64,000 nucleotides of DNA from positions 1 through 64,000 of the forward strand of contig NZ_MBQD01000022.1 in assembly GCF_001693815.1 (NCBI RefSeq). Direction: 5' to 3'. Made by a program: the position numbers and the translations under genes. Positions 1 through 64,000 of the stretch are shown here, piece by piece (position 1 is the first letter of the stretch; every line of letters starts with the position of its first letter). This stretch comes from Tessaracoccus lapidicaptus (GTDB taxonomy: Bacteria; Actinomycetota; Actinomycetes; Propionibacteriales; Propionibacteriaceae). The notes under the pieces were generated by a model. That model was given only the letters and a program-made list of their open reading frames with translations. It was not told the DNA's origin and searched no databases.

Positions 1-32
1 ACACGGGAGGACCTTCCTGGAGAGCGGATACC

Positions 33-275
33 TTGAGCAGTTCCACTCAACCGCGGGGGGTCCTCCTTCTCACGTCTACTCAGATCGTGTCGTCACAATC
101 CCTCGACCAACCTGTCCGGTCAGTACACCTAGCCCAAGCTGGGCGGACCCCCCAGACCAGCCAGTCGGCATCCCCGCAGGCCAGTCGGTCGGCCTCTCCG
201 GATCCCAGCCGGTCGGCCTCTCCGGAGCCCGGTCAGCCGGCTTCGCCTGAGCCCAGCCCCAGCACCACGCCATGA
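33..275 (+). CDS. Ser/Pro/Ala-rich tail, possibly the 3' end of an upstream gene
   Basis: The reading frame is open to the left edge of the window, so this is probably the end of a longer gene; the first internal start would be a TTG at 33. The visible part is low complexity: four imperfect S-A-S-P-type repeats (SASPQASR, SASPDPSR, SASPEPGQ, PASPEPSP) ending in STTP. Its stop codon overlaps the ATG of the following MMPL gene by four bases (ATGA at 272-275), which is typical of translational coupling and argues that the frame is real. No domain is recognisable. It could also be a non-coding leader whose small repeats happen to stay open. Confidence 0.35.
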   Translation: MSSSTQPRGVLLLTSTQIVSSQSLDQPVRSVHLAQAGRTPQTSQSASPQASRSASPDPSRSASPEPGQPASPEPSPSTTP

Positions 276-2515
276 GCGACGCACCGGCACCGGTCGAGGT
301 GGAGCCGCGCCGCGGGTTCACGGCGAAGCTCTGGTACGGCTACGCCCGCGTGCTCGTCGCGCTGCGCTGGGTCATCGTCCTCGGGTGGACGGTGGCTGCC
401 GTCGCCGCCATGGTTTTTCTCCCGCCGATGCAGGGCTCCGCGAACGACATCGAAGCGCTGGGGGCCAACGACGAGAGTTTCGCCGCCGAGAAGCGGTCGC
501 TGGAGCTGTTCGGGTTCCCTCTCCTCAGTCGAGCGGCGATCGTGCAGCGCAACCCCGAGGGCCTGCCCCCGCTGGTCCAGGCCGAAGCCGTCATGCGTGG
601 CATCGCCATCAATCAGGGCCAGTACGAGACGGAACTCCTCGGAGCCATCCCGGTGCCCAACGCTGAGGGGGCGTTCCCCGGCGCCGGCGAGACGAACACG
701 ACCGTCGTCACCTTCCTCTTCGCGGACCCCACGCTGAACTTCTTCCAGCAGACCCAGGTCGTCGAGGACTTCGCAGCCGAACAGCTCACGGACGAATCAG
801 ACGCCTACGTGGGCGTCACCGGTTCCATCCCGGCCCGCGCCGCCCAGGGCAAGGTCCTGAACTCCTACGTCCACATCGTCGAGGTGGTGACCGTCCTCGC
901 GGTCCTGACGATCGTGGCCCTCACGTTCGGCTCGTTGATGGCGCCGGCCCTGACGCTGCTCTCCGTGGGAGCCGCCGTCTTCGTCACGCTCGGCGTCTCC
1001 GGGTGGGCGGCGACGATCATGGACGTGTCGATCCCGGCCGACCTCAGGCCCCTGATCGTCGCGCTGCTGCTCGGCGTCGTCACCGACTACTGCATCTTCT
1101 ATCTCTCCGGTCTGCGCGCCCGGCTCCGGGAAGGCCACGACCGGCTCGAGGCGGCCCGGCTGGCCACCGCATCCGTCACGCCGATCGTCACGGTCGCCGG
1201 AGTCACGGTCGCGGCGGGGACGGCGTCGCTTCTCGTCGCCGAGTCGCCCCTCTTCAGCGGGTTCGGGCCGGCGCTCGGGCTCACCGTGCTGACCGGGCTC
1301 GTGGTCGCGATCACCCTGGTGCCGGCCCTGATCGCCATTCTGGGTCGAGCCGCCTTCTGGCCGCGTCAGCTCGTCGCCGAACCGCCGAAGGTGCGCCCAC
1401 GCCCCTCCCTGCTCACCCGCGCCGTTGCGCACCGCGGGTCCGCGTTCCTCATCGTCCTGCTGTGCGTGGCCGGGTTGAGCGCGGCCGCGTCCCAGGCGCG
1501 CCACCTCGACCTCGGCCTCGGCTTCGTCCAATCCCTGCCCGAGACGACCAGCGCACAGCGCGCGGCAGAGGCCGCCGGCAAGGGCTTCGCCCCCGGCATC
1601 ATCTCTCCGACCGAGATCGTGCTCGAAGGAGCCGGAGTCGGGGAGAAGGCCGACGAGGTCGCCCAGCTCGGCGAGGCCCTCAAGGCGCAGCCCGGGGTGG
1701 CGGGAGTGATCGGCCCCGGCGACCTCCCGGCCGCGGACGACGTCGGTGCGTTCACCGCGAAGTCCGGCGACGCCGTGCGCTTTCTCCTCATCCTCGACAG
1801 CACGCCGCTCGAGGCGACGGCGATCGAGACCCTCGGTCGCGTCGAGGTAGCTCTGCCGCAGCTCGCCGCCGACGCCGGCCTCGGCGAGGTCACCACATCC
1901 GTGGCCGGCGACACCGCTCTCGCCTCGGGGATCATCGCGGACACGGCCAACGACCTGATCCGGATCGGCCTCGTGGCGCTCGCCGTCAACCTGGTCCTGC
2001 TGGTCGTCTTCCTGCGGGCGCTGATCGCCCCCCTGTACCTCCTCGCGTCGAGCGTCCTCGCGCTCGGGGCGGCCATGGGGCTGTCGGTGTTCTTCTTCCA
2101 GGACTACCTCGGGCAGGACGACCTCACCTTCTACGTCCCGTTCGCGGTGTCGGTGCTTCTGCTGTCCCTGGGGTCCGACTACAACATCTTCGCCGTCGGC
2201 CACGTCTGGCAGGAGGCCCGCAAGCGGCCGATGCGCGAGGCACTCCTCGTCGCAACGCCGGAATCGACCCGCGCGATCACCTCCGCGGGCCTCGCGCTGG
2301 CCGCCAGCTTCGGGCTCCTCGCCCTCGTCCCGCTGAGGCCGTTCCACGAGCTCGGCTTCCTGCTCGGCGTCGGCATCCTCATCGACGTGTTCATCGTCCG
2401 CGCCCTGCTCGTCCCGTCACTGATCACGCTGGTGGGGCCGCTGAGCAGCTGGCCGTCAGGCATCCTGCGGCGCGAGAGGCGGACTCGGGTCAGGACAGCA
2501 CGTGGACGCGGCTGA
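272..2515 (+). CDS. MMPL/RND-family membrane exporter
   Basis: A 747-residue RND-superfamily transporter of the MMPL type, presumably moving a lipid or other hydrophobic substrate across the cytoplasmic membrane with the proton gradient. The layout is duplicated: one helix near residues 25-45, an extracytoplasmic domain to about 190, a helix bundle at 195-365, then the same again (helix near 390, loop 410-560, bundle 565-735). Asp-Tyr pairs lie in the expected helices of both halves (D272-Y273 in VTDYCIF and D636-Y637 in GSDYNIF); in MmpL3 such pairs form the proton relay. The gene overlaps the next one, a DUF2993/LmeA-like protein, suggesting they act together in envelope lipid handling. The substrate cannot be read from sequence. 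Confidence 0.88.
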   Translation: MSDAPAPVEVEPRRGFTAKLWYGYARVLVALRWVIVLGWTVAAVAAMVFLPPMQGSANDIEALGANDESFAAEKRSLELFGFPLLSRAAIVQRNPEGLPPLVQAEAVMRGIAINQGQYETELLGAIPVPNAEGAFPGAGETNTTVVTFLFADPTLNFFQQTQVVEDFAAEQLTDESDAYVGVTGSIPARAAQGKVLNSYVHIVEVVTVLAVLTIVALTFGSLMAPALTLLSVGAAVFVTLGVSGWAATIMDVSIPADLRPLIVALLLGVVTDYCIFYLSGLRARLREGHDRLEAARLATASVTPIVTVAGVTVAAGTASLLVAESPLFSGFGPALGLTVLTGLVVAITLVPALIAILGRAAFWPRQLVAEPPKVRPRPSLLTRAVAHRGSAFLIVLLCVAGLSAAASQARHLDLGLGFVQSLPETTSAQRAAEAAGKGFAPGIISPTEIVLEGAGVGEKADEVAQLGEALKAQPGVAGVIGPGDLPAADDVGAFTAKSGDAVRFLLILDSTPLEATAIETLGRVEVALPQLAADAGLGEVTTSVAGDTALASGIIADTANDLIRIGLVALAVNLVLLVVFLRALIAPLYLLASSVLALGAAMGLSVFFFQDYLGQDDLTFYVPFAVSVLLLSLGSDYNIFAVGHVWQEARKRPMREALLVATPESTRAITSAGLALAASFGLLALVPLRPFHELGFLLGVGILIDVFIVRALLVPSLITLVGPLSSWPSGILRRERRTRVRTARGRG

Positions 2516-3272
2516 CGGGGGCCCGATTCCGCCGTACGGCGGCGCCTTCCCGGCGGCACCGGTGCCGCGCCGACGCCTGCGATGGCGCGTGCTCGACTGG
2601 GCCATCGGCGCCCTCGGCATGCTCGGCCTCGTCGCACTCGGGCTGCTCCTGTTCTGGCTGTCGATCACGCGGCCGGTCGACGAGTCAGTCGTCCCGCCTC
2701 CCGCCGGGACCTCGACGTCGCCGACAGCCGAGCCCCTCGTCGAGGTCATCCCGCCCCCCGATCTCGCCGAGGACGAGGTGTGGCTGGGGGACATCTCCCT
2801 CACTGCCGGGTCCGTCATCGCCGCGGGGACCCAGCTGCGTGACGTCATCGGCACCGGTACCGACGTGACGTCGGGGCCGGACGGACTCGTCGCCCGCCAT
2901 CTCGAGCTGACGGCCACGGTCCCGTTCCACGTCGTGGCCGAGGAGATCGGCCCGGACGCGAGGCTGAGCGCCGCCGGGAAGGGTGAGGTACGCGTCGACA
3001 CGGAGGTGGAGGCCCTCGGCCGGAGCCTCCCCGTCGGGGCCACCGGCACCGTTACGGTGGTGGGTGGCACGCTGGTCATGGTGCCGACCACCATCGACAT
3101 CGGAGGGCCGCAGTTCCTCGCCGAGCTGCTGGGGAGCGTGGTGCGCGAGCTGATCACGTTTGAGCACCGCATCGAAGGCCTGCCCGACGGGGTCGTCCTG
3201 CGGAGTGTGGAGGTCGTCGACGGCGGCTTCCGCGCCCACCTGACGGGCGACGACGTCCGCCTCGTCCAGTGA
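2502..3272 (+). CDS. LmeA-like (DUF2993) membrane-anchored protein
   Basis: A 256-residue protein with a short Pro-rich cytoplasmic start, one membrane helix at about residues 30-52 (IGALGMLGLVALGLLLFWLS), a Pro/Ser/Thr-rich linker, and a C-terminal region from about residue 95 that matches the DUF2993 pattern, including the ending GLPDGVVLRSVEVVDGGFRA. In mycobacteria LmeA of this family binds phospholipid and supports lipomannan elongation. The GTG start at 2502 lies 14 bases inside the MMPL gene, so the two are almost certainly co-translated. A role in lipid or lipoglycan assembly is inferred from family and neighbour only. Confidence 0.7.
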   Translation: MDAADGGPIPPYGGAFPAAPVPRRRLRWRVLDWAIGALGMLGLVALGLLLFWLSITRPVDESVVPPPAGTSTSPTAEPLVEVIPPPDLAEDEVWLGDISLTAGSVIAAGTQLRDVIGTGTDVTSGPDGLVARHLELTATVPFHVVAEEIGPDARLSAAGKGEVRVDTEVEALGRSLPVGATGTVTVVGGTLVMVPTTIDIGGPQFLAELLGSVVRELITFEHRIEGLPDGVVLRSVEVVDGGFRAHLTGDDVRLVQ

Positions 3273-3297
3273 GAAGTGGGGGTGGGGTCGCGTCAGG

Positions 3298-3602
3298 TTT
3301 CGCTCGCTGGGGTCGTGCCAGTCTCGTTCGCTGAGGCCTCGGTCGGTAGCACCCGGGCGAGTCTCGAAGCCGACGCCACCCCGTTCGCTGAGGTCGCGGC
3401 CGACGGCGGAGCCGTCCGGGTGAGTCTCGAAGCCGACGCTCTCCCCGTTCGCTGAGGTCGCGCAATACCGTTCGCTAAGGTCGCGGCCGACGGCGCAGCC
3501 GTCCGGGCGAGTCTGGAAGCCGACGCTCTCACCGTTTGCTGAGGTCGCGCCCGGTGCGGAGCACCCGGGCGAGTCTCGAAGCCGACGCCGCAGGCGTCGA
3601 TC
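3298..3602 (-). repeat. Hairpin repeat array R1 (four units)
   Basis: Four copies of a 55-75-base unit read on the minus strand as GGCTTCGAGACTC, a GC-rich hairpin, then GCGACCTCAGCGAACGG. Units lie near 3324-3376, 3382-3437, 3469-3525 and 3534-3602; only the last carries the extra 5' hairpin GACGCC-TGC-GGCGTC. The inner hairpin is of two kinds: GTGC/GCAC stems in the first and last units and GACGGC/GCCGTC stems in the middle two. The CTCAGCGAACG end faces the stop codon of the LmeA-like gene 26 bases away. The array stays open in several frames and creates spurious ORFs on both strands. Confidence 0.85.
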
Positions 3603-3921
3603 TCCCAACCCCATCCGCTGCTGGTGTGGGGAGCCGTGATCCGTCGCTCGGGCAGCCCTTGTCGCCGGGTGTTCTGTTCGGCTGACAGCGCTGCGGGGGC
3701 CGGGTAGTCGAGGCCGCCCGAGCGTCGGTTCCCGTCTCCCCACACATGTTTCGGCGGTGGCGTGGCCGGGTCCGGGTGCGTGCCGGCGGGGCGGCCCTGG
3801 CACAGGTTCGTCTAGGCGGGACGCCAGTTTGGTGATCCTCGGGTTGGGCATCACTGCGCGCAGCCGCCCCACCATCCCACCCCCTCGCGGGAACGCCTCG
3901 GGCTGCGTTGCCGCGCAGGCC
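3603..3921. other. Non-coding spacer between repeat arrays R1 and R2
   Basis: About 320 bases with no supportable gene. Open frames on the minus strand (for example a stretch beginning MPNPRITKLASRLDEPVP) are continuous with repeat-derived frames, are rich in Arg and Pro, and have no ribosome binding site. It may be a worn remnant of the 3' part of a DUF222-HNH-type gene or unique spacer; nothing in it can be identified. Confidence 0.4.
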
Positions 3922-4147
3922 CCGCTCGCTGAGGTCGTGCCGACCCCGTTCGCTGAGGTCGCGCCCGACGGCGGAGCCGTCCGGGCGAGTCTCGAAGCCG
4001 ACGCCGCAGGCGTCGACCCCCAACCCCGCTCGCTGCGGTCGTGCCAGTCTCGTTCGCTGAGGTCCTGCCAGTTTCGTTCGCTGAGGTCGCGCCCGACGGC
4101 GGAGCCGTCCGGGCGAGTCTCGAAGCCGACGCCGCAGGCGTCGATCT
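3922..4147 (-). repeat. Hairpin repeat array R2 beside the HNH gene 3' end
   Basis: Two full units read on the minus strand (about 3946-4016 and 4074-4147), both with the GACGGC-TCC-GCCGTC inner hairpin and the 5' GACGCC-TGC-GGCGTC hairpin, plus extra CTCAGCGAACG-type tails near 3922, 4023 and 4051. The last unit ends 11 bases from the HNH gene stop codon with its GATCGACG end facing the gene, the opposite polarity to arrays R1, R4 and R5. It is the mirror image of the first unit of R3 on the other side of the HNH gene. Confidence 0.85.
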
Positions 4148-5724
4148 CTCAAGGGTCGTCAGGTGCCGTCGCCCCAGATGTCGGCGGAGCGGCGGATGAG
4201 GTCATCCAGGTCCGGCCGGTGGTCTGCCGGACCCGTGACGGGAAAGTTTGGTGGGTCGGTGTCTGGCGGGCTGGTGTCCGGGCAGGGGGGTGCCCCGGCG
4301 CGGATCTGCTCGGGTCGGAAGCGGCGATGCTGTCGCGGGCGTCTGGCGGGATCGATGTGTCGGGGTGGGGTGAACCACGGCAGCCCGGTGACCGGGTCGA
4401 GGTGCACCCGCCACTGCGAGGGCTCGGACTGCAACGGATCGGGTTCCACCAGGCGGTGGTGGTGCGGGCAGAGCAAGATGCCGTTTCCGAGCTGGGTGTC
4501 GCCGCCTTGCCACCAGGGGATGATGTGGTGTGCTTCGCAGGATGCGGGGGTGGCGGTGCAGCCGGGGAACGCGCAGCCACCGTCGCGCTGCATCAAAGCT
4601 GCCCGCAGGCCGGGGGTGAAGGTGCGGTAGGTGCGGCCCACGTCCAGCAGCCGGGATGGTCCGCCCAGGACGACGGGGATGATGCCGGCGTCGCAGGCGA
4701 GTCGCCGCACTTCGCCGGCTGGCAGGCCGTCGACGTCGTCGGCACCGATGAGGCCAACCCGACCGAGTCCGGTGGTGAGGGTGTCGAGGTCGAGGGTGAC
4801 GTGCACCTGCGGCCTGTCCCCACCATGCCTGGGCAGCGTTCCGGTGTTGGCGGCTTTCTGGGTGAGCAGGACCAGCGCGTCCGCGCGACGCGCGTCACGT
4901 GACGCGGCCTCGCCGGTGGCGGTGTAGGTGGAGGCGTCCTGCATCAACGCATCCAACTGTGCGCTGAGGAGGGCTGCGTCGGCGACGGGGAGTTGTCCGG
5001 TGATGCGCATCGAGCCGTGATAGTCCGGCGCGATGCGCAGGAACCGACCCCGATAAGCTGCCGCTTCCTCCCGCGCCAGGCGCTTCGCGTCATCCGCGTC
5101 CGATGCGTCGGGGTCGATGATCTCGACCAGCCGCGCGGCAAGGACCCGCAACTCGGACGGGCCCAAGGTATCGACGTGCTGCAGGATCTCCTTCTCGCAG
5201 CGCGTCAACTCCGCCCGGGTGAGCCGGCCGGGCAGCTTCCGCAAGCCGGCGACGATGGCGTCGGCCTGCGCCAGCGAGATCGAGCCGTCGTTGAGGGCGG
5301 CGCCGATCAGCGGGAAGCGGTCGCACAGGTCCTGCGCGAGCCGGAGACTGGCGGTGGCCTGGGCGGGGGTGGTGCGCACCGACTGCCGCACCTCGTCGAT
5401 CACGGCCTCCGTCGCGGCGAGCTTCGCCTCATGCAGCAGGTGGAGGCGTAGACCGGCGAGCTGGGCTTCGGCTTCGGTGACCGCCGCGACGAGGCCGGCA
5501 AGGCGGTCTGCGGGGGTGTCGTCGGTGGTGAGTGACAGCGCGGCGTCCCAGAGTGCAGCGATGGATCGCTGCATCTGCTCGCGCATGGAATCACTCATGT
5601 GACCTATTCTGGCGGGGGCCACTGACAATTTTCGGATTTCCAAGGCCGGAAGATCGACGCCTGCGGCGTCGGCTTCGAGATTCGCCCGGACGGCTCCGCC
5701 GTCGGGCGCGACCTCAGCGAACGA
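4074..5724. mobile_element. Candidate inverted-repeat-bounded unit carrying a DUF222-HNH gene
   Basis: The HNH gene is bracketed by inverted copies of the hairpin repeat: 4074-4147 on the left and 5651-5724 on the right. Read outward-in they are 74 bases each and differ at one position (GAGACT versus GAGATT). The 1,651-base block therefore has the layout of a small transposon with long terminal inverted repeats. No target-site duplication is visible and further repeat units continue outside both ends, so repeat pairs may simply have accumulated around the gene. DUF222-HNH proteins are the REP13E12 family of mycobacteria, themselves repeated genomic elements. Confidence 0.4.
4159..5598 (-). 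CDS. DUF222 / HNH endonuclease domain protein (13E12 repeat family)
   Basis: A 479-residue protein with an all-helical DUF222 region (about residues 1-310) followed by an HNH nuclease motif: two CxxC-type cysteines (CAFPGC), AHHIIPWW, GNGILLCPHHHRLVE, near residues 335-385. The last ~80 residues are Pro/Arg-rich. I take the ATG at 5598 (MSDSMREQ); a longer frame to 5739 exists only because the flanking repeat happens to be open. The family is widespread in Actinobacteria as multi-copy genes of uncertain role; nuclease activity is expected from the motif but not shown here. The gene sits exactly between inverted hairpin repeats, which makes a link between nuclease and repeats worth testing. 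Confidence 0.85.
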   Translation of the reverse strand: MSDSMREQMQRSIAALWDAALSLTTDDTPADRLAGLVAAVTEAEAQLAGLRLHLLHEAKLAATEAVIDEVRQSVRTTPAQATASLRLAQDLCDRFPLIGAALNDGSISLAQADAIVAGLRKLPGRLTRAELTRCEKEILQHVDTLGPSELRVLAARLVEIIDPDASDADDAKRLAREEAAAYRGRFLRIAPDYHGSMRITGQLPVADAALLSAQLDALMQDASTYTATGEAASRDARRADALVLLTQKAANTGTLPRHGGDRPQVHVTLDLDTLTTGLGRVGLIGADDVDGLPAGEVRRLACDAGIIPVVLGGPSRLLDVGRTYRTFTPGLRAALMQRDGGCAFPGCTATPASCEAHHIIPWWQGGDTQLGNGILLCPHHHRLVEPDPLQSEPSQWRVHLDPVTGLPWFTPPRHIDPARRPRQHRRFRPEQIRAGAPPCPDTSPPDTDPPNFPVTGPADHRPDLDDLIRRSADIWGDGT

Positions 5725-5914
5725 GTCAACCCCCAGCACGACACGCCGCCGAACTCCGCCATCAACGCCATCAACCGCTCCCGAGCCCGAGGAAGGCTGC
5801 CATTCGTGCTGCGCTCGGGGGATCGACGCCTACGGCGTCGGCTTCGAGACTCGCCCGGACGGCTCCGCCGTCGGGCGCGACCTCAGCAATCGGGTGGCGC
5901 GACCTCAGTGACGG
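5651..5914 (+). repeat. Hairpin repeat array R3 upstream of the HNH gene
   Basis: Two full plus-strand units at 5651-5724 and 5821-5894, both with the GACGGC-TCC-GCCGTC inner hairpin, separated by about 95 bases of unrelated sequence, plus a tail-only copy (GCGACCTCAGTGACGGG) to 5914. The second unit has TAC instead of TGC in the loop of the first hairpin. The first unit is the inverted partner of the R2 unit at 4074-4147. The remaining bases to 6040 hold no feature except the leader of the next gene. Confidence 0.85.
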
Positions 5915-6040
5915 GCGACGCGTCCCCAGGGGAGGGACCCCTCACGCGGCTGGTTCATGGCCGGCGCACAGGCGACACCCACCGGCGAAACAGGCCGGGT
6001 CACGAGGATCGGGGCAGACAACCTAGACAGGGATCCGCCC

Positions 6041-7474
6041 ATGACCATGCTCCTCGACCGCCCCGATGCAGATGCGGTCCCACAGCCCATCCCGTCGCGC
6101 ATGACCCGGGCACGGACCAGAGCGCAGATCCCCACCTGGTGGCGTGACGCCGTCGGCGCGGCTACCTGGAGCAGCATGCTGGTGGTCGTCGCCCTGTGGG
6201 TGGCAGGCGGGGGATTGCACGATCTGACCGGCTGGGCGTCAGCCCTCACGAGCGTCGGCCGGTTGACGGGCCTTGTGTCGTCGGACCTGCTCCTCCTTCA
6301 GGTGCTACTCCTCGCTCGCATCCCCATGGTGGAGCGCGTGTACGGCCAGGACGAGCTGGTTCGGCGGCACCGTCTCGTGGGTTTCTGGTCGTTCTGGCTC
6401 ATGGCGGCTCACGTTGTCCTGATCACGGTCGGCTATGCCGCCACCGTCGCCATCAATCCGTTCGTCCAGCTGTGGGAGTTGACGGTCGACTACCCCGGCA
6501 TGCTGCTGGCGGTGGCGGGCACCGTGGCGCTGGTCATGGTCGTCGTCACGAGCCTCCGGAGGGCCCGCAGGGCGCTGCGCTACGAGTCCTGGCACCTCCT
6601 GCACCTCTATGCCTACCTCGGGGTGGGGCTGGCGCTCCCGCACCAGCTGTGGACCGGTCAGGAGTTCCTGAACAGTCCGGTGGCGACGATCTACTGGTGG
6701 ACGCTCTGGGCGTCGGCGGCCGGGTCCGTACTGGTCTTCCGAGTCGGTCTGCCCCTCTACCGCAGCGTGCGCCATGGCCTGCGCGTGGAGAGCGTGATCA
6801 GGGAGTCCGACGACGTGGTGTCTGTCACGGTCCGCGGCCGCGATCTCGATCGCCTCGATCCCCTCCCTGGCCAGTTCTTCAGTTGGCGTTTCCTCAACGG
6901 GCCCGGCTGGACGCGAGCGCACCCCTATTCCCTCTCTGCGGTACCCGCCGACGACACGATGCGGATCACGGTCAAGGAACTTGGCGACGGTAGTCGCGCG
7001 CTCGCCGACCTCACGCCGGGGACGCGGGTGCTGATCGAGGGGCCCTACGGTCGCCTCCACGCCGGGGCGCGGACCCGACGGAAGGTCACCCTCATGGCTG
7101 CAGGAATCGGGATCTGCCCCATGCGCGCGCTGCTGGAGGGGCTCCCGCAAGACCCCGGCGACGTCACGCTCCTCTACCGCGCACGCAGCGAGGCCGACCT
7201 GGCCCTCACGGAGGAACTCGACGACCTCAGCCGCCGGACCGGCGCCCGCGTCGTCTATCTCCCTGGCCGGCGCATCCCACACCGGCCCACGTGGCTGCCC
7301 GAGGCCGCCGCCCACTTCAGCGATGCGGAGGCGCTGCGCCACCTCGTCCCAGACGTCGCGGAACACGATGTGTTCATCTGCGGAAGCGCCGCGTGGATGG
7401 ACGCAGCGCGGGCCGCCGCCCTCGACTGTGGGGTGCCCGCCCAGCGGATCCATCTGGAGCGATTCAGCTGGTAA
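6041..7474 (+). CDS. Ferric-reductase-type transmembrane flavin oxidoreductase
   Basis: A 477-residue membrane oxidoreductase. The N-terminal half has about six helices (residues ~35-235) with His residues in helices (LMAAHVVLITVG, SWHLLHLYAYLGVGLALPHQLW) as in ferric-reductase-like heme-binding domains. The C-terminal half (~245-477) is a ferredoxin-NADP-reductase module with the FAD motif RAHPYSLS, an NAD(P)-binding AAGIGICPMRALLEGL and a final CGSAAWMDAAR. It should pass electrons from NAD(P)H through FAD and heme across the membrane. I chose the ATG at 6041 (MTMLLDRP) over one 28 codons upstream because the upstream part is unstructured and touches the repeat region. It heads a run with an FMN-binding protein and ApbE. 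Confidence 0.8.
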   Translation: MTMLLDRPDADAVPQPIPSRMTRARTRAQIPTWWRDAVGAATWSSMLVVVALWVAGGGLHDLTGWASALTSVGRLTGLVSSDLLLLQVLLLARIPMVERVYGQDELVRRHRLVGFWSFWLMAAHVVLITVGYAATVAINPFVQLWELTVDYPGMLLAVAGTVALVMVVVTSLRRARRALRYESWHLLHLYAYLGVGLALPHQLWTGQEFLNSPVATIYWWTLWASAAGSVLVFRVGLPLYRSVRHGLRVESVIRESDDVVSVTVRGRDLDRLDPLPGQFFSWRFLNGPGWTRAHPYSLSAVPADDTMRITVKELGDGSRALADLTPGTRVLIEGPYGRLHAGARTRRKVTLMAAGIGICPMRALLEGLPQDPGDVTLLYRARSEADLALTEELDDLSRRTGARVVYLPGRRIPHRPTWLPEAAAHFSDAEALRHLVPDVAEHDVFICGSAAWMDAARAAALDCGVPAQRIHLERFSW

Positions 7475-7498
7475 AGACCAACCGACAAGGAGTTATTC

Positions 7499-7990
7499 AT
7501 GCGCAAGATCGTCACCGCCCTCATGGGCACCCTGAGCGGGCTAGTGCTGCTGTTCAGCTACCACACGAGCACCGCGGAACAGGCGGTCCCAGGGGGAGCA
7601 AGCCCCGAATCGGCAGCCGGGTCCAGCCAGTCGTCCAGCGAGTCCTTGAACGACGGGGTGCCAGACCCCACCGAGGCGACATCCGAGACCGAGGACTCCT
7701 CGGCCGACGCCATGTCAGGGACGTTCACCGGCGACGCCGCCGAGACGCGCTACGGCGCGGTCCAGGTGGAGATCACCGTCGAGGATGGGGTCATCACGTC
7801 GTCGGAGGCTGTCCAGTATCCCAACCGAGACCACCACGACCAGCGGATCAACGCCTACGCGGTCCCCGTCTTGAACGCCGCGGCCGTCGAGGCGCAGAGC
7901 GCGGACATCGATGCGGTGTCGGGTGCGACTGTCACGAGTCTCGCGTACGCCCAGTCGCTCCAGTCCGCCATTGACCAGGCGTTCCAGTGA
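7499..7990 (+). CDS. Exported FMN-binding domain protein
   Basis: A 163-residue protein with an N-terminal hydrophobic segment (residues ~5-22), a Ser/Glu/Asp-rich linker (~30-70) and a compact FMN-binding domain (~72-163). The flavinylation site is clear: DAVSGATVTS at residues 138-147, with Thr144 the residue expected to receive FMN through a phosphoester bond. It starts 24 bases after the membrane oxidoreductase behind a strong AAGGAG, and its stop overlaps the GTG start of ApbE, the enzyme that attaches the flavin. The natural reading is an extracytoplasmic flavoprotein that takes electrons from the upstream membrane protein. Its acceptor is unknown. Confidence 0.85.
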   Translation: MRKIVTALMGTLSGLVLLFSYHTSTAEQAVPGGASPESAAGSSQSSSESLNDGVPDPTEATSETEDSSADAMSGTFTGDAAETRYGAVQVEITVEDGVITSSEAVQYPNRDHHDQRINAYAVPVLNAAAVEAQSADIDAVSGATVTSLAYAQSLQSAIDQAFQ

Positions 7991-8796
7991 GGCGGGCACC
8001 GGCGTCGACGCTGGCCGCGCTCGACCCGATGCCGCGGCGGGCGTTCGTCGCCCAGATCATGGGGCTTCCGATCGCGTTTCACGTGCGCGGTCCCCTGGCG
8101 CGGGGCGCGGTCGTGGAGAAGGCCGTCGAACGCGCGTTCGACGAGCTGCGTGCCGACGATGACCTGTTCAGCATGTGGAAGCCGGACAGCCCGGTGAGCC
8201 GTATCCGCGACGGGCGTGACTCACTCTACGACGCCCCGTTGCGGATCCGGCGGGTGGCAGCCCTGTGCGACGAGGCCCGGCAGCGGACCGGCGGCGCGTT
8301 CTCGGCCTGGTTGCCGGACGGCCGCGGGGTGCCCAGGTTCGACCCGACTGGGCTGGTCAAGGGGTGGGCGGTCGAGCAGGCGCTCAGAGGTGTCGTCGCC
8401 CGCCTGGACACCCTCGGCGCCTACGACGTGCTCGTCAACGCCGGTGGCGACATCGCCGTCCATTGCTCGCGCACCGACACCCCGGCCTGGGCGATCGCGG
8501 TGGAAGACCCACGGGATCGTCGTCGAGTCGTCCAGCGGCTCGAGTTGCGAACGGGTGCGGTCGCGACGTCGGGGACCGCCGCGCGCGGCCGACACATCAC
8601 CGACCCGTCGACGGGGGAGCCGGCGAACAAGCTCCTGTCGGCCACCGTCATCGGGCCGGAACTCATGTGGGCCGACGTCTACGCCACAGCGGCCTTCGTG
8701 CTGGGACGCAGCGGGCTCGGCTGGCTTGCCACCCGTCCTGCGCACGCTGCCGTCCTCGTCGATCACGACGGCTCTGTCACCACGATCCGCGGTTGA
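7987..8796 (+). CDS. apbE: FAD:protein FMN transferase
   Basis: A 269-residue ApbE-family enzyme that splits FAD and attaches FMN covalently to Thr in target proteins. Family motifs occur in order: DPTGLVKGWAVEQAL (usual DxxGxxKGxxVD), LVNAGGDIAV, ATSGTAARGRHITDPSTG, and ADVYATAAFVLG with the Mg-binding Asp. It lacks a lipobox or clear signal peptide and is shorter than many ApbE proteins, so it may work in the cytoplasm or depend on an unseen export signal. The GTG start overlaps the upstream stop (GTGA at 7987-7990). The upstream FMN-binding protein is its obvious substrate. Confidence 0.88.
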   Translation: MRRAPASTLAALDPMPRRAFVAQIMGLPIAFHVRGPLARGAVVEKAVERAFDELRADDDLFSMWKPDSPVSRIRDGRDSLYDAPLRIRRVAALCDEARQRTGGAFSAWLPDGRGVPRFDPTGLVKGWAVEQALRGVVARLDTLGAYDVLVNAGGDIAVHCSRTDTPAWAIAVEDPRDRRRVVQRLELRTGAVATSGTAARGRHITDPSTGEPANKLLSATVIGPELMWADVYATAAFVLGRSGLGWLATRPAHAAVLVDHDGSVTTIRG

Positions 8797-8960
8797 GTCA
8801 TGGCGGCGCGGCCGGCAACCAGGGAGGGCACCGCCGTCGAGGGCAGCACGAATAGCTGGCCGAGGCACCCGTCGGTGCCTCTCACGCGCTCGGAGGCGGA
8901 GTTCGACGGCGAGCCGTGCCAGGGAGGGGCGCCAGCCGTGGGGCGTACGGAAATTGCCTC

Positions 8961-9020
8961 TTGACACGCCTTCGGGCCGGGCGCATCCTGAGTCTGTACA
9001 CGATTACGAAATCGTATACA
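8961..9020 (+). promoter_or_regulatory. Promoter and 26-bp palindromic operator of the lactonase/ABC operon
   Basis: A TTGACA -35 box lies at 8961-8966, with a weak -10 (CATCCT, 8984-8989) 17 bases on. Immediately downstream, 8995-9020, is a 26-bp palindrome with only two mismatched positions: left arm TGTACACGATTA, right arm AAATCGTATACA, symmetric about a central CG. A central CG is usual for LacI-family operators, and the LacI gene at the end of this operon is the likely ligand-sensing repressor; the GTATAC ends would also suit a GntR-type protein. Confidence 0.6.
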
Positions 9021-9063
9021 ACGGTCGCGGCGAAGGTGCCGCGCCGGAGCAGGAGGTAGATCC

Positions 9064-9921
9064 GTGGCGGACTATTCGATCTGGATGCTGGAGTACTCGC
9101 ACTGCCTGACGCAGCCCATGGGCTGCATCTTCTACGGGCAGTGGAACGTCGGCACGCGCCCCTTCCCGTACAGCTATGTCTACGTCGAGGGCGAGGGCCA
9201 CAAGATCCTCGTCGACGTCGGGCACGACGACGAGAGCACCAATCGCGTCCTCTCCGAGCGCTACGACGTGATCGACTGGCAGCCGCCCGCCGCGGTGCTC
9301 GGGAAGATCGGCGTGCGTCCGGAGGACATCGACACCGTGGTCCTCACCCACGTGCACTACGACCACGCCGGGGCTGCGAGGCGCTTCCCCAACGCCACCT
9401 TCTACCTCCAGGAGAAGGATCTGTCGGGCGCCAAGTGGGCACTGGAGAACCGGCACCTGTTCGAGTCCATCATCGGCGCCATCGACCCCGACGACGTCCG
9501 GATGCTCGAGGAGCTCGCGGAGCAGGGACGGTTGACGCTGCTCGGCGGCGACGTCGAACTGTTCCCGGGCTTCGAGATCCACCTCGCCGAGGACACCCAC
9601 ACCTTCGGATCGCAGTACGTCGTCGTCAGGACCCGCGACGACGAGCCCTGGGTGGTCACCGGCGACAACCTCTACAGCTACGAGAACGCCGAGGGCATCG
9701 GCCAGGACGGCGTCCCCGTCAGCATCGGTTTCGGCGGCGGAAGCTGCTGGAACACCCTCACCGCGATCCACGACATGCACGTCACGGCAGGCGACTCCAA
9801 CCGCCTCGTCATCGCCCACGAAGGCGCCACGTTCGAGCGCCATCCCTCCCGTCTCTACCCAGACCACCTGTCCGTCGCGGAGCTGACCCTGGCCCCCGGC
9901 GTCGCCAGCCGACTCGCCTGA
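9064..9921 (+). CDS. Metallo-beta-lactamase-fold hydrolase, N-acyl-homoserine-lactonase-like
   Basis: A 285-residue MBL-fold protein with the zinc motif HVHYDHAG (residues ~97-104), a later His in AEDTHTFGSQ and Asp in VTGDNLYSYE, arranged as in AiiA-type lactonases. The GTG start has AGGAGG eight bases upstream. It is the first gene of an operon that continues with a ribose-type ABC importer and a LacI regulator, so the natural substrate may be a lactone or ester of the imported compound rather than a quorum signal. No signal peptide is seen, so it should be cytoplasmic. The family call is firm; the substrate is open. Confidence 0.78.
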   Translation: MADYSIWMLEYSHCLTQPMGCIFYGQWNVGTRPFPYSYVYVEGEGHKILVDVGHDDESTNRVLSERYDVIDWQPPAAVLGKIGVRPEDIDTVVLTHVHYDHAGAARRFPNATFYLQEKDLSGAKWALENRHLFESIIGAIDPDDVRMLEELAEQGRLTLLGGDVELFPGFEIHLAEDTHTFGSQYVVVRTRDDEPWVVTGDNLYSYENAEGIGQDGVPVSIGFGGGSCWNTLTAIHDMHVTAGDSNRLVIAHEGATFERHPSRLYPDHLSVAELTLAPGVASRLA

Positions 9922-9958
9922 CCGCATCCCCCCACCCACTCACCGAGGAGTACCCACC

Positions 9959-10984
9959 ATGTCCACCCGTAAGTCCCTCCATCTCGCGACAGCCCTCATC
10001 GCCGTGTCCGGCCTCGCCCTCACGGCCTGCTCGTCGGGGACGACGCCCTCCGAGACGACGCAGTCCGGCTCCCAGAGCGCCGCCGGCTCCTCCAACGCAC
10101 CCGCCCAGGATGGCGACCGGCTGCTGGGGATCGTCTCGATCACCGCGACCGACTCCAACAACGCGCGCGTCATCGCAGGAGCCACCGAGGCTGCCGAGGC
10201 AGCCGGCTGGAAGGTCGAGGTCGTCGACGCCCAGGGCAACGCCGACACCGCCAACGCGGCCATCAGGAACTTCGTCAGCAAGGAGGCGGACGCCGTCTTC
10301 GACCTCGTCTTCCCCGTCACCTCCCTGGGCGCCGGGCTCCAAGCCACGCAGGATGCGGGCATCCCCGTCGCCACCTGGGGTGGCGGACTCGGCGACGGCG
10401 TCGTCATGACCACCGGCGACGGCGCCCCCTTTGCGGAGCCGGCGACGCAGGCCCTCATCGACGACATGGGCGGCAAGGGGTCCGTGTTGGCCCTCACCTA
10501 TCGCACCGGCCAGGTGTGCCGCGACCGCGAGGGCGTCTTCGACGAGATGCTCAAGGAATACCCGGACATCACGGTCACCAAGAGCGAGGTGAACATCCCC
10601 GGCTTCCTGCAGGACGGCGCACGGCACGCCACGGCGTGGTTGGCCGCCCACCCGGAGGGGTCGGAGAACCTGGCCATCTGGGGATGCTGGGAAGATCCCA
10701 CGCTCGGCGCCATCTCCGCGCTGCAGCAGCAGGGACGCACCGACGTCCTCACCTACGGCATCAACGGCTCCAGCGCTGCGATCAAGGCAGTCCAGGACGG
10801 CACGCTCACCGCGACCGTCTACGAGGACGGCAAGGGCGAGGGCGCCAAGATGTTCGAGGTCGTCCAGGACGCCATCGAGGCGGGAGACTCGTGGGAGCAG
10901 CAGACCATCGACGTGCCCGGCATCCTCGTGACGGCCGACAACGTCGAGTCGTTCCTCGAGGACCATCCCGAAGCCCTGCAGTGA
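9959..10984 (+). CDS. Ribose-type ABC importer, substrate-binding lipoprotein
   Basis: A 341-residue periplasmic-binding protein of the RbsB/type-I sugar-binding fold. It begins with a lipoprotein signal (residues 1-22, lipobox LTAC, Cys23 anchored), then a Ser/Thr linker, then two alternating lobes from about residue 47. Conserved type-I features include SITATDSNNARVIAGA near the start of lobe 1. It sits 37 bases after the MBL-fold gene and is followed by a matching ATPase and a single permease, giving a complete three-component importer of the ribose family. The ligand cannot be assigned. Confidence 0.85.
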   Translation: MSTRKSLHLATALIAVSGLALTACSSGTTPSETTQSGSQSAAGSSNAPAQDGDRLLGIVSITATDSNNARVIAGATEAAEAAGWKVEVVDAQGNADTANAAIRNFVSKEADAVFDLVFPVTSLGAGLQATQDAGIPVATWGGGLGDGVVMTTGDGAPFAEPATQALIDDMGGKGSVLALTYRTGQVCRDREGVFDEMLKEYPDITVTKSEVNIPGFLQDGARHATAWLAAHPEGSENLAIWGCWEDPTLGAISALQQQGRTDVLTYGINGSSAAIKAVQDGTLTATVYEDGKGEGAKMFEVVQDAIEAGDSWEQQTIDVPGILVTADNVESFLEDHPEALQ

Positions 10985-11006
10985 TCGACGGATAGGACCA
11001 GACGAC

Positions 11007-12554
11007 ATGTCAGCGCCCGAGGCGACCACAGCCGGCGAACCGCTCCTGCGGGTCGACCGACTGACCAAGACGTTCGGTGGGGTCCAGGCCCTCAAGGACG
11101 TGTCCGTGACGATCCGCTCAGGTGTGGTCCACGGGTTCGTGGGAGCCAACGGCGCCGGCAAGTCGACGCTGATCCGGTGCCTGGCCGGGATCCACCGTCC
11201 CGACGCCGGGACGATCGAACTCGACGGCGCCCCGGTGGACATCCACACCGCCCTCGACGCATCGCGGTTGGGGATGGCGTTCATCCATCAGGAGATGAGC
11301 ATCATCCCCGGCTGGGACGTGCTGAGGAACATGGCCCTGGGCATGCCCTACCGGACCCGGGCCGGTCTCATCGACTGGAAAGCCACCCGCCGAAGGGCTG
11401 AGATCGTCGCGGAGAAGGTGGGCATCCGCTTCAGCCTCGACGCCATCATCGACGACCTGAGCACGGCCGACCAGTGGCTCGTCATGATCGCCCGGGCCCT
11501 GATGCAGGACGCCCGACTCATCGCGATGGACGAACCGACCGCCTCGCTCTCGCCGCAGGAGGCCAGCAGGCTGCACGGGATCATCAGGGAACTGACCGCG
11601 GCCGGGACCGCCGTCATCTTCGTCTCCCACCGCCTGGCGGAGGTCTCCGAGCTCTGCGAGGACATCACGGTGTTCAAGGACGGGCGTGTCGTCAGAACGG
11701 CGGTCGGGCAACGGCTGACGAGCCACGAACTCGTCGAGGCCATCGTGGGACACCACATGGAGCTCACCCGCCGGCCCGAGCCCCCCGCGCACGTGGGGGA
11801 GCCGGTCCTGGACGTCGAACATGCCTCCGACGGGAGGCTGGTGCAGGACGCCAGCCTCCAGGTCCGGGCAGGCGAGGTCGTCGGGCTGGGCGGGCTGGTC
11901 GGGGCGGGCCGCACCGAGTTCACCCGTCTGATCTACGGGGCCGAACGACTCCGCACGGGAGAGGTCCGACTCGCCGGCAGGACCGTGCGCTTCCACGAGC
12001 CCGCCGACGCCGTGGCGCAGCGGGTGGGCATCGTCCCGGAGGAGCGGCGATCCCAGGGCGTCTTCCTCGACAAGTCGATCGACTTCAACATCAACCTCGC
12101 CAGCCTCGACAGCCTGCGCACCGGCAGGTTCGTCCCGTGGCTGCGATTGGGCGCCGGCAGGAAGCGCGCCCAGCGCCTCATCGACGAGGTCGGGATCAAG
12201 GCGCGCGGCGCCGATCAGCCGGTCGGAGCCCTGTCGGGCGGCAACCAACAGAAGGTCGCCGTCGCGCGGTGGCTGACGCACGATCGGCAGTTGCTGATCC
12301 TCGACGAGCCGTCGCGTGGCGTCGACGTCGGCGCGCGGGCCGAGCTCCACACCCTTATCAGAGACCTGGCCGGCAGAGGGGCGGCCGTGCTCGTCGTGTC
12401 CTCCGACAATGAGGAACTCGTCGCCCTGTGCGACCGGGTGGTCGTCATGGCGGAGGGCCACGTCGTCGGAGAACTCGTAGGCGACCAGATCACCACCAAA
12501 GCCATTCTCGCGCTGAGCTTCGCGCGAGCCCATAAACAGGAGGACGTCGCATGA
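11007..12554 (+). CDS. Ribose-type ABC importer ATPase (tandem nucleotide-binding domains)
   Basis: A 515-residue RbsA/MglA-type ATPase with two fused nucleotide-binding domains. The first has Walker A GANGAGKST (~residues 47-55), a signature region LSTADQWLVMIARAL and Walker B LIAMDEPTASLS. The second lacks a canonical Walker A (GLVGAGRTEF, as usual in this family) but has LSGGNQQKVAVARWL and Walker B LLILDEPSRGVD. It should energise uptake of the sugar-like ligand bound by the preceding lipoprotein. Its stop overlaps the permease start by four bases. Confidence 0.9.
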   Translation: MSAPEATTAGEPLLRVDRLTKTFGGVQALKDVSVTIRSGVVHGFVGANGAGKSTLIRCLAGIHRPDAGTIELDGAPVDIHTALDASRLGMAFIHQEMSIIPGWDVLRNMALGMPYRTRAGLIDWKATRRRAEIVAEKVGIRFSLDAIIDDLSTADQWLVMIARALMQDARLIAMDEPTASLSPQEASRLHGIIRELTAAGTAVIFVSHRLAEVSELCEDITVFKDGRVVRTAVGQRLTSHELVEAIVGHHMELTRRPEPPAHVGEPVLDVEHASDGRLVQDASLQVRAGEVVGLGGLVGAGRTEFTRLIYGAERLRTGEVRLAGRTVRFHEPADAVAQRVGIVPEERRSQGVFLDKSIDFNINLASLDSLRTGRFVPWLRLGAGRKRAQRLIDEVGIKARGADQPVGALSGGNQQKVAVARWLTHDRQLLILDEPSRGVDVGARAELHTLIRDLAGRGAAVLVVSSDNEELVALCDRVVVMAEGHVVGELVGDQITTKAILALSFARAHKQEDVA

Positions 12555-13561
12555 CGACCAGCGCCCCGCTCACCACAGAGCCGGCACCCGCCGCCGCGAA
12601 GACCGCGTGGAAGCGGATCATTCTCTTGGGGGTGTCCAAGTACGGGACCCTCATCGCGATGGGCATCCTCATCGTGGTGTTCAGCCTCGGCGTTCCCAAC
12701 GGCGCCTTCCTGTCTCCGTCGAACCTCCTGAACATCGTCAACCAGTCCGCCCTCACCGCCATCATCGCCAGCGGCCTCACGCTCGTGCTCGTCGTCGGTG
12801 AGTTCGACCTGTCCGTCGGCTACGCCGCCAGCCTGGCGGGTGTCCTGGTCACCGGGCTCATGGTCAACCAGGGACTGGCCATCCCGGTCGCGATCCTGGT
12901 CACGGTGCTCGTCGGCTCCGCCGCGGGCGCGGCCAACGGGTTCCTCGTGACGAAGGCGAAGGTCAACGCCGTCGTCGCCACCCTGGGCATCGGAACCATG
13001 CTCGTCGGCCTGACGTTCGGCTACAGCGCCGGGTCTCCCATCGTCCTGCTGCCGGCCGGCTTCGTGCAGCTCACCTTGGGGCGGTTCCTGGGGATCCAGA
13101 ACCCCATCTGGATCATGGCGGTCGTGCTCATCGTCTTGTGGGTCCTCCTGAACCGGACCCCGCTGGGGCAGCGCATCCAGGCGGTCGGGGCCAACGCCGA
13201 GGCGGCCAAGCTCGTCGGCATCCGGGTCGACCGCACCAAGATCGCCGCGTTCGTCATCGCGGGGGCGTGCGCGGCGCTCACCGGCGTCCTGCTCGCGTCG
13301 GTGCTGGGCAGCGGGACGATCAGCGCGGCCGACGGCTACCTGATGGACTCGTTCGCCGCCATCTTCCTGGGGTCGGCGACCCTGCGCAACGGCGAATTCC
13401 ACATCCTCGGCACGCTCATCGGCGTCCTCGTGGTCAACGTGGGCTTCAACGGCCTCAGCATGATGGGGACCGCGACGTTCTGGCAGTACATCTTCAAGGG
13501 CGGGATCCTGGTGCTCGCCGTGGCGCTGTCGACCATCGCTCGTAGGTACGCTCGCGCCTAG
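12551..13561 (+). CDS. Ribose-type ABC importer permease
   Basis: A 336-residue RbsC-type permease with eight to ten hydrophobic segments between residues ~30 and 330. The typical family stretch GEFDLSVGYAASLAGVLV is present, as is VGANAEAAKLVGIRVDRTKI, which fits the coupling loop that contacts the ATPase. It overlaps the ATPase gene (ATGA) and is followed 27 bases later by a LacI regulator. Only one permease gene is present, so it should act as a homodimer. Confidence 0.9.
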   Translation: MTTSAPLTTEPAPAAAKTAWKRIILLGVSKYGTLIAMGILIVVFSLGVPNGAFLSPSNLLNIVNQSALTAIIASGLTLVLVVGEFDLSVGYAASLAGVLVTGLMVNQGLAIPVAILVTVLVGSAAGAANGFLVTKAKVNAVVATLGIGTMLVGLTFGYSAGSPIVLLPAGFVQLTLGRFLGIQNPIWIMAVVLIVLWVLLNRTPLGQRIQAVGANAEAAKLVGIRVDRTKIAAFVIAGACAALTGVLLASVLGSGTISAADGYLMDSFAAIFLGSATLRNGEFHILGTLIGVLVVNVGFNGLSMMGTATFWQYIFKGGILVLAVALSTIARRYARA

Positions 13562-13588
13562 CAGCGTGCGCCGAGAGAAGGACAATCC

Positions 13589-14599
13589 ATGCCCACAATG
13601 CGTGAAGTGGCGGCCGCCGCCGGCGTCTCCACCGCCACGGTGTCACGCGTCGCCAACGGCGCCGCGGGAGTCGATCCGGCTCTGGCCAGGCGCGTGCGGA
13701 CCGTGATCGAGGAGATGGGGTACCGCCCGAACCTCGTGGCCCGAGGGCTGCGGAAGCAGGCGACCCGCCTGCTCGCCCTGGTCATTCCGGACATCGAGAA
13801 CGCCTTCTTCACCTCGCTGTGCCGGGGGGTCGAGGACGTGGCCCGCCGGGAGAACTACTCCGTCATGCTGTGCAACACCGACGAGGACCCCGGGAAGGAA
13901 GCCTCCTACCTCGAGGTGCTCGCCGCCCACTCGGTCTCCGGGGTCATCATCAGCGCGGCCGCGGTGACGTCGGACCTGTCCGCCGTGACGGACCAGGGGA
14001 TCGCGGTGGTGGGAGTGGGGCGGCGACTGGGCCCCGAGTTCGACTGCGTCCGGACCGACTCCGAGGGCGGTGCGAGGCAGGCGACGAGGCATCTGCTCTC
14101 GTTCGGGGCAGAACGGGTGGCGTGCATCACCGGCCCCGAGGACGTGGTGACATCAGAGGAACGCCTCGAGGGGTACCGCCAGGCGATCGAGATGTCGGGC
14201 CGCGCGGTCGACGAGGACCTCATCGTCCGGGCGAACTTCCGCGAGGACGGCGCCTACCGGGCCATGAACCAACTGCTGGACCTGGACTCGCCGCCAGACG
14301 GCGTGTTCGTGGCCAACAACCGCATGACGATCGGCGCCCTGCGCGCCTGCCGCGAGCGCGGCGTCGCGATCCCGGAGCAGTTGAGCCTGGTGGGCTTCGA
14401 CGATCTGCCGTGGGCCGACCTCACCACACCGTCGATCACGACCATGCGCCAGCCGACCTACGAGCTGGGATCGGCGGCGGCCCGGCTCCTGCTCGAGCGG
14501 ATCGGCGGCGAACAGGGCCCGGGGCGGGAAATGGTCTTCCAGCCCGAGCTCGCGGCGCGTCAGAGCTCCATCAAGCGGGGCACCCGGAGCGCGAGCTAG
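13589..14599 (+). CDS. LacI-family regulator of the lactonase/ABC operon
   Basis: A 336-residue LacI/GalR protein: helix-turn-helix at residues 3-25 (MREVAAAAGVSTATVSRVANG), hinge, then a type-I periplasmic-binding-like sensor domain (~60-330) with the typical VGFDDLPWADLTTPSITTMRQP ending. It is the last gene of the run starting at 9064, so it probably represses its own operon through the palindrome at 8995-9020 and is released by the imported ligand or a derivative. The ATG follows AGAGAAGGA. Confidence 0.9.
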   Translation: MPTMREVAAAAGVSTATVSRVANGAAGVDPALARRVRTVIEEMGYRPNLVARGLRKQATRLLALVIPDIENAFFTSLCRGVEDVARRENYSVMLCNTDEDPGKEASYLEVLAAHSVSGVIISAAAVTSDLSAVTDQGIAVVGVGRRLGPEFDCVRTDSEGGARQATRHLLSFGAERVACITGPEDVVTSEERLEGYRQAIEMSGRAVDEDLIVRANFREDGAYRAMNQLLDLDSPPDGVFVANNRMTIGALRACRERGVAIPEQLSLVGFDDLPWADLTTPSITTMRQPTYELGSAAARLLLERIGGEQGPGREMVFQPELAARQSSIKRGTRSAS

Positions 14600-14632
14600 G
14601 CCCATCCGCGAGGCTCCATCGCGGGCGGGGGA

Positions 14633-15937
14633 CTAGTTGTCGGGCTTGCCGCCCTTGTCGGCCGCGTTGTCGTCGGCCTTGTCAGGCTTCTTCTCGTCGG
14701 CCTTGCCGCGATCGGCCGGCTCGTCGTCGCGCGCCTGTCCGGGCGGGACCGTGTCCTCGTTGGTTGCCCCTCCGCCGTCGGGCGCGGCGGACTGCGCTGC
14801 GGTGGTGGCGGGCGCCGCCGTCGGGGTGGGCGACTGCGTCGACGGGGTGGGTGACGGCGAAGGAGAGATCGACGGCGACGCGATGGGCGACGGCGAGACC
14901 GCGCCCCCGTCCGCGTCGGGGAGCTGCGTCAGAGCGAGTGCCCCCAGCACCGTCGCGGACACGGCGACGCCGGCCGCGACCCACCAGGCACCTCCGGCCC
15001 GACGGCGTCGCGCCGGGCCCGCGGCGGTGCCTGTGGCGGACGCCATGGGGACGGTGGCGGCCAGCGGCGCAGTGGCCTCACCCGCGAGCAGGCCGACGGC
15101 GGGCCCGCCCGCAGCGGCCGCCTCGATCGCCCGCAGCCGGGTCTCCACCTCGGCGGCCGAGGCCGGCCGGTCTTCCGGGTTCTTGGCGAGCAGCTGCGCC
15201 ACGAGCGCCTCAAGCGCCGCGCTGACCGCGACCCCGCGCGCCGTCAGCTGCGGAGGATCACTGTGCACGTGCTGGTGCAGAGCGCCGATGAGCTGGTCGC
15301 TCTGGAAGGGCGGCTGCCCGGTGGCCAGCGCGGTGAGGACACAACCGAGGGCGTAGAGGTCGCTCCGCTCGTCGGCGGGCTCGCCCCGCGCCTGTTCCGG
15401 CGACACGTACAGGGCGCTGCCCACAACGGTGTTGGTGGCGGTCAGCGCCGGCGCCGCCTCCTGGGTGAGGCGCGCGACCCCGAAGTCGACGATCTTCACC
15501 TCGTCGGCCGCGCCCAGCATGAGGTTGCCCGGCTTGATGTCGCGGTGCACGATCCCCGCCCGGTGGGCTGCCTCCAGTCCCGCCGCCACCTGCGCCCCGA
15601 GCCGGGCCACCTCCGACTCAGGCAAGGGCCCCTGCGTTGCGACGAGTTGCGCCAGCGTCGGCCCAGGGAGGAGCTCCATGACGATGAAGGTCAGCCCGTC
15701 GTGGGTCCCGATGTCGAACACGAGCACCGTGTTGGGATGCTGCAGGGCGGCCATGGTGACCGCCTCGCGGCGGAACCGCTCGAGCGCGGCCTCGTCTCGC
15801 GATCCCGCGGCCAGCACCTTGACGGCCACCTCGCGGTCGAGCACGGCGTCGTGCGCCTTCCACACCTGACCCATCCCTCCGGACGCGATCAGGTGCACGA
15901 GGCGGTATCGGTGAGCCAGCACGGCGTCGGCTTCCAT
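14633..15937 (-). CDS. Serine/threonine protein kinase, PknB-like, membrane-anchored
   Basis: A 434-residue Hanks-type kinase: glycine loop ASGGMGQVW, catalytic Lys in AVKVLA, catalytic loop HRDIKPGN, DFG in VDFGVARL, activation segment with GSALYVSPEQARG. The kinase domain covers about residues 9-260; one membrane helix follows near 305-325 (WWVAAGVAVSATVLGALAL) and then a ~110-residue Ser/Pro/Thr- then Lys/Asp-rich extracytoplasmic tail with no PASTA or other sensor domain. I chose the ATG at 15937, which has GGGGGAGG nine bases upstream, over an ATG 13 codons earlier. Substrates are unknown and no phosphatase gene is nearby. Confidence 0.9.
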   Translation of the reverse strand: MEADAVLAHRYRLVHLIASGGMGQVWKAHDAVLDREVAVKVLAAGSRDEAALERFRREAVTMAALQHPNTVLVFDIGTHDGLTFIVMELLPGPTLAQLVATQGPLPESEVARLGAQVAAGLEAAHRAGIVHRDIKPGNLMLGAADEVKIVDFGVARLTQEAAPALTATNTVVGSALYVSPEQARGEPADERSDLYALGCVLTALATGQPPFQSDQLIGALHQHVHSDPPQLTARGVAVSAALEALVAQLLAKNPEDRPASAAEVETRLRAIEAAAAGGPAVGLLAGEATAPLAATVPMASATGTAAGPARRRRAGGAWWVAAGVAVSATVLGALALTQLPDADGGAVSPSPIASPSISPSPSPTPSTQSPTPTAAPATTAAQSAAPDGGGATNEDTVPPGQARDDEPADRGKADEKKPDKADDNAADKGGKPDN

Positions 15938-16033
15938 GCTGTCCATCCTCCCCCGGGAGGCAACCCTGCGGGGCAAGGGCCGTCGATCGGCGGATCTGGT
16001 GGCGTGTTCGCTGTCAGATCCGCCGGTCGAGCG

Positions 16034-16777
16034 TCAGCCCTCCGACGGCGTGTTGTGGTAGACGCGGACCTCGGCCTGCCGAACCCGCGACAACGAGCAC
16101 ATCACGAGCTCTCCCGGCACCGCGACGCCGTCGAACACCGCCGACGCCGTGCAGTCCCGCTCCCAACCGCGGGTCCCCTCGAGCCACATGACGTAGCGGT
16201 CCGCCCAGTGCGCGCGCTCGTCGATCCGGCGCGTCGGCCCCGTGCCGGTGAACGTGGCGGCGACGTCGAGACTCCCGCTCGTCTGGCTGTCGGCCAGGAA
16301 GTCGACGATCTGGACAGGCACGGTGGCCGTGGCGTCGACGGCGTTGAGCCGCGGGTCGACCGCGACCTCGGCGTCGGTTGCGCGCCCGAAGCGCTCCGAC
16401 TGGCCCAGACACGTCCGCTCGACGACGCCCGGATCCCACTCGACGTCGGCCACGACACACGTGTAGTCGAAGGTCTTGACCACGCCGCTCCTCTGGTCGT
16501 GCAGGTGGAACTCGCTGCCTGCCTGCTCGCTGCCCGCTGAGTAGAAGGCCATGACGTCGGCCCCGGTGCAGATCGTGCCCACCTCCTCCGACTCGAGGTC
16601 GGGACACGTCGTCCACGCCGCCATGGCGGCGTATCCGGCGAAGGTGAGCTTGAAGACCCCCGCACGCTCCTCGGGTGAGGCGGAGGCGGTGGCCGTGGTG
16701 GCGGTGATCGCGGCGAACCCTGTGGCTCCCGCGAGAAGGATTCGGCCGGCGGCCCGGCCGGCCTGCCTGATGGACAT
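16034..16777 (-). CDS. Secreted protein of unknown function
   Basis: A 247-residue protein with a clear Sec signal peptide (MSIRQAGRAAGRILLAGATG... cleavage expected after ATASA, near residue 32). The mature part holds several Cys residues (for example TTCPDLESEEVGTICTG and DYTCVV), consistent with disulfides, and no repeats or known motif that I recognise. The ATG at 16777 has AGAGGGA upstream and places the signal peptide at the N terminus; an upstream ATG at 16843 would put an unlikely Arg-rich extension before it. It lies alone between a kinase gene and a LacI gene on the same strand. Function unknown. Confidence 0.7.
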   Translation of the reverse strand: MSIRQAGRAAGRILLAGATGFAAITATTATASASPEERAGVFKLTFAGYAAMAAWTTCPDLESEEVGTICTGADVMAFYSAGSEQAGSEFHLHDQRSGVVKTFDYTCVVADVEWDPGVVERTCLGQSERFGRATDAEVAVDPRLNAVDATATVPVQIVDFLADSQTSGSLDVAATFTGTGPTRRIDERAHWADRYVMWLEGTRGWERDCTASAVFDGVAVPGELVMCSLSRVRQAEVRVYHNTPSEG

Positions 16778-16865
16778 CTCTGTCCCTCTTTTCCGGGCAC
16801 GCAGCCCTATGCCCAGCGTGCGCCGGGGCGGAGGTGTTGTCAATGCCCCGCGTCGCGGCCCAGGG

Positions 16866-17876
16866 TCAGCGGGGTAGCGTCGAGCGACGGACCACCAGCT
16901 CCGGTTGGAAAACCGTCTGGCGGGGGATGAGCTCCGGGTCCGCCGCCTCCTCCAGCAGGATGCGCAGGGCCGTCTTGCCGATCGTCGAGCTCGGCTGACG
17001 CAGCGACGTCAGCGGCACAGCGGCGGCCGCGGCGAAGGCGATGTCGTCGAACCCCACCAGGGCGATCTCCTCCGGCACGCGCATGCGGCCGTCCTCCACC
17101 AACGCCTGGAGCACCCCCAACGCGATGAGGTCGTTGGCAGCGAACACCGCGTCGGGGCGCTCCCGGGCCGGTCGGGTGAGGATGCGGTTGCCCGCGGCCG
17201 CCCCCTCCGCGACCGTCATCGCCGCGGTGGGGATGACCTCGATCTCGACACCGACGGCGTTCTCGGCGGCCACGCGCGCGCCGGCGAGCCGGTCGGTCAC
17301 CTCGTGCAGCTCGAACGGCCCGCCGACGAAGGCGATCCGACGGCGCCCGCCGGCGATGAGGTGCTCCACCGCCATCCGGCCGCCGGCGATGCTGTCGACG
17401 GAGATCGAGCTGAACCTGTTCTGGCCCGAGTAGCGCCCGACGAGCACGGCGGGGATGCCGCGCTGGCGGAGCTTCTCCAGGCGATTGAACACCTCGCCGA
17501 ACGGGGCGATGAGCAGCCCCCGCACCTGGTGCTCCTCGAACAGGTCGATGTACATGCGTTCGCGCGCGGGATCCTCGGCGGTGTCGCCGAACAGGATGGC
17601 GATGCCGTGCTGCGTGGCCTCGTCGCCGGCCCCCCGGACGACGTCGTTGTAGAAGGGGTTCTGGCCGTCCATGACGACGAAGCCGACGGTGCCGCTGACG
17701 CCCTGCCGGAGCTTCCGCGCCGCCTCGTTGCGGACGTATCCGAGCTCGTCAATGGCCTGTTGGACCCGCAGTGCGGAGTCCGGCGACACCACCTCCGGGC
17801 GGTTGAGGACGTTGGACACCGTGCCCACCGACACGCCGGCACGCTGCGCGACATCCCGGATGCTCACGCCGGCCAT
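16866..17876 (-). CDS. LacI-family regulator of the rhamnose-type importer
   Basis: A 336-residue LacI/GalR protein with helix-turn-helix at residues 4-26 (SIRDVAQRAGVSVGTVSNVLN) and a full sensor domain ending VGFDDIAFAAAAAVPLTSLRQP. I take the ATG at 17876, preceded by GGAGGGAGG. It is divergent from the ABC importer at 18028; a perfect LacI-type palindrome lies between them at 17966-17979. The simplest model is repression of the importer operon, with the imported sugar or a derivative as inducer. Confidence 0.9.
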   Translation of the reverse strand: MAGVSIRDVAQRAGVSVGTVSNVLNRPEVVSPDSALRVQQAIDELGYVRNEAARKLRQGVSGTVGFVVMDGQNPFYNDVVRGAGDEATQHGIAILFGDTAEDPARERMYIDLFEEHQVRGLLIAPFGEVFNRLEKLRQRGIPAVLVGRYSGQNRFSSISVDSIAGGRMAVEHLIAGGRRRIAFVGGPFELHEVTDRLAGARVAAENAVGVEIEVIPTAAMTVAEGAAAGNRILTRPARERPDAVFAANDLIALGVLQALVEDGRMRVPEEIALVGFDDIAFAAAAAVPLTSLRQPSSTIGKTALRILLEEAADPELIPRQTVFQPELVVRRSTLPR

Positions 17877-17921
17877 GCCGACCTCCCTCCTCACGATTCC
17901 GCATCATTTGTCCTCGATGAC

Positions 17922-17979
17922 TTGACCAAGCGGACCGTGCTGCTTACTGTAGCCCTGAAGCGACGTTGAATCGATTCAA
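17922..17979 (+). promoter_or_regulatory. Promoter and perfect LacI operator of the rhamnose-type importer
   Basis: TTGACC at 17922-17927 and TACTGT at 17945-17950 (17-base spacing) form a plausible promoter. The 14-bp perfect palindrome TTGAATCGATTCAA with a central CG lies at 17966-17979, just downstream of the expected start, where a LacI-family repressor would block elongation. The divergent LacI gene is the obvious binder. Confidence 0.75.
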
Positions 17980-18027
17980 AGTTGGCCTCCAGGGATGAAG
18001 GCTATACCACTCAAAGAGGAGACCCTA

Positions 18028-19545
18028 GTGACCGATACGGTTACGGATCCGGCGACGCCGGCGCTCGAGCTGTCGCGGGTCGTGAAGTCGTTCGGTGCCG
18101 TCGTCGCGCTCCGGTCGGGAAGCCTGCGCCTGGACAAGGGCTCCATCCACGCGCTGATCGGCGAGAACGGCGCGGGCAAGTCCACGCTCGTCAAGATCGT
18201 CGCCGGCCTCTACCGTCGTGATGCCGGGGAGTTCCGCCTCGACGGCGAACCGGTGGACTTCCACAGCACCGCCCAGTCGAAGGCCGCCGGCATCGCCGTC
18301 ATCTACCAGGAACCCACGCTGTTTCCCGACCTCTCGGTCACCGAGAACATCTTCATGGGCCGCCAGCCGGTCGGCACCCTCGGCCGCATCGACCGCAAGG
18401 CCATGCGAGACGAGGCCACCCAGATCTTCGAACGCCTGGGAGTCCGCATCGATCCCGAGCGGCTGACCGAGGGCCTGTCCATCGCGGACCAGCAGATCAT
18501 CGAGATCGCCAAGGCCATCTCGCTCGACGCCCGCGTGCTGATCATGGACGAGCCCACGGCGGCCCTCAGCGGCGTGGAGGTCGAGCGGCTGTTCGCCGTC
18601 GCCCGCAGCCTCCGCGACGAGGGACGTGCCCTGGTGTTCATCTCGCACCGCTTCGACGAGGTGTTCGAGCTGTGCGACACCGTCACCGTCATGCGTGACG
18701 GCTCGTACATCGACACCATGCCCATCGCGGACACCTCCGTCGACGAACTCGTCCACCTCATGGTGGGCCGCGACGTCACGGAGATGTTCCCCAAGCTGCC
18801 GGCCGACATCGGCGAGGACGTGCTCGTCGTCGACGGCCTCACCCAGAAGGGCGTCTTCCACGACATCTCCTTCACCGTGCGCTCGGGTGAGATCGTCGGC
18901 CTGGCCGGGCTGGTCGGGGCGGGGCGCAGCGAGGTGGTCCGCGCCATCTACGGTGTCGACCCGTACCAGAGCGGCTCGGTCACCGTCAGCGGCAAGGCGC
19001 TGCCGAAGGGCAACCCCAAGGCCGCCATGGCCCGGGGCATCGCGCTGGTGCCTGAGGACCGGCGCAAGCAGGGGCAGGTGCTCGAGCAGACGGTGTCGCG
19101 CAACCTCACGCTCGCCATTCGGCACCGCCTCGCGAAGATGGGCCTCATCTGGGGCGGGGTGGAGAACGAGAGCGCCAAGGTGTGGGCCAGCCGACTCGAG
19201 GTCAAGACGTCGGCACTCGACGCCGAGACCGGGACGCTCTCGGGCGGCAACCAGCAGAAGGTCGTTCTGGCCAAGTGGCTGGCGACGAACCCCAGAGTCC
19301 TCATCGTCGACGAGCCCACCCGCGGCATCGACGTCGGCACCAAGGCCGAGGTGCACCGCCTCATCTCCCAACTCGCCCAGGAGGGGCTCGCAATCCTGAC
19401 GATCTCGTCTGAACTACCCGAAGTGCTCGGCATGGCCGACCGCGTCCTGGTCATGCGCGCCGGCCGCTTGACGGGCGAGTTCGACCGCTCCGAGGCCACC
19501 CCGGAGGCCGTTATGTTCGCTGCCACGGCCGAGGAGGTCGCGTGA
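18028..19545 (+). CDS. Rhamnose-type ABC importer ATPase
   Basis: A 505-residue tandem-domain sugar ATPase: Walker A GENGAGKST, signature LSIADQQIIEIAKAI and Walker B VLIMDEPTAALS in domain 1; LSGGNQQKVVLAKWL and VLIVDEPTRGID in domain 2. I chose the GTG at 18028 because AGAGGAG lies six bases upstream (18015-18021); an in-frame ATG at 17995 has no good ribosome site and lies only 15 bases beyond the operator. It heads an operon ATPase, permease, permease, binding protein, the composition of RhaSTPQ/LsrACDB importers. Its stop overlaps the next start. Confidence 0.88.
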   Translation: MTDTVTDPATPALELSRVVKSFGAVVALRSGSLRLDKGSIHALIGENGAGKSTLVKIVAGLYRRDAGEFRLDGEPVDFHSTAQSKAAGIAVIYQEPTLFPDLSVTENIFMGRQPVGTLGRIDRKAMRDEATQIFERLGVRIDPERLTEGLSIADQQIIEIAKAISLDARVLIMDEPTAALSGVEVERLFAVARSLRDEGRALVFISHRFDEVFELCDTVTVMRDGSYIDTMPIADTSVDELVHLMVGRDVTEMFPKLPADIGEDVLVVDGLTQKGVFHDISFTVRSGEIVGLAGLVGAGRSEVVRAIYGVDPYQSGSVTVSGKALPKGNPKAAMARGIALVPEDRRKQGQVLEQTVSRNLTLAIRHRLAKMGLIWGGVENESAKVWASRLEVKTSALDAETGTLSGGNQQKVVLAKWLATNPRVLIVDEPTRGIDVGTKAEVHRLISQLAQEGLAILTISSELPEVLGMADRVLVMRAGRLTGEFDRSEATPEAVMFAATAEEVA

Positions 19546-20576
19546 TGACGACGACGACGGCGGCGGCGCCGCGCCGCTCGGCCCTCGGCGTCGCCGGGGG
19601 TGTGCTCAAGGCCCGCGAGACGGGCATCGTCATCGCCCTGGTGGCCGTCGTGATTGCGGCGACCGCCGTGAATCCCACGTTCATCTTCTCCGGCGACGGC
19701 TTCCGTGACCTGCTGCTGACGCCGTCGCTGCTCATGGTGGTGGCGCTCGGCCAGGCCGTGGTGATCATCACCCGCAACGTCGACCTGTCCGTCGGCTCCG
19801 TCGTCGGGCTCACCGCCTACATGACCGGCCGGCTGTTCATCGACGTCCCGGGCATCCATCCGGCCCTCGTGTTCCTCGCCGGCATCGCGCTGGGCGCCCT
19901 GCTCGGGCTCATCAACGGCGCCCTCGTGGCGTTCGCCAAGGTCCCCGCCCTCGTCATCACGCTCGGCACCATGTACATCTACCGCGGCATCAACGTGGCA
20001 TGGACCGGCAGCGACCGGATCAACGCCTCCGACATGCCGGCGTCCTTCCGCGGGCTCGGCACGCAGGACGTGCTGGGCATCCCGCTGCTGACGCTGCTCG
20101 CCGTGATCGTGCTGGTGTTCACCGCCTGGTACCTGCGCAACCTGCGCAGCGGCCGCGAGCTCTACGCCATCGGCTCCGACCCCGACGCCGCGCACCTCTA
20201 CGGCCTGCGCGTCACCCGCCGTGTCCTGGCCGCGTTCATCGTCTGCGGCGCGCTGGCCGGTCTGGCCGGGGTGCTGTTCGCCGCCCGCTACGGCACCGTC
20301 AGCTCCAACGCCGGGTACGGCTGGGAGCTGCAGGCGATCGGTGCGGCGGTCATCGGCGGCGTCGCCATGTCGGGCGGCGTGGGCACCGTCTGGGGGGCCG
20401 CCTTCGGGGCGTACCTCCTCCTCACCATCAACCGGGCGCTGCCGATCATCGGCATCCAGGACTTTTGGCAGCGCGCCGTCGTGGGCATCCTCATCATCGG
20501 CGCCATCATCCTGGACCGCGTCCTCGCGCTCCGCCAGCACCGTCGTCTCGTCGCGGCGAGGGAGGAAGTGAAGTGA
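19545..20576 (+). CDS. Rhamnose-type ABC importer permease 1
   Basis: A 343-residue RbsC-family permease with about nine hydrophobic segments. It contains the family stretch ITRNVDLSVGSVVGLTAYM and a coupling-loop-like AIGSDPDAAHLYGLRVTRRVL. The start is ambiguous between GTG at 19542 and ATG at 19545, both overlapping the ATPase stop. Together with the second permease it should form a heterodimeric channel, as in rhamnose and AI-2 importers. Confidence 0.88.
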   Translation: MTTTTAAAPRRSALGVAGGVLKARETGIVIALVAVVIAATAVNPTFIFSGDGFRDLLLTPSLLMVVALGQAVVIITRNVDLSVGSVVGLTAYMTGRLFIDVPGIHPALVFLAGIALGALLGLINGALVAFAKVPALVITLGTMYIYRGINVAWTGSDRINASDMPASFRGLGTQDVLGIPLLTLLAVIVLVFTAWYLRNLRSGRELYAIGSDPDAAHLYGLRVTRRVLAAFIVCGALAGLAGVLFAARYGTVSSNAGYGWELQAIGAAVIGGVAMSGGVGTVWGAAFGAYLLLTINRALPIIGIQDFWQRAVVGILIIGAIILDRVLALRQHRRLVAAREEVK

Positions 20577-21643
20577 TGAGCACGGCAACGGCCCTCACCG
20601 AGAAGCCCACCCGGGACTACAAGGCATACCAGCACCCCCTGTGGCGCCGCCTGCTGATCAATCGGGAGGCCGCCATCATCGGCCTGCTGATCCTCGTGGT
20701 CATCGTCGCCATGCTGACGGTGCCGAACTTCGACAGCCCGCTGACGATGACCTTCCTCATCAGGGAGATCGCGCCCATCCTGCTCATCGCGCTGCCGATG
20801 ACGCTGATCATCATCACCGAGGAGATCGACCTGTCGGTGGCCAGCATCCTCGGCCTGTCGAGCGTGGTGACCGGGCTCGGCGTGCAGGCGGGCTGGTCAC
20901 TGCCCGTCGCCGGTCTCGTGGCCATCCTCGTCGGCGTGATCGCAGGCGTGATCAACGGCTCGCTCATCACCTTCGTCGGGCTCCCGTCGCTGGCCGTGAC
21001 CATCGGCACGCTGGCCCTCTTCCGCGGCATCGCGGTGGGCCTGCTCGGCACCACCGCCATCAGCGAGTTCCCGGAGTACTGGACGGACCTGGCCCGCGCC
21101 AACATCCCCGGCACCCCCGTCCCGCTGATCATCGTCCCCTTCATCGTGCTGGCCATCGTGTTCGCGGTGCTGCTGCACTTCACCCCCTTCGGCCGGTCGC
21201 TGTACACCATCGGCCTCAACAAGGAGGTGGCCGCGTTCTCGGGCATCGACGTGCGCATGACGAAGTTCTGGCTGTTCGTGATGAGCGGCACGGTCTCCGG
21301 CTTCGCCGGCGTCTACTTCACGCTGCTGTACAACAACGCCCGTGGCGACAACGCCATCGGCATGGAGCTGTTGATCATCGCCTCCGTCCTCCTGGGCGGG
21401 GTGTCGATCTTCGGCGGTCGCGGGGCCCTGCACGGCGTCATCGCCGGCGTGTTCCTCATCGGGACGATGTCCAGCGCCCTGCGCCTGGCCGGCGTCACCA
21501 GCGACATCATCAACGTCATCACCGGCACGGTTCTCATCCTGTCGGTGGTGTCTGCAAGCTTCCTGGCCTGGATCCGCACCAATCGGATCGCCGCCATCGG
21601 GAGAAAGAAGGGCCAGGCGGGCTCCACCGGCGCACCGGCCTGA
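20576..21643 (+). CDS. Rhamnose-type ABC importer permease 2
   Basis: A 355-residue permease, paralogous to the preceding one, beginning MSTATALTEK at the ATG 20576 that overlaps the previous stop (GTGATG arrangement, as for permease 1). It has the family stretch ITEEIDLSVASILGLSSVV and the loop TIGLNKEVAAFSGIDVRMTKF. Two different permeases plus one fused ATPase is the architecture of RhaPQ/LsrCD rather than the homodimeric ribose permease found at 12551. Confidence 0.88.
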   Translation: MSTATALTEKPTRDYKAYQHPLWRRLLINREAAIIGLLILVVIVAMLTVPNFDSPLTMTFLIREIAPILLIALPMTLIIITEEIDLSVASILGLSSVVTGLGVQAGWSLPVAGLVAILVGVIAGVINGSLITFVGLPSLAVTIGTLALFRGIAVGLLGTTAISEFPEYWTDLARANIPGTPVPLIIVPFIVLAIVFAVLLHFTPFGRSLYTIGLNKEVAAFSGIDVRMTKFWLFVMSGTVSGFAGVYFTLLYNNARGDNAIGMELLIIASVLLGGVSIFGGRGALHGVIAGVFLIGTMSSALRLAGVTSDIINVITGTVLILSVVSASFLAWIRTNRIAAIGRKKGQAGSTGAPA

Positions 21644-21693
21644 TCCACCCTGGAAGACACGGTCCAACGAAGGGCCGAAGAAAGGACACAGCA

Positions 21694-22755
21694 ATGTTCA
21701 CCAAGGGACCCAAGACCCGCCGCTTCGGCGTCGGTCTGGTCGCGATCGCCGCTTCGGCGGCCCTCGCACTGTCCGGCTGCGCCGACTCGGGCACCGAAGG
21801 CTCGGCCAGCGCGCCCGCGACCAACGGCGGCGGCGAAGGTGGGGGCGTCAGCGTGACGTTCCTGCCGAAGAACCTCGGCAACCCGTACTTCGACACCTCG
21901 AACGCGGGCGGCAAGGAGGCCGTGGAGGAGTTCGGCGGCACGTTCGAGGAGGTCGGGCCCACGGAGGCGTCGCCGACCGCCCAGGTGCCGTTCATCCAGA
22001 CGGCCGCCCAGCAGGGCGTCGGGGCGCTCGTCGTGTCGGCCAACGACCCCGAGGCCCTCTGCGATGCACTGGACGAGGCGCGTGGGGCCGGCGTGAAGGT
22101 GGTCACCTTCGACTCCGACACCAACCCCGAGTGCCGCGACCTGTTCATCAACCAGGCCACGGCGGAGGGCATCGCCAAGGTCCAGGTCGACCTCATCACC
22201 GAGCAGATCGGCGACGAGGGCCAGATCGCCGTCCTGTCAGCCTCGGCCAACGCCACGAACCAGAACGCCTGGATCGACATGATGAAGACCGAGCTGGAGG
22301 CGAACCACCCCAACGTGGAGCTCGTCGAGGTCGCCTACGGTGACGACGACGACCAGACGTCGTTCGACAAGACCGCGGCCCTGCTGCAGACCTACCCGGA
22401 GCTCAAGGGCATCGTGTCCCCGACGACCGTCGGTATCGCCGCCGCGGCGCGCTACCTGTCGACGTCGGACTACAAGGGCAAGGTCATGCTGACCGGTCTC
22501 GGCACGCCGAACCAGATGCGCGAGTACGTCGAGGACGGCACCGTCGAGGCGTTCGCCCTGTGGAACCCGGCCGACCTCGGCTACCTGGCCGCGTACGCCG
22601 CCCAGGCCCTGGTCAATGGCGACATCACCGGCGCTGAGGGCGACGAGTTCGAGGCCGGCAAGCTCGGCTCCTACACCGTCGGCGCGGACGCCTCCGTGCT
22701 CCTCGGTGACCCGTACGTGTTCAACGCCGAGAACATCGCCGACTTCGACTTCTGA
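21694..22755 (+). CDS. rhaS: Rhamnose-type (RhaS/LsrB-like) substrate-binding lipoprotein
   Basis: A 353-residue lipoprotein (signal to residue ~26, lipobox LSGC) of the RhaS/LsrB branch of type-I binding proteins: FLPKNLGNPYFDTSNAGG, VTFDSDTNPECRDLFINQAT, and the ending FNAENIADFDF. LsrB contacts autoinducer-2 through an Asp-Gln pair; here the matching place reads TNQNAW (Asn-Gln), and PTT replaces the LsrB P-D-A stretch. Both changes look more like RhaS, so rhamnose or a related 6-deoxy sugar is the better guess than AI-2. A strong terminator follows. No rhamnose catabolic gene is in the window. Confidence 0.75.
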   Translation: MFTKGPKTRRFGVGLVAIAASAALALSGCADSGTEGSASAPATNGGGEGGGVSVTFLPKNLGNPYFDTSNAGGKEAVEEFGGTFEEVGPTEASPTAQVPFIQTAAQQGVGALVVSANDPEALCDALDEARGAGVKVVTFDSDTNPECRDLFINQATAEGIAKVQVDLITEQIGDEGQIAVLSASANATNQNAWIDMMKTELEANHPNVELVEVAYGDDDDQTSFDKTAALLQTYPELKGIVSPTTVGIAAAARYLSTSDYKGKVMLTGLGTPNQMREYVEDGTVEAFALWNPADLGYLAAYAAQALVNGDITGAEGDEFEAGKLGSYTVGADASVLLGDPYVFNAENIADFDF

Positions 22756-22771
22756 GTCGACGACACAACAC

Positions 22772-22804
22772 GAGGCGCCGCCCGGATTCTCCGGGCGGCG
22801 CCTC
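22772..22804 (+). terminator. Strong hairpin between rhaS-like gene and glpC
   Basis: A perfect 14-bp stem, GAGGCGCCGCCCGG (22772-22785) with its complement at 22791-22804 and a 5-base ATTCT loop, placed 17 bases after the binding-protein stop and 22 bases before the end of the convergent glpC. It lacks a long U-tract, as is common in high-GC Actinobacteria, and probably works in both directions. Confidence 0.85.
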
Positions 22805-22825
22805 TGGCGTGTGCGTCGTGCCGCG

Positions 22826-24088
22826 TCAGCTACTCAGGCCGTACGCGCGGTGGACCAGCACGATGGGGTGCACGGTCTCGACGCCGCTCGACTTCTCGAT
22901 CTGCCAGCGGCAGGTCTCGGTGTCGCAGGCGGCGAGGCCGTCGTTGTTGGCCTGCACCATGTCGAACAGCGGCTGGCCGACGGCCTGGGCGATCTCGTAC
23001 TTCTCCTTCTTCAGCCCGTAGGTGCCGGCGATGCCGCAGCAGGTGACGTTGCTGTCGATGACCTCGAGCCCCGGGATGAGCCGCAGCAGGTCCGACGCCG
23101 GGGTCCCGATGCCCTGGCTCTTCAGCTGGCACGGGGCGTGGTACGGCAGCCGCATCTCGACGGGCCGGAAGTCGGTCGGCAGCTCGCCCGCGGCGTGCAG
23201 TTCCATGAGGAACTCGGAGATCTCCCGGATGCGGGTGCCGACGTCGAGGAGCTCCGGGTCGTGGATCCCGAGGATCTGGTGGGCCTCGTGCTTGAGCATG
23301 CCCGTGCAGCTGCCCGCGGTGCTGATGATGGTGAGGTCGGTGCCCGGGGTGCGGAGCTGGTCGACGAGGCGTCGCACGGACGCGCTGGCCTGTTCGAACA
23401 GCCCGTTGCTCTGCTCGGCGAGGCCGCAGCAGCCCTGGTCGGGCACGATGACCTCGTAGCCGATGTGCTCCAGGACCTCGATGGCCTTCTTGGCCGCGTC
23501 CACCTCGAAGTAGCCGCCGGCGCAGCCGTGGAAGTAGACCAGCGCGCCGCGCGTCGGAGCCTTCGTCGGCTTCGGGCGCTTCTTCAGCCACTTGTGCAGG
23601 GACTCGCCCCGTGCCGTCGGCATCGGCGCGTCGCGGTGCACGCCGACGACCTTCTCCATGGCGTAGCGGGCCAGCTTGTTGTCCAGCACGGCGTTCGCGA
23701 TCGGCGCCACGGGCGTCATGGCCTTGCCCATGAGCACGGTCTGCGTGATCATCCGGTCGCGCACGGGCACGCCCTGCTCGGCCTTCATGACCGCGCGTGC
23801 GAGCGAGTTCAGCTCCGCGACGTTCACGCCCTGCGGACACACCACGCTGCAGGTGCCGCAGCTGGAGCAGTAGTCGACGGAGTGGTCGACGGATTCCTCG
23901 TCGCGGAACCGCTCCGCCTGGGGGCCCACGAACTTCGGACCGGAGAACAGCGGCGTCACGGCCGCCACGGGACAGGCGGTTTCGCAGATCGTGCACTTGA
24001 CGCACATGTCCAGGCTCATGCGCTGCAGTTCGGTGTTGAGCCGATCGCGCAGCGCCTGGGCCCGCTCGTTCCGCGACTTCTCGCTCAT
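22826..24088 (-). CDS. glpC: Anaerobic glycerol-3-phosphate dehydrogenase subunit C
   Basis: A 420-residue iron-sulfur protein. Two 4Fe-4S motifs are near the N terminus (CVKCTICETACP and CSSCGTCSVVCPQG), followed by two cysteine-rich CCG domains (CCGLAEQSNGLF and CCGIAGTYGLKK) as in heterodisulfide-reductase-type subunits. It anchors GlpAB to the membrane and passes electrons to quinone. The ATG at 24088 (MSEKSRNE) overlaps the GlpB stop by four bases; a longer frame upstream is only the shadow of glpB. Third gene of glpABC. Confidence 0.92.
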   Translation of the reverse strand: MSEKSRNERAQALRDRLNTELQRMSLDMCVKCTICETACPVAAVTPLFSGPKFVGPQAERFRDEESVDHSVDYCSSCGTCSVVCPQGVNVAELNSLARAVMKAEQGVPVRDRMITQTVLMGKAMTPVAPIANAVLDNKLARYAMEKVVGVHRDAPMPTARGESLHKWLKKRPKPTKAPTRGALVYFHGCAGGYFEVDAAKKAIEVLEHIGYEVIVPDQGCCGLAEQSNGLFEQASASVRRLVDQLRTPGTDLTIISTAGSCTGMLKHEAHQILGIHDPELLDVGTRIREISEFLMELHAAGELPTDFRPVEMRLPYHAPCQLKSQGIGTPASDLLRLIPGLEVIDSNVTCCGIAGTYGLKKEKYEIAQAVGQPLFDMVQANNDGLAACDTETCRWQIEKSSGVETVHPIVLVHRAYGLSS

Positions 24089-25332
24089 CGTGCACCTCCG
24101 GTGATGTGGTCGGCGGCCCGGACGGCCGTGGCGACGGCGATGCCGTCGCCGGACTTCTCGCGCCAGCGCTCCGCGCCGGCGATGATCCCGCCCGCGACGT
24201 ACAGGTTCGGGTGGACCGCCGCGCCGTCGGGCCCCGCGGGCCGGCCGGCGTCGTCGGTGCGCACGCCGACCTCGAACAGGGGATGCGGGCCCCAGTAGAC
24301 CTCGGGGATGAGCGGCCCCGCGTCGGTCGCGGTCAGCGGGAGGCCGAAGACCGGCTCCGTGATCGCGCCGTGCGAGTCGACGTCGAGGGCGCCGCTCTCG
24401 AAGCCACCGGGAGCGAACACGAACGACGACGCCCGCAGCGCCCGCGGGCCGCCCGCGGCGGCGAGCGTGACGGACGCGATCGTGCCGCCGTCGGCGGCCT
24501 CGAACCCGACGATCCGGCTGCCCTGGATGAACCGGACCCCGGCCGCGCGGGCCATCCCGAGCAGGGCGTCGTAGAGCCGGAGCCCCGGCACCGACGGCGG
24601 GGGCAGCGGAATCTCGCACACGTCGCGGCCGATGACCTCGGCCACCTGGCGCCAGACCCCGCTGCGACGCACGCCGAGCACGGCGGGCAGGGCGACGACG
24701 TCAGCCTTGCCGGCCACTGCCGCGACGTCGCGGGCGAACCGGTCGGCGAACGCCTCGTCGTCCATGGCGCGGGCGTAGGTGAGGGGGGTCGGATCGGCCT
24801 CGCCCCGGCGGGCGGGCAGGTCGATGAACGCCGAGTGCGCGGCCAGCCGCGATCCGTCGGGCGCGGTGGTGCGGGCGAGGTTGCCCGCGATGAGGTCGGC
24901 GGGGAAGTCCTTGAGCTGACGGACCCCGACGACGGCGTAGCTGCGGCCGCCCGCGGCGTCGCCGGCGATCATGGACGGCTGGGCCAGCGCCGTGGGGCGG
25001 AGGGCGCCGACCGCCGTCGGCAGCTGGTAGTTCCGGGAGGCGTCGCCGACCAGCAGGTCGGGGCCCAGGGCCTCCGCGAGCCAGGAGACGGCGGAGCCGA
25101 CCGCGTCCGCCCCGATCGAGGCGTACGGGTGCCCGGGCGCGACGGCGGCCACTGCGTCGAGCGGCCGGGTCACGCGCTCAGGGGTGTAGCCGAGCACGTC
25201 GATGGTGCCCTGGGAGAGCTGCAGCCCGCCCGGGCCCTTCGTGGCCAGGGTGACGGACCGCCCGGCGCGGGCGAGCCGCAGGGCGGCGGTGAGGCCGGCG
25301 AGGCCGGCCCCGATGACGACGACGTCGCTCAT
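24085..25332 (-). CDS. glpB: Anaerobic glycerol-3-phosphate dehydrogenase subunit B
   Basis: A 415-residue flavoprotein with an N-terminal dinucleotide-binding motif VIGAGLAGLTAALRLARAG and the family feature KGPGGLQLSQGTIDVLGY. In GlpABC it carries FMN and relays electrons from GlpA toward GlpC. The C-terminal NLYVAGGIIAGAERWREKSGDGIAVATA region is typical. Start and stop overlap glpA and glpC respectively by four bases, so the three are co-translated. Confidence 0.92.
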   Translation of the reverse strand: MSDVVVIGAGLAGLTAALRLARAGRSVTLATKGPGGLQLSQGTIDVLGYTPERVTRPLDAVAAVAPGHPYASIGADAVGSAVSWLAEALGPDLLVGDASRNYQLPTAVGALRPTALAQPSMIAGDAAGGRSYAVVGVRQLKDFPADLIAGNLARTTAPDGSRLAAHSAFIDLPARRGEADPTPLTYARAMDDEAFADRFARDVAAVAGKADVVALPAVLGVRRSGVWRQVAEVIGRDVCEIPLPPPSVPGLRLYDALLGMARAAGVRFIQGSRIVGFEAADGGTIASVTLAAAGGPRALRASSFVFAPGGFESGALDVDSHGAITEPVFGLPLTATDAGPLIPEVYWGPHPLFEVGVRTDDAGRPAGPDGAAVHPNLYVAGGIIAGAERWREKSGDGIAVATAVRAADHITGGAR

Positions 25333-26906
25333 CGCACGATCTCCTCTTCAGGCTGGGGCAGGTGCTCGACGTCGAGCGTTCCGGCGAAGATCCAGTGGTC
25401 CAGGGCCGTCTGGCGCACCTGTTGGCCGTAGAGGATGGGCCACAGGCCGATCCAGCGGTGCTTGAGGAACAGGCGCAGCAGCCCGGAGGCCCGTTCGGCG
25501 TCGGCGACCTGTTCCGAGCAGGCGAGGCCCGCCGCGCGAGCCGCGCAGAAGCCTCCCTGACAGGGGCCCATGCCGAGGCGGAGCTGGCGGCGGAGGTCGT
25601 CGAGCGTGGCGTCGGGCTGCTCGTGGAGGGCCTTGACGAACATCGAGCGGTTCATGAGCTCGCACTCGCAGATGATCGGGTCGTCGAGGCGGTCCTCCTC
25701 GCGGTCCTCGAGCCGGTGCGTGACCGTGTAGAGGCGGCCGTCCCGGCTGCCGGGGACCACCTCGTCGGCCGTCGTGCACGGGCGATCCTCACCGAGCTGC
25801 TCGTTCATGGCGTCGACGATGTGCTCGGCCATCAGGCGGTAGGTCGTGAGCTTGCCGCCGCCGATGGTGAGCATGCCGAGGAGGCCGTCGCGCTTCGAGT
25901 GGTCGATGACGGCCATGCCGCGGCTCATGTGGCGGGTGTCCTCGACGGAGACGCGCTTGTCCTTGATCAGCGGGCGCGAGCCCGACCAGGCGTGCAGCGC
26001 CCGGGCCTTGCGGAAGCCGGGGATCATGGCCTCGCCGGCGTCGAGCATCTGCTGGACCTCGTTGCGGGGGATGGGCAGGTGGTCGGGGTCGGTCTCGTGG
26101 ACGTCGGTGGTGCCGATGATCGAGACGGTGTGGACGGGGACGAGGATGTCGCCGTCGGTGGGGTAGACGCAGCGGTTGATGACGGTGTTCACCAGGCGGT
26201 GGTTCATCGCGATCATGATCCCGCGGCCCGGCACGACCTCGACGGGGCTGGCGCCGGCCATCTCCGCGATCTGTCCGGCCCAGGGTCCGGCGCAGTTGAG
26301 GACGAAGGTGCAGTCGATGCGGACGTCCTCGCCGCCCTTCTCGTCGCGGCAGAGGACGGCGGCGACGCGGTCGCCGTCGCGCTCGATCTTGGTGACCCGG
26401 TGGTAGGTGAGGATCTTCGCGCGGTGCTCCATCGCGGAGCGGGCGGCGCCCCAGACGAGCTGCCAGCCGTCGACCGAGCCGTCGGCCACCTCGATGGCGC
26501 GCTGGATGTGCGGGTCGAGCCGCGGCTCGCGGCGCAGCGCCTCCTTGACGGAGATCTCGGTGGCGGGAACGCCGGTCGCCGCGGCGCCGGCGAGGAACTT
26601 GTCCGCGTAGGCCGGGTCGTCGCCGGCGAGGGTGACGAAGAAGCCGCCGGTGTCCTCGATCGCGCCCGGCTGGATCCGGCGCAGGATCGCGTTCTCCTCG
26701 GCGCATTCGGTGGCGGACCCGGGGTCGCTCACGACGTAGCGGCCGCCGGAGTGCAGCAGGCCGTGGAACCGGCCGGTGGTGCCCTGTCCGAGGTCGACCC
26801 GCTCCAGCAGGACGGCGCGGTACCCACGCATGGCGGCGTCTCGCACCACCCCCAGGCCGGTCGATCCGCCCCCGATGACCACGACGTCGGTGTCGAGACG
26901 CTTCAT
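25329..26906 (-). CDS. glpA: Anaerobic glycerol-3-phosphate dehydrogenase subunit A
   Basis: A 525-residue FAD enzyme oxidising sn-glycerol-3-phosphate to dihydroxyacetone phosphate. N-terminal FAD motif VVIGGGSTGLGVVRDAAMRG, substrate-side GRFHGLLHSGGRYV, and a C-terminal BFD-type 2Fe-2S domain (CECELMNR... GMGPCQGGFC, residues ~415-460) that separates GlpA from aerobic GlpD. The start has AAGGAGGGG upstream. First gene of glpABC; its leader lies opposite the TerC riboswitch region. Confidence 0.93.
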   Translation of the reverse strand: MKRLDTDVVVIGGGSTGLGVVRDAAMRGYRAVLLERVDLGQGTTGRFHGLLHSGGRYVVSDPGSATECAEENAILRRIQPGAIEDTGGFFVTLAGDDPAYADKFLAGAAATGVPATEISVKEALRREPRLDPHIQRAIEVADGSVDGWQLVWGAARSAMEHRAKILTYHRVTKIERDGDRVAAVLCRDEKGGEDVRIDCTFVLNCAGPWAGQIAEMAGASPVEVVPGRGIMIAMNHRLVNTVINRCVYPTDGDILVPVHTVSIIGTTDVHETDPDHLPIPRNEVQQMLDAGEAMIPGFRKARALHAWSGSRPLIKDKRVSVEDTRHMSRGMAVIDHSKRDGLLGMLTIGGGKLTTYRLMAEHIVDAMNEQLGEDRPCTTADEVVPGSRDGRLYTVTHRLEDREEDRLDDPIICECELMNRSMFVKALHEQPDATLDDLRRQLRLGMGPCQGGFCAARAAGLACSEQVADAERASGLLRLFLKHRWIGLWPILYGQQVRQTALDHWIFAGTLDVEHLPQPEEEIVR

Positions 26907-27049
26907 TGTGTCCCCTCCTTGGGCCTCAGCACGGTTCTACCACGATGCCCTGTCTCCGGCGCGACAAGCGGCCGCATTTGTGCAGGCGGTGGTCGGAGGG
27001 GGCGGCCCATTGTGCACGGCAGGGCGTGTATGCGAACTGCAATTCGTGG

Positions 27050-27079
27050 TTGACAGTTCGTGGGTGCGTGCTGTTCACT
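27050..27079 (+). promoter_or_regulatory. Promoter for the riboswitch-terC transcript
   Basis: TTGACA at 27050-27055 and a weak -10 (TTCACT, 27074-27079) 18 bases on. The predicted start near 27086 coincides with the first base of the riboswitch P1 stem region, which supports the assignment. Confidence 0.55.
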
Positions 27080-27085
27080 GGGACG

Positions 27086-27183
27086 CACGGAGGGGAGTAT
27101 CCCCCAGGCGCCTCGTCGTCACTACGGCCCGCGATCGGGCCCGGCGAGCCGGTCCTCAACGTGGGCCGGGAGAGACCTCCGAT
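27086..27183 (+). promoter_or_regulatory. yybP-ykoY (Mn2+) riboswitch upstream of the TerC gene
   Basis: The leader matches the actinobacterial yybP-ykoY pattern. A terminal P1 stem is formed by CGGAGG (27088-27093) and CCTCCG (27176-27181). The conserved GGGGAGTA-type element follows P1 (27092-27099), the CGTCGTCACTACGG stretch lies at 27114-27127, and paired GGCCC/GGGCC and CCGGC/GCCGG elements fill the middle. The class binds Mn2+ and switches on Mn exporters, and it sits 31 bases before a TerC-family gene, its commonest context. Assigned by eye; a covariance-model score would settle it. Confidence 0.8.
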
Positions 27184-27213
27184 CGGACTGATTCGATCGG
27201 AAAGGGACTCGTC

Positions 27214-28221
27214 ATGGACGTCTCCATCTGGATGTGGGCCGCGGTTGTCGGCGTCATCCTCGTCATGCTCGCCGTCGACCTCCTCGCCCACCGCGACGCC
27301 CACGTCATCCGCGTCCGGGAAGCCGCCGCGTGGAGCGCCGTGTGGGTCGCGCTCGGGGTCGGGTTCGGGACACTGCTGTGGTGGTGGCAGGGCCCTGAGA
27401 TCGGGCAGCAGTACTTCGCCGGCTACCTCATTGAGAAGTCGTTGGCTGTCGACAACGTGTTCGTCTGGGCCGTCATCTTCAGCTACTTCGCCGTGCCGCC
27501 GAAGTTCCAGCACCGGGTGCTGTTCCTCGGCGTGCTCGGGGCGCTGGTGCTGCGCGGGGCATTCATCGCCGTCGGCGCGGTCCTGATCGAGAACTTCTCG
27601 TGGATCCTCTACGTGTTCGCCGCCTTCCTGCTCTACACCGGCTGGCGCATGATCCGGCAGCGCGACGAGCACCTCGACCCCGAGCAGTCGGCGGTGCTGC
27701 GGCTGTTCCGGCGATTCGTCCCCATGACCGACGCCTACTACGGCCAGCGCTTCCTCGTGCGGAGGGGCGGCGTGCTGCTCGCCACCCCGCTGCTGGCGGT
27801 GCTGGTGCTCATCGAGGCCACCGACGTCGTGTTCGCCGTCGACTCCATCCCGGCGATCTTCGCCGTCACCAGCGAGCCGTTCATCGTGTTCACGGCCAAC
27901 GCGTTCGCGATCCTCGGCCTGAGGGCCATGTACTTCCTGCTGGCCGACCTCATGCACCGGTTCGTGTACCTGAAGATCGGCCTGGCGCTGGTTCTCATCT
28001 GGGTCGGCATCAAGATGGCGCTCAAGATCGACGTGGTCTACATCCCGACGGCGATCTCGCTGGCGGTGATCGCGACGATCCTGACCGTGTCGGTGGTCGC
28101 GAGCCTGCGCGCGACGCGGGGAGCGGCCGGGCCTGCGCCCGCCGTCGAGGGGGCCGGGCCGTTCCGCATGGCGACGGAGGAGGAGCTCGCCGAGGCGGGA
28201 CCGGTGCTGTCGCGGCGGTGA
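27214..28221 (+). CDS. TerC/Alx-family membrane protein, probable manganese exporter
   Basis: A 335-residue membrane protein with about nine helices. Acidic residues in helices are typical: EKSLAVDNVFVW (residues ~77-88) and EATDVVFAVDSIPAIFAVTSEPFIVF (~203-228). TerC proteins of this type (Alx, MeeF/MeeY) export Mn2+, partly to metallate secreted proteins. I take the ATG at 27214 (MDVSIWMW) following GGAAAGGG; the longer open frame upstream runs through the riboswitch. The riboswitch strongly supports Mn2+ as the physiological signal. A hairpin terminator follows at 28234-28260. Confidence 0.88.
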   Translation: MDVSIWMWAAVVGVILVMLAVDLLAHRDAHVIRVREAAAWSAVWVALGVGFGTLLWWWQGPEIGQQYFAGYLIEKSLAVDNVFVWAVIFSYFAVPPKFQHRVLFLGVLGALVLRGAFIAVGAVLIENFSWILYVFAAFLLYTGWRMIRQRDEHLDPEQSAVLRLFRRFVPMTDAYYGQRFLVRRGGVLLATPLLAVLVLIEATDVVFAVDSIPAIFAVTSEPFIVFTANAFAILGLRAMYFLLADLMHRFVYLKIGLALVLIWVGIKMALKIDVVYIPTAISLAVIATILTVSVVASLRATRGAAGPAPAVEGAGPFRMATEEELAEAGPVLSRR

Positions 28222-28233
28222 CGCTGGGTTGGT

Positions 28234-28260
28234 GGTTTCCCCGACGCCGTCGGGGAAACC
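28234..28260 (+). terminator. Hairpin after the TerC gene
   Basis: A perfect 12-bp stem GGTTTCCCCGAC / GTCGGGGAAACC with a GCC loop, starting 12 bases after the TerC stop codon and followed by TTGCC. Confidence 0.85.
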
Positions 28261-28277
28261 TTGCCGGCCGCCGGGAA

Positions 28278-28291
28278 AAGTGATATCACTT
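28278..28291 (+). promoter_or_regulatory. Palindromic operator upstream of the SPFH/Arc pair
   Basis: AAGTGATATCACTT is a perfect 14-bp palindrome in an otherwise GC-rich leader, overlapping the likely -10 region (TTGCCG at 28261-28266 with TATCAC at 28284-28289). The second gene of the operon encodes an Arc-type ribbon-helix-helix protein, the obvious candidate binder, so the operon is probably autoregulated. Confidence 0.6.
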
Positions 28292-28323
28292 AGCTATCGA
28301 ATTCTCGCGGAAGGACGCGCACC

Positions 28324-29310
28324 ATGACCACCCCCCACCTCCCCGATCCCACAACCGATCTCGAGGGTGACTCCGTCGGAGGCGCCCCCTCGGGCCGCCC
28401 CGTGGGCCGCGAAGGTGCCCGCGTCGACATCGAGGAGAAGAAGGCCTGGTACATCGACGGCATCCTCGCGTTCTTCGTCGCCCTCGTCATCACCGGCCTG
28501 TCCGCCTGGCAGGGCGTGCTGGCGGGCATCCAGCTCGAGAACAACGACGGCGGCGGCATGCGGATGTTCCTGTCCATGCTCGCGTTCCTGCTCGCCATGG
28601 TCATGTTCTCGTCGCTGACCATCATCAGCCCCGGAGACACCAAGGTCATCCAGTTCTTCGGCCGCTACATCGGCACCATCCGCCGCGCCGGCCTGCTCAT
28701 GACCGTGCCCTTCACCACCAAGAAGAAGGTCTCGGTCAAGGTCCGCAACTTCGAGACCAATGAGCTCAAGGTCAACGACGCAGACGGCAACCCGGTCAAC
28801 ATCGCCGCGATCGTCGTGTGGCAGGTCGCCGACACCGCGAAGTCCGTGTTCGCCGTCGAGCAGTACGACGAGTTCGTCGCGGTGCAGTCCGAATCCGCGC
28901 TGCGGCACGTCGCCACCAGCCACCCCTACGACTACGCCGGCCCCGGCGAGGAGAGCCTCCGTGGCTCCACCGAGCTCGTGGCCCAGGAACTGGCCGACGA
29001 GGTGGCGGCCCGCATCGCGATCGCCGGCCTCGAGGTGGTCGAGACCCGCATCTCGTCGCTCGCGTACGCGCCGGAGATCGCCCAGGCGATGCTGCAGCGC
29101 CAGCAGGCCTCCGCGATCATCGCAGCCCGCGAGAAGATCGTCGAGGGCGCGGTGTCCATGGTCGAGAACGCGCTCGAGCGCCTCGAACAGCACGACGTCG
29201 TCACCCTCGACGAGGAGCGCAAGGCTGCAATGGTGTCGAACCTGCTCGTGGTCCTGACCAGCGAGTCACGGGTCACGCCCGTGGTCAACACCGGCTCGCT
29301 GTACACCTGA
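28324..29310 (+). CDS. SPFH / Band-7 domain membrane protein
   Basis: A 328-residue protein with two hydrophobic segments (residues ~46-66 and ~80-100) then an SPFH/prohibitin domain (~102-260) containing [21 protein letters not shown] and [28 protein letters not shown], and a helical C-terminal stretch (~255-300, [32 protein letters not shown]) that probably oligomerises. Such proteins form membrane microdomain scaffolds. GGAAGGA precedes the ATG. It is followed three bases later by a small Arc-type protein, a conserved pairing whose purpose is not known. Confidence 0.88.
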
Positions 29311-29313
29311 GCC

Positions 29314-29508
29314 ATGGCCGAGCGTAAGGCGGTGCTGCTGCGGCTGGACCCCGCCGTCCACGACGCGTTGGCCCGCTGGGCCGCCGACGACATGCGCTCG
29401 GTCAACGCCCAGATCGAGCTGCTGCTGCGCGACGCGCTGAAGCAGGCGGGCCGGTCGCCGAAGGGCGCCGGCCCGCTCCCTCAGCGGGGCCGGCCACCCA
29501 AGGAGTGA
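29314..29508 (+). CDS. Arc-type ribbon-helix-helix protein
   Basis: A 64-residue protein with the ribbon-helix-helix pattern: beta strand [19 protein letters not shown], then [20 protein letters not shown]. The basic Pro/Gly tail ([17 protein letters not shown]) may add DNA contacts. Annotation pipelines often call such proteins HicB-like antitoxins, but no toxin gene is present and the partner is an SPFH scaffold. It likely binds the palindrome 28278-28291 as a dimer of dimers. Confidence 0.8.
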
Positions 29509-29518
29509 CCGACGAGGC

Positions 29519-30436
29519 TCACCGAGCCGACGTCACCCCGTGCGCGGCGAGCAGGTCTGCCACGGCGTCCGGCGGCGTGAGCACGGCCTGCGTGATCACC
29601 GCCCTGTCGCAGCGGAGTACCAGCGCCCCGAAGCTGGGCGGTGCGGTCGCCTCCGGGGTGCGGATCTCGTAGGACGTGATCCTCCGGAACGGGACCCGGG
29701 TCACGTTGTAGCCGTAGTTGGGGCGGCGGAAGAGCGCCTCGGCGGCCCGGGTGCGGTCGATGATCACCAGGTCCCTCGACGACGCGAGGATCATGGCCCC
29801 GGCGGAGCGGCGCCGGCGCCCTCGCTCGTTGAGGCACGGCTGACCGGGCTCGTCGACGTAGACCGGCTGGACGCGGTCCGCGGCCCCCGAGTTGAGCGCC
29901 AGGACGAGCGAGCCGAAGAAGTGGTTGCGTGGCTGCGCCGCCGGCGGGGTCGCCGCACGGGCCGGCGGCGTGGCATCGCCGTCGCCCCCGGACAGGACGT
30001 AGCGATCCACCTCCGCGATGGTCGGGTGCGACACCGCGTTGTACTCGATCTCCATCGCGCCCCCGTCGGCCAGCAACAGCGTCCATCGGGCCACGAGCAG
30101 GTTCGTGTGCATGATGGTCGCCACGACGTCCCGCCGCGACGCCTCGCGGCTGCTGACGTCGCTGTCGCCGAGCGCTGCCCGCAGCACGCGCACCGTGTCC
30201 GGGAACACCGCGATCACCGACTCGTACAGGTCCATTCCGGGTTTGATCTTCGCCCGGTCGATGGGGCGGGGCACCTTGAGGAGGTGGCGCGCGCCCTCCA
30301 GCTCCGGCCACCAGGGGTGGAACCGACGGGGGAGGTCGGCCGGGTCGGTGACCTCGAGGATCCACGGCCCGAACGTGTCATACTCGCGCAGATCGTCGGG
30401 GTCCGCCGCCGCTCGCCATTGAGGAATCTTGGCCAT
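29519..30436 (-). CDS. Unknown protein, possible PH-like membrane-associated domain
   Basis: A 305-residue protein (ATG at 30436 after a tandem ATG) of no family I can name with confidence. It is soluble by composition, with an N-terminal mixed region, a Pro/Ala-rich break near residues 160-178, and a C-terminal beta-rich part (SAGAMILASSRDLVIIDRTRAAEALFRRPNYGYNVTRVPFRRITSYEIRTP) that resembles bacterial PH-like repeats. It is convergent with the SPFH/Arc operon and upstream of no obvious partner. Confidence 0.6.
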   Translation of the reverse strand: MAKIPQWRAAADPDDLREYDTFGPWILEVTDPADLPRRFHPWWPELEGARHLLKVPRPIDRAKIKPGMDLYESVIAVFPDTVRVLRAALGDSDVSSREASRRDVVATIMHTNLLVARWTLLLADGGAMEIEYNAVSHPTIAEVDRYVLSGGDGDATPPARAATPPAAQPRNHFFGSLVLALNSGAADRVQPVYVDEPGQPCLNERGRRRRSAGAMILASSRDLVIIDRTRAAEALFRRPNYGYNVTRVPFRRITSYEIRTPEATAPPSFGALVLRCDRAVITQAVLTPPDAVADLLAAHGVTSAR

Positions 30437-30544
30437 CATCAGGCTCCCATGTGCGCGACGGTGAGGTCGTCGTCGGCCCGTCCCTGAGGCGCAGTACCCA
30501 CCCGATTCTACCGTCGCGGCGCACGGGGGGACACCTCCGATCGG

Positions 30545-32332
30545 TCAGGCGTCCTGGCTGTAGATGAGGACCGAGTAGGGCGCGATCGAGATGTTCGCGT
30601 GCGCTCCCATGCCGTCCTCACCGGTGTCGTCGTGGGCCGTCGCATCGAAGCTGTCGAAGTCGCCGAACAACGAGCTGTAGAGCCTGGCGTCGCTGTTGAA
30701 GCGCAGCTTCCACAAGCCGCCGTGCGGCATGCCGACCCGGTAGTCGGTGTAGGTCTCCGTGCTGAGGTTGACCACCACGACGACGTCATCGCCGGCCCCG
30801 TGGTCCAGCCACCGCTGGAACACGATCACGTTGTCGGCCTCGTTGACGTGATAGATGTTCAGCCCGCGGCCCGTCAGGCCCCGCGTCACCCCGCCGCGGT
30901 TCAGGCGCAGGTCGATGAGGTCCTTGTACAGCTTCGTGATGCCGCGGAACCGCTCGATCCGGTCCCAGTCCAGGGGGTCGTCGTCGGAGAACCATCCGCC
31001 CTCGAGGGCCTCTTGCCCCTGGAAGATCATCGGGATGCCGGGACTCGTCATCACCAGCGCCCCGCCGACGGTGGAGCGCTTCTGCGCGAACCATCCGTCG
31101 GCATTGCCCGGGTCGATCTCGTGCGGCACGCGCGCGGATCCGTTGGCCACCTCGTCGTGCGACTCGGTGTAGACGACCCGGCGGAACGGGTCGCCGTCGT
31201 AGTTGTGCGCGATGGCATCCGCGATCGAGGCGAGGGAGCGCTCCTCGTCCGTCATCGCTGTGATGGCGTGCCGGACGGGGTGCACGAACTCCGCGTCCCA
31301 CTGCGCGTGGAACCCGGCGCCGAAGTCCTCCGTACCGACGATGCGGTCGTGGCCGTGCAGATCCTCCGCGATCGAGATGCGGCCCGGGTACTCACTCCGC
31401 ATCGAATCGGTGATCCAGCGCATCAGGCCAAAGCCCTCCTCGAGCTCGAACCCGCCGCCGGAGACCGAGCGCATGTAGGGCGTCATGTCGAGGCGCAGAC
31501 CGTCGACGTGGTACTCGCGCAGCCACATCATCGCGTTGTCGTGGATGAAGCGGCGCACCTCCTCGCGGCCGTAGTCCGGGCGCGTGTCGCCCCAGGGGGT
31601 CGCTGAGCGGTCGTCGTTGTAGAAGTAGATCCCGCCCTTGCCGTTGTCGCTCCAGCCGTCGAACTGCCAGAGATCCAGGTCCGAGGGGCCGAAATGGTTG
31701 TAGACGACGTCGAGGATGACCGCGAAGCCCTCGGCGTGGGCCGTCTTGATGAGCGTCTTGAACGCGTCGGGCCCGCCGTAGGCGCTCTCGACCGCGAAGA
31801 TGTGGGCCGGGTTGTAACCCCACGACTGGTCGCCGGCGAACTCCGCCACCGGCATGATCTGGAGCGCGTTGACGCCCAGCCCCTTGAGGTAGTCGAGCTG
31901 GTCGATGACGTCGTGGAAGCCGCCGACACCCTCGCCGTCGGGGTTGAACGAGCCCACATGCATCTCGTAGATGACCAACTCGTGGTGCGGGGGGCAGTGG
32001 GCGGAGTCGCCCTCCCAGTCGAACGCGGCGTGGTCGTAGATCACGCCGTTGCCGACCGAATTGGTCACCTGCATCGCGTAGGGGTCGATCCGGTCGAGCA
32101 CCTGGTCGCCGTTGGTGAGGTGGAACTTGTATTCGTGGCCCGGCGTCGCGCCCTCGACGACGCCGTACCAGTAGCCGTGACCTTCGTCGTCGAGGGGGTT
32201 GGCCTCGCTCGACCACTCGTTGAAGTCGCCCATCACGGACACACTGTCGGCGTGCGGCGCCCAGACGCGGAACGCGACCCCGCCGTCGGTGATGATCGCG
32301 CCCATTCCTGCCAGGGTCTCGTGCTCGGCCAT
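30545..32332 (-). CDS. GH13 family enzyme, short 1,4-alpha-glucan branching-enzyme-like
   Basis: A 595-residue GH13 protein: CBM48-like N-terminal domain (residues ~8-100, FRVWAPHADSVSVMGDFNEW), a catalytic barrel (~110-480) with DVVYNHFG, nucleophile Asp in DGLRLDMTPY, acid/base Glu in ISIAEDLHG and third acid in YTESHDEVANG, then a C-terminal beta domain. The order and YTESHDE motif fit branching enzymes acting on glycogen, but at about 600 residues it is shorter than classical GlgB and lacks the usual neighbours, so the exact specificity is open. No signal peptide. Confidence 0.82.
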   Translation of the reverse strand: MAEHETLAGMGAIITDGGVAFRVWAPHADSVSVMGDFNEWSSEANPLDDEGHGYWYGVVEGATPGHEYKFHLTNGDQVLDRIDPYAMQVTNSVGNGVIYDHAAFDWEGDSAHCPPHHELVIYEMHVGSFNPDGEGVGGFHDVIDQLDYLKGLGVNALQIMPVAEFAGDQSWGYNPAHIFAVESAYGGPDAFKTLIKTAHAEGFAVILDVVYNHFGPSDLDLWQFDGWSDNGKGGIYFYNDDRSATPWGDTRPDYGREEVRRFIHDNAMMWLREYHVDGLRLDMTPYMRSVSGGGFELEEGFGLMRWITDSMRSEYPGRISIAEDLHGHDRIVGTEDFGAGFHAQWDAEFVHPVRHAITAMTDEERSLASIADAIAHNYDGDPFRRVVYTESHDEVANGSARVPHEIDPGNADGWFAQKRSTVGGALVMTSPGIPMIFQGQEALEGGWFSDDDPLDWDRIERFRGITKLYKDLIDLRLNRGGVTRGLTGRGLNIYHVNEADNVIVFQRWLDHGAGDDVVVVVNLSTETYTDYRVGMPHGGLWKLRFNSDARLYSSLFGDFDSFDATAHDDTGEDGMGAHANISIAPYSVLIYSQDA

Positions 32333-32444
32333 GTGCCCCCTCCTCGATCCGTCGCCGGGACTTCACCCCGACGATCAGAGTGTGCCCGATACGGCTCTGC
32401 ACGCGCTGCCCAACGCCTCGCAACATGGGTCTGACTGGGGCTGT

Positions 32445-32469
32445 GTTTCGGATCCGGGGGCCCGGGTAT
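32445..32469 (+). promoter_or_regulatory. Sigma-B-type promoter of the three-gene stress/envelope operon
   Basis: GTTT at 32445-32448 and GGGTAT at 32464-32469 with a 15-base spacer match the general-stress sigma factor consensus of Actinobacteria (GTTT-N13-17-GGGTAT). The next gene starts 55 bases downstream behind GTAGGGAGGAAG. The downstream genes are of types often induced by stress, which fits. Confidence 0.7.
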
Positions 32470-32524
32470 CGAGCTGATAAGGGCAAGCGCCCTCGACGAT
32501 CAATCGAATGTAGGGAGGAAGACC

Positions 32525-33325
32525 ATGGCGTACCCGAATGAGACGCCCTTCCAGGGAACTGGCGGGACGAACGAATACGGTGCACCCCAGGTGACGACCC
32601 CGGTGCCGGCGACCCCGCCGGCTGACGCGTGGACCACCCAGTCCCGGAGCGATTCGACCACCGATACAGCCAAGGACGTCGCGGCTCACACTGGCGACCG
32701 CGCCAAGGAGGCGGCCGGGACCGTCAAGGATGAGGCCGGCGCAGTCGCCGGGACGGCCAAGGAGGCGGGCGGACACGTCGTCGAGACGGCCAAGCAGGAG
32801 GCCGCCGTCGTGCTGGAGGAGGCCAAGTTCCAGGGCCGCCGTCTGCTCGACGAGTCCGTCAGCGAGCTGCGCACCCAGGCCGGCGCCGGACAGCACAAGG
32901 TGGCCGCGCTGGCCCGCGAGCTCGGCTCCGAACTCAAGACCATCTCCGACGCCGATCCCGACGGCATGCTGAGCGACTACGTGGACCGCGCCCAGCGGTT
33001 CACCGACGACGCGGCGCAGTGGCTCGACAGCCGGGGCCCGGACGAGCTCATGGCCGAGGTGCGGCGCTACGCGGCCCGCAAGCCGTGGCAGTTCCTGGCG
33101 ATCTCGGCCGGTGTCGGTTTCGTCGGTGCCCGCCTGCTGCGCGGGCTGAAGGACGCCGAGTCCGACGACACGAACCCCACCGCGCCGTCGACGCCGCGCT
33201 ACGACCCCAGCCCGGTCGCGCGCCGTCAGTCCGTGGTGCCCGAGGGCACGTTCATCGAGCCCGAGTCCCGGTATGAGGGCCTCACGGCCGAAGGCGTCGA
33301 CCCCTGGCGGCAGGAGCAGCGATGA
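32525..33325 (+). CDS. Low-complexity helical envelope protein (LEA/YqjD-like)
   Basis: A 266-residue protein. Residues ~40-110 are Ala/Glu/Lys-rich repeats (DTAKDVAAHTGDRAKEAAGTVKDEAG, AGTAKEAGGHVVETAKQEA) resembling late-embryogenesis-type or ElaB/YqjD amphipathic helices. Near residues 185-205 is a short hydrophobic stretch (KPWQFLAISAGVGFVGARLL) as in YqjD-type membrane tails, followed by an acidic, Pro-rich end. It heads an operon with a holin-like protein and a DUF3618 protein, overlapping the next gene by four bases. Confidence 0.75.
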   Translation: MAYPNETPFQGTGGTNEYGAPQVTTPVPATPPADAWTTQSRSDSTTDTAKDVAAHTGDRAKEAAGTVKDEAGAVAGTAKEAGGHVVETAKQEAAVVLEEAKFQGRRLLDESVSELRTQAGAGQHKVAALARELGSELKTISDADPDGMLSDYVDRAQRFTDDAAQWLDSRGPDELMAEVRRYAARKPWQFLAISAGVGFVGARLLRGLKDAESDDTNPTAPSTPRYDPSPVARRQSVVPEGTFIEPESRYEGLTAEGVDPWRQEQR

Positions 33326-33789
33326 CGTCGCCCTACATCGACCCCACTGAGGTCGACAAGGAGGCGAGCTACGCCCGATACAAGGCCGAAGACCGGTCCT
33401 TGGGCGAGATCGCCGGCGACCTCATCGACAACGCGACGACGCTGATCCGCCAAGAGGTGGAACTGGCGAAGGTCGAGGCCAAGCAGTCCGCCGCCAAGGC
33501 GGGTAAGGGCGCGGGCCTCGTCGCCGGCGCCGGCGTCACCGCACTGCTCGGCCTCATCGCGCTCACCCTGGGCCTCTGGTGGGGGCTCGCCGTCCTGCTC
33601 GGGACGCGCGAGGACCCGGCCCTCGGGTGGAGCGGCGTGATCGTGGCCGTCATCTGGTTCGCGGTCGCGGCGGTCCTCGCCGTCGCGGGCAAGAACGAGT
33701 TCGCCAAGATGCGCGGCCTCCAGGAGACCGCGTCCACCGTCAAGAAGATCCCGAACGCCGCCACCGGCCATGAGGAGAAGAACCGATGA
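33322..33789 (+). CDS. Phage-holin-family (Actinobacteria type) membrane protein
   Basis: A 155-residue protein with two membrane helices (about residues 68-95 and 105-125) preceded by the typical LGEIAGDLIDNATTLIRQEVELAKVEAKQSAAKAGKGAGL. The family is named after phage holins but is chromosomal in Actinobacteria and is thought to act in the envelope, not in lysis. It overlaps both neighbours by four bases, indicating a tightly coupled operon. Confidence 0.85.
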   Translation: MTSPYIDPTEVDKEASYARYKAEDRSLGEIAGDLIDNATTLIRQEVELAKVEAKQSAAKAGKGAGLVAGAGVTALLGLIALTLGLWWGLAVLLGTREDPALGWSGVIVAVIWFAVAAVLAVAGKNEFAKMRGLQETASTVKKIPNAATGHEEKNR

Positions 33790-34439
33790 GCACGAACCCC
33801 GAGGAGATCCGCCGCGACATCGAGCGCACCCGCGCCGAGCTCAGCGAGAACGTCAACGCGCTGTCTGACAGCGCAAAGCCCGGCAACATCGTCCGGGACC
33901 AGGTCGAGGGCGTCAAGGACAGCGTCCACGGCATCAAGGAGCGCATCTTCGGCTCCGACTACGATCCCTACGACGACGGCGCCGTCGGCGCTGTCGGCGA
34001 TCGGGCAGGCGCCGCCTTGGGTGACGCCCGCGAGGCGGTCGCGCACAGCCCGGCCAAGGTGAAGTCCTCGACGCGGGGCAACCCGATCGCCGCCGGCCTC
34101 ATCGCCGCCGGTGTCGGCGCCCTCATCGGCGGACTGATCCCGTCGACGCGCATGGAGCAGGAGCGCGCCCAGCAGCTCAAGGAGGCTGCGGGGCCGGCCC
34201 TGGACGAGGTCAAGGAGATGGCCGCGGAGGCGAAGGACCATCTGCAGCCCCGCGCCCAGGAGGCGGTCGAGAACGTCAAGGGTGTCGCCCAGGAATCGGG
34301 CGAGGCGCTGAAGGCGGACGCCGAGGTCGCCAAGCAGGAGGTGTCCGAGCAGGCCCATACCTCCGCGGACACCGTCCGCACCGACGTCGGGTCCAAGGTC
34401 GACGAGACCCGCACCGAGGTCGACGACGCGCGGCACTGA
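33786..34439 (+). CDS. DUF3618 family protein
   Basis: A 217-residue protein starting with the DUF3618 signature (PEEIRRDIERTRAELSENVNALSD), a short hydrophobic stretch (residues ~98-117, NPIAAGLIAAGVGALIGGLIP), then a Lys/Glu/Ala-rich helical tail similar in style to the first gene of the operon. Last gene of the sigma-B-type operon, followed by a terminator at 34453-34487. Function unknown; co-occurrence with the holin-like protein is common in Actinobacteria. Confidence 0.85.
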   Translation: MSTNPEEIRRDIERTRAELSENVNALSDSAKPGNIVRDQVEGVKDSVHGIKERIFGSDYDPYDDGAVGAVGDRAGAALGDAREAVAHSPAKVKSSTRGNPIAAGLIAAGVGALIGGLIPSTRMEQERAQQLKEAAGPALDEVKEMAAEAKDHLQPRAQEAVENVKGVAQESGEALKADAEVAKQEVSEQAHTSADTVRTDVGSKVDETRTEVDDARH

Positions 34440-34452
34440 CCAGCCGAGATCA

Positions 34453-34487
34453 ACGGCCCCGTCCTCCCTGTCGGAGGGCGGGGCCGT
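34453..34487 (+). terminator. Hairpin after the DUF3618 gene
   Basis: A 15-bp stem ACGGCCCCGTCCTCC (34453-34467) with its partner at 34473-34487 (one mismatch) around a CTGTC loop, 14 bases after the stop codon. Confidence 0.8.
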
Positions 34488-34501
34488 CTCCGTGCGCGGG
34501 G

Positions 34502-35269
34502 TTACCGGCGGGGTGCGTGACAGAACTCACCGCAGTGCGTCGTATCGAGCCGTACAGGGGCGTGGGACCGCACTGGTGTGAGGTGTGTCACGCCCGGCCG
34601 CCGAGCGGCTGGATCTCGGGGTTGCCGTGCGAGGGGGCGGGAGCGGCGGCGACAGCTCGATCGCCGGTGGGACGTCCGTGACGCGGCGCCCCGCGAGGTG
34701 GCGCGCGACCTGGGCGCCGACCGGCAGGTAGTGGACAGGTCCTCCAGCGTGATGGGGCCCGGCGCCACGTGCGTGCCGTAGCGGAACCCGCGGAGGTGCC
34801 CGATGTCGGCGCCCGACTCGGCTCGGATGGCCTCGGCGATGAGGTCGTGCGACGTCCCGGAGAGGACCAGTCCGCGACCCCGTCCTCCCCGACGGTGACG
34901 TCGAGCACGCCGACGCGGGTGCCGTCCTGACCCACCTCGGACACCAGGGCGCCGGTGGAGGTGCGCACGATCTGGCGGGTCTCCTCGTGCATGTCGGACG
35001 ACAGGACGATGTCGATCCCGGTCGACGGCGTCGACCAGGGCCTGGCCGCGGGTGAACAGGGCCTCGGCGCATCCCTGGATCGTGTCGCCGGTGTTGACCA
35101 GCACGGAGTTCGGGTGCTGTTCGCGCAGGCTCGCGACGAGGGTGGCCATGCGGGCCTGCCCTCCCTCCGTCGACCCGGTGCCGTCGGCGCGGACGTGCGG
35201 CCTGGGGACGAGGTGGCCGTGCAGGTCACCGACGTGGATGAAGCGGATCCGAGCGGTCATGGCACCCAC
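34502..35269 (-). pseudogene. Decayed 5'-nucleotidase/metallophosphatase gene
   Basis: The first ~90 codons encode a good metallophosphatase start: RIRFIHVGDLHGHLVPRP, then VLVNTGDTIQGCAEALFTRGQALVDAV. At about 35030 the sequence jumps, in another frame, to GIDIVLSSDMHEETRQIVRTSTGALVSEVGQDGTRVGVLDVTVGEDGVADW, which in intact relatives lies far downstream; the GNHE-containing centre is missing. A further shift near 34870 gives LVLSGTSHDLIAEAIRAESGADIG, and another near 34740 gives VHYLPVGAQVARHLAG. The usual C-terminal nucleotidase domain is cut short. An internal deletion plus at least two frameshifts make this a clear pseudogene. Confidence 0.85.
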
Positions 35270-35284
35270 TGTGCCGCGTGAAGC

Positions 35285-35875
35285 TCAGGCCATGCCGTAC
35301 ACCACGAAGATCAGGCGGGCGGCCAGGACAGCCGCGGCCAAGGCGGCGAGCCGGGCGCGCAGCGACGACAACCGCATGGCCGCCAGCCAGACCAGCACCG
35401 CGACACCGACCGCGGCCTGGGTCCACCAGTACGACGACGGGGTGGTCTCCGCGATGCGTCGCAGCCCGTGTGCCGCCTCACCCAGCGCGACGGCGGGGAA
35501 GACCGCGGCGGCGACTCCGCGCAGCGTCTGCTCCCCATTGCCCCGCAGCATCCAGACCGCGACCCCCATCGCGAGCCCGCTCGCGACGCCCGCGGCGCAC
35601 CAGAAGAGCACCATCCGCATGCCGACGGGGAACCCCCGCAGCATCGTCGTGGAGTAGTAGCCGACCATCGCCAGCGGCCCGGCGGCCGCACCGAGCAGCG
35701 CGTGTGCCCACCAAGGGCCCCTGCAGGCGGCGGCGACGAGGCCCGCGAGCGCGACGACGGGCGCGGCCGAGTTGAACAGGGGAGCGAGGGCGTCGGGGGA
35801 GTAGGTCTGCCCGAACGACATGGCCACGCCCGCCGCGAGCGAGCCGGCCAGAGCGAGGGGGAGACAGCGATGCAT
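35285..35875 (-). CDS. DUF6518-like integral membrane protein
   Basis: A 196-residue protein with about six or seven hydrophobic segments across its length and few charged residues except Arg-rich loops. It resembles the DUF6518 group of small actinobacterial membrane proteins (Gly/Ala-rich helices, a Trp-Trp in PWWAHALLG). It lies between the decayed phosphatase and an MFS gene with no overlap, and no function can be inferred. Confidence 0.65.
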   Translation of the reverse strand: MHRCLPLALAGSLAAGVAMSFGQTYSPDALAPLFNSAAPVVALAGLVAAACRGPWWAHALLGAAAGPLAMVGYYSTTMLRGFPVGMRMVLFWCAAGVASGLAMGVAVWMLRGNGEQTLRGVAAAVFPAVALGEAAHGLRRIAETTPSSYWWTQAAVGVAVLVWLAAMRLSSLRARLAALAAAVLAARLIFVVYGMA

Positions 35876-35980
35876 ATCCGTCAGGCTAGATGTCGCCAGT
35901 GTCAGAATCGCCGCCGAACTGCCCCTGCCGGGGGTCGTTCAGGGCAGACATCGGTGATGACCCCGGCCGCCAGGGCGGCG

Positions 35981-37390
35981 TCAGTGTTCGCCGTGGCCCT
36001 TGCCGAGCGGGTCGGGGCCCGGGATGCCGTCGGGCTCCTCCGCGACGCCGGCGTTCACGTCGCCGGCCGCGTAGGACGCGGTCAGGACCCGATACGTCCG
36101 GGTCAGGAACGCGGCGCCCGTCACGAGGAGCCCGGCCACGCTCACCAGCACGAACACGAGCGCGATGCCGCGGGCGTCGCCGTCGCCGAGCAGCCACCCC
36201 CAGTCCGAGCGGCCCTGCGGCGACTCGGCGTAGGGGATGAGCCAGAACTCGGCCAGCGGACCGATGACGAAGGCGCTGAGCGGTGCCGCCGACACCTCGA
36301 CCGCCTGCGCGAAGCCGAACACCCGGCCCTGCTTCTCCAGCGGCACCACCCGCTGCAGGAGGGTCTGCTCGGCGGCCTCCATGAACGGGATGATCACCAT
36401 GTAGGCGAAGACGCCGATGGCGAGCGCGACGACCGACTCCCGCAGCGTGAAGCCGAGACTCACCACCCACATGGCGACGGCGGCGATGAGCAGGGTCCGC
36501 AGCGGGTTGGCTCCCAGACCCCACTTGGCGATGAGCGCCCCGCCCACGATGAAGCCGATGCTGGACAGGCCGAACAGGATGCCCCACGCCTCCACCGACA
36601 TCAGTTCGAGGCCGTACGGGTCGAGCAGGCCCATGAAGACGCCGCCGAGGAAGTTGTTGAGGGTGGAGAACAGGATCAGGCCGATGAGCCCGGGCACGGC
36701 AATGATCGCGAGCCACGCGGCGGAGAAGTCGACCGGCTTCGGGGCGCCGTCGGCATGGACGATGGTGGGTTCCGGGATCCGGATGAGGAGGAGGTGGACC
36801 AGGGACGCGACGATGACGCCGATCGCGATCACCGTCACCCATCCCATCCCCAACTGCCCGATGGCCAGGCCCGACAAGACACCGGTGACGAGCATGGTCA
36901 TGCCGTTGACGGCGCCGACCATGCCGTTGGCGTTGGCGCGCCGGTCGGACTCGACGAGGATCGTCACGCAGGTGCTCAGCGCGAGCCCGCGGATCATCGC
37001 CAACAGCGCCCCGGCCAGGACCAGACCGGTGAACAGCCAGAACCAGGGGCGGCCGAGGTCGACGAGCGTCGCGGCGGGGGTCAGCAGGTAGACGGCGCCG
37101 GCGAGGACGAACACCACGGCGGTGCCGATCGCGGACCAGACCATGACGACGTGCTTACGGAAGCGGTCCACCAAGCCGCCGAAGGGGACGCCGAGGATGG
37201 CCATGCCGAGCATGTAGGCACCACCGAGGAACGACGTCGCCAGCACGGAACGCGTCTCGAGATAGGCCCAGAACGTGATGCCGAACCACAGGAAGCTCGT
37301 GCCGAGCATCGCCGCGGCCGTGTTGCCGAGGACGTGATGGAAAGCCCGCATGCGGTGCGCCGGGTCCGAGAGCACGAAGCACCCTAACAC
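35981..37390 (-). CDS. MFS transporter
   Basis: A 469-residue major-facilitator protein with 12 predicted helices and the loop 2-3 motif GVPFGGLVDRFRKHVV (variant of GxxxDRxGR) near residues 50-65. It resembles the enterobactin-exporter-like MFS group (EntS-type) by its spacing, but the substrate cannot be assigned. The alternative start MRAFHHVLGNT 12 codons inside gives a more typical N terminus. It is divergent from the PPOX-like gene, with only 26 bases between starts, and has no linked regulator. Confidence 0.82.
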   Translation of the reverse strand: MLGCFVLSDPAHRMRAFHHVLGNTAAAMLGTSFLWFGITFWAYLETRSVLATSFLGGAYMLGMAILGVPFGGLVDRFRKHVVMVWSAIGTAVVFVLAGAVYLLTPAATLVDLGRPWFWLFTGLVLAGALLAMIRGLALSTCVTILVESDRRANANGMVGAVNGMTMLVTGVLSGLAIGQLGMGWVTVIAIGVIVASLVHLLLIRIPEPTIVHADGAPKPVDFSAAWLAIIAVPGLIGLILFSTLNNFLGGVFMGLLDPYGLELMSVEAWGILFGLSSIGFIVGGALIAKWGLGANPLRTLLIAAVAMWVVSLGFTLRESVVALAIGVFAYMVIIPFMEAAEQTLLQRVVPLEKQGRVFGFAQAVEVSAAPLSAFVIGPLAEFWLIPYAESPQGRSDWGWLLGDGDARGIALVFVLVSVAGLLVTGAAFLTRTYRVLTASYAAGDVNAGVAEEPDGIPGPDPLGKGHGEH

Positions 37391-37416
37391 CGGCCCCGTG
37401 CGGAATACTCGCCCTC

Positions 37417-37959
37417 ATGGGCAAGCAGTTTCCCGAGATCTCACCGAAGCTCCGCGCCTTCATCGAGGCGCAGCACCTGTTCTTCGTGGCGACGGCAGCA
37501 CGGGACGGCCGCGTCAACGTGTCGCCGAAGGGCCTCGACTCGCTGCGCGTCGTCGATGCCCACCGCGTCGTGTGGGTCAACGCCGTGGGGAGCGGCAACG
37601 AGACCGCCGCGCACCTGCTCGATCATCCGCGCATGACCCTGATGTTCTGCTCCTTCGACGCCAAGCCCCAGATCCTGCGGCTCTACGGCACCGCGCGGGC
37701 GATCCATCGCGGCGACGACGGGTGGGACGAGCTGCTCGGTCTGTTCCCCGAGTTCGTGGGGGCGCGCAACATTTTCGACGTCGCCGTCGACCTGGCGCAG
37801 ACGTCGTGCGGCTTCGGGGTGCCGCTCATGGACTTTGTGTCGGACCGCGACACGATGTCGGACTGGCTGGTGAAGAAGGGCGACGGCGGGTTGCGCGCGT
37901 ACGAGCGGCAGCACAATCTGGTGAGCCTGGACGGGCTGCCGACGGGGCTGCCGACGTAG
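37417..37959 (+). CDS. Pyridoxamine 5'-phosphate oxidase-fold flavin protein
   Basis: A 180-residue split-barrel protein: FFVATAARDGRVNVSPKGLDSLRVVDAHRVVWVNAVGSGNETAAHLLDHPRMTLMFCSF is the classic flavin-binding half-barrel of the PPOX family, usually FMN- or F420-dependent. The C-terminal part is variable. The nearby hairpin at 38007-38048 terminates it. The biological substrate is unknown. Confidence 0.82.
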   Translation: MGKQFPEISPKLRAFIEAQHLFFVATAARDGRVNVSPKGLDSLRVVDAHRVVWVNAVGSGNETAAHLLDHPRMTLMFCSFDAKPQILRLYGTARAIHRGDDGWDELLGLFPEFVGARNIFDVAVDLAQTSCGFGVPLMDFVSDRDTMSDWLVKKGDGGLRAYERQHNLVSLDGLPTGLPT

Positions 37960-38006
37960 GCGTCGCGGTGACTGGCTCAGAGGGTCCGCAGCACGAATGA
38001 CAGGTG

Positions 38007-38048
38007 AACTCGCCCCTCGACCCCGCCAGGGGGATCGAGGGGCGAGTT
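38007..38048. terminator. Bidirectional hairpin between PPOX-like gene and ABC-2 permease
   Basis: A perfect 14-bp stem AACTCGCCCCTCGA (38007-38020) / TCGAGGGGCGAGTT (38035-38048), with an inner CCCC/GGGG extension. It lies 48 bases after the PPOX-like stop and about 130 bases after the convergent permease. The G-rich stretch to 38180 holds nothing else recognisable. Confidence 0.8.
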
Positions 38049-38181
38049 CGACGGCGTGTCGTGCTGGGGGGGGCCGGGACCGATCGGGCTCGGCGGGCCG
38101 GCGGGGCTGCCCAGCGGGACGGCGGGGCCCGCCGAGCCGGGCTGCCCCCGCTGGACTGCCGAGCCGGGCGTCGGGGCGGGG

Positions 38182-39800
38182 TCAGTGGCCGGGGATGTCG
38201 CGGTGTGAGAACCGCCACAGGCCGAAGCCGAGCAGCGCCGCCGCGACGACCGTCTGCACCACCAGGGGAAGCAGCGTGAACTCCTCGGCCGGCATCGCCG
38301 GCGTGTGCTCGAACGGGGAGATCTGTCGCGCCCAGTCCGGAATCTGCATGACCTCGCCGAACAGCTCGATCAACGCGCCCGCCACCACCGGGATCCACGC
38401 GAAGACCACCAGTCGGGGCGCCAGGGCGTGCAGCGCGGCCGCCAGGGCCAGCACCATCAGCACACTCGGCAGCCCGGCCGCGGCGCCCGCGACGGCGTCG
38501 CCGACCAGGCCGTAGTCGCCGTCGACGCTCCCGGCGAACAGCCCGGAGATGACGGCAGCCACCAGCCCGATCGCGGCGACCACGACGGCGATGACCAGGA
38601 ACTGCCCGGCCATCCACGCGGCGGGCCGCACGCCGGTGGCGAGCACGGGCTCGGCCCGGCCGCCCACCTCCTCCGCGGCAACCTTCTGCCACGCGATGAC
38701 CGCGAAGATCGCCAGCATGATGCGGAACATCCTGACGGTGAGCGTCAGGTACCCGCTCAGGGCAACCTCGGCGCCGCCCATCAACTGCTGGAAGATGTCC
38801 GGCAATTCGGCGAAGGCGTCCACCATCGCGCCCGTGAACGAGCCGTACATGAACGACGCGAGCGTCAGCCCGAAAGCCCACCAGAACGACTGCGTCCGCT
38901 GGAGCCGCCACGCCAGGGTGAGCGGACCGCGGAGCCACGCGGGCGCCGTCGCCTTGCCGCGCCGGGGCTGCAGGATGCCGGCCCCGACGTCGCGGCGGGC
39001 GGACAACATGAACCCGACGGCGATGAGGATCGCGGCCGTCGCCAGGAGCAGCCCGACGGGCCACGACCGGTCGTCGTGGAACACCCGCGTCTGCTGCGCC
39101 CAGGCCAGCGGCGACAGCCACGACAACCAGGTCCCGTGCTCGCCCGGCCCGGCGGCCATGTCACCGACGCCGCGGATCACCCACGACGCCGCCAGCACCG
39201 CCCCCGCCAGACCACTACCGGCCGACGAGAAGGCGCTGAGCTGAGAGGTCACCGTCGTCACGCCCGCGAAGACCAGGCCCAGGGCGCCGGTGGTGGCACC
39301 GAGCAGCAGCGACGACGACGGTTCGCTGTCGTAGGCGATCAAGGCCCCCGCGATCAGGCCGCCGACCGCCACGTTGGCGATCAGGGCGAGCAGCACGGTG
39401 GAGGTCAGCGGCGCGTAGCGCCCGACGACGCTGGCCCGCACGATCTCGGCGCGCCCGGTCTGCTCCTCGAGCCGCGTGTGCCGCGACACCAGCAGGATGT
39501 TCATCAGCGCCGTGAACAGCAGCAGATACAGCCAGTAAACGCTGGCGAAGATGATCTGGTGCGTGAGTTCCGTCGGGGCGACGTCGACGCCGTAGCCAGG
39601 TCCGGTGAACAGCGTCAGCGACGGGTTGGCGATCAGCCCGACGATGGGCGCCAGGTCCTCGGGAGTGGCGAAGATCGTCTTGTACGCCGTCATCATGTAC
39701 GGCACGAACGCGGCCAGGCCGAGCACCCAGATGGAAAGCTTCACCCGGTCCCGGCGGGCGGCGAACCGCAGCAGCGGCCCCGTGGCGGTCAGGGTCTCGC

Positions 39801-39804
<4 letters not shown>
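38182..39804 (-). CDS. ABC-2-type exporter permease (polyketide-antibiotic-exporter-like)
   Basis: A 540-residue membrane protein with about twelve helices arranged as two six-helix halves, each with a large loop, typical of the TnrB3/TylC-unrelated ABC-2 permeases of Actinobacteria. It overlaps the upstream ATPase gene by four bases (start ATG 39804). With the ATPase and the TetR regulator it forms a drug/antibiotic-type efflux locus; the cargo is unknown. Confidence 0.82.
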
Positions 39805-40691
<887 letters not shown>

Positions 40692-40730
40692 GGTGTGCCT
40701 TGGGGTTGGGGCTGGGGGGATTGGGTTGGG

Positions 40731-41056
40731 GGATCGACGCCTGCGGCGTCGGCTTCGAGACTCGCCCGGGTGCTGCGCACCGGGCGCGACCTCAGCGAAC
40801 GGGACGGGCGCGACCTCAGCGAACGGTGCGGGGGATCGACGCCTGCGGCGTCGGCTTCGAGACTCGCCCGGGTGCTGCGCACCGGGCGCGACCTCAGCTA
40901 TCGGGACGGGGGGACCTCAGCGATCGGGACGGGGGATCGACGCCTGCGGCGTCGGCTTCGAGACTCGCCCGGGTGCTGCGCACCGGGCGCGACCTCAGCG
41001 AACGGGACGGGCGGGACCTCAGCGAACGGTGCAGGCGCGACCTCAGCGAATCGGGC
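40731..41056 (+). repeat. Hairpin repeat array R4 (three full units)
   Basis: Three nearly identical full units on the plus strand at about 40733-40803, 40834-40904 and 40935-41004, all with the GTGC-TGC-GCAC inner hairpin and the GACGCC-TGC-GGCGTC first hairpin. Between and after them are four tail-only copies of ACCTCAGCGAACGG (variants GCTATCGG, GCGATCGG, GCGAATCGG). The last tail ends four bases before the stop codon of the TetR gene, CTCAG end toward the stop. The array is also the leader of the ABC ATPase gene. Confidence 0.9.
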
Positions 41057-41060
41057 AGAG

Positions 41061-41729
41061 TCAGTGGTCGGACGGCGGGGGGTCAGGGTCCGTGACGCCG
41101 TCGGCCGGGACTCGTCCCGACTCGAACGCGGCCCGGATCCGGCGCAGGAACGTGTCGTCGGCGAACAGGCCGTGCGTGAACAACTCCATGGAGGCCAGCG
41201 AATACCTCGGCAGGACCGCGGGGTCGAGAAGGTGCGTGCCGCCGAGCCGGCGGGCGACCTGCTCCTCGAGCACGGTCGCGCCCAGGCTGAACGCGACGAC
41301 CAGCGCAACGGTGGCCTCGAGGTCCGCGGGGGTCCGGAACAACTCGGGGCCGGCGTCGAACATGTCGAGGGTGAGCTGGCACATCGCGTCGAAGAGCCGC
41401 GCGGCGCCCTCGCCACCCTCGCTGATGGAGGCGGCGATGTAGGCGTGGAACGGCTGGAACTCCGACTGGGACTGCAGGAGGGCAGCCGTGGTGTCGCCCC
41501 CCGCGACCGCGTCAGTCTTCTTCTCCGTCAGGCGGGCCATCATCCACTCGTCGCAGGCGTTGCGGAGGCCCTCCTTGCTGCGGAAGTGATGGATGACCAG
41601 CGCGGGCGAGACCCCGGCGGCCTCGGCGATCTGGCGCACCGTGGTCGCCTTGATGCCGTGCACGCCGAACAGCCGTAGGGCGGCGTCGCGGATCCGCGCA
41701 TGGGCCTGGAGGTCGTCGGCTGAACTCAC
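41061..41729 (-). CDS. TetR-family regulator of the ABC-2 exporter
   Basis: A 222-residue TetR protein: helix-turn-helix near residues 18-50 (GIKATTVRQIAEAAGVSPALVIHHFRSKEGL) and an all-helical ligand domain. I take the GTG at 41729 (VSSADDLQ) because a TTGACA -35 lies at 41765-41760 and a -10 near 41740-41735, so the transcript would start at or next to this GTG, a leaderless gene; the longer frame begins at the -35 itself. TGAAC/GTTCA palindromes cover the promoter, implying autoregulation. It likely controls the exporter on the other side of repeat array R4. Confidence 0.82.
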   Translation of the reverse strand: MSSADDLQAHARIRDAALRLFGVHGIKATTVRQIAEAAGVSPALVIHHFRSKEGLRNACDEWMMARLTEKKTDAVAGGDTTAALLQSQSEFQPFHAYIAASISEGGEGAARLFDAMCQLTLDMFDAGPELFRTPADLEATVALVVAFSLGATVLEEQVARRLGGTHLLDPAVLPRYSLASMELFTHGLFADDTFLRRIRAAFESGRVPADGVTDPDPPPSDH

Positions 41730-41765
41730 GTTCAATAGTCTGAACGCGTGTTCAGCCCCTGTCAA
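41730..41765 (-). promoter_or_regulatory. Promoter and TetR operators of the TetR gene
   Basis: On the minus strand TTGACA (41765-41760) is followed by CTGAACACGCGTTCAG (41755-41740), a near-palindrome with one mismatched pair, and a second TGAAC-GTGA-GTTCA site begins at 41733 and reaches into the first codons. The sites cover the -35/-10 spacer and the start codon. Confidence 0.65.
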
Positions 41766-41824
41766 GCGACACGGCGGGGCCGGCCCTCATCCTCAGGCCG
41801 GTGTGCGCTCTGGTCGGTGAGGGG

Positions 41825-42091
41825 TCACTCCGCGTCGAGGTCGCTCTCGATGAGCGCGGCGATTTTCGCGACCGCGTCCTCGTCGTCCGACTCGACGACC
41901 ACGCGGGCCCCCTGCTCGGCGCCGAGCGTCATGATCAGCAGCGACGACGCGGCGTCGACCGGCTCCTCGTCGCTGCCTTCGAGCTTCAGCGTCACCTCGA
42001 CGTCGAGCTTCGCGGCGGCCTCGGCGACGATCGAGGCGGGGCGGGCGTGCAGGCCGACGGCGGACCCGACGGTGGCAATCGTGTGCGGCAT
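41825..42091 (-). CDS. ptsH: PTS phosphocarrier protein HPr
   Basis: An 88-residue HPr: GLHARPASIVAEAAAK carries the phosphorylated His (residue 15), and the Ser-phosphorylation region reads DAASSLLIMTLG (normally a Ser near residue 46). It relays phosphate from enzyme I to sugar-specific EII proteins. The ATG at 42091 has AAGGAG upstream. It follows fruK by 38 bases with no fruA (EIIABC) between them, although fruA usually lies next to fruK. Confidence 0.93.
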   Translation of the reverse strand: MPHTIATVGSAVGLHARPASIVAEAAAKLDVEVTLKLEGSDEEPVDAASSLLIMTLGAEQGARVVVESDDEDAVAKIAALIESDLDAE

Positions 42092-42129
42092 GGCTGGTCT
42101 CCTTCTTCGGGGTTGGTGGGGTTGGGCGG

Positions 42130-43191
42130 TCACACAGCGGTGGCCGGCGAACTGCTTGGCGGCGCGTACTGCCACGGTACCGCCGAGGGGGCTGCCGGGC
42201 GCGGCTCCTGCGCCACGGCGCTCACGCGCACGGCGTTGCTCGAGAGATCCGTCGGCGTCGGGAGGGTCGTGCCGGGGAGGCCGGCGGCGGCCGACCCGTA
42301 CGCGACGGCGTCGGCCAGACACCGCGCCGGGGCGCGTCCCGCGAGGTGGGCGAGGATGAAGCCCGCGACGGAGGAGTCCCCGGCCCCGACGGTGCTGCGT
42401 ACCTCGGTGGGGGGCGGGGAGGCGCGCCAGGCGCCGTCGGCGGTGACGAGGACCGCCCCGGCTCCGCCGACGGTGACGACCACGTTCGCGACGCCGCGGG
42501 CTTGGAGCGCGGCGGCCGCCGCGACGATGTCGCTGACGTCGCCGCCCGGCTCGGGCTCAGCCAGGGCGAGGCCCGTCAGCTGGGCGAGCTCGTCGGCGTT
42601 GGGTTTGAGCAGGTCGATCGGCGCGTCGGCGAGGGCTGCGACGACGGCGTCGAGGGAGTCGTCGGAGGTGTCGACGGCGATCCGGCATCCGACGGCCCGC
42701 ACCCGGCGGATCAGCCGTGCGTACCAGTCGGCGGGAGCGCCGGGAGGGAGGGAGCCGGACAGGACGACCCACTCGGCGGACCGGGCGGCGTCGAGGAGTT
42801 CGGCCTCGGCGGCGGCGAGGTCGCCGTCGGACAGGCGCGGACCCGGCTCGTTGACCTTGGTGGTCGTCCCGTCGGGCTCGGTGAGGGTGGTGTTGGTGCG
42901 CGAGTGCCGGGCGACGGCGGGCGTCGAGACGGCCATGCCTACCGGGCTGGTCTCGCCGAGCAGGGCGAGGTAGGCGTCATCGCGGAACGGCAGGACGGCG
43001 TGGGCCGGCACGCCGCTCGACGCGACGACCCACGCCACGTTGACACCCTTGCCCGCGGCCTGTTCGGTGGCGGTGAGGGCGCGCTGGACCCCGCCCCGCT
43101 GGAGGGGCTCGTCGAGGGTGACGGTGCGGTCGATGCTCGGGTTCGGCGTGAAGGTCACGACCCGGGTGGTGCTCTGCGTGGTCTCGTCCAT
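42130..43191 (-). CDS. fruK: 1-phosphofructokinase (PfkB family)
   Basis: A 353-residue PfkB-type sugar kinase: VTFTPNPSIDRTVTL start, GKGVNVAWVVASSG, and the catalytic STVGAGDSSVAGFI near residues ~263-276. It phosphorylates fructose-1-phosphate to fructose-1,6-bisphosphate. The N-terminal TPNPSID is typical of FruK/tagatose-6-phosphate kinases. It is longer than usual FruK (~310) by a Pro/Ser/Ala-rich C-terminal tail that ends in SSSPATAV. Neighbours fruR, ptsH and ptsI support the fructose assignment; the EII partner must be elsewhere. Confidence 0.88.
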   Translation of the reverse strand: MDETTQSTTRVVTFTPNPSIDRTVTLDEPLQRGGVQRALTATEQAAGKGVNVAWVVASSGVPAHAVLPFRDDAYLALLGETSPVGMAVSTPAVARHSRTNTTLTEPDGTTTKVNEPGPRLSDGDLAAAEAELLDAARSAEWVVLSGSLPPGAPADWYARLIRRVRAVGCRIAVDTSDDSLDAVVAALADAPIDLLKPNADELAQLTGLALAEPEPGGDVSDIVAAAAALQARGVANVVVTVGGAGAVLVTADGAWRASPPPTEVRSTVGAGDSSVAGFILAHLAGRAPARCLADAVAYGSAAAGLPGTTLPTPTDLSSNAVRVSAVAQEPRPAAPSAVPWQYAPPSSSPATAV

Positions 43192-43223
43192 GTCCGCTTC
43201 CTCGAGGTACGTGGGTACCTCTG

Positions 43224-43283
43224 TGTATACATGGGTTTACGTGGGAATGCAACCCAAACACAGAATAAACCAACACAAACAGG
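43224..43283 (-). promoter_or_regulatory. fruK promoter with FruR-type direct repeats
   Basis: On the minus strand TTGCAT (43252-43247) and TATACA (43229-43224) are spaced by 17 bases, a good promoter starting about 25 bases before the fruK ATG. Upstream, plus-strand 43250-43283 carries related AAACACAG / ACAAACAG direct repeats (TGTTTGTGTTGG and CTGTGTTTGGG on the minus strand), likely sites for the DeoR-type regulator encoded upstream. Confidence 0.65.
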
Positions 43284-43335
43284 ACCGGTGGTCTGGATGC
43301 TCCGGGTGGTCGCGGGCAGGGACGGTGCCCTGGCT

Positions 43336-43371
43336 GTCAGGTTTCGCCGGGACTACCCGGCAGAACCTGAC
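43336..43371 (-). terminator. Hairpin after the fruR gene
   Basis: Outer stem GTCAGGTT/AACCTGAC (43336-43343, 43364-43371) and inner stem GCCGGG/CCCGGC (43346-43351, 43356-43361) around an ACTA loop, with a 2-by-2 internal mismatch. It lies 27 bases after the fruR stop on the minus strand and separates fruR from fruK. Confidence 0.7.
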
Positions 43372-43397
43372 GCGGTGTCGTCGGCCGCGGAGTCCGG

Positions 43398-44165
43398 TCA
43401 GGCGATGTCGACCCGCAGGCCCGCAGCGCGGAGCTCGGCCGCAGCCTCGGCGGGGAGCCCGGAGTCGGTCACCAGGGCGTCCACGTCGTCGAGGGCGGCG
43501 AAGCGCACGAGATAGTCGGCGTCGAGCTTGCTGGAATCGGCCAGCACGTAGACCTCCGACGCGCAGCGCACCATCTGCTCCTTGATCGCGGCCTCGGCGA
43601 GGTCCGGCGTCGAGAACCCGTGGGCGACAGAGAACCCGTTGGTGCCGACGAAGGCGACGTCGACGCGGAGCCCCTCCAGCACGCGCAGCGTGTGCGGGCC
43701 GACGGCAGCCTGGGTGATGCCGCGCACGCTGCCGCCGAGCAGGAGCACCTCAGTTGACGGCCGTCCGGAGAGCGCGAGCGCGGACGGGACCGAGTTGGTC
43801 ACCACCAGGGAGACCCAGTCGGGCAGCAGCGGGCACAGCCGGGAGGTGGTCGTGCCGGCGTCGAGGAGGACCGTGAGGCCGTCGCGCCGGGGGAGCAGTG
43901 TGATCGCCCGGTTGGCGATGGCCAGCTTCTCGTCGGCGAAGGAGGTGTCGCGGGCGCCGACCGGGCTCTCGGGGAGGCGGAGCTTGTCGACGGGGACCGC
44001 TCCGCCGTGCACGCGGCGCAGGACGCCGCGCTGGGCGAGGGAGTCGAGGTCGCGGCGGATGGTCTCGGGGGTCACGTCGTAGCGGCTGGCCAGGTCCGCG
44101 ACCGACACGCGGCCCTGGCTCTGTGCGAGCGTCGCGATCTCGTACTGGCGTTCCTCGGCGTACAT
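43398..44165 (-). CDS. fruR: DeoR-family regulator, FruR type
   Basis: A 255-residue DeoR protein: helix-turn-helix near residues 18-40 (GRVSVADLASRYDVTPETIRRDLDSLAQRGVLRRVHGGAV, the family signature) and a sugar-phosphate sensing domain with LLDAGTTTSRL and VFVGTNG-like VAFVGTNGFS. It lies between ptsI (divergent) and fruK (downstream, same strand), as in actinobacterial fru/pts clusters, where it senses fructose-1-phosphate. Confidence in the exact name rests on context. Confidence 0.85.
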   Translation of the reverse strand: MYAEERQYEIATLAQSQGRVSVADLASRYDVTPETIRRDLDSLAQRGVLRRVHGGAVPVDKLRLPESPVGARDTSFADEKLAIANRAITLLPRRDGLTVLLDAGTTTSRLCPLLPDWVSLVVTNSVPSALALSGRPSTEVLLLGGSVRGITQAAVGPHTLRVLEGLRVDVAFVGTNGFSVAHGFSTPDLAEAAIKEQMVRCASEVYVLADSSKLDADYLVRFAALDDVDALVTDSGLPAEAAAELRAAGLRVDIA

Positions 44166-44190
44166 TCTCGTGCCCCCTCCCTCTCAACCA

Positions 44191-44228
44191 CAGACAATCC
44201 CATATACTCGGACTTGTCTTTCTGTCTG
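44191..44228. promoter_or_regulatory. Inverted repeats between fruR and ptsI
   Basis: The 143-base intergenic region contains CAGACAA (44191-44197) and, 16 bases on, TTGTC and CTGTCTG (44214-44228), inverted half-sites in an AT-richer stretch (CATATACT, 44201-44208) that probably holds the divergent promoters. A DeoR-type protein would fit such spaced half-sites. Confidence 0.5.
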
Positions 44229-44308
44229 ATTATCGCGGATTTCCTTGTGAATGGACCGCTCAGGTGGGATGATGCCACAGAACTAGCACCTCATTGCGGA
44301 GGAAACCC

Positions 44309-45973
44309 ATGGAGCAATCGTTTGTGCAGGGCACGGGAGTCGTCCCGGGGCATGCTTACGCCGCCGTCGCATGGACCCGGCCTGCGCCGACCGCCCCCGA
44401 CGACGGCCGCGAGATCCCCGAGGAGGCGCGGGCGGCGGAGGCCGACCTGCTGGCGGCCGCCGTGGAGACGGTGGCCGGGCGGATCGAGGCGCGGGCCGCC
44501 GCCGCGACGGGGGCGGCCGCCGAGGTGCTCACCGCGACCGTCGGCCTGGTCCGCGATCGCGGCTGGCGCCGGGCGGCGGGAAAGCTCATCGCTGCGGGCA
44601 CGCCTGCTCCACTGGCCACGACGCGCTCCATCGAGCAGTTCTGCGCCCAGTTGGAGAAGCTCGGCGGGCTGATGGCCGAGCGCACCACGGACCTGCGCGA
44701 CATCCGCAACCGCGTGGTCGCCGAGCTGCTCGGCGCCCCCGAACCAGGGGTCCCGACGCCGACCTCCCCCGTGGTGCTGTGCGCCGAGGACCTCGCCCCC
44801 GCCGACACGGCCGGCCTCGACGCCACGCTGGTGCGGGCGCTCGTCACGAGGTTGGGCGGGCCCACGAGCCACACCGCGATCATCGCGCGGCAGCTGGGGA
44901 TACCCTGCGTCGTCGCCGTGACCGGCCTGGAGCAGATCCCGGAGGGCGCGATGGTGCTGGTCGACGGCATGGCAGGCCTCATCGTCGTCGACCCGGACCC
45001 CGTCGAGGCCGCCGCGAAGGTCGAGCACGACTCCGCCCTGCGCGCGGAGATCCGGTCCTGGACGGGCCCGGCCGTCACGGCCGACGGGCAGCGGGTGCAG
45101 CTGCTCGCCAACGTCGCGGACGGGAAGGCCGCGGCGAAGGCGGCGGAGGGCCAGGCCGAGGGCATCGGCTTGTTCCGCACCGAGCTGTGCTTCCTGACAG
45201 CGCAGAGTGAGCCCTCCGTCGAGGAGCAGGCGCGGATTTACGGCGATGTGCTCCGGGCGTTCCCCGGGCGCAAGGTCGTCGTTCGTACCCTGGACGCCGG
45301 CTCCGACAAGCCCGTCCCGTTCGCCAACCACGAGAACGAGGAGAACCCGGCCCTCGGGGTGCGCGGCATCCGCCTCGGGGCCACGAACGACGGCGTGCTC
45401 GAGCGTCAGCTCGACGCCGTCGCGCTGGCGGCGCAGCAGCAGGGTGAGAGGGAGCCGTGGGTGATGGCGCCGATGGTCGCCACCGTCGACGAGGCCGCCG
45501 AGTTCGCCGCCGCCTGCCGGGCCCGCGGGCTGAAGCCGGGGATCATGGTCGAAGTGCCCGCCGTGGCGCTGCTGGCCGAGCAGTTCCTGGCCGAGGTGGA
45601 GTTCTTCTCGATCGGCACGAACGACCTCACGCAGTACACGATGGCCGCCGATCGGATGTCGAGCCACCTCGCCACCCTGACTGATCCATGGCAGCCCGCT
45701 GTGCTGAGGCTGATCGCCATGACGGCCGACGCGGGCGTCCGGCTCGGCAAGCCCGTGGGCGTCTGCGGCGAGGCGGCGGCCGACCCGCTGCTCGCCTGCG
45801 TGCTGGTCGGCCTGGGGGTCACGTCCTTGTCGATGGCCGCGTCCGCGGTGCCCGCCGTCGGCGTGCAGCTCGGGAAGGTCACGGTCGCGCAGTGCCAGGA
45901 GGCCGCGCGGCAGGTGCTGGCCGCCCCGACGGCGCGGGCCGCGAAGGAACTGGCGGCCGGCCTGCTCGAGTGA
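44309..45973 (+). CDS. ptsI: PTS enzyme I (phosphoenolpyruvate-protein phosphotransferase)
   Basis: A 554-residue enzyme I: the phosphorylated His lies in GGPTSHTAIIARQLGIPCVVAVTG (His ~190), then the PEP-binding barrel with GIGLFRTELCFL, DAGSDKP, EENPALGVRGIRLG, FSIGTNDLTQYTMAADR and the Cys of GVCGEAAADP. It starts the PTS relay by taking phosphate from PEP. The ATG at 44309 follows GCGGAGGAAACCC. Divergent from fruR; terminated by the hairpin at 46021-46061. Confidence 0.94.
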   Translation: MEQSFVQGTGVVPGHAYAAVAWTRPAPTAPDDGREIPEEARAAEADLLAAAVETVAGRIEARAAAATGAAAEVLTATVGLVRDRGWRRAAGKLIAAGTPAPLATTRSIEQFCAQLEKLGGLMAERTTDLRDIRNRVVAELLGAPEPGVPTPTSPVVLCAEDLAPADTAGLDATLVRALVTRLGGPTSHTAIIARQLGIPCVVAVTGLEQIPEGAMVLVDGMAGLIVVDPDPVEAAAKVEHDSALRAEIRSWTGPAVTADGQRVQLLANVADGKAAAKAAEGQAEGIGLFRTELCFLTAQSEPSVEEQARIYGDVLRAFPGRKVVVRTLDAGSDKPVPFANHENEENPALGVRGIRLGATNDGVLERQLDAVALAAQQQGEREPWVMAPMVATVDEAAEFAAACRARGLKPGIMVEVPAVALLAEQFLAEVEFFSIGTNDLTQYTMAADRMSSHLATLTDPWQPAVLRLIAMTADAGVRLGKPVGVCGEAAADPLLACVLVGLGVTSLSMAASAVPAVGVQLGKVTVAQCQEAARQVLAAPTARAAKELAAGLLE

Positions 45974-46020
45974 GTCCGGTCCGCCGGGCGTCACCAGCGG
46001 AGGGCGGATCTGAGCAACGC

Positions 46021-46061
46021 GACGGGGCGGGACCGGAGGTGAGTCCGGATCCCGCCCCGTC
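46021..46061. terminator. Bidirectional hairpin between ptsI and the GH6 gene
   Basis: A long GC stem: GACGGGGCGGGAcCGGA (46021-46037) pairs with TCCGGaTCCCGCCCCGTC (46044-46061) around a GGTGAG loop, with one internal mismatch. It lies 48 bases after the ptsI stop and 19 bases before the end of the convergent cellulase gene. Confidence 0.85.
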
Positions 46062-46079
46062 GTCGTGCGTGGAGCCGCG

Positions 46080-47630
46080 CTACTCGGAGGTGCAGGGCCC
46101 CCCGTTGACCGTGAACAGCCACGGTTCGCTCGCGCTTCCCTTGGCCGAGACGACCACCGACGGCGCGCTCGACTCGATCGTGACGTCGACACCCTGCTGG
46201 GTCGCGGTGCCACGGCTCACGTTGTTGACGCGCTGGTCATCGCGCCACGCGTACTCCAGGGTCCACTCCGGGGTGGGCGAGGTCACGGTGACGGTCGCGG
46301 AGAAGGCCTTGCCCTTACCCTTGGCGTCCCACGCGACGTGGCACTCCTGGGGCTTCAGCTCCGGCGACGCGAACTCGATCAGCTCCCTGGCCTGCTCGAC
46401 GAACCACTGGCCCGCGGGCGGGTCCTGCATACCGCGTTCCGGATCCAGCGGACCCTCGGTGCCGCGGTAGCACTGACCGTCGGACTCGCCCGGCACCTTG
46501 ATCCACAGGAACGCGTCCACCAGCGGGATGTCGGTCGTGGTGGTGGGACGGGCGCCGGCACCGCGGTCCGGCGGGTTGCACCAGTCCTCGTGGGTGCTGC
46601 CGTATCTGCCCTCGTGATCCCACGGCCCGATGCCGTTGCGGCTGGTGTCGATGACGAAGTGGGTTGACGGCTCCACGTCACCCAGGATCGCCGCATAGCG
46701 CGAGTCGATGCCCGACGTGTTCAGAGCGGGGTTCGGGTTGTCGGCCGACCACTCGCCGTAGTTGGACATGCCGACCCCCTGCCAGTCAGTTGCCGGCCCG
46801 CCGTTCCAGTACTGGTTGCCGCAGCTGCCGAAGTCGCCGGGCGCCACCTCGGTCGCGTACGCGATGCACGAGGAGATCCAGGTGCCGTAGGCCACCTGGT
46901 TGGCGGTGAACTGGTAGTTCGAGACGTTGAGGAAGAAGCCCGTGGCGTCCTGGACTCCCGCCTTGACGAGGCGGTCCGAGACCTCGCCGACGTTCAGCCA
47001 CGCCGACGACGTCCCGTCGAGGTAGACGTCGGTTCCCTCGAGCGCCTCGAAGGCGTCGACGGCGTAGTTGAGCTGCTCGAAGCGGTCGGGGGTCGCCGTC
47101 GCGGGGTCGACCTCGGCCGGCTGGCACCACTCGACCGAGCCGTCGAGCGTCTCGTAGTGGGGGATCACGCCCAGTCCGTCCGGCTCGAGGAGCACGGTGG
47201 CGGGACGATCGCCGATTCCGGCGGCGAAGCCGTCGATCCAGGCGGTGTAGGCCGCGGTGTCCAGCGCACCGCCCGACGAGTACTGGGCGCAATCGCGGAA
47301 GGGCAGGTTGTACGCGACCAGCACCGGCATCTCGCCGCGGGCCTCGGCGGCGCTGACCACCTCGTCGACCGCCGCTCGGACCTCCTCCGGGGTTCCGTTG
47401 GTGAACCAGTCGGCCGAGGGGATGCTGCCGAGCAGCTGGGCATCGGCCCGCGCCTGGCCGCTCAGCGTCTGGGCGGCTTCCAGCGTGGTGCTGTAGGGAT
47501 TGCGGTACAGATCGGATCCGGCCAGGCCGTCTTCTGGGCCGGACGCCTGTGCCGGCGTGGCCAGCAGGGTCGCGGCCACCCCGGTGAGGGCGAGCGCCCT
47601 CCAGCGGGATGAGGATGGAACGAGTGACAT
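46080..47630 (-). CDS. Secreted GH6 cellulase with C-terminal CBM2-like domain
   Basis: A 516-residue secreted glycosidase. Signal peptide residues 1-29 (cleavage after PAQA), GH6 domain ~32-405: VLVAYNLPFRDCAQYSSGG with the candidate acid Asp, TVLLEPDGLGVIP, YLDGTSSAWLNVGEVSDRL, HFVIDTSRNGIGPW, DWCNPPDRGAGARPTT and FLWIKVPGESDGQC. Residues ~415-516 (CHVAWDAKGKGKAFSATVTVTSPTPEWTLEYAW ... CTSE) look like a CBM2-type domain bounded by two Cys. GH6 enzymes are endo- or cellobio-hydrolases acting on cellulose; which one cannot be read here. Two CebR-type operators precede it. Confidence 0.9.
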   Translation of the reverse strand: MSLVPSSSRWRALALTGVAATLLATPAQASGPEDGLAGSDLYRNPYSTTLEAAQTLSGQARADAQLLGSIPSADWFTNGTPEEVRAAVDEVVSAAEARGEMPVLVAYNLPFRDCAQYSSGGALDTAAYTAWIDGFAAGIGDRPATVLLEPDGLGVIPHYETLDGSVEWCQPAEVDPATATPDRFEQLNYAVDAFEALEGTDVYLDGTSSAWLNVGEVSDRLVKAGVQDATGFFLNVSNYQFTANQVAYGTWISSCIAYATEVAPGDFGSCGNQYWNGGPATDWQGVGMSNYGEWSADNPNPALNTSGIDSRYAAILGDVEPSTHFVIDTSRNGIGPWDHEGRYGSTHEDWCNPPDRGAGARPTTTTDIPLVDAFLWIKVPGESDGQCYRGTEGPLDPERGMQDPPAGQWFVEQARELIEFASPELKPQECHVAWDAKGKGKAFSATVTVTSPTPEWTLEYAWRDDQRVNNVSRGTATQQGVDVTIESSAPSVVVSAKGSASEPWLFTVNGGPCTSE

Positions 47631-47686
47631 ATGACTCCCTACGTCGTCGTGAGCTCCGTGCGTCGGCGCGCGGATCGAGCGAGACC

Positions 47687-47746
47687 TGAGAGCGCTCTCA
47701 CATCTCGCTTACTAGGGATCTTTCCGCGAGAGCGCTCTCGCGTCAA
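47687..47746 (-). promoter_or_regulatory. Cellulase promoter with two CebR/CelR-type operators
   Basis: TGAGAGCGCTCTCA (47687-47700) and CGAGAGCGCTCTCG (47727-47740) are perfect 14-bp palindromes, each differing from the known CebR/CelR site TGGGAGCGCTCCCA at symmetric positions. On the minus strand TTGACG (47746-47741) and AAAGAT (47723-47718) are 17 bases apart, and the second palindrome fills exactly the spacer between them, so a bound LacI-type repressor would exclude RNA polymerase. The first lies about 20 bases into the transcript. Confidence 0.85.
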
Positions 47747-47888
47747 GGTGTTTCGGAAGGTTTCGCGGTTCCCGCGCGGGAACGCCCCGGTCGGCCGAAC
47801 AGTCGTCGCCAGCCCGATGGCCGGACTGTCTACTACGGCACGTCGTCAGGCGTAGGCTGGAGGATGCAGTCACAACAAAGGAGTTGAG

Positions 47889-49346
47889 ATGGCTGACGTC
47901 GTGGTTCTCGGGGCCGGCGTGTCCGGCCACACCGCCGCACTGCACCTGTCCCGCCTGCTGCCGCCCGGCAACACCGTGACGGTGGTCTCGCCGAACTCGC
48001 AGTGGAACTGGATCCCCAGCAACATCTGGGTGGGGGTCGGGAAGATGGCGAAGAAGCAGGTGGTGTTCCCCCTCGCCCCCGTCTACCGCAAGCGGGGCAT
48101 CCGCTTCGTGCAGGCCAAGGCCACCGCCATCAGGCCCCGCGGCGACGAGACGTCCGAGCGACCCGCCGTCGACGTCGAGTACACGGCACCCGACAAGGCC
48201 CGGCAGACGGAGCGGATCCGGTACGACTACCTGGTCAACGCCACCGGCCCGCAGCTCAGGTTCCATGCCACCCCCGGGCTGGGGCCCGACGGCGGGCACA
48301 CGGTCAGCGTCTGCACCGCCGACCACGCCGTCGAGGCTGCGGCCGCGTTACGAGACACCATCGAGCGGCTGAAGGCCGGCCAGAGTCAGACACTGGTCGT
48401 CGGCATGGGGCACGGCACCTGCACCTGCGAGGGAGCGGCGTTCGAGTACGTGTTCAACGTGGACCACGAGCTGCGGGAGGCCGGCGTGCGCGACCGCGCC
48501 CGCCTCGTCTTCCTCACCAACGAAGCCGAGCTGGGCGACTTCGGCGTCGACGGCATGGTGTTCGAGGAGCGGGGCTTCCAGACCACCTCCGAGCTCTGGG
48601 CCGGCTCCCTCTTCCGGGAGCGCGACGTGCAGGCGATCCTCGGGGCGCATGTGTCGCGGGTCGAGCCCGGCGTGGTCCACTACGAGACCCTCGACGGCGC
48701 CAGCCACACCCTCGACTTCGACTTCGCCATGCTGCTGCCCCCCTTCGGCGGGGTGCAGCTCAAGGCCTTCGATCGCGACGGCGCCGACATCACCGAACAC
48801 CTGTTCGCGCCGTCGGGGTTCATGAAGGTGGACGCCGACTACACGCCCAAGCCGTACGACGAGTGGCGGGCTGAAGACTGGCCCAAGACCTACCAGGCGG
48901 TGGGCTACGACAACATCTGGGCGGTCGGGATCGCGTTCGCGCCGCCGCACCAGATCTCGCGGCCGCGGAAGAGTGCCAACGGGACGGTCATCGCGCCGTC
49001 GCCGCCCCGGACGGGGATGCCGTCGGGGGTGATGGGGAAGGTCGCGGCGATGTCGATCGCGGACCGGATCAAGCACGGGACGTCGGCACCGAACCACGAG
49101 GCGTCGATGGCCGCCATGGGGGCGGCGTGCGTCGCGTCGGTGGGGGAGGGCCTGCGGACGGGTTCCGCGGCCGCGATGACGATGATGCCCGTCGTGCCGG
49201 ACTACCAGCGCTTCCCGACCGGCCGTGACCTGGCCGACACGCGCGGCGAGGTGGGACTCGCCGGGCACTGGGTGAAGCTGATGCTCCACTACCTGTTCCT
49301 CTACAAGGCCAAGGCGCTGCCCGGCTGGCAGCTGATACCGGAGTGA
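47889..49346 (+). CDS. Sulfide:quinone-oxidoreductase-like flavoprotein
   Basis: A 485-residue FAD enzyme: N-terminal VVVLGAGVSGHTAALHLSRL, then FVQAKATAIRP and DYLVNATGP as in SQR/NDH-2 folds, a second dinucleotide motif VVGMGHGTCTCEGAAFEYVFN containing two Cys (CTC), and a C-terminal amphipathic end (HWVKLMLHYLFLYKAKALPGWQLIPE) fit for membrane contact. SQR-type enzymes oxidise sulfide or other sulfur compounds and reduce quinone. The Cys pattern supports this broadly but not a specific SQR class. Preceded by AAAGGAG. Coupled to a small downstream gene. Confidence 0.78.
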   Translation: MADVVVLGAGVSGHTAALHLSRLLPPGNTVTVVSPNSQWNWIPSNIWVGVGKMAKKQVVFPLAPVYRKRGIRFVQAKATAIRPRGDETSERPAVDVEYTAPDKARQTERIRYDYLVNATGPQLRFHATPGLGPDGGHTVSVCTADHAVEAAAALRDTIERLKAGQSQTLVVGMGHGTCTCEGAAFEYVFNVDHELREAGVRDRARLVFLTNEAELGDFGVDGMVFEERGFQTTSELWAGSLFRERDVQAILGAHVSRVEPGVVHYETLDGASHTLDFDFAMLLPPFGGVQLKAFDRDGADITEHLFAPSGFMKVDADYTPKPYDEWRAEDWPKTYQAVGYDNIWAVGIAFAPPHQISRPRKSANGTVIAPSPPRTGMPSGVMGKVAAMSIADRIKHGTSAPNHEASMAAMGAACVASVGEGLRTGSAAAMTMMPVVPDYQRFPTGRDLADTRGEVGLAGHWVKLMLHYLFLYKAKALPGWQLIPE

Positions 49347-49351
49347 GTGCG

Positions 49352-49546
49352 ATGAGTGAGCGAATGCACGAGCAGCAGCTGCGGGTGCCGGCCGGCTCGA
49401 CGGTCGCGGACCTGTCCAAGGCGCCGCTGCCCACGGAGTCGACGCTGCGGAAGCGGATGAGCCTCCCGCTGCAGGTGATCCGGTTCTTCGTGTTCAACGC
49501 ACGGATCATGCGGATGGTGTTGAAGGGTCACAGCCAGGACCACTGA
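49352..49546 (+). CDS. Small protein paired with the SQR-like gene
   Basis: A 64-residue protein with a predicted amphipathic or membrane-surface helix (LPLQVIRFFVFNARIMRMVLKGH) in its C-terminal half. The ATG at 49352 is preferred, with GGAG eight bases upstream; a GTG at 49343 overlapping the SQR stop is possible. It has no family I recognise. Its position three to six bases after the SQR-like gene suggests a subunit, membrane tether or assembly factor. Confidence 0.6.
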   Translation: MSERMHEQQLRVPAGSTVADLSKAPLPTESTLRKRMSLPLQVIRFFVFNARIMRMVLKGHSQDH

Positions 49547-49663
49547 GTGTGAACGATGTGACCTGGGATCTGTGATTTCCGCAAAGTGAGTGCTCGGCCT
49601 CAGGGCTTCCGACGTGCTCGCGTAGGCTGACCAGCCGAGAGTCGTTGAGCGGATGGGGGAGGC

Positions 49664-50347
49664 ATGAGCCGGCGGGGACTGGTGGACGAGGCCATTCAGG
49701 GCATCCTCGACCGCGTCGTCGACGGCGGGTTCCCCGCCGGCAGCGCGCTCCCGCCGGAGGCGGATCTCGCCGCGCTGCTCGAGGTGAGCCGACCGACGAT
49801 GCGCGAGGCCGTCCGGTCGCTGAGTGACCGGGGCGTGCTGCGCGTGGTGCACGGCCGCGGCACGTTCGTCGCACCGCAGACGGAGTGGCGGGACCTTCCG
49901 ACGCTGATCGGGGTGCTGGCGCGGACGACGCCGTCTCGCGATCTCGGGCTGCAGCTCATCCAGGTGCGGCGGATGCTCGAGGTGGGCGCCGCCGGGTTGG
50001 CCGCCGAGCACCGCACCGACGACGACGTGGCTCGGATGCGCGACCTCCTGGACCGCTATGACGCCGCCGGGTCGGACGTCGACGAAGTGGCGGCCCTGGA
50101 CATCGCCTTCCATGAGGCGATCCTCGCGGCATCGGGCAACCCGTTCCTGGCCGCGATCATGCAGCCGCTGGCCGAGGCGCTGGCGGCGTCGCGGCGGACG
50201 ACGGCGGCGCGCGAGGACGTGCGGTCGCGGGCCCAGGAGCACCACCGTCGGATCGCGGACAGGATCGCGGCCGGTGACGCGCCCGGTGCGAAGGACGCGA
50301 TGCGTGCCCATATGACGCAGACCCACGACGACATCGCCGCGCTCTAA
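49664..50347 (+). CDS. GntR-family (FadR subfamily) regulator of the acid-sugar locus
   Basis: A 227-residue GntR protein: winged helix with GSALPPEADLAALLEVSRPTMREAVRSLSDRGVLRVVHGRGTFVA (residues ~26-70), then an FCD ligand domain with metal-binding-type His/Asp positions (ALDIAFHEAILAASGN and RSRAQEHHRRIADRIAAGD). It precedes the kinase-dehydrogenase-permease operon and a 15-bp palindrome at 50409-50423, its probable target. Confidence 0.88.
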   Translation: MSRRGLVDEAIQGILDRVVDGGFPAGSALPPEADLAALLEVSRPTMREAVRSLSDRGVLRVVHGRGTFVAPQTEWRDLPTLIGVLARTTPSRDLGLQLIQVRRMLEVGAAGLAAEHRTDDDVARMRDLLDRYDAAGSDVDEVAALDIAFHEAILAASGNPFLAAIMQPLAEALAASRRTTAAREDVRSRAQEHHRRIADRIAAGDAPGAKDAMRAHMTQTHDDIAAL

Positions 50348-50408
50348 CACCCGCTGACCCTGGCGGGTTGCTGTTGCACGCACTCTCTCCCTGTGCCATT
50401 CTTTCCTA

Positions 50409-50423
50409 AGACCTCTGAGGTCT
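50409..50423 (+). promoter_or_regulatory. Palindromic operator of the acid-sugar operon
   Basis: AGACCTC-T-GAGGTCT, a perfect inverted repeat with 7-bp arms and one central base, 17 bases before the AAAGGAGTGAC ribosome site of the kinase gene. The upstream FadR-type regulator is the likely binder. Confidence 0.65.
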
Positions 50424-50440
50424 GAGCACAAAGGAGTGAC

Positions 50441-51874
50441 ATGACAGTGGAACTGTCCGATCTGTTGAGCAACCATGCGGCGGCGGTGCCCGTGTCCGCG
50501 GACGACGTCGCCACGGCACGCCGCGACGCCGGCGACCACACCATCTACGTCGTCCTCGACGACGACCCGACCGGGACGCAGTCCGTCGCGGATCTGCCCG
50601 TGCTGACCGCCTGGGAGGCCGACGACTTCCGCTGGGCGTTCGCCACCGGCAAGCCCGCCATCTACGTCATGACCAACTCGCGCTCCCTGGCACCCGCCGA
50701 CGCGGAGCGGGTCAACCGCGAGGTGGTCGCCGCCGCGCTCGAGGCGGCGGGCGATTCCCCCGTCGCGTTCGTGTCCCGCTCCGACTCCACCCTGCGCGGC
50801 CACTTCCCCCTCGAACCGCGCACCATCGCCGAGGAGATCCGCGCCGCCACGGGCCACGGGGTTGACGGGATCGTCGTCGTCCCCGCCTTCGGCGACGCCG
50901 GGCGCATCACGGTCGACGGCGTGCACTACGCCGGCTCCCGCGACGCGGGCTTCACCCCCGTGGGGGAGACCGAGTTCGCCCGCGACGCCACCTTCGGCTA
51001 CCGCTCATCACGCCTGGCCGACTGGGTCGAGGAGAAGACGCAGGGGGAGATCCTGGCCGACGACGTCATCCTCATCGACCTCACCACGCTCCGGACGGAC
51101 CGCGCGCACACCGTCGCGCTCCTCCGCTCCGCCTCCGACGCCCGCGTGATCGTCGTCGACATCGTCGAGGAGGAGGACCTCCGCCTCCTCGCGCTGGCGC
51201 TGATCGACGCCGAGGCCGCCGGTTCCCGCTTCGTCTACCGCGTCGGGCCGCCGTTCTGCCGCGCCCGCATCGGCCAGGCCGTCCGAACGCCCGTCACGGT
51301 CGACGAGATCCGCTCCTCCCGCGGGGACCACGCCGTGGCCACCGGCGGTCTCATCGTGGTGGGCAGCCACGTGGATCTGACGACCCGGCAGCTCACCCAC
51401 CTCCGCGAGCAGCAGAATCCGCTGGAACTCGAGATCGAGGTGGCGCAGGTCACCGACCCCGCCGTCCGCGACACCCATGTCCAGGACGTCGCCACCCGCG
51501 CCGCGGCCGCCCTGAACGACGGCAACGTCGTGGTGCGGACCTCCCGCACGCTCGTCACCGGCGCCGACGGCCACGAATCGCTGCACATCTCCCGGCAGGT
51601 CTCCGCCGCCGTCGTCGAGGTGGTCCAGCGCGTGCTGGCCGCCAACCCGCCGCGGTTCGTCGTGGCGAAGGGAGGCATCACGTCCTCGGACGTCGCCACC
51701 AAGGGGCTGGGCTTCCGCCACGCCACCGTCATCGGGCCGATGCTGCCCGGCATCGTCTCCCTGTGGTCGGGCCAGGACGGCCCCGCCGCAGGCATCCCCT
51801 ACGTCGTCTTCGCGGGCAACGTCGGCGCCGCCGACTCACTCGCGGCCGTCGTCGACACCCTCAACCACGCCTGA
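50441..51874 (+). CDS. DUF1537 four-carbon acid-sugar kinase
   Basis: A 477-residue DUF1537 kinase: N-terminal DDDPTGTQSVADLPVLTAW and FVSRSDSTLRGHFPLEPRTIAEEI, C-terminal VAKGGITSSDVATKGLGFRHATVIGPMLPGIVSLW. This family phosphorylates 3-oxo-tetronates, D-threonate or D-erythronate in four-carbon acid-sugar catabolism. It is the first gene of an operon with a 3-hydroxyisobutyrate-type dehydrogenase and a GntP permease. The usual aldolase (OtnC) and isomerase (OtnI) are not in the window. Confidence 0.88.
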   Translation: MTVELSDLLSNHAAAVPVSADDVATARRDAGDHTIYVVLDDDPTGTQSVADLPVLTAWEADDFRWAFATGKPAIYVMTNSRSLAPADAERVNREVVAAALEAAGDSPVAFVSRSDSTLRGHFPLEPRTIAEEIRAATGHGVDGIVVVPAFGDAGRITVDGVHYAGSRDAGFTPVGETEFARDATFGYRSSRLADWVEEKTQGEILADDVILIDLTTLRTDRAHTVALLRSASDARVIVVDIVEEEDLRLLALALIDAEAAGSRFVYRVGPPFCRARIGQAVRTPVTVDEIRSSRGDHAVATGGLIVVGSHVDLTTRQLTHLREQQNPLELEIEVAQVTDPAVRDTHVQDVATRAAAALNDGNVVVRTSRTLVTGADGHESLHISRQVSAAVVEVVQRVLAANPPRFVVAKGGITSSDVATKGLGFRHATVIGPMLPGIVSLWSGQDGPAAGIPYVVFAGNVGAADSLAAVVDTLNHA

Positions 51875-51900
51875 CCACCCCCGAAAGGACCCCCACTTCC

Positions 51901-52782
51901 ATGAACATCGCTGTTCTCGGACTCGGCGCCATGGGCCTGCCCATGGCCACCTGGCTAGCCCAGACATTCTCCGTCACCGCCTTCGACATCGCGGACGCGC
52001 GCGTCCAGCTCGCCGCCAACGCGGGCATCACGTGCCGCCCCTCGGCCCGCGACGCGGTCGACGGCGCCGACATCGTCCTGGTCGCCGTCCGCAACCAGGC
52101 CCAGCTCGAGGAGCTCCTCTACGGGGCGGCAGGTATCGTCCCGGCGCTGCGCCGCGGCGCCGCCATCATCCTCACGTCCACGGTCGGCATCCAGGCGGTC
52201 GAGGCCGTGGCCGCGCGCCTGACCGACGACGGCATCGGCCTGGCCGACGCCCCCGTCTCCGGCGGACCCGCCCGCGCCGGCAAGGGCGACCTGCTGGTCA
52301 CCGTCGGCGCCTACCCGGCCGTCTACGAGCACTGCCGCCCCGTGTTGGAGGCCATGGCGTCCAACCTCGTGTGGGTGGGCGAGACCCCCGGCAAGGGTCA
52401 GAGCATGAAGACCGTCAACCAGCTGCTGTGCGGCGTGCACATCGCGGCCGCCGCCGAGGCGCTGGCGCTGGCGGGCGAACTCGGGCTCGACCAGACCAAG
52501 GCCCTCGAGGCGCTGATGTCCGGCGCGGCAGCCTCCTTCATGCTGGGCGACCGCGGACCCCGCGCCATCCAGGCCTACGACGGCGAGGCGGCCGAGGTGA
52601 AGTCGCGGCTCGACATCTTCGTCAAGGACATGGGGATCGTCACCTCCGCAGCCAAGGGTGTCGGCATGCCCGTGCCCGTGGCGGCGGCTGCCGAGCAGCT
52701 CTACCTCCAGGGTCTGGCCAACGGGCAGGGCGCCATGGACGACTCCTCGGTCATCACCCTCGTCACGCCGAAGAAGGGCTGA
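51901..52782 (+). CDS. NAD-dependent dehydrogenase of the 3-hydroxyisobutyrate family (L-threonate dehydrogenase-like)
   Basis: A 293-residue beta-hydroxyacid dehydrogenase: GLGAMGLPMATWLAQ NAD-binding motif, LADAPVSGGPARAGKGDLLVTVG (family signature with catalytic-side residues), and GKGQSMKTVNQLL with the catalytic Lys. In four-carbon acid-sugar loci LtnD oxidises L-threonate to 2-oxo-tetronate. The ATG at 51901 starts the natural N terminus; a longer open frame upstream is inside the kinase gene. Next to the kinase and permease, LtnD-like function is likely. Confidence 0.85.
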   Translation: MNIAVLGLGAMGLPMATWLAQTFSVTAFDIADARVQLAANAGITCRPSARDAVDGADIVLVAVRNQAQLEELLYGAAGIVPALRRGAAIILTSTVGIQAVEAVAARLTDDGIGLADAPVSGGPARAGKGDLLVTVGAYPAVYEHCRPVLEAMASNLVWVGETPGKGQSMKTVNQLLCGVHIAAAAEALALAGELGLDQTKALEALMSGAAASFMLGDRGPRAIQAYDGEAAEVKSRLDIFVKDMGIVTSAAKGVGMPVPVAAAAEQLYLQGLANGQGAMDDSSVITLVTPKKG

Positions 52783-52785
52783 GCC

Positions 52786-54144
52786 ATGGGAGCCGGAACT
52801 CTGCTGGGCATCGCGCTGGGTGCCATCATCCTGCTGCTGATCCTGGTCATCCGGATCAAGATGTCGGCGTTCGTCGCCCTGCTGCTGGTCGCCTTCGGCA
52901 CCGCGCTCGCCACGGGCATCGCGCTGACCGACATCGTCCCCACCATGACCGCCGGCATGGGCAACACCCTCGCCAGCGTCATGATCGTCGTCGGGCTGGG
53001 CGCCATGCTCGGCCGACTCATCGAGGTGTCCGGCGGCGCCGACGCCCTCGCCGAGAAGTTCTCCGCCGTCCTCGGCCCGAAGCGCGTCGTGGCCGCCGTC
53101 ACCGCCGCAGCCTTCGTGCTGGGCATCCCCGTCTTCTTCGACGTCGGCTTCATCATCCTCGCGCCCATCGTGTTCGGGTTCGCCCGCGTCGCGAAGATCA
53201 ACCCCCTCGCTCTGGGCCTGCCCGTCGCCGGCGCCATGCTCACCGTCCACGTCGCGCTGCCGCCGCACCCGGGCCCGGTGGCCGCCGCCGGCATCACCGG
53301 CGCCGACGTCGGCATGATGCTGCTGTGGGGCCTGCCCATCGCCGCCGTCACAGCGGTCATCGGCTTCTTCGCCGCCAAGATGTTCAAGCCCGAGAAGTAC
53401 GAACTGCTCGAGTCTCCCGCGACGAAGTCCGCCGCCATCCACGACGAGGCCGTCGACGGCCCCAAGCGGGTCCTGGGCGCGGGCACCGTCATCGCGCTGA
53501 TCCTCCTGCCGATCCTGCAGATCATGGTCGGCACCGTCGGCAACATGACCCTGGAGGAGGGCACGTTCGGTCGGGGCCTCGTCGGCATGCTGGGGGCGTC
53601 GCCGATCGCGCTGCTGACGGCGGTCGTCGTCGGCTATCTGGTGGTCGGGCACAACCAGCGCTGGTCGCTGGGTAAGCGTGGGTCGGTGCTGGAATCCGCG
53701 CTGCCCGATGTCGCGGTGATCGTGTTCGTCACCGGCGCCGGCGGCGTGTTCGCGAACGTGCTGGTCACCTCGGGAATCGGCAAGGCCTTCTCGGAGGCGC
53801 TCATCAGCATCAACATGCCGATCATCCTGGCCGGGTTCCTCATCTCCCTGGCGCTGCGCGCGTCGCAGGGCTCGGCGACGGTGGCCATCCTCACCGCCGC
53901 CGGACTGTTGGCCCAGCCGATCATGGACGCGGGCTACTCGGGCACGCAGATGACGCTGGTGACATTGGCCATCGCGTTCGGCGGACTCGGCCTCAGCCAC
54001 ATCAACGACTCGGGATTCTGGATCGTCACCAAGTACCTGGGACTGAGCGTCAAGGACGGTCTACGCACCTGGACGGTGCTGTCGACCATCTTCGGCCTGA
54101 CCGGATTCCTCCTCACCTGGGGGGTGTTCGCGCTGGTGTCCTGA
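52786..54144 (+). CDS. GntP-family permease
   Basis: A 452-residue GntP/gluconate:H+ symporter-type protein with about twelve hydrophobic segments, including GIPVFFDVGFIILAPIVFGFAR and ASQGSATVAILTAAGLL, and the late GLGLSHINDSGFWIVTKYL typical of the family. It likely imports a four-carbon or six-carbon sugar acid matching the upstream kinase and dehydrogenase. It starts three bases after the dehydrogenase stop and ends at a strong terminator. Confidence 0.9.
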   Translation: MGAGTLLGIALGAIILLLILVIRIKMSAFVALLLVAFGTALATGIALTDIVPTMTAGMGNTLASVMIVVGLGAMLGRLIEVSGGADALAEKFSAVLGPKRVVAAVTAAAFVLGIPVFFDVGFIILAPIVFGFARVAKINPLALGLPVAGAMLTVHVALPPHPGPVAAAGITGADVGMMLLWGLPIAAVTAVIGFFAAKMFKPEKYELLESPATKSAAIHDEAVDGPKRVLGAGTVIALILLPILQIMVGTVGNMTLEEGTFGRGLVGMLGASPIALLTAVVVGYLVVGHNQRWSLGKRGSVLESALPDVAVIVFVTGAGGVFANVLVTSGIGKAFSEALISINMPIILAGFLISLALRASQGSATVAILTAAGLLAQPIMDAGYSGTQMTLVTLAIAFGGLGLSHINDSGFWIVTKYLGLSVKDGLRTWTVLSTIFGLTGFLLTWGVFALVS

Positions 54145-54153
54145 GAGACGGAT

Positions 54154-54193
54154 CGACGAGGGGGCCGCGTGTGGGTGCGCGGCCCCCTCGTCG
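54154..54193 (+). terminator. Strong hairpin ending the acid-sugar operon
   Basis: A perfect 16-bp stem, CGACGAGGGGGCCGCG (54154-54169) and its complement (54178-54193), with a TGTGGGTG loop, 10 bases after the GntP stop codon. Confidence 0.9.
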
Positions 54194-54262
54194 TCCGTCA
54201 GTGGCATGCTGTCCCTCCACACCTCTGCGCTTGACGACCGATCGACGGAAGGACACCACGGC

Positions 54263-54793
54263 ATGGACTTGAGTTTCCGACGGGCCGAGCCGCACGACAC
54301 CTCGGCGGCGCAGGCGGCCTACCGGAGGATCATCGACCACCTCGCCGACACCGTGGACTTCCCCCACTGGCACACCGAGAACCACCCGACGCCGGCGGAG
54401 GTCGCCGGGTGGATCGAGGCCGGTGAGCTGCACCTGGCCGTGGACGTTGATGACGCCATCGCCGGAGTCGTCGTGCTCAATCACGACGCCGTCGACGCCT
54501 ACCGGGAGGCCGGTTGGGCGATCGAGGCCGAGCCGCATGAGGTGCTGATCGTCCACGCACTCGGCGTCGTGCCTGACCATCTCGGGCTGGGCGTGGCCCG
54601 GTTCCTCGTGGACGCGTCGATCCGGGTCGCACGCGAACGGCGCTGCAGGGCTGTGCGCCTGGACACCTACGTCGAGAATCTCCCCGCGCGAAGGCTTTAC
54701 GCACGGTACGGCTTCACCGACCTGGGTTGCCACACGGTGCGCTACGACGGCACTGAGCTGGACCAGTTCCACCTGTTCGAGTACGTCCTCTAG
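54263..54793 (+). CDS. GNAT-family N-acetyltransferase
   Basis: A 176-residue GNAT: RRAEPHDTSAAQAAYRRII start, ALGVVPDHLGLGVARFLVDASIRVARERRC with the acetyl-CoA loop (degenerate Q/RxxGxG/A), then LDTYVENLPARRLYARYGFTDLG. I take the ATG at 54263 (MDLSFRR) with GGAAGGA upstream. Substrate unknown. The CTCAG side of the 81-bp tandem repeat faces its stop codon. Confidence 0.82.
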   Translation: MDLSFRRAEPHDTSAAQAAYRRIIDHLADTVDFPHWHTENHPTPAEVAGWIEAGELHLAVDVDDAIAGVVVLNHDAVDAYREAGWAIEAEPHEVLIVHALGVVPDHLGLGVARFLVDASIRVARERRCRAVRLDTYVENLPARRLYARYGFTDLGCHTVRYDGTELDQFHLFEYVL

Positions 54794-54819
54794 AGCCGCC
54801 TGGCCGCCTGTCTCGATCA

Positions 54820-55062
54820 CCTACTCGTTCCCTGAGGAGTGTCGCCCGCGCAGAGGCGCGGTGTGGTCTCGAAAGGGTGGTCGTGTGAGGATCGGTGCGG
54901 GCAGCTCTCGGTCCATGAGGAGCGTCGTCCGCGTAGCGGCGCGGCGCGTCTCGAAGGGTCGTGGCGTGAGGTTCTGTGCGGGCAGCTCTCGGTCCCTGAG
55001 GAGCGTCGTCCGCGTAGCGGCGCGGCGCGTCTCGAAGGGTCGTGGCGTGAGGTTCTGTGCGA
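54820..55062 (-). repeat. 81-bp tandem repeat, subfamily 2 of the hairpin repeat
   Basis: Three tandem units with an 81-base period (starts at 54820, 54901 and 54982); the last two are almost identical, the first is more diverged. On the minus strand each has the skeleton CCTTCGAGAC, a GC-rich imperfect hairpin with a TAC loop, then CTCAGGGACC, like subfamily 1 with different hairpin arms. A partial copy in the other direction (CGACCCTTCGAGACCTC) follows near 55078-55096. The region to 55139 has nothing else; the IS element starts there. Confidence 0.85.
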
Positions 55063-55139
55063 GCTGCGGGGTGCGCGACGACCCTTCGAGACCTCCCACC
55101 GATGACCCCCGGGGTCGATTCCCCGCTCCCAGCGGCTAG

Positions 55140-56113
55140 GCCGTGTCTCCCTTATGTGCGTAGCCAGGTGATGATCGCGAAGATCGTGGCAGCGGCGCGG
55201 TAGGTGATGGCGAGCTTGTCGTAGCGGGTCGCCAGGCCGCGCCACTGTTTGACCTTGCTGAAGGATCTCTCCACGACATTGCGGTCCTTGTAGGTCTCCG
55301 CGTCGAACCAGTGTGGTCGACCACCGGCACGGCCGCGCCGCTTCCTGGCGGCGACATGGTCGCTCTTGGCCGGGATCACAGCGGTGATCCGACGCCGGCG
55401 CAACTCCCCGCGGATGACACCGGTGGAGTAGGCACGGTCGGCGATCACCACGTCGGGCCGAGTACGTGGCCGGCCGCGACCCAGACGTGGAACGTTGATG
55501 TCGGCGAGGACCTCGGCGAGCATCGCACCGTCGTTGCGTTGTCCTCCGGTGACCACGATCGCCAGCGGGCGACCCTTGCCGTCAACAGCATGATGGATCT
55601 TCGTGGTCAGCCCGCCGCGAGAGCGTCCGACGCCGTGACCTGCGGGTTCAACCTCCTCGAACGGAGCTTTCTTGTAGTTCGATGAAGCCCCCTGTGTCCT
55701 GCTCGGGGCGCTTGGTGTTCGTGGCGTGCTGATGAGCGCGCGCGATCGTGGCGTCGACCGACACCGTCCACTCGATCTTCCCCTCGGCGTCGGCCTTGGC
55801 CAGGATCCGCGCGAGGACCCGGTCCCAGGTGCCATCGGCGGCATAGCGGCGGTGGCGCTTCCACACAGTCTGCCAAGGGCCGAACTCCTCGCGCGGCAGA
55901 TCACGCCACGGGATCCCGGTTCGGTACCGGTAGGCGATGCCCTCGACCACCCTGCGGTTGTCCCCGAACGGATGACCCCTGCGGCCCTCGTTCGAGGGAA
56001 GCAGTGGCTCGATCAGCGCCCACTCCTCATCACTGAAGACCCGGAACCGCGATCGCTGATTCGTCACGACCTCACACTGCCGCGCGCCTCACCCGCAATA
56101 TGGGAGACACGCC
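55140..56113 (-). mobile_element. IS5-family insertion sequence with CTAG target duplication
   Basis: A 974-bp element. Left end GCCGTGTCTCCCT (from 55140) and right end (reading inward) GGCGTGTCTCCCA form ~13-bp inverted repeats with two mismatches. CTAG flanks both ends (55136-55139 and 56114-56117), a 4-bp duplication fitting IS5-family target choice. One transposase reading split over two frames occupies nearly the whole element. Confidence 0.9.
55152..56067 (-). CDS. IS5-family transposase (two overlapping frames)
   Basis: Frame A (ATG 56067 to stop at 55648, 139 residues) has the N-terminal IS5 start FSDEEWALIEPLLP...GRRGHPFGDNRRVVEGIAYRYRTGIPWRDLP and the first catalytic Asp in VSVDATIARAHQHA. 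Frame B (to 55152) continues with SNYKKAPFEEVEPAGHGVGRSRGGLTTKIH, the second Asp in VVIADRAYSTGVIRGEL and the Glu region NVVERSFSKVKQWRGLATRYDK. Joining them needs a +1 (or -2) shift at the run ACAGGGGGCTTC near 55685, possibly programmed. Complete DDE set when joined. Confidence 0.88.
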
Positions 56114-56680
56114 CTAGTCCTCGATGACGTCGAGGCCCTGCTCACGGAGCTGCGCGAGGTGGTCCAGCATCCCGTTCAGCACCGCCGGCTCGTGACCCTC
56201 CCATTCCTTCACCTCCGCGACGACGCGCAGTGGGTGCCGGGTCCGGTACGACTGCGTGGGGTTGCCGGGGAACCTCTTGTTGGTCACGTTGGGATCGTCC
56301 TCGAACGGACCCGTGGGCTCGACGACGTACACGTGACCGCGCTCGGCGCTGCCGGCCAGCGCAGTGGCCAGCTCCGCGCCCCACACGGCTGTCTCCACCA
56401 GCGCCGAGAAGTAGATGTTGTTCGACGCCCGCCCCGCGTGGAAGTTCGAGCCGTAGCCGGGAACGAGCTCGGTGCCGGCCTCCACCGCCGACTTCGTGCC
56501 GTGGTAGAACGGCCCCTCGACGTGGGAACAGCTCTCGAAGGTGACCGGCGTGTGGGCGCCCGGGTCCTCGCCTGATCTCAGCTTTGTCCTCGTTGCTGGA
56601 TACCCAGGAGTCTGCCATCGGGTGGATCGAATGGCGCGTTGGCTGGTTCGTTGTCTCGGCATCGCCACCGGGTGACGCAC
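56114..56680 (-). CDS. arr: NAD+-rifampin ADP-ribosyltransferase
   Basis: An Arr enzyme that inactivates rifamycins by ADP-ribosylation: HVEGPFYHGTKSAVEAGTELVPGYGSNFHAGRASNNIYFSALVETAVWGAELA, then VYVVEPTGPFEDDPNVTNKRFPGNPTQSYR and a final LDVIED, as in known Arr proteins of ~140 residues. The core begins near the codon for DPGAHTPVTFE; upstream there is no sensible in-frame start except an ATG at 56680 that adds ~40 odd Arg-rich residues. A better N terminus (MADSWVSSNEDKAEI, ATG 56618) is in a different frame, so a one-base indel near 56580 may have damaged the start. Its stop codon lies inside the IS target duplication. Confidence 0.82.
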   Translation of the reverse strand: MRHPVAMPRQRTSQRAIRSTRWQTPGYPATRTKLRSGEDPGAHTPVTFESCSHVEGPFYHGTKSAVEAGTELVPGYGSNFHAGRASNNIYFSALVETAVWGAELATALAGSAERGHVYVVEPTGPFEDDPNVTNKRFPGNPTQSYRTRHPLRVVAEVKEWEGHEPAVLNGMLDHLAQLREQGLDVIED

Positions 56681-56711
56681 CGCGACAGTGTCTTGGGGAT
56701 AGCGTTGCCGG

Positions 56712-57206
56712 ATGGCCGCGACCCTTCGTCCCTACCGCGACACCGACGCCGAGCCAACCTGGCAGGTCTTCCACGCGGCGGTGCGCGTGACGGCCGCGGC
56801 GGACTACACGCCCGAGCAAGTGGAGGCCTGGTCACCTGACGAGGTGGACCTCGAGGCCTGGGGTCGCCGGCGTGCGGCAGCTTGGACAGTGGTCGCGGTT
56901 CAGGGGGAGCGCGTGGTGGGGTTCAGCGACCTCACCGACGACGGGGTGCTGGACATGCTGTTCGTGCACCCGGACGTCGGCGGGCAGGGTGTGGCGAGGT
57001 TGCTCGTCGGGGCCGTCCTGGAGGAGGCCCGACGGCGGGGTGTGTCCCGCGTGGTGACCCACGCCAGCCGTACGGCGAGGCCGGCGTTCGAGCGGCTCGG
57101 TTTCGTCGTCGGCCGCGAGAATGTGGAGAACTGGACGAGGGGAGTTCGGGTTCCGAACTACGACATGGCCGTGGTCTTTGCGGCCAAACCTGGGAATCGT
57201 GCCTAG
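56712..57206 (+). CDS. GNAT-family N-acetyltransferase
   Basis: A 164-residue GNAT: LRPYRDTDAEPTWQVFHAAV start, FVHPDVGGQGVARLLVGAVLEEARRRG with the acetyl-CoA Q/RxxGxG/A motif (GGQGVA), then ASRTARPAFERLGFVVGRE. It resembles the YafP/ElaA-type small-molecule acetyltransferases; the substrate is unknown. Divergent from arr, with an intergenic gap of 31-93 bases depending on the true arr start. Confidence 0.85.
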   Translation: MAATLRPYRDTDAEPTWQVFHAAVRVTAAADYTPEQVEAWSPDEVDLEAWGRRRAAAWTVVAVQGERVVGFSDLTDDGVLDMLFVHPDVGGQGVARLLVGAVLEEARRRGVSRVVTHASRTARPAFERLGFVVGRENVENWTRGVRVPNYDMAVVFAAKPGNRA

Positions 57207-57263
57207 CCTGGCTCCACTGGCGGACTACTGTGGGCACGTTGACTTGCACGAAGAGGGGTACGC

Positions 57264-58106
57264 GTGGCAACCGGACAGGATTGGTCTCGGCTAGAAGTCG
57301 AGGCCTGCGTGTCGGATTACCTACGCATGCTTGAGCTTGAACTGAATGGACAGAGGTACTCCAAGGCGCATCACGCTAGCGGATTGATGGCTCAACTCGA
57401 GGGACGGAGCCGCAAGTCCATCGACTTCAAGCACTGCAACATCAGCGCCGTGATGCTGCAGTTGGGGTACCCCTACATCCGGGGGTACAAGCCGCTCGCG
57501 AACTACCAAGGCCTCCTTTTCGACGTCGTCGAGGACAGGCTGCGGGGCAATCGCTCGGTCGACCAAGCCGTCGAAGCCGCGGTGGGCAGACCGGCTGCAG
57601 AGGTCAGCATCCCTGCCATGGACATTGTGTGGGTCGATCCTCCGCCAGCGGCCAAGCGCCCTGCCGAGACCTGGCGGCCCACCTTCCGGCACCTGGTTCG
57701 GGACTATCTTGCACAGGAGGCGCGCAACCGGTCACTGGGCCAGGCCGGTGAGCTTTTCGTGGCCGAATTCGAGGCGCGGAGGCTTGACGCCGCCGGAAAA
57801 AAGTCGCTGGCTGCTCGGGTTGAGCACGTTGCAGCGAGCATGGGCGACGGGCTGGGCTTCGACGTTCTGTCCTTCGACCTCGACGGGCGCGAGCGCCTCA
57901 TCGAGGTGAAGACCACGTCGTTCGGCGAACTCACGCCCTTCTTCGTCTCCCGCAACGAGCTGGCTCGGTCGGAGGCGGACCGGGACCAGTACCACCTCTA
58001 CCGGGTGTTCGACTTCCGGGATCAACCCCGCCTGTTTGGATTGCAGGGAGCCATCTCGGAGCAATGCAGTCTCGATCCGGTGTCGTATCTGGCACGAGTG
58101 GCGTAG
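57264..58106 (+). CDS. DUF3883 domain protein
   Basis: A 280-residue protein. The N-terminal part (residues ~1-90, SRKSIDFKHCNISAVMLQLGYPYIRGYKPLANYQ) resembles a small helical module often seen with HNH-type or restriction-linked proteins; the C-terminal DUF3883 domain (~150-270) contains the nuclease-like SFDLDGRERLIEVKTTSFGELTPFFVSRNE (E-V-K core of PD-(D/E)xK folds). DUF3883 usually sits in restriction or defence contexts, but here it is alone. GTG start at 57264 with GAAGAGG upstream. Codon use is less GC-biased than neighbours, hinting at transfer. Confidence 0.75.
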   Translation: MATGQDWSRLEVEACVSDYLRMLELELNGQRYSKAHHASGLMAQLEGRSRKSIDFKHCNISAVMLQLGYPYIRGYKPLANYQGLLFDVVEDRLRGNRSVDQAVEAAVGRPAAEVSIPAMDIVWVDPPPAAKRPAETWRPTFRHLVRDYLAQEARNRSLGQAGELFVAEFEARRLDAAGKKSLAARVEHVAASMGDGLGFDVLSFDLDGRERLIEVKTTSFGELTPFFVSRNELARSEADRDQYHLYRVFDFRDQPRLFGLQGAISEQCSLDPVSYLARVA

Positions 58107-58198
58107 GCGGTCCGGCACCTCCGACTAATCAAGTGAGAATCCGGGGAGTTGGGTCTCTATGCGGGCCATCTGCCCGGAATCCCACTCGGAGGGAATGC

Positions 58199-58230
58199 TG
58201 AGGGCCCGCCGAGTCGTCGACGGGCCCTCA
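58199..58230. terminator. Hairpin between the DUF3883 and TM2 genes
   Basis: TGAGGGCCCG (58199-58208) pairs with CGGGCCCTCA (58221-58230) around a 12-base loop, between convergent genes, 16 bases from the TM2 stop codon. Confidence 0.75.
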
Positions 58231-58246
58231 ACAGATCGGGGCTAGA

Positions 58247-58705
58247 TCAGTCGGCCAGTTCGAAGCCGGCGGCATCGCGGTGCCACTGCTCGCCGTACTT
58301 GGAGACCAGGATCAGGATGCCCTCAACCAGACCCCAGATCGCGGAGACCCAGGAGAGGAAGCCGACGGACAGCACCGTGATGAGGAGCTGAGCCAGAGCC
58401 TTCTTGGTGAAGCCGAGGTAGAAGTTGTGGATGCCCAGGCCGCCGAGCAGGATGCCGAGGATGCCGGCGACGATCTTGGACTTCTGACCCACCTGACCAC
58501 CGGGGGCGTACGGCGGCTGGCCCTGGTACGGCGCGCCGTAGGGCTGCTGGCCTTGGTACGGGGCGCCGTAGGGCTGCTGGCCTTGGTACGGGGCTCCGTA
58601 CGGCTGCTGGCCGAACTGCGGCTGGGAGGTGGGCTGGCCGTACTGCGGCTGATCGCCGGAGGGCTGGCCGTGGGGCTGCTGCGGATCCTGGGGGTACTGC
58701 GTCAT
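58247..58705 (-). CDS. TM2-domain membrane protein with Gln/Pro/Tyr repeats
   Basis: A 152-residue protein. Residues ~10-65 are Gln/Pro-rich with three tandem copies of QPYGAPYQGQ (encoded by a 30-base DNA repeat, 58521-58610), then a TM2 domain (~75-135: KIVAGILGILLGGLGIHNFYLGFTKKALAQLLITVLSVGFLSWVSAIWGLVEGILIL). I take the ATG at 58705 with GAAGGATC upstream. TM2 proteins are small two-helix proteins of mostly unknown role. Its leader contains array R5. Confidence 0.88.
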   Translation of the reverse strand: MTQYPQDPQQPHGQPSGDQPQYGQPTSQPQFGQQPYGAPYQGQQPYGAPYQGQQPYGAPYQGQPPYAPGGQVGQKSKIVAGILGILLGGLGIHNFYLGFTKKALAQLLITVLSVGFLSWVSAIWGLVEGILILVSKYGEQWHRDAAGFELAD

Positions 58706-58785
58706 GGAACGATCCTTCGTCGGTGCGGCTGGCGTGCGGGGCGTCGGGCACAAGGTAGCGCAGGCGTCGGTCATCCGGGTGGGGG

Positions 58786-58965
58786 GATCGACGCCTGCGG
58801 CGTCGGCTTCGAGACTCGCCCGGGTGCTCCGCACCGGGCGCGACCTCAGCGAGCGGGGTGGCGTCGGCTTCGAGACTCGCCCGGGTGCTGCGCACCGGGC
58901 GCGACCTCAGCGAACGGTTCAGGCGCGACCTCAGCGAGCGGTGCAGGCGCGACCTCAGCGACCGG
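58786..58965 (+). repeat. Hairpin repeat array R5
   Basis: One full plus-strand unit (58786-58856, inner hairpin GTGC-TCC-GCAC), one unit lacking the first hairpin (from about 58858), and two tail-only copies (ACCTCAGCGAGCGG, ACCTCAGCGACCGG) to 58965. The CTCAG end lies 14 bases from the stop codon of the aldo/keto reductase gene. Confidence 0.88.
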
Positions 58966-58979
58966 TGCGCAGCCAGGCG

Positions 58980-59966
58980 TCACCAGCGGTCGTGGACGTA
59001 CTCGCGGATGTACTCGTCGTATATCCGCTCGCAGGCGGCCAACTGGTCATCCGTCAGCGACGGCAGCGACCCAGCCGCCGCGTTCGCCGCCGCCTGCTCC
59101 GGTCGGCTCGCGCCGGGGATGACGACGGAGACACCCGGCTGGTCGATGATCCACCGCAGCGCGAACTGCGCCGGGGTCACACCCTCGGGCACGATCGACG
59201 CGAACTCCCGCGCCGCCTGCACCCCCACGCCGTAGGGAACGCCGCTGAAGGTCTCGCCCTGGTCGAACGCCTCACCGTGCCGGTTGTACGTGCGATGGTC
59301 CTCCGGCGCGAAGGTGGTGTCCTCGGTGAACTTGCCCGTCAGCAGACCGCTCGCCAACGGCACCCGGGCGATGATCCCAACCCCCGCCGCGGCAGCCGCC
59401 GGCAGCACCCGCTCCAGCGGCTTGCGGCGGAACACGTTGAGGATGATCTGGATGCTCGCGACGCCCGGCCGCTCCAGCGCGGTGAGGGCCTCGTCGACCG
59501 TCTCCACCGAGACCCCGTATGCGCGGAGCCAGCCCTCCTCGACCATCTCGTCGAGCGCGTCGTAGACGGCGCCGTCGGAGTAGACAGGCGTGGGCGGGCA
59601 GTGGAGCTGGGTCAGGTCGATGGTGTCGACGCCCAGCAGCCGCCGCGACCGCTCCGTCCAGGCGCGCAGGTTCTCGCGCGTGAACTGCTCCGGGGTGTGC
59701 GGGGCGGCGCGCCGGCCGAGTTTGGTGGCCACCATGATGTCGTCGGAGGGGCGCTCCTTGAGGAATCGGCCGACCAGTTCCTCGCTGTGCCCGTCGCCGT
59801 AGACGTCGGCGGTGTCGAAGAAGGTCACGCCGGCGTCCGCGGCGGCGTGCAGCACGCCCATCGAGGCGTCGTCGCTCACGTCGCCCCAGTCGCCGCCGAA
59901 CTGCCAGCAGCCCTGACCCACCACGCCGACCTCACGGCCGGTCCTGCCCAATGTTGACTTCTGCAT
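58980..59966 (-). CDS. Aldo/keto reductase
   Basis: A 328-residue AKR: STLGRTGREVGVVGQGCWQFGGDW, catalytic-type VTFFDTADVYGDGHSEELVGRFL (Asp/Tyr) and MVATKLGRRA (Lys), QLHCPPTPV in place of the usual HxD/DLVQLHWPD, and the C-terminal NADPH site SVVIPGASRPEQAAANAAAG. These enzymes reduce aldehydes or ketones with NADPH; the substrate is unknown. The ATG at 59966 follows GTGGAGGC. Confidence 0.9.
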   Translation of the reverse strand: MQKSTLGRTGREVGVVGQGCWQFGGDWGDVSDDASMGVLHAAADAGVTFFDTADVYGDGHSEELVGRFLKERPSDDIMVATKLGRRAAPHTPEQFTRENLRAWTERSRRLLGVDTIDLTQLHCPPTPVYSDGAVYDALDEMVEEGWLRAYGVSVETVDEALTALERPGVASIQIILNVFRRKPLERVLPAAAAAGVGIIARVPLASGLLTGKFTEDTTFAPEDHRTYNRHGEAFDQGETFSGVPYGVGVQAAREFASIVPEGVTPAQFALRWIIDQPGVSVVIPGASRPEQAAANAAAGSLPSLTDDQLAACERIYDEYIREYVHDRW

Positions 59967-60007
59967 GCCTCCACCTTGGCACAGCCCGCCCACGGTGGTG
60001 TCGCGGG

Positions 60008-60220
60008 TCACGCTTCGTCGGGCTCCCACCGCAGCAGGTCACCGGGCTGGCAGTCGAGGGCCTCGCACAGCGCCTCCAGCGTGGTGAACCGCACCGCCTT
60101 CGCGCGCCCGTTCTTCAGCACCGCCAGGTTCGCCGGCGTGATGCCGATCTGCTCCGCCAGCGACCCGACGGACATCCGGCGCTTCGCCAGCAGCACGTCG
60201 ATGTCCACGACGATGGCCAC
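60008..60220 (-). CDS. Cro/C1-type HTH regulator paired with DUF2975
   Basis: A 70-residue XRE-type helix-turn-helix protein: DIDVLLAKRRMSVGSLAEQIGITPANLAVLKNGRAKAVRFTTLEALCEALDCQPGDLLRW. It starts with GTG directly after the DUF2975 stop, so they are co-translated; such pairs are common and the HTH probably represses the operon through the palindrome at 60741-60759. Confidence 0.88.
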   Translation of the reverse strand: MAIVVDIDVLLAKRRMSVGSLAEQIGITPANLAVLKNGRAKAVRFTTLEALCEALDCQPGDLLRWEPDEA

Positions 60221-60706
60221 TCAGATCACCTCGTCCAGCTCGGAGCGGAACGCGACCGCCTGCGCCAGAAGCTGCCGCATCACGTAGACAACGAGCGCGA
60301 CTCCGGCGATGACCAGCGACACCCCGCAGATCATCCCGACGAGGCCCGGGGCGATCTCGTCGCCCGGCGTGGTGCGGTTCGCGTAGGCGCCCACGACGGC
60401 GAGCCCGAACGTGAGCACCGACGCCGTCGCGATGGCGCCGATGATGGTGTCGACGTAGCGGAACGACGACGGCGAGAACACCGTGCCGCGGCGGACGCGC
60501 GTGAGGAGCATCCAGATGCACACCGCGGTGACCTGGAGCGTCCCGACGCCAAGCACGACGATAGCGAGGATGGGGATCGTGATGTCGGGCCGGCCCCCGT
60601 CCATGTCGAGCCACAGCAGCGGCACGATCACGACTTGAACCGCGAGGGATCCGAGCAGCGCGATCGCGATGATCACCCGCAGCACGGTGATGGAGGCCTT
60701 GCCCAT
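60221..60706 (-). CDS. DUF2975 membrane protein
   Basis: A 161-residue protein with four hydrophobic segments (~8-30, 45-68, 88-108, 120-145), the layout of DUF2975 membrane proteins, and an HTH partner gene directly downstream. The role is unknown; a membrane sensor controlling the HTH protein is plausible. Confidence 0.85.
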   Translation of the reverse strand: MGKASITVLRVIIAIALLGSLAVQVVIVPLLWLDMDGGRPDITIPILAIVVLGVGTLQVTAVCIWMLLTRVRRGTVFSPSSFRYVDTIIGAIATASVLTFGLAVVGAYANRTTPGDEIAPGLVGMICGVSLVIAGVALVVYVMRQLLAQAVAFRSELDEVI

Positions 60707-60740
60707 GTCCCGACTCCTGTCTATCGAGGAACGAGATTAA

Positions 60741-60759
60741 TCTATCGTAAAACGATAGA
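60741..60759 (-). promoter_or_regulatory. Operator of the DUF2975/HTH operon
   Basis: TCTATCGTAAAACGATAGA: 8-bp inverted arms around AAA, 35 bases before the DUF2975 start, with a further CTATCG half-site at 60721-60726. An AT-rich island in a GC-rich region, typical of an autoregulated HTH site. Confidence 0.65.
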
Positions 60760-60801
60760 CACGGGAAGTGGGGTACCGGTGGGTGGGTGGCTTGCGTTTC
60801 T

Positions 60802-60837
60802 TAGGCTTCGAGGCCGCTGCGCGGCACCTCAGCCAGC
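60802..60837 (+). repeat. Single copy of a third hairpin-repeat variant
   Basis: GGCTTCGAG, hairpin GCCGC-TGC-GCGGC, then ACCTCAGCCAGCGG: the same skeleton as the main family with yet another hairpin stem. Single copy. Confidence 0.7.
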
Positions 60838-61083
60838 GGAGAATCGCCACGTCCACAGCCGGATCGACCTGGCGCTCGCCGTCGTCGAGGACAACGTTCG
60901 CGCCCCACGTCGCGATCGCTGTCGGGGAGGTGCGGGAGGACCTCGAGGTGGCGGACGTCCTCACGGGCGTGCGGATGGTCTACGGCCTGGTGGTGACCAG
61001 TTCGGGTGGCGGCACATTGTCCGAGACGATCGGCGCGGCGTCGCGGGCGTGGTTCGGTCTGGCGCCGAACGCCGGATGAGCGA
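60838..61083 (+). other. Possible gene remnant
   Basis: About 250 bases in which one plus-strand frame reads APHVAIAVGEVREDLEVADVLTGVRMVYGLVVTSSGGGTLSETIGAASRAWFGLAPNAG, a protein-like composition that ends at 61079. The frame starts inside the repeat copy and has no sound start, so if it was a gene only its 3' end remains. No family recognised. Confidence 0.3.
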
Positions 61084-61149
61084 CACAATTCTTCCTAGAG
61101 AGCTTCTTGCGTGCATATGCACAGATGAGGCTCCCTAGGAAGAAATGTG
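61084..61149 (+). promoter_or_regulatory. 20-bp inverted repeat upstream of mgsA
   Basis: Left arm 61084-61103 and right arm 61130-61149 match at 18 of 20 positions (core TTCTTCCTAG / CTAGGAAGAA). Between them, at 61112-61121, is a 10-bp palindrome TGCATATGCA. The block is far more AT-rich than its surroundings and lies 41 bases before mgsA. It could be a paired operator, an RNA hairpin or a very small mobile element. Confidence 0.6.
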
Positions 61150-61190
61150 CAGGTGACTCCCCGTCACCGCACCCCGGAGAGGCGGCAGAC

Positions 61191-61643
61191 ATGCCCGGCA
61201 TCAAGCACAACATCGCTCTCGTGGCCCACGACAACAAGAAGGCCGAGCTCCTCAGCTGGGCCAACTTCAACCGCGGCACCCTGAGCCACCACACCCTGTT
61301 CGCCACAGGGACCACCGGCACGATGCTCGAGTACGAGCTCGGCCTCCCCGTGACCCGGCTCCTGTCGGGCCCCGTCGGCGGCGATCAGCAGATCGGCGCC
61401 ATGATCGCCGAGGGCCGCATCGACACGCTCATCTTTTTCTGGGACCCGCTCGAGCCGCAGCCGCACGACCCCGACGTCAAGGCGCTGCTGCGCATCGGCG
61501 CCGTCTGGAACGTGCCGATGGCGTGCAATACCGCGACCGCGGACCTGCTCATCTCCTCGCCGCTCCTCGACGAGCCGTGGGCCAACCGCCCCGACATCTC
61601 GCCGCGCGCCTGGGAGCCGGACGCCGACGACGAGGACGACTGA
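61191..61643 (+). CDS. mgsA: Methylglyoxal synthase
   Basis: A 150-residue Mgs[48 protein letters not shown] with the catalytic Asp, [22 protein letters not shown] and [13 protein letters not shown], all family hallmarks. It converts dihydroxyacetone phosphate to methylglyoxal and phosphate, a bypass used when triose phosphates build up. The ATG at 61191 gives the usual N terminus. The acidic end DADDEDD is an extension. Confidence 0.92.
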
Positions 61644-61715
61644 CACCGCCCGCCTTCACCGCCGCGGATAGCGGCGGCGGCCAAGGTTGCGGCCGTGTGG
61701 AAAGCTGGGCGCGTG

Positions 61716-62570
61716 ATGCCCCTCGAACTGCCCTTCCCGAACATCAACCCGGTGGCGATCAACCTCTTCGGGTTGAAGATCCACTGGTACGCGATCATGT
61801 ACCTGCTCGCGTTCGGCCTCGCCTACCTGCTGATGCGCCGACGGCTGCACCACGAGCCGTACCGCTCCATCACGAAGCCCGAGCCGTGGGGCGCGACCGA
61901 CATCGAGGACATCCTGCTCAACTCCATCGTCGGTGTCCTCGTGGGCGGAAGGCTGGGCTACACGTTGTTCTACAACCCGGGCTTCTACCTGGCGAACCCG
62001 CTGGAGATCGTGAAGATCTGGGACGGCGGGATGAGCTTCCACGGAGGCGCGATCGGCGTCGTGCTCGGGCTGGCGTGGTTCGGGTGGCGGAAGGGGCGCC
62101 CCTTCCTGCAGGTGGCGGACTTCCTGGTGCCCGCGGTCCCGATCGGCCTGGCCGCCGGGCGCTTCGGCAACTTCATCAACGGTGAGCTCTGGGGGCGCGA
62201 GGCCTCGGCGGACCTGCCCTGGGCGATGCGGTTCCCCACCGGCGGCGACGTCCTGCGCCACCCGTCGCAGCTCTACCAGATGCTCCTGGAAGGCCTGCTG
62301 CTCTTCGTCCTCCTGTGGTGGTACGCCCGCAAGCCGAGGTACCGCGGCCAGATCGCCGGTGCATTCCTGGCCGGCTACGGGTTCTTCCGGTTCGTCGCGG
62401 AGTTCTGGCGCGAGCCCGACGCGCACCTCGGTTTCCTGTCGCTGGGACTCAGCATGGGGCAGTGGCTGTCGCTGCCGATGATCGTCGCCGGTGTGGTGCT
62501 GTGGTCGTGGGCGAGGACGCGCGCGGTGTCCGACGTCGAGGCCGAGCCCGTCGTCGACGCTACGAGCTGA
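61716..62570 (+). CDS. lgt: Prolipoprotein diacylglyceryl transferase
   Basis: A 284-residue Lgt with seven membrane helices and the signature AAGRFGNFINGELWGRE (residues ~146-162). It transfers diacylglyceryl from phosphatidylglycerol to the lipobox Cys of prolipoproteins, such as the two binding-protein lipoproteins in this window. The ATG at 61716 (MPLELPFP) is preferred over a GTG at 61695; HWYAIMYLLAF near the N terminus is typical. Stands alone between mgsA and the ROK gene. Confidence 0.93.
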   Translation: MPLELPFPNINPVAINLFGLKIHWYAIMYLLAFGLAYLLMRRRLHHEPYRSITKPEPWGATDIEDILLNSIVGVLVGGRLGYTLFYNPGFYLANPLEIVKIWDGGMSFHGGAIGVVLGLAWFGWRKGRPFLQVADFLVPAVPIGLAAGRFGNFINGELWGREASADLPWAMRFPTGGDVLRHPSQLYQMLLEGLLLFVLLWWYARKPRYRGQIAGAFLAGYGFFRFVAEFWREPDAHLGFLSLGLSMGQWLSLPMIVAGVVLWSWARTRAVSDVEAEPVVDATS

Positions 62571-62593
62571 GCGCTACCCACACGGCCCCACAG

Positions 62594-62660
62594 TTCTCCA
62601 CAGGTGGTGTGGACAACCCCGTCGATCCCGCGTCAGGCGTCCACATCCGGGTGTGGACAA
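62594..62660. promoter_or_regulatory. Cluster of DnaA-box-like sequences
   Basis: TTCTCCACA (62594-62602), TGTGGACAA (62608-62616) and TGTGGACAA (62652-62660); the last two are exact copies, on the other strand, of TTGTCCACA, the preferred DnaA box of high-GC Actinobacteria. Weaker CCACA/TGTGG elements lie between and after. Placed in the 118-base gap between convergent lgt and ROK genes, with no replication genes nearby, so a DnaA-binding or titration site is possible but unproven. Confidence 0.45.
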
Positions 62661-62688
62661 CTGTGTGGGGGGCTGTGGAAGCGACGCC

Positions 62689-63882
62689 TCAGGCGGCGCC
62701 GCGCGTGAGGAACGAGTCGGGGTCCTTGACCACGGGGCCGAGGGCGATGAGCCCGGCACCGATCGCCGGCCGCAGCGGCAGAGCCGGGAGCGCGCCGACG
62801 TCGATGTGCGCCTTGCGCCCCCACACGACGCGGCCCATGAGCTGGCGCGTCAACGGCTCCCTCAGCCACGGCTCGAGTTCGGCGAAGTAGCAGCACAGCC
62901 GGATGGTCGACACGTCCCAGACGTTCATAGCGGCACCCAGCCCAATGCCGAGCGCGCCGACGGTCCGGCGAAGTACCGCCTCGGCCCGCTCGTCTCCGTT
63001 GGTCAATGCCCGGCGGTAGGCCTCCAGCGACGGTTGGCGCGACGCCGACAGCAGCGCCGGGAGGCTGACGATCGTCTCCATGCAGCCGATCGACCCGCAC
63101 CGGCACGGGACACCGCGGGGGTCGACGCAGATGTGCCCGAGTTCGCCGGACCATCCGTGTTCGCCGAGCACCAGCGTCCCGTCCCGGCACAGCGCACCCC
63201 CGATGCCGACGTCCCCGCACAGCAGCAGAAACGACGAGTCGGGGTCCGAGCGCATCACGGTCACGGCCGCGCACGTGGCATCGTTGGCCGCCGCCAGCGG
63301 GACCCGGCCGCCCTCGTGCGTCAGCGTCCAGTGGGCCCCGAGGGACTCGCCGTCCCAGCCGAGGTTGGGGGCGCGCACCACCCGGCCGCTGCGCACGTCC
63401 AGCAGACCAGGGATGGCGGCGAACGCACCGATCAGGTGCCCGCCCTCGGGCAGTGAGCCCAGCACCTGGCCGGAGAGCCGTTGCAGCTCCTCGACGGAGG
63501 CAGCCAGCCCGAGCTTGGGGACATCGGTCATGGTCTCAGCGGTGGCCTCAACGGTGCCGTCGAGATCGACGAGCACCGCTGACAGCCGACCGACCCCCAC
63601 CTGCAAGCCGAGGCCCAGCGCCGTCCCCCGGCGCAGCGACAGTGGGACGGCGGGCCGGCCGCGACCCGTGCCGGACGCGGTGCCCTCAGCGACGAGGCCG
63701 CCGTCGATCAGGTCGTCGACGAGCCGCGACACCGTCGAGCGCGTCATCCCGAGTTGGTGGGCAATGTCGGCGCGCGAAATGCGCCCACTGTGGTCGGCGA
63801 CCTTCCGCATGACCAACGCGAGGTTCGACGACCTCATCACGGCCTGTGTCATCCCGGACACGGGGCCCTGCATCTCTGACAT
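62689..63882 (-). CDS. ROK-family regulator (NagC/XylR type)
   Basis: A 397-residue protein: N-terminal winged helix (residues ~18-65, ISRADIAHQLGMTRSTVSRLVDDLIDGGLV) and a ROK sugar-kinase-like domain with RCGSIGCMETIVSLPAL (the zinc/ROK Cys cluster) and DVGIGGALCRDGTLVLGEHGWSGELGHICVD. Likely a transcription factor sensing a sugar or sugar phosphate. I take the ATG at 63882 with GAGGAGG upstream. No sugar operon adjoins it in this window; nothing is seen from 63883 to the edge. Confidence 0.88.
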   Translation of the reverse strand: MSEMQGPVSGMTQAVMRSSNLALVMRKVADHSGRISRADIAHQLGMTRSTVSRLVDDLIDGGLVAEGTASGTGRGRPAVPLSLRRGTALGLGLQVGVGRLSAVLVDLDGTVEATAETMTDVPKLGLAASVEELQRLSGQVLGSLPEGGHLIGAFAAIPGLLDVRSGRVVRAPNLGWDGESLGAHWTLTHEGGRVPLAAANDATCAAVTVMRSDPDSSFLLLCGDVGIGGALCRDGTLVLGEHGWSGELGHICVDPRGVPCRCGSIGCMETIVSLPALLSASRQPSLEAYRRALTNGDERAEAVLRRTVGALGIGLGAAMNVWDVSTIRLCCYFAELEPWLREPLTRQLMGRVVWGRKAHIDVGALPALPLRPAIGAGLIALGPVVKDPDSFLTRGAA

Positions 63883-64000
63883 GGTGCCTCCTCGACCGCG
63901 CCGCGGACGCCGCGCGGGAGCCCCCCACTGCCCAGTCTCCTGCATATCAGGGGCGTGTGGAAGGGTTGTTCAGGAAAGGTCTTCGACGGCGTCCGCGTAG

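Follow-up and report, generated by a model that had tools for sequence, protein, structure and literature searches.

Inverted hairpin arms around DUF222-HNH nuclease genes of Tessaracoccus also enclose a GIY-YIG nuclease gene

What relates a nuclease gene to the two near-identical hairpin repeats of opposite orientation that frame it? The question is raised by the window analyzed here, a whole stretch of 64,000 nucleotides from Tessaracoccus lapidicaptus, in which a gene of the DUF222-HNH type, which we take to be the REP13E12/13E12 repeat family of mycobacteria, is framed in this manner. A sequence-only reading of the window had described 74-base arms at 4074–4147 and 5651–5724, and the description is accurate: the arms are inverted and differ at one of 74 bases, with the stop codon (4159–4161) 11 bases inside the left arm and the ATG (5596–5598) 52 bases inside the right arm. 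The gene product matches the DUF222 domain with an E-value of 1e-34 and 120.5 bits, against a Pfam cut-off of 24.4, and its C-terminal HNH region is matched by both Pfam HNH_2 and HNH. Four histidines of the HNH motif (H357, H358, H380, and H381) are invariant in 38 aligned homologs. The arms are larger than first described, as the left arm extends to 3297 and includes SP, a conserved segment at 3617–3880. The repeats at 3.3–3.6 kb, probably those that the reading labeled R1 and counted as a copy without the nuclease, are the outer piece of this left arm, beyond SP, and not lone copies; the lone clusters of the window, which lack a nuclease, are those at 40719–41049 and 58773–58965.

Table 1 Features of the DUF222-HNH locus and lone hairpin clusters in the 64,000-nucleotide window
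Position	Strand	Feature
3297–3616	-	Outer left arm: four hairpin units (cores 3353, 3416, 3503, 3565) and tail repeats, directed away from the gene
3617–3880	-	SP, conserved ~265-nt segment with covarying stems, within the left arm
3912–4147	-	Inner left (3′ side) arm: two hairpin units and tail repeats
4159–5598	-	DUF222-HNH nuclease gene, 479 aa; start set by paralog conservation
4450–4575	-	HNH motif region (Pfam HNH_2/HNH)
5119–5481	-	Codes residues ~40–160; predicted ParB/Noc-like parS-binding domain fold (AlphaFold models, VIA-align)
5619–5628	-	Leader motif TTGTCAGTGG, 20 bases upstream of the ATG (by eye)
5651–5724	+	Right (5′ side) arm, hairpin unit 1
5818–5921	+	Right arm, hairpin unit 2 and tail repeat
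40719–41049	+	Lone cluster: three hairpin units and tail repeats, without nuclease
58773–58965	+	Lone cluster: two hairpin units and tail repeats, without nuclease

The window holds two further repeats. An 81-base tandem pair (54873–55034, 93% identical) lies outside the hairpin families, and three in-phase 30-base direct repeats (58507–58596), perhaps a repetitive protein segment, lie beside the hairpin cluster at 58773. Judged by eye, a leader resembling TTGTC(A/G)GTGG precedes many DUF222 starts by roughly 15–35 bases in several families, and was found in the source genome (G000) as well as in G051, G043, G053, G030, G033, and G032; it may be a promoter, an operator, or a nuclease target.

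The hairpin unit is of the REP type and consists of a head TTCGAGAC, a variable palindrome, and a tail CTCAGCGAACGG. Specifically, the order of elements is GATCGACGCC-TGC-GGCGTC, followed by GGCTTCGAGACTCG, a second palindrome, and the tail GCGACCTCAGCGAACGG, which is often found in tandem. The second palindrome, parsed in 79 of 96 units, has two main self-pairing forms, ACGGC-TCC-GCCGT and GTGC-TGC-GCAC, along with loop variants. The SP segment occurs in the source genome in 16 copies, 15 full and one split, every one of them in hairpin arms; 14 full copies and the split copy are beside DUF222 genes and one is beside a GIY-YIG gene. Two-sided changes are kept in 14 of 50 predicted pairs, a raw count from a 30-row alignment with no shuffled baseline, and SP therefore probably adopts a structure, whether as RNA or as DNA. 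Five loci submitted to Rfam gave no match above chance, with a single weak chance match. Left and right SP copies within one locus are 0.86–0.89 identical and the mean across loci is 0.865; own-locus pairs are no closer than copies from other loci, which leaves a recent inverted duplication unsupported. Sister genomes carry SP as well, with 20 matches including fragments in G019 and at least seven in G051, and most of the sites fetched there have neither a DUF222 gene nor a GIY-YIG gene of the 98-aa type described below nearby. Three sites in these two genomes hold inverted SP pairs: L108 (6746–7010 and 8903–9167), L110 (2162–2422 and 2683–2943), and L118 (6510–6776 and 7057–7325). One of the three pairs encloses a DUF222 gene; those at L110 and L118 are spaced just ~260–280 bases apart and are either gene-less derivatives or separate elements.

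Across the source genome (3.09 Mb, 27 contigs), the unit core occurs 96 times at up to three mismatches, and a reversed-pattern control returned no match. Of these units, 76 are found no farther than 2.5 kb from one of the 14 DUF222 genes, compared with an expectation of ~2.7%, and every one of the 76 points outward. The unit pattern was derived from the window, which itself has 13 units; without them, 68 of 83 units are near a DUF222 gene. The remaining units comprise six around a GIY-YIG gene and 14 in six other clusters. Units stand beside 11 of the 14 DUF222 copies, and the arrangement proposed from the window locus recurs: nine genes are bracketed by outward inverted arms and two more have a single arm, leaving three without units. 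The copies at L079 and L082 stop at the stop codon and have no 3′ arm. Where present, arms span hundreds of bases and can hold as many as eight units on a side. All units of a lone cluster share one direction, and a gene inserted there would therefore not gain inverted arms from the insertion alone.

Orthologous sites could be compared at five of the 11 arm-bearing DUF222 loci (L080, L081, L079, L076, and L078), and three of the five (L080, L081, and L079) have clean empty sites in sister species. At L080, the flank matches are separated by ~14 bp in G051 and by 173 bp in G019, versus 3.0 kb in the source genome; in G051, the flanks are 91 bp apart at L081, with one tail-like motif between them, and 64 bp apart at L079. 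The search for empty sites that the sequence-only reading had proposed thus finds whole blocks of 2–3 kb missing at three loci, and because such blocks are absent as a whole, the gene with its arms is an insertion. The L076 site in G019 holds only a solo SP, without the gene. The L078 site in G051, at a contig end, has a DUF222 gene and SP at the matching place; this copy is 94.8% identical to a G051 paralog and ~71% to the source-genome copy, with a flank identity of 80%. Copies within a genome are therefore closer than copies at the same site, which fits copying between loci. The orthologous-site search gave no clean empty site for the window locus or for L082. The nearest species are ~80% identical, and at the compared loci neither a target-site duplication nor the exact junctions can be read at that distance; classical terminal inverted repeat (TIR) ends with a duplication are likewise not readable at ~80% flank identity. 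At L162 (8760–8870) in G019, a ~31-base tandem repeat with GCGTTGAGCC occupies a site that holds a 3-kb element in the source genome.

Among nine intact DUF222 copies of the source genome (36 pairs, L010 left out), dN/dS is 0.11–0.20 with a median of 0.16, and the copies are under purifying selection. One arm-bearing copy (L011/L083) is frame-broken.

HNH and GIY-YIG are classical homing endonuclease folds, and the ParB/Noc fold is known from palindrome-binding proteins. For the N-terminal domain of DUF222, the predicted fold resembles that of the parS-binding domain in ParB/Noc: when AlphaFold models were compared using VIA-align, ParB/Noc-type domains topped the list, with a match that is modest for a helical domain and a next unrelated row only 0.1 Z lower. 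Foldseek gave no match at E ≤ 0.001, and sequence searches found no ParB relative. The reading that we tentatively prefer, with a confidence somewhat short of even, is that gene and arms form a selfish block, with a nuclease that would bind the repeats and cut at them so that repair copies the block in, and that the arms are shared by two nucleases. Past block insertion, we infer the steps as follows. The nuclease would recognize the palindromic repeat through its predicted binding domain and cut or nick there; repair would then copy the block into the break, with the shared arms supplying the homology, a process of recombination rather than transposition. Copying by cut and repair appears likeliest because the arms are two-sided, the block is inserted as a whole, the copies are alike, the nuclease folds are of the homing type, and the predicted domain is of a palindrome-binding type.

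The second nuclease was found in the source genome itself, where the arms are not private to DUF222. The sole inverted unit bracket without a DUF222 gene (contig C26, 126698–127781) surrounds the gene of a GIY-YIG protein of 98 aa (Pfam E 3e-13); a DUF222 remnant was looked for in this bracket and none was found. The left arm of the bracket and DUF222 arms are collinear for ~440–650 nt at 75–84%. The list of solved relatives of this 98-aa nuclease contains only small GIY-YIG proteins of the UPF0213 group (PDB 1zg2 and 1ywl), whose molecule names give neither a function nor a link to repeats. A second stand-alone GIY-YIG gene (C1:29767) lies between 379-nt inverted arms, 81% identical, of another hairpin type. 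Pieces of the latter type are found beside DUF222 in G051 (61–152 nt, 72–82%), and ~100 nt of its spacer is found beside DUF222 in G022.

A GIY-YIG gene was detected in 17 of 39 Tessaracoccus genomes and in 116 of 293 genomes of the order. We scored flanks by the presence of an inverted repeat of at least 60 bits between 1-kb flanks, since a 40-bit cut-off was lenient and passed 28 of 201 ordinary genes of one genome, G032. The sample from other genera comprised 60 GIY-YIG loci, the 20 best-scoring and 40 from listed rows, mostly on long contigs and chosen blind to their flanks; they are non-independent, with many from one genus and a few from the same genome. At this cut-off, 28 of the 60 have inverted flank repeats, 30 have direct ones, and 45 have repeats in either orientation. 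In Tessaracoccus, where three of 21 rows were dropped (contig edge; one broken copy listed twice), the counts are 10 of 18 inverted and 13 of 18 in either orientation. Control windows shifted by 40–100 kb in the same genomes gave 0/40 inverted and 1/40 in either orientation, control genes at unselected Tessaracoccus loci gave 0/100 and 1/100, and control genes of REP-bearing G032 gave 4/201 for both. A search by a generic REP regular expression was abandoned, as many repeat types escaped it. A head-like motif is present on both sides within 300 bases at 46 of the 60 loci, versus 0/40 controls, and the two motifs are opposed in 40 of these 46. Inward polarity is the commoner one at the GIY-YIG loci of other genera (36/46, by a crude motif), the reverse of the source genome; among 19 Tessaracoccus loci, 13 are two-sided, nine of them opposed and four equal. 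Across the order it is thus GIY-YIG, more than DUF222, that regularly sits among such repeats. Because the arms enclose a GIY-YIG gene in the source genome and GIY-YIG genes elsewhere are repeat-flanked above controls, the arms are likely to be a shared vehicle for two unrelated nucleases, HNH-DUF222 and GIY-YIG.

DUF222 genes in other genomes differ in this respect. They number 14 in the source genome and 1–36 in the 38 of 41 genomes that have a match; very high numbers of matches occur in G039 (27), G030 (25), G036 (31), and G033 (36), and inverted flank repeats of at least 60 bits are absent from the copies sampled in G039, G030, and G033. From ten other genomes we took 40 DUF222 loci, of which four (L124, L136, L137, and L154) were excluded for a contig edge after the gene. 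Of the 36 testable loci, seven have inverted flank repeats at E ≤ 1e-3, three of these reaching at least 60 bits, and 29 have none. The expectation that DUF222-HNH genes generally carry inverted flank repeats fails at these 29 loci, which rule out DUF222 as a generally repeat-bracketed gene; homologs without flanking repeats are also what the sequence-only reading had named beforehand as evidence against its proposal. Paralogs within these genomes share the open reading frame and typically at most ~200 bases ahead of the first profile-aligned residue, with a longer upstream stretch of ~440–630 bases in G039 and G026, where that residue is intragenic. Sharing ends within 10 bases past the stop codon in pairs of G049, G043, G044, G030, G033, and G026 and in five of six pairs of G032; it runs 25–133 bases beyond the stop codon in 10 of 15 G039 pairs and ~220–250 bases in three of six G022 pairs. 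Judging from these flanks, DUF222 genes multiply without hairpin arms and may not need them, since 29 of the 36 loci elsewhere have no inverted flank repeats. The paralogs at L127–L161 (for instance in G043, G030, and G033) are ~70–96% identical and have the appearance of a mobile unit without evident terminal repeats.

The picture of an autonomous element with non-autonomous copies, as first proposed for the window, is thereby divided: the arms, the insertion, and the lone clusters hold, and the arms are neither general to DUF222 genes (29/36 without) nor specific to them. Because the arms also enclose GIY-YIG and most DUF222 genes elsewhere are unbracketed, DUF222-HNH acting as the repeat's autonomous partner would be no more than one of two partnerships.

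The main rival to nuclease-driven copying makes GIY-YIG the sole acting enzyme and DUF222 a passenger, a proposal that we consider possible and, on the whole, doubtful. The repeats would belong to GIY-YIG alone, as a REP/RAYT-like pair, and DUF222-HNH would be an independent mobile gene that landed in the arms ancestrally and has since been co-copied, its nuclease inactive on the repeats. GIY-YIG genes are indeed repeat-flanked across the order and most DUF222 genes are not; DUF222 is multi-copy elsewhere, with shared sequence ending at the stop codon in most sampled genomes, and even in the source genome L079 and L082 end there without a 3′ arm. Observations in two genomes weigh against this rival. 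G022, in which no GIY-YIG gene was detected, has inverted repeats flanking two or more of its DUF222 genes. G032 belongs to another family; there, the 57 kb surrounding eight DUF222 loci contain a REP tail 45 times, versus 16 times in 320 kb of background, and at least two copies are present at six of the eight loci versus two of 16 background windows (Fisher p 0.005). The tail itself was chosen among k-mers frequent at four of these eight loci; the four loci outside that selection, with 14 tails in 28.7 kb and two of the four having at least two (versus two of 16 windows), make the enrichment only suggestive. One background cluster of G032 holds, between opposed REP tails, a 439-aa open reading frame (L312, 7734–9053) whose C-terminus is HNH-like (E 0.04 with Pfam HNH, below cut-off) and which has no DUF222 match, possibly a further repeat-framed nuclease.

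Passive accumulation, in which REP-type repeats are scattered by other means and survive at insertion-tolerant sites beside DUF222 and GIY-YIG genes, seems to us distinctly unlikely. Solo SP segments and lone clusters without a nuclease do exist, and six of the 10 SP sites without DUF222 (L110–L118, in G051 and G019) lie between converging genes by crude gene calls, as this proposal would have it; yet all 76 DUF222-near units point outward, 76 of 96 units sit at just 14 genes, the empty sites miss whole blocks, and gene-centered controls are flanked in 0/100 and 4/201 cases. Hardly credible is a regulatory role of the arms as bidirectional terminators or insulators that shield a potentially toxic nuclease gene from neighbor transcription, for the hairpins do directly adjoin the gene on both sides, but they extend over hundreds of bases with up to eight units per side, two copies do without one arm, most DUF222 genes elsewhere do without both, and the palindromes of the window unit are followed by no T-runs as read from the sequence. 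Two other origins were set aside: PADLOC gave no defence-system match, and the PHROGs matches, all to generic HNH, offer nothing for a phage origin.

The preferred reading, a block of gene and arms copied by nuclease cutting and repair, can be placed among known mobile systems. Like homing endonuclease genes, the element is present or absent at matching sites and its copies within a genome are alike; unlike them, it inserts in intergenic DNA next to repeats present in many copies rather than into a unique conserved target, and no intron or intein is involved. Long inverted arms, and the SP pairs ~260–280 bases apart at L110 and L118, recall MITEs and TIR transposons, whereas the element has no known transposase, its arms are arrays of REP units, and no target-site duplication was seen with flanks ~80% identical. 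A similar layout is found in RAYT/REP systems, the RAYTs being REP-associated tyrosine transposases. In the part of PMC2817692 available to us, the RAYT gene lies amid inverted palindromic repeats with further copies elsewhere, each repeat type has its own gene copy, and repeats may accumulate near the gene. The source genome has the bracket at nine DUF222 genes and one GIY-YIG gene, and a second GIY-YIG gene with another repeat type; copies of the window type alone number 96, of which 14 are away from nuclease genes, compared with >100 for RAYT/REP. The differences lie in the enzymes, HNH-DUF222 and GIY-YIG nucleases in place of a Y1 transposase, in the head (GTAG in RAYT/REP versus TTCGAGAC here), and in the long structured segment within the arms. 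RAYT identity is ruled out, as the Y1 (HUH) transposase profile PF01797 has no match in the source genome and matches five of 14 control genomes.

The sections of PMC13061034 that we drew on describe REP13E12 loci of M. tuberculosis as gene-conversion hotspots without a defined biological function; the multi-copy state and, probably, gene conversion among copies are shared with our element, whereas flanking hairpin arms go unmentioned in those sections and the source-genome copies lie in inverted arms. REP13E12/HNH/DUF222 is also among the repetitive elements that account for some clusters of a reference-free screen (PMC10589994, in part), and variable regions of M. avium are flanked by REP13E12 genes (PMC2323391, in part). 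A REP survey (PMC12306157) includes a few Actinomycetota in a table, and the words RAYT and nuclease are absent from its text. None of these four papers, within the sections drawn on, mentions the arms or a link to GIY-YIG. In a PMC-centered literature search, with preprints outside PMC and most subscription papers beyond its scope, we found nothing on DUF222 and HNH with inverted repeats, nothing on GIY-YIG with extragenic palindromic sequences, and no account of what spreads actinobacterial hairpin repeats.

We propose, with very nearly even confidence, that these loci represent an actinobacterial counterpart of REP/RAYT, in which palindromic repeats are partnered with a small GIY-YIG nuclease and the arms have been taken over by DUF222-HNH, at least in Tessaracoccus, so that two unrelated folds use one interchangeable pair of arms. 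If true, a REP-type system would have been built without a Y1 transposase, and its nucleases would be exchangeable. The proposal ties the function of the repeated DUF222/13E12 genes to the spread of actinobacterial hairpin repeats, and both questions become testable with two proteins and a DNA of ~74 bp.
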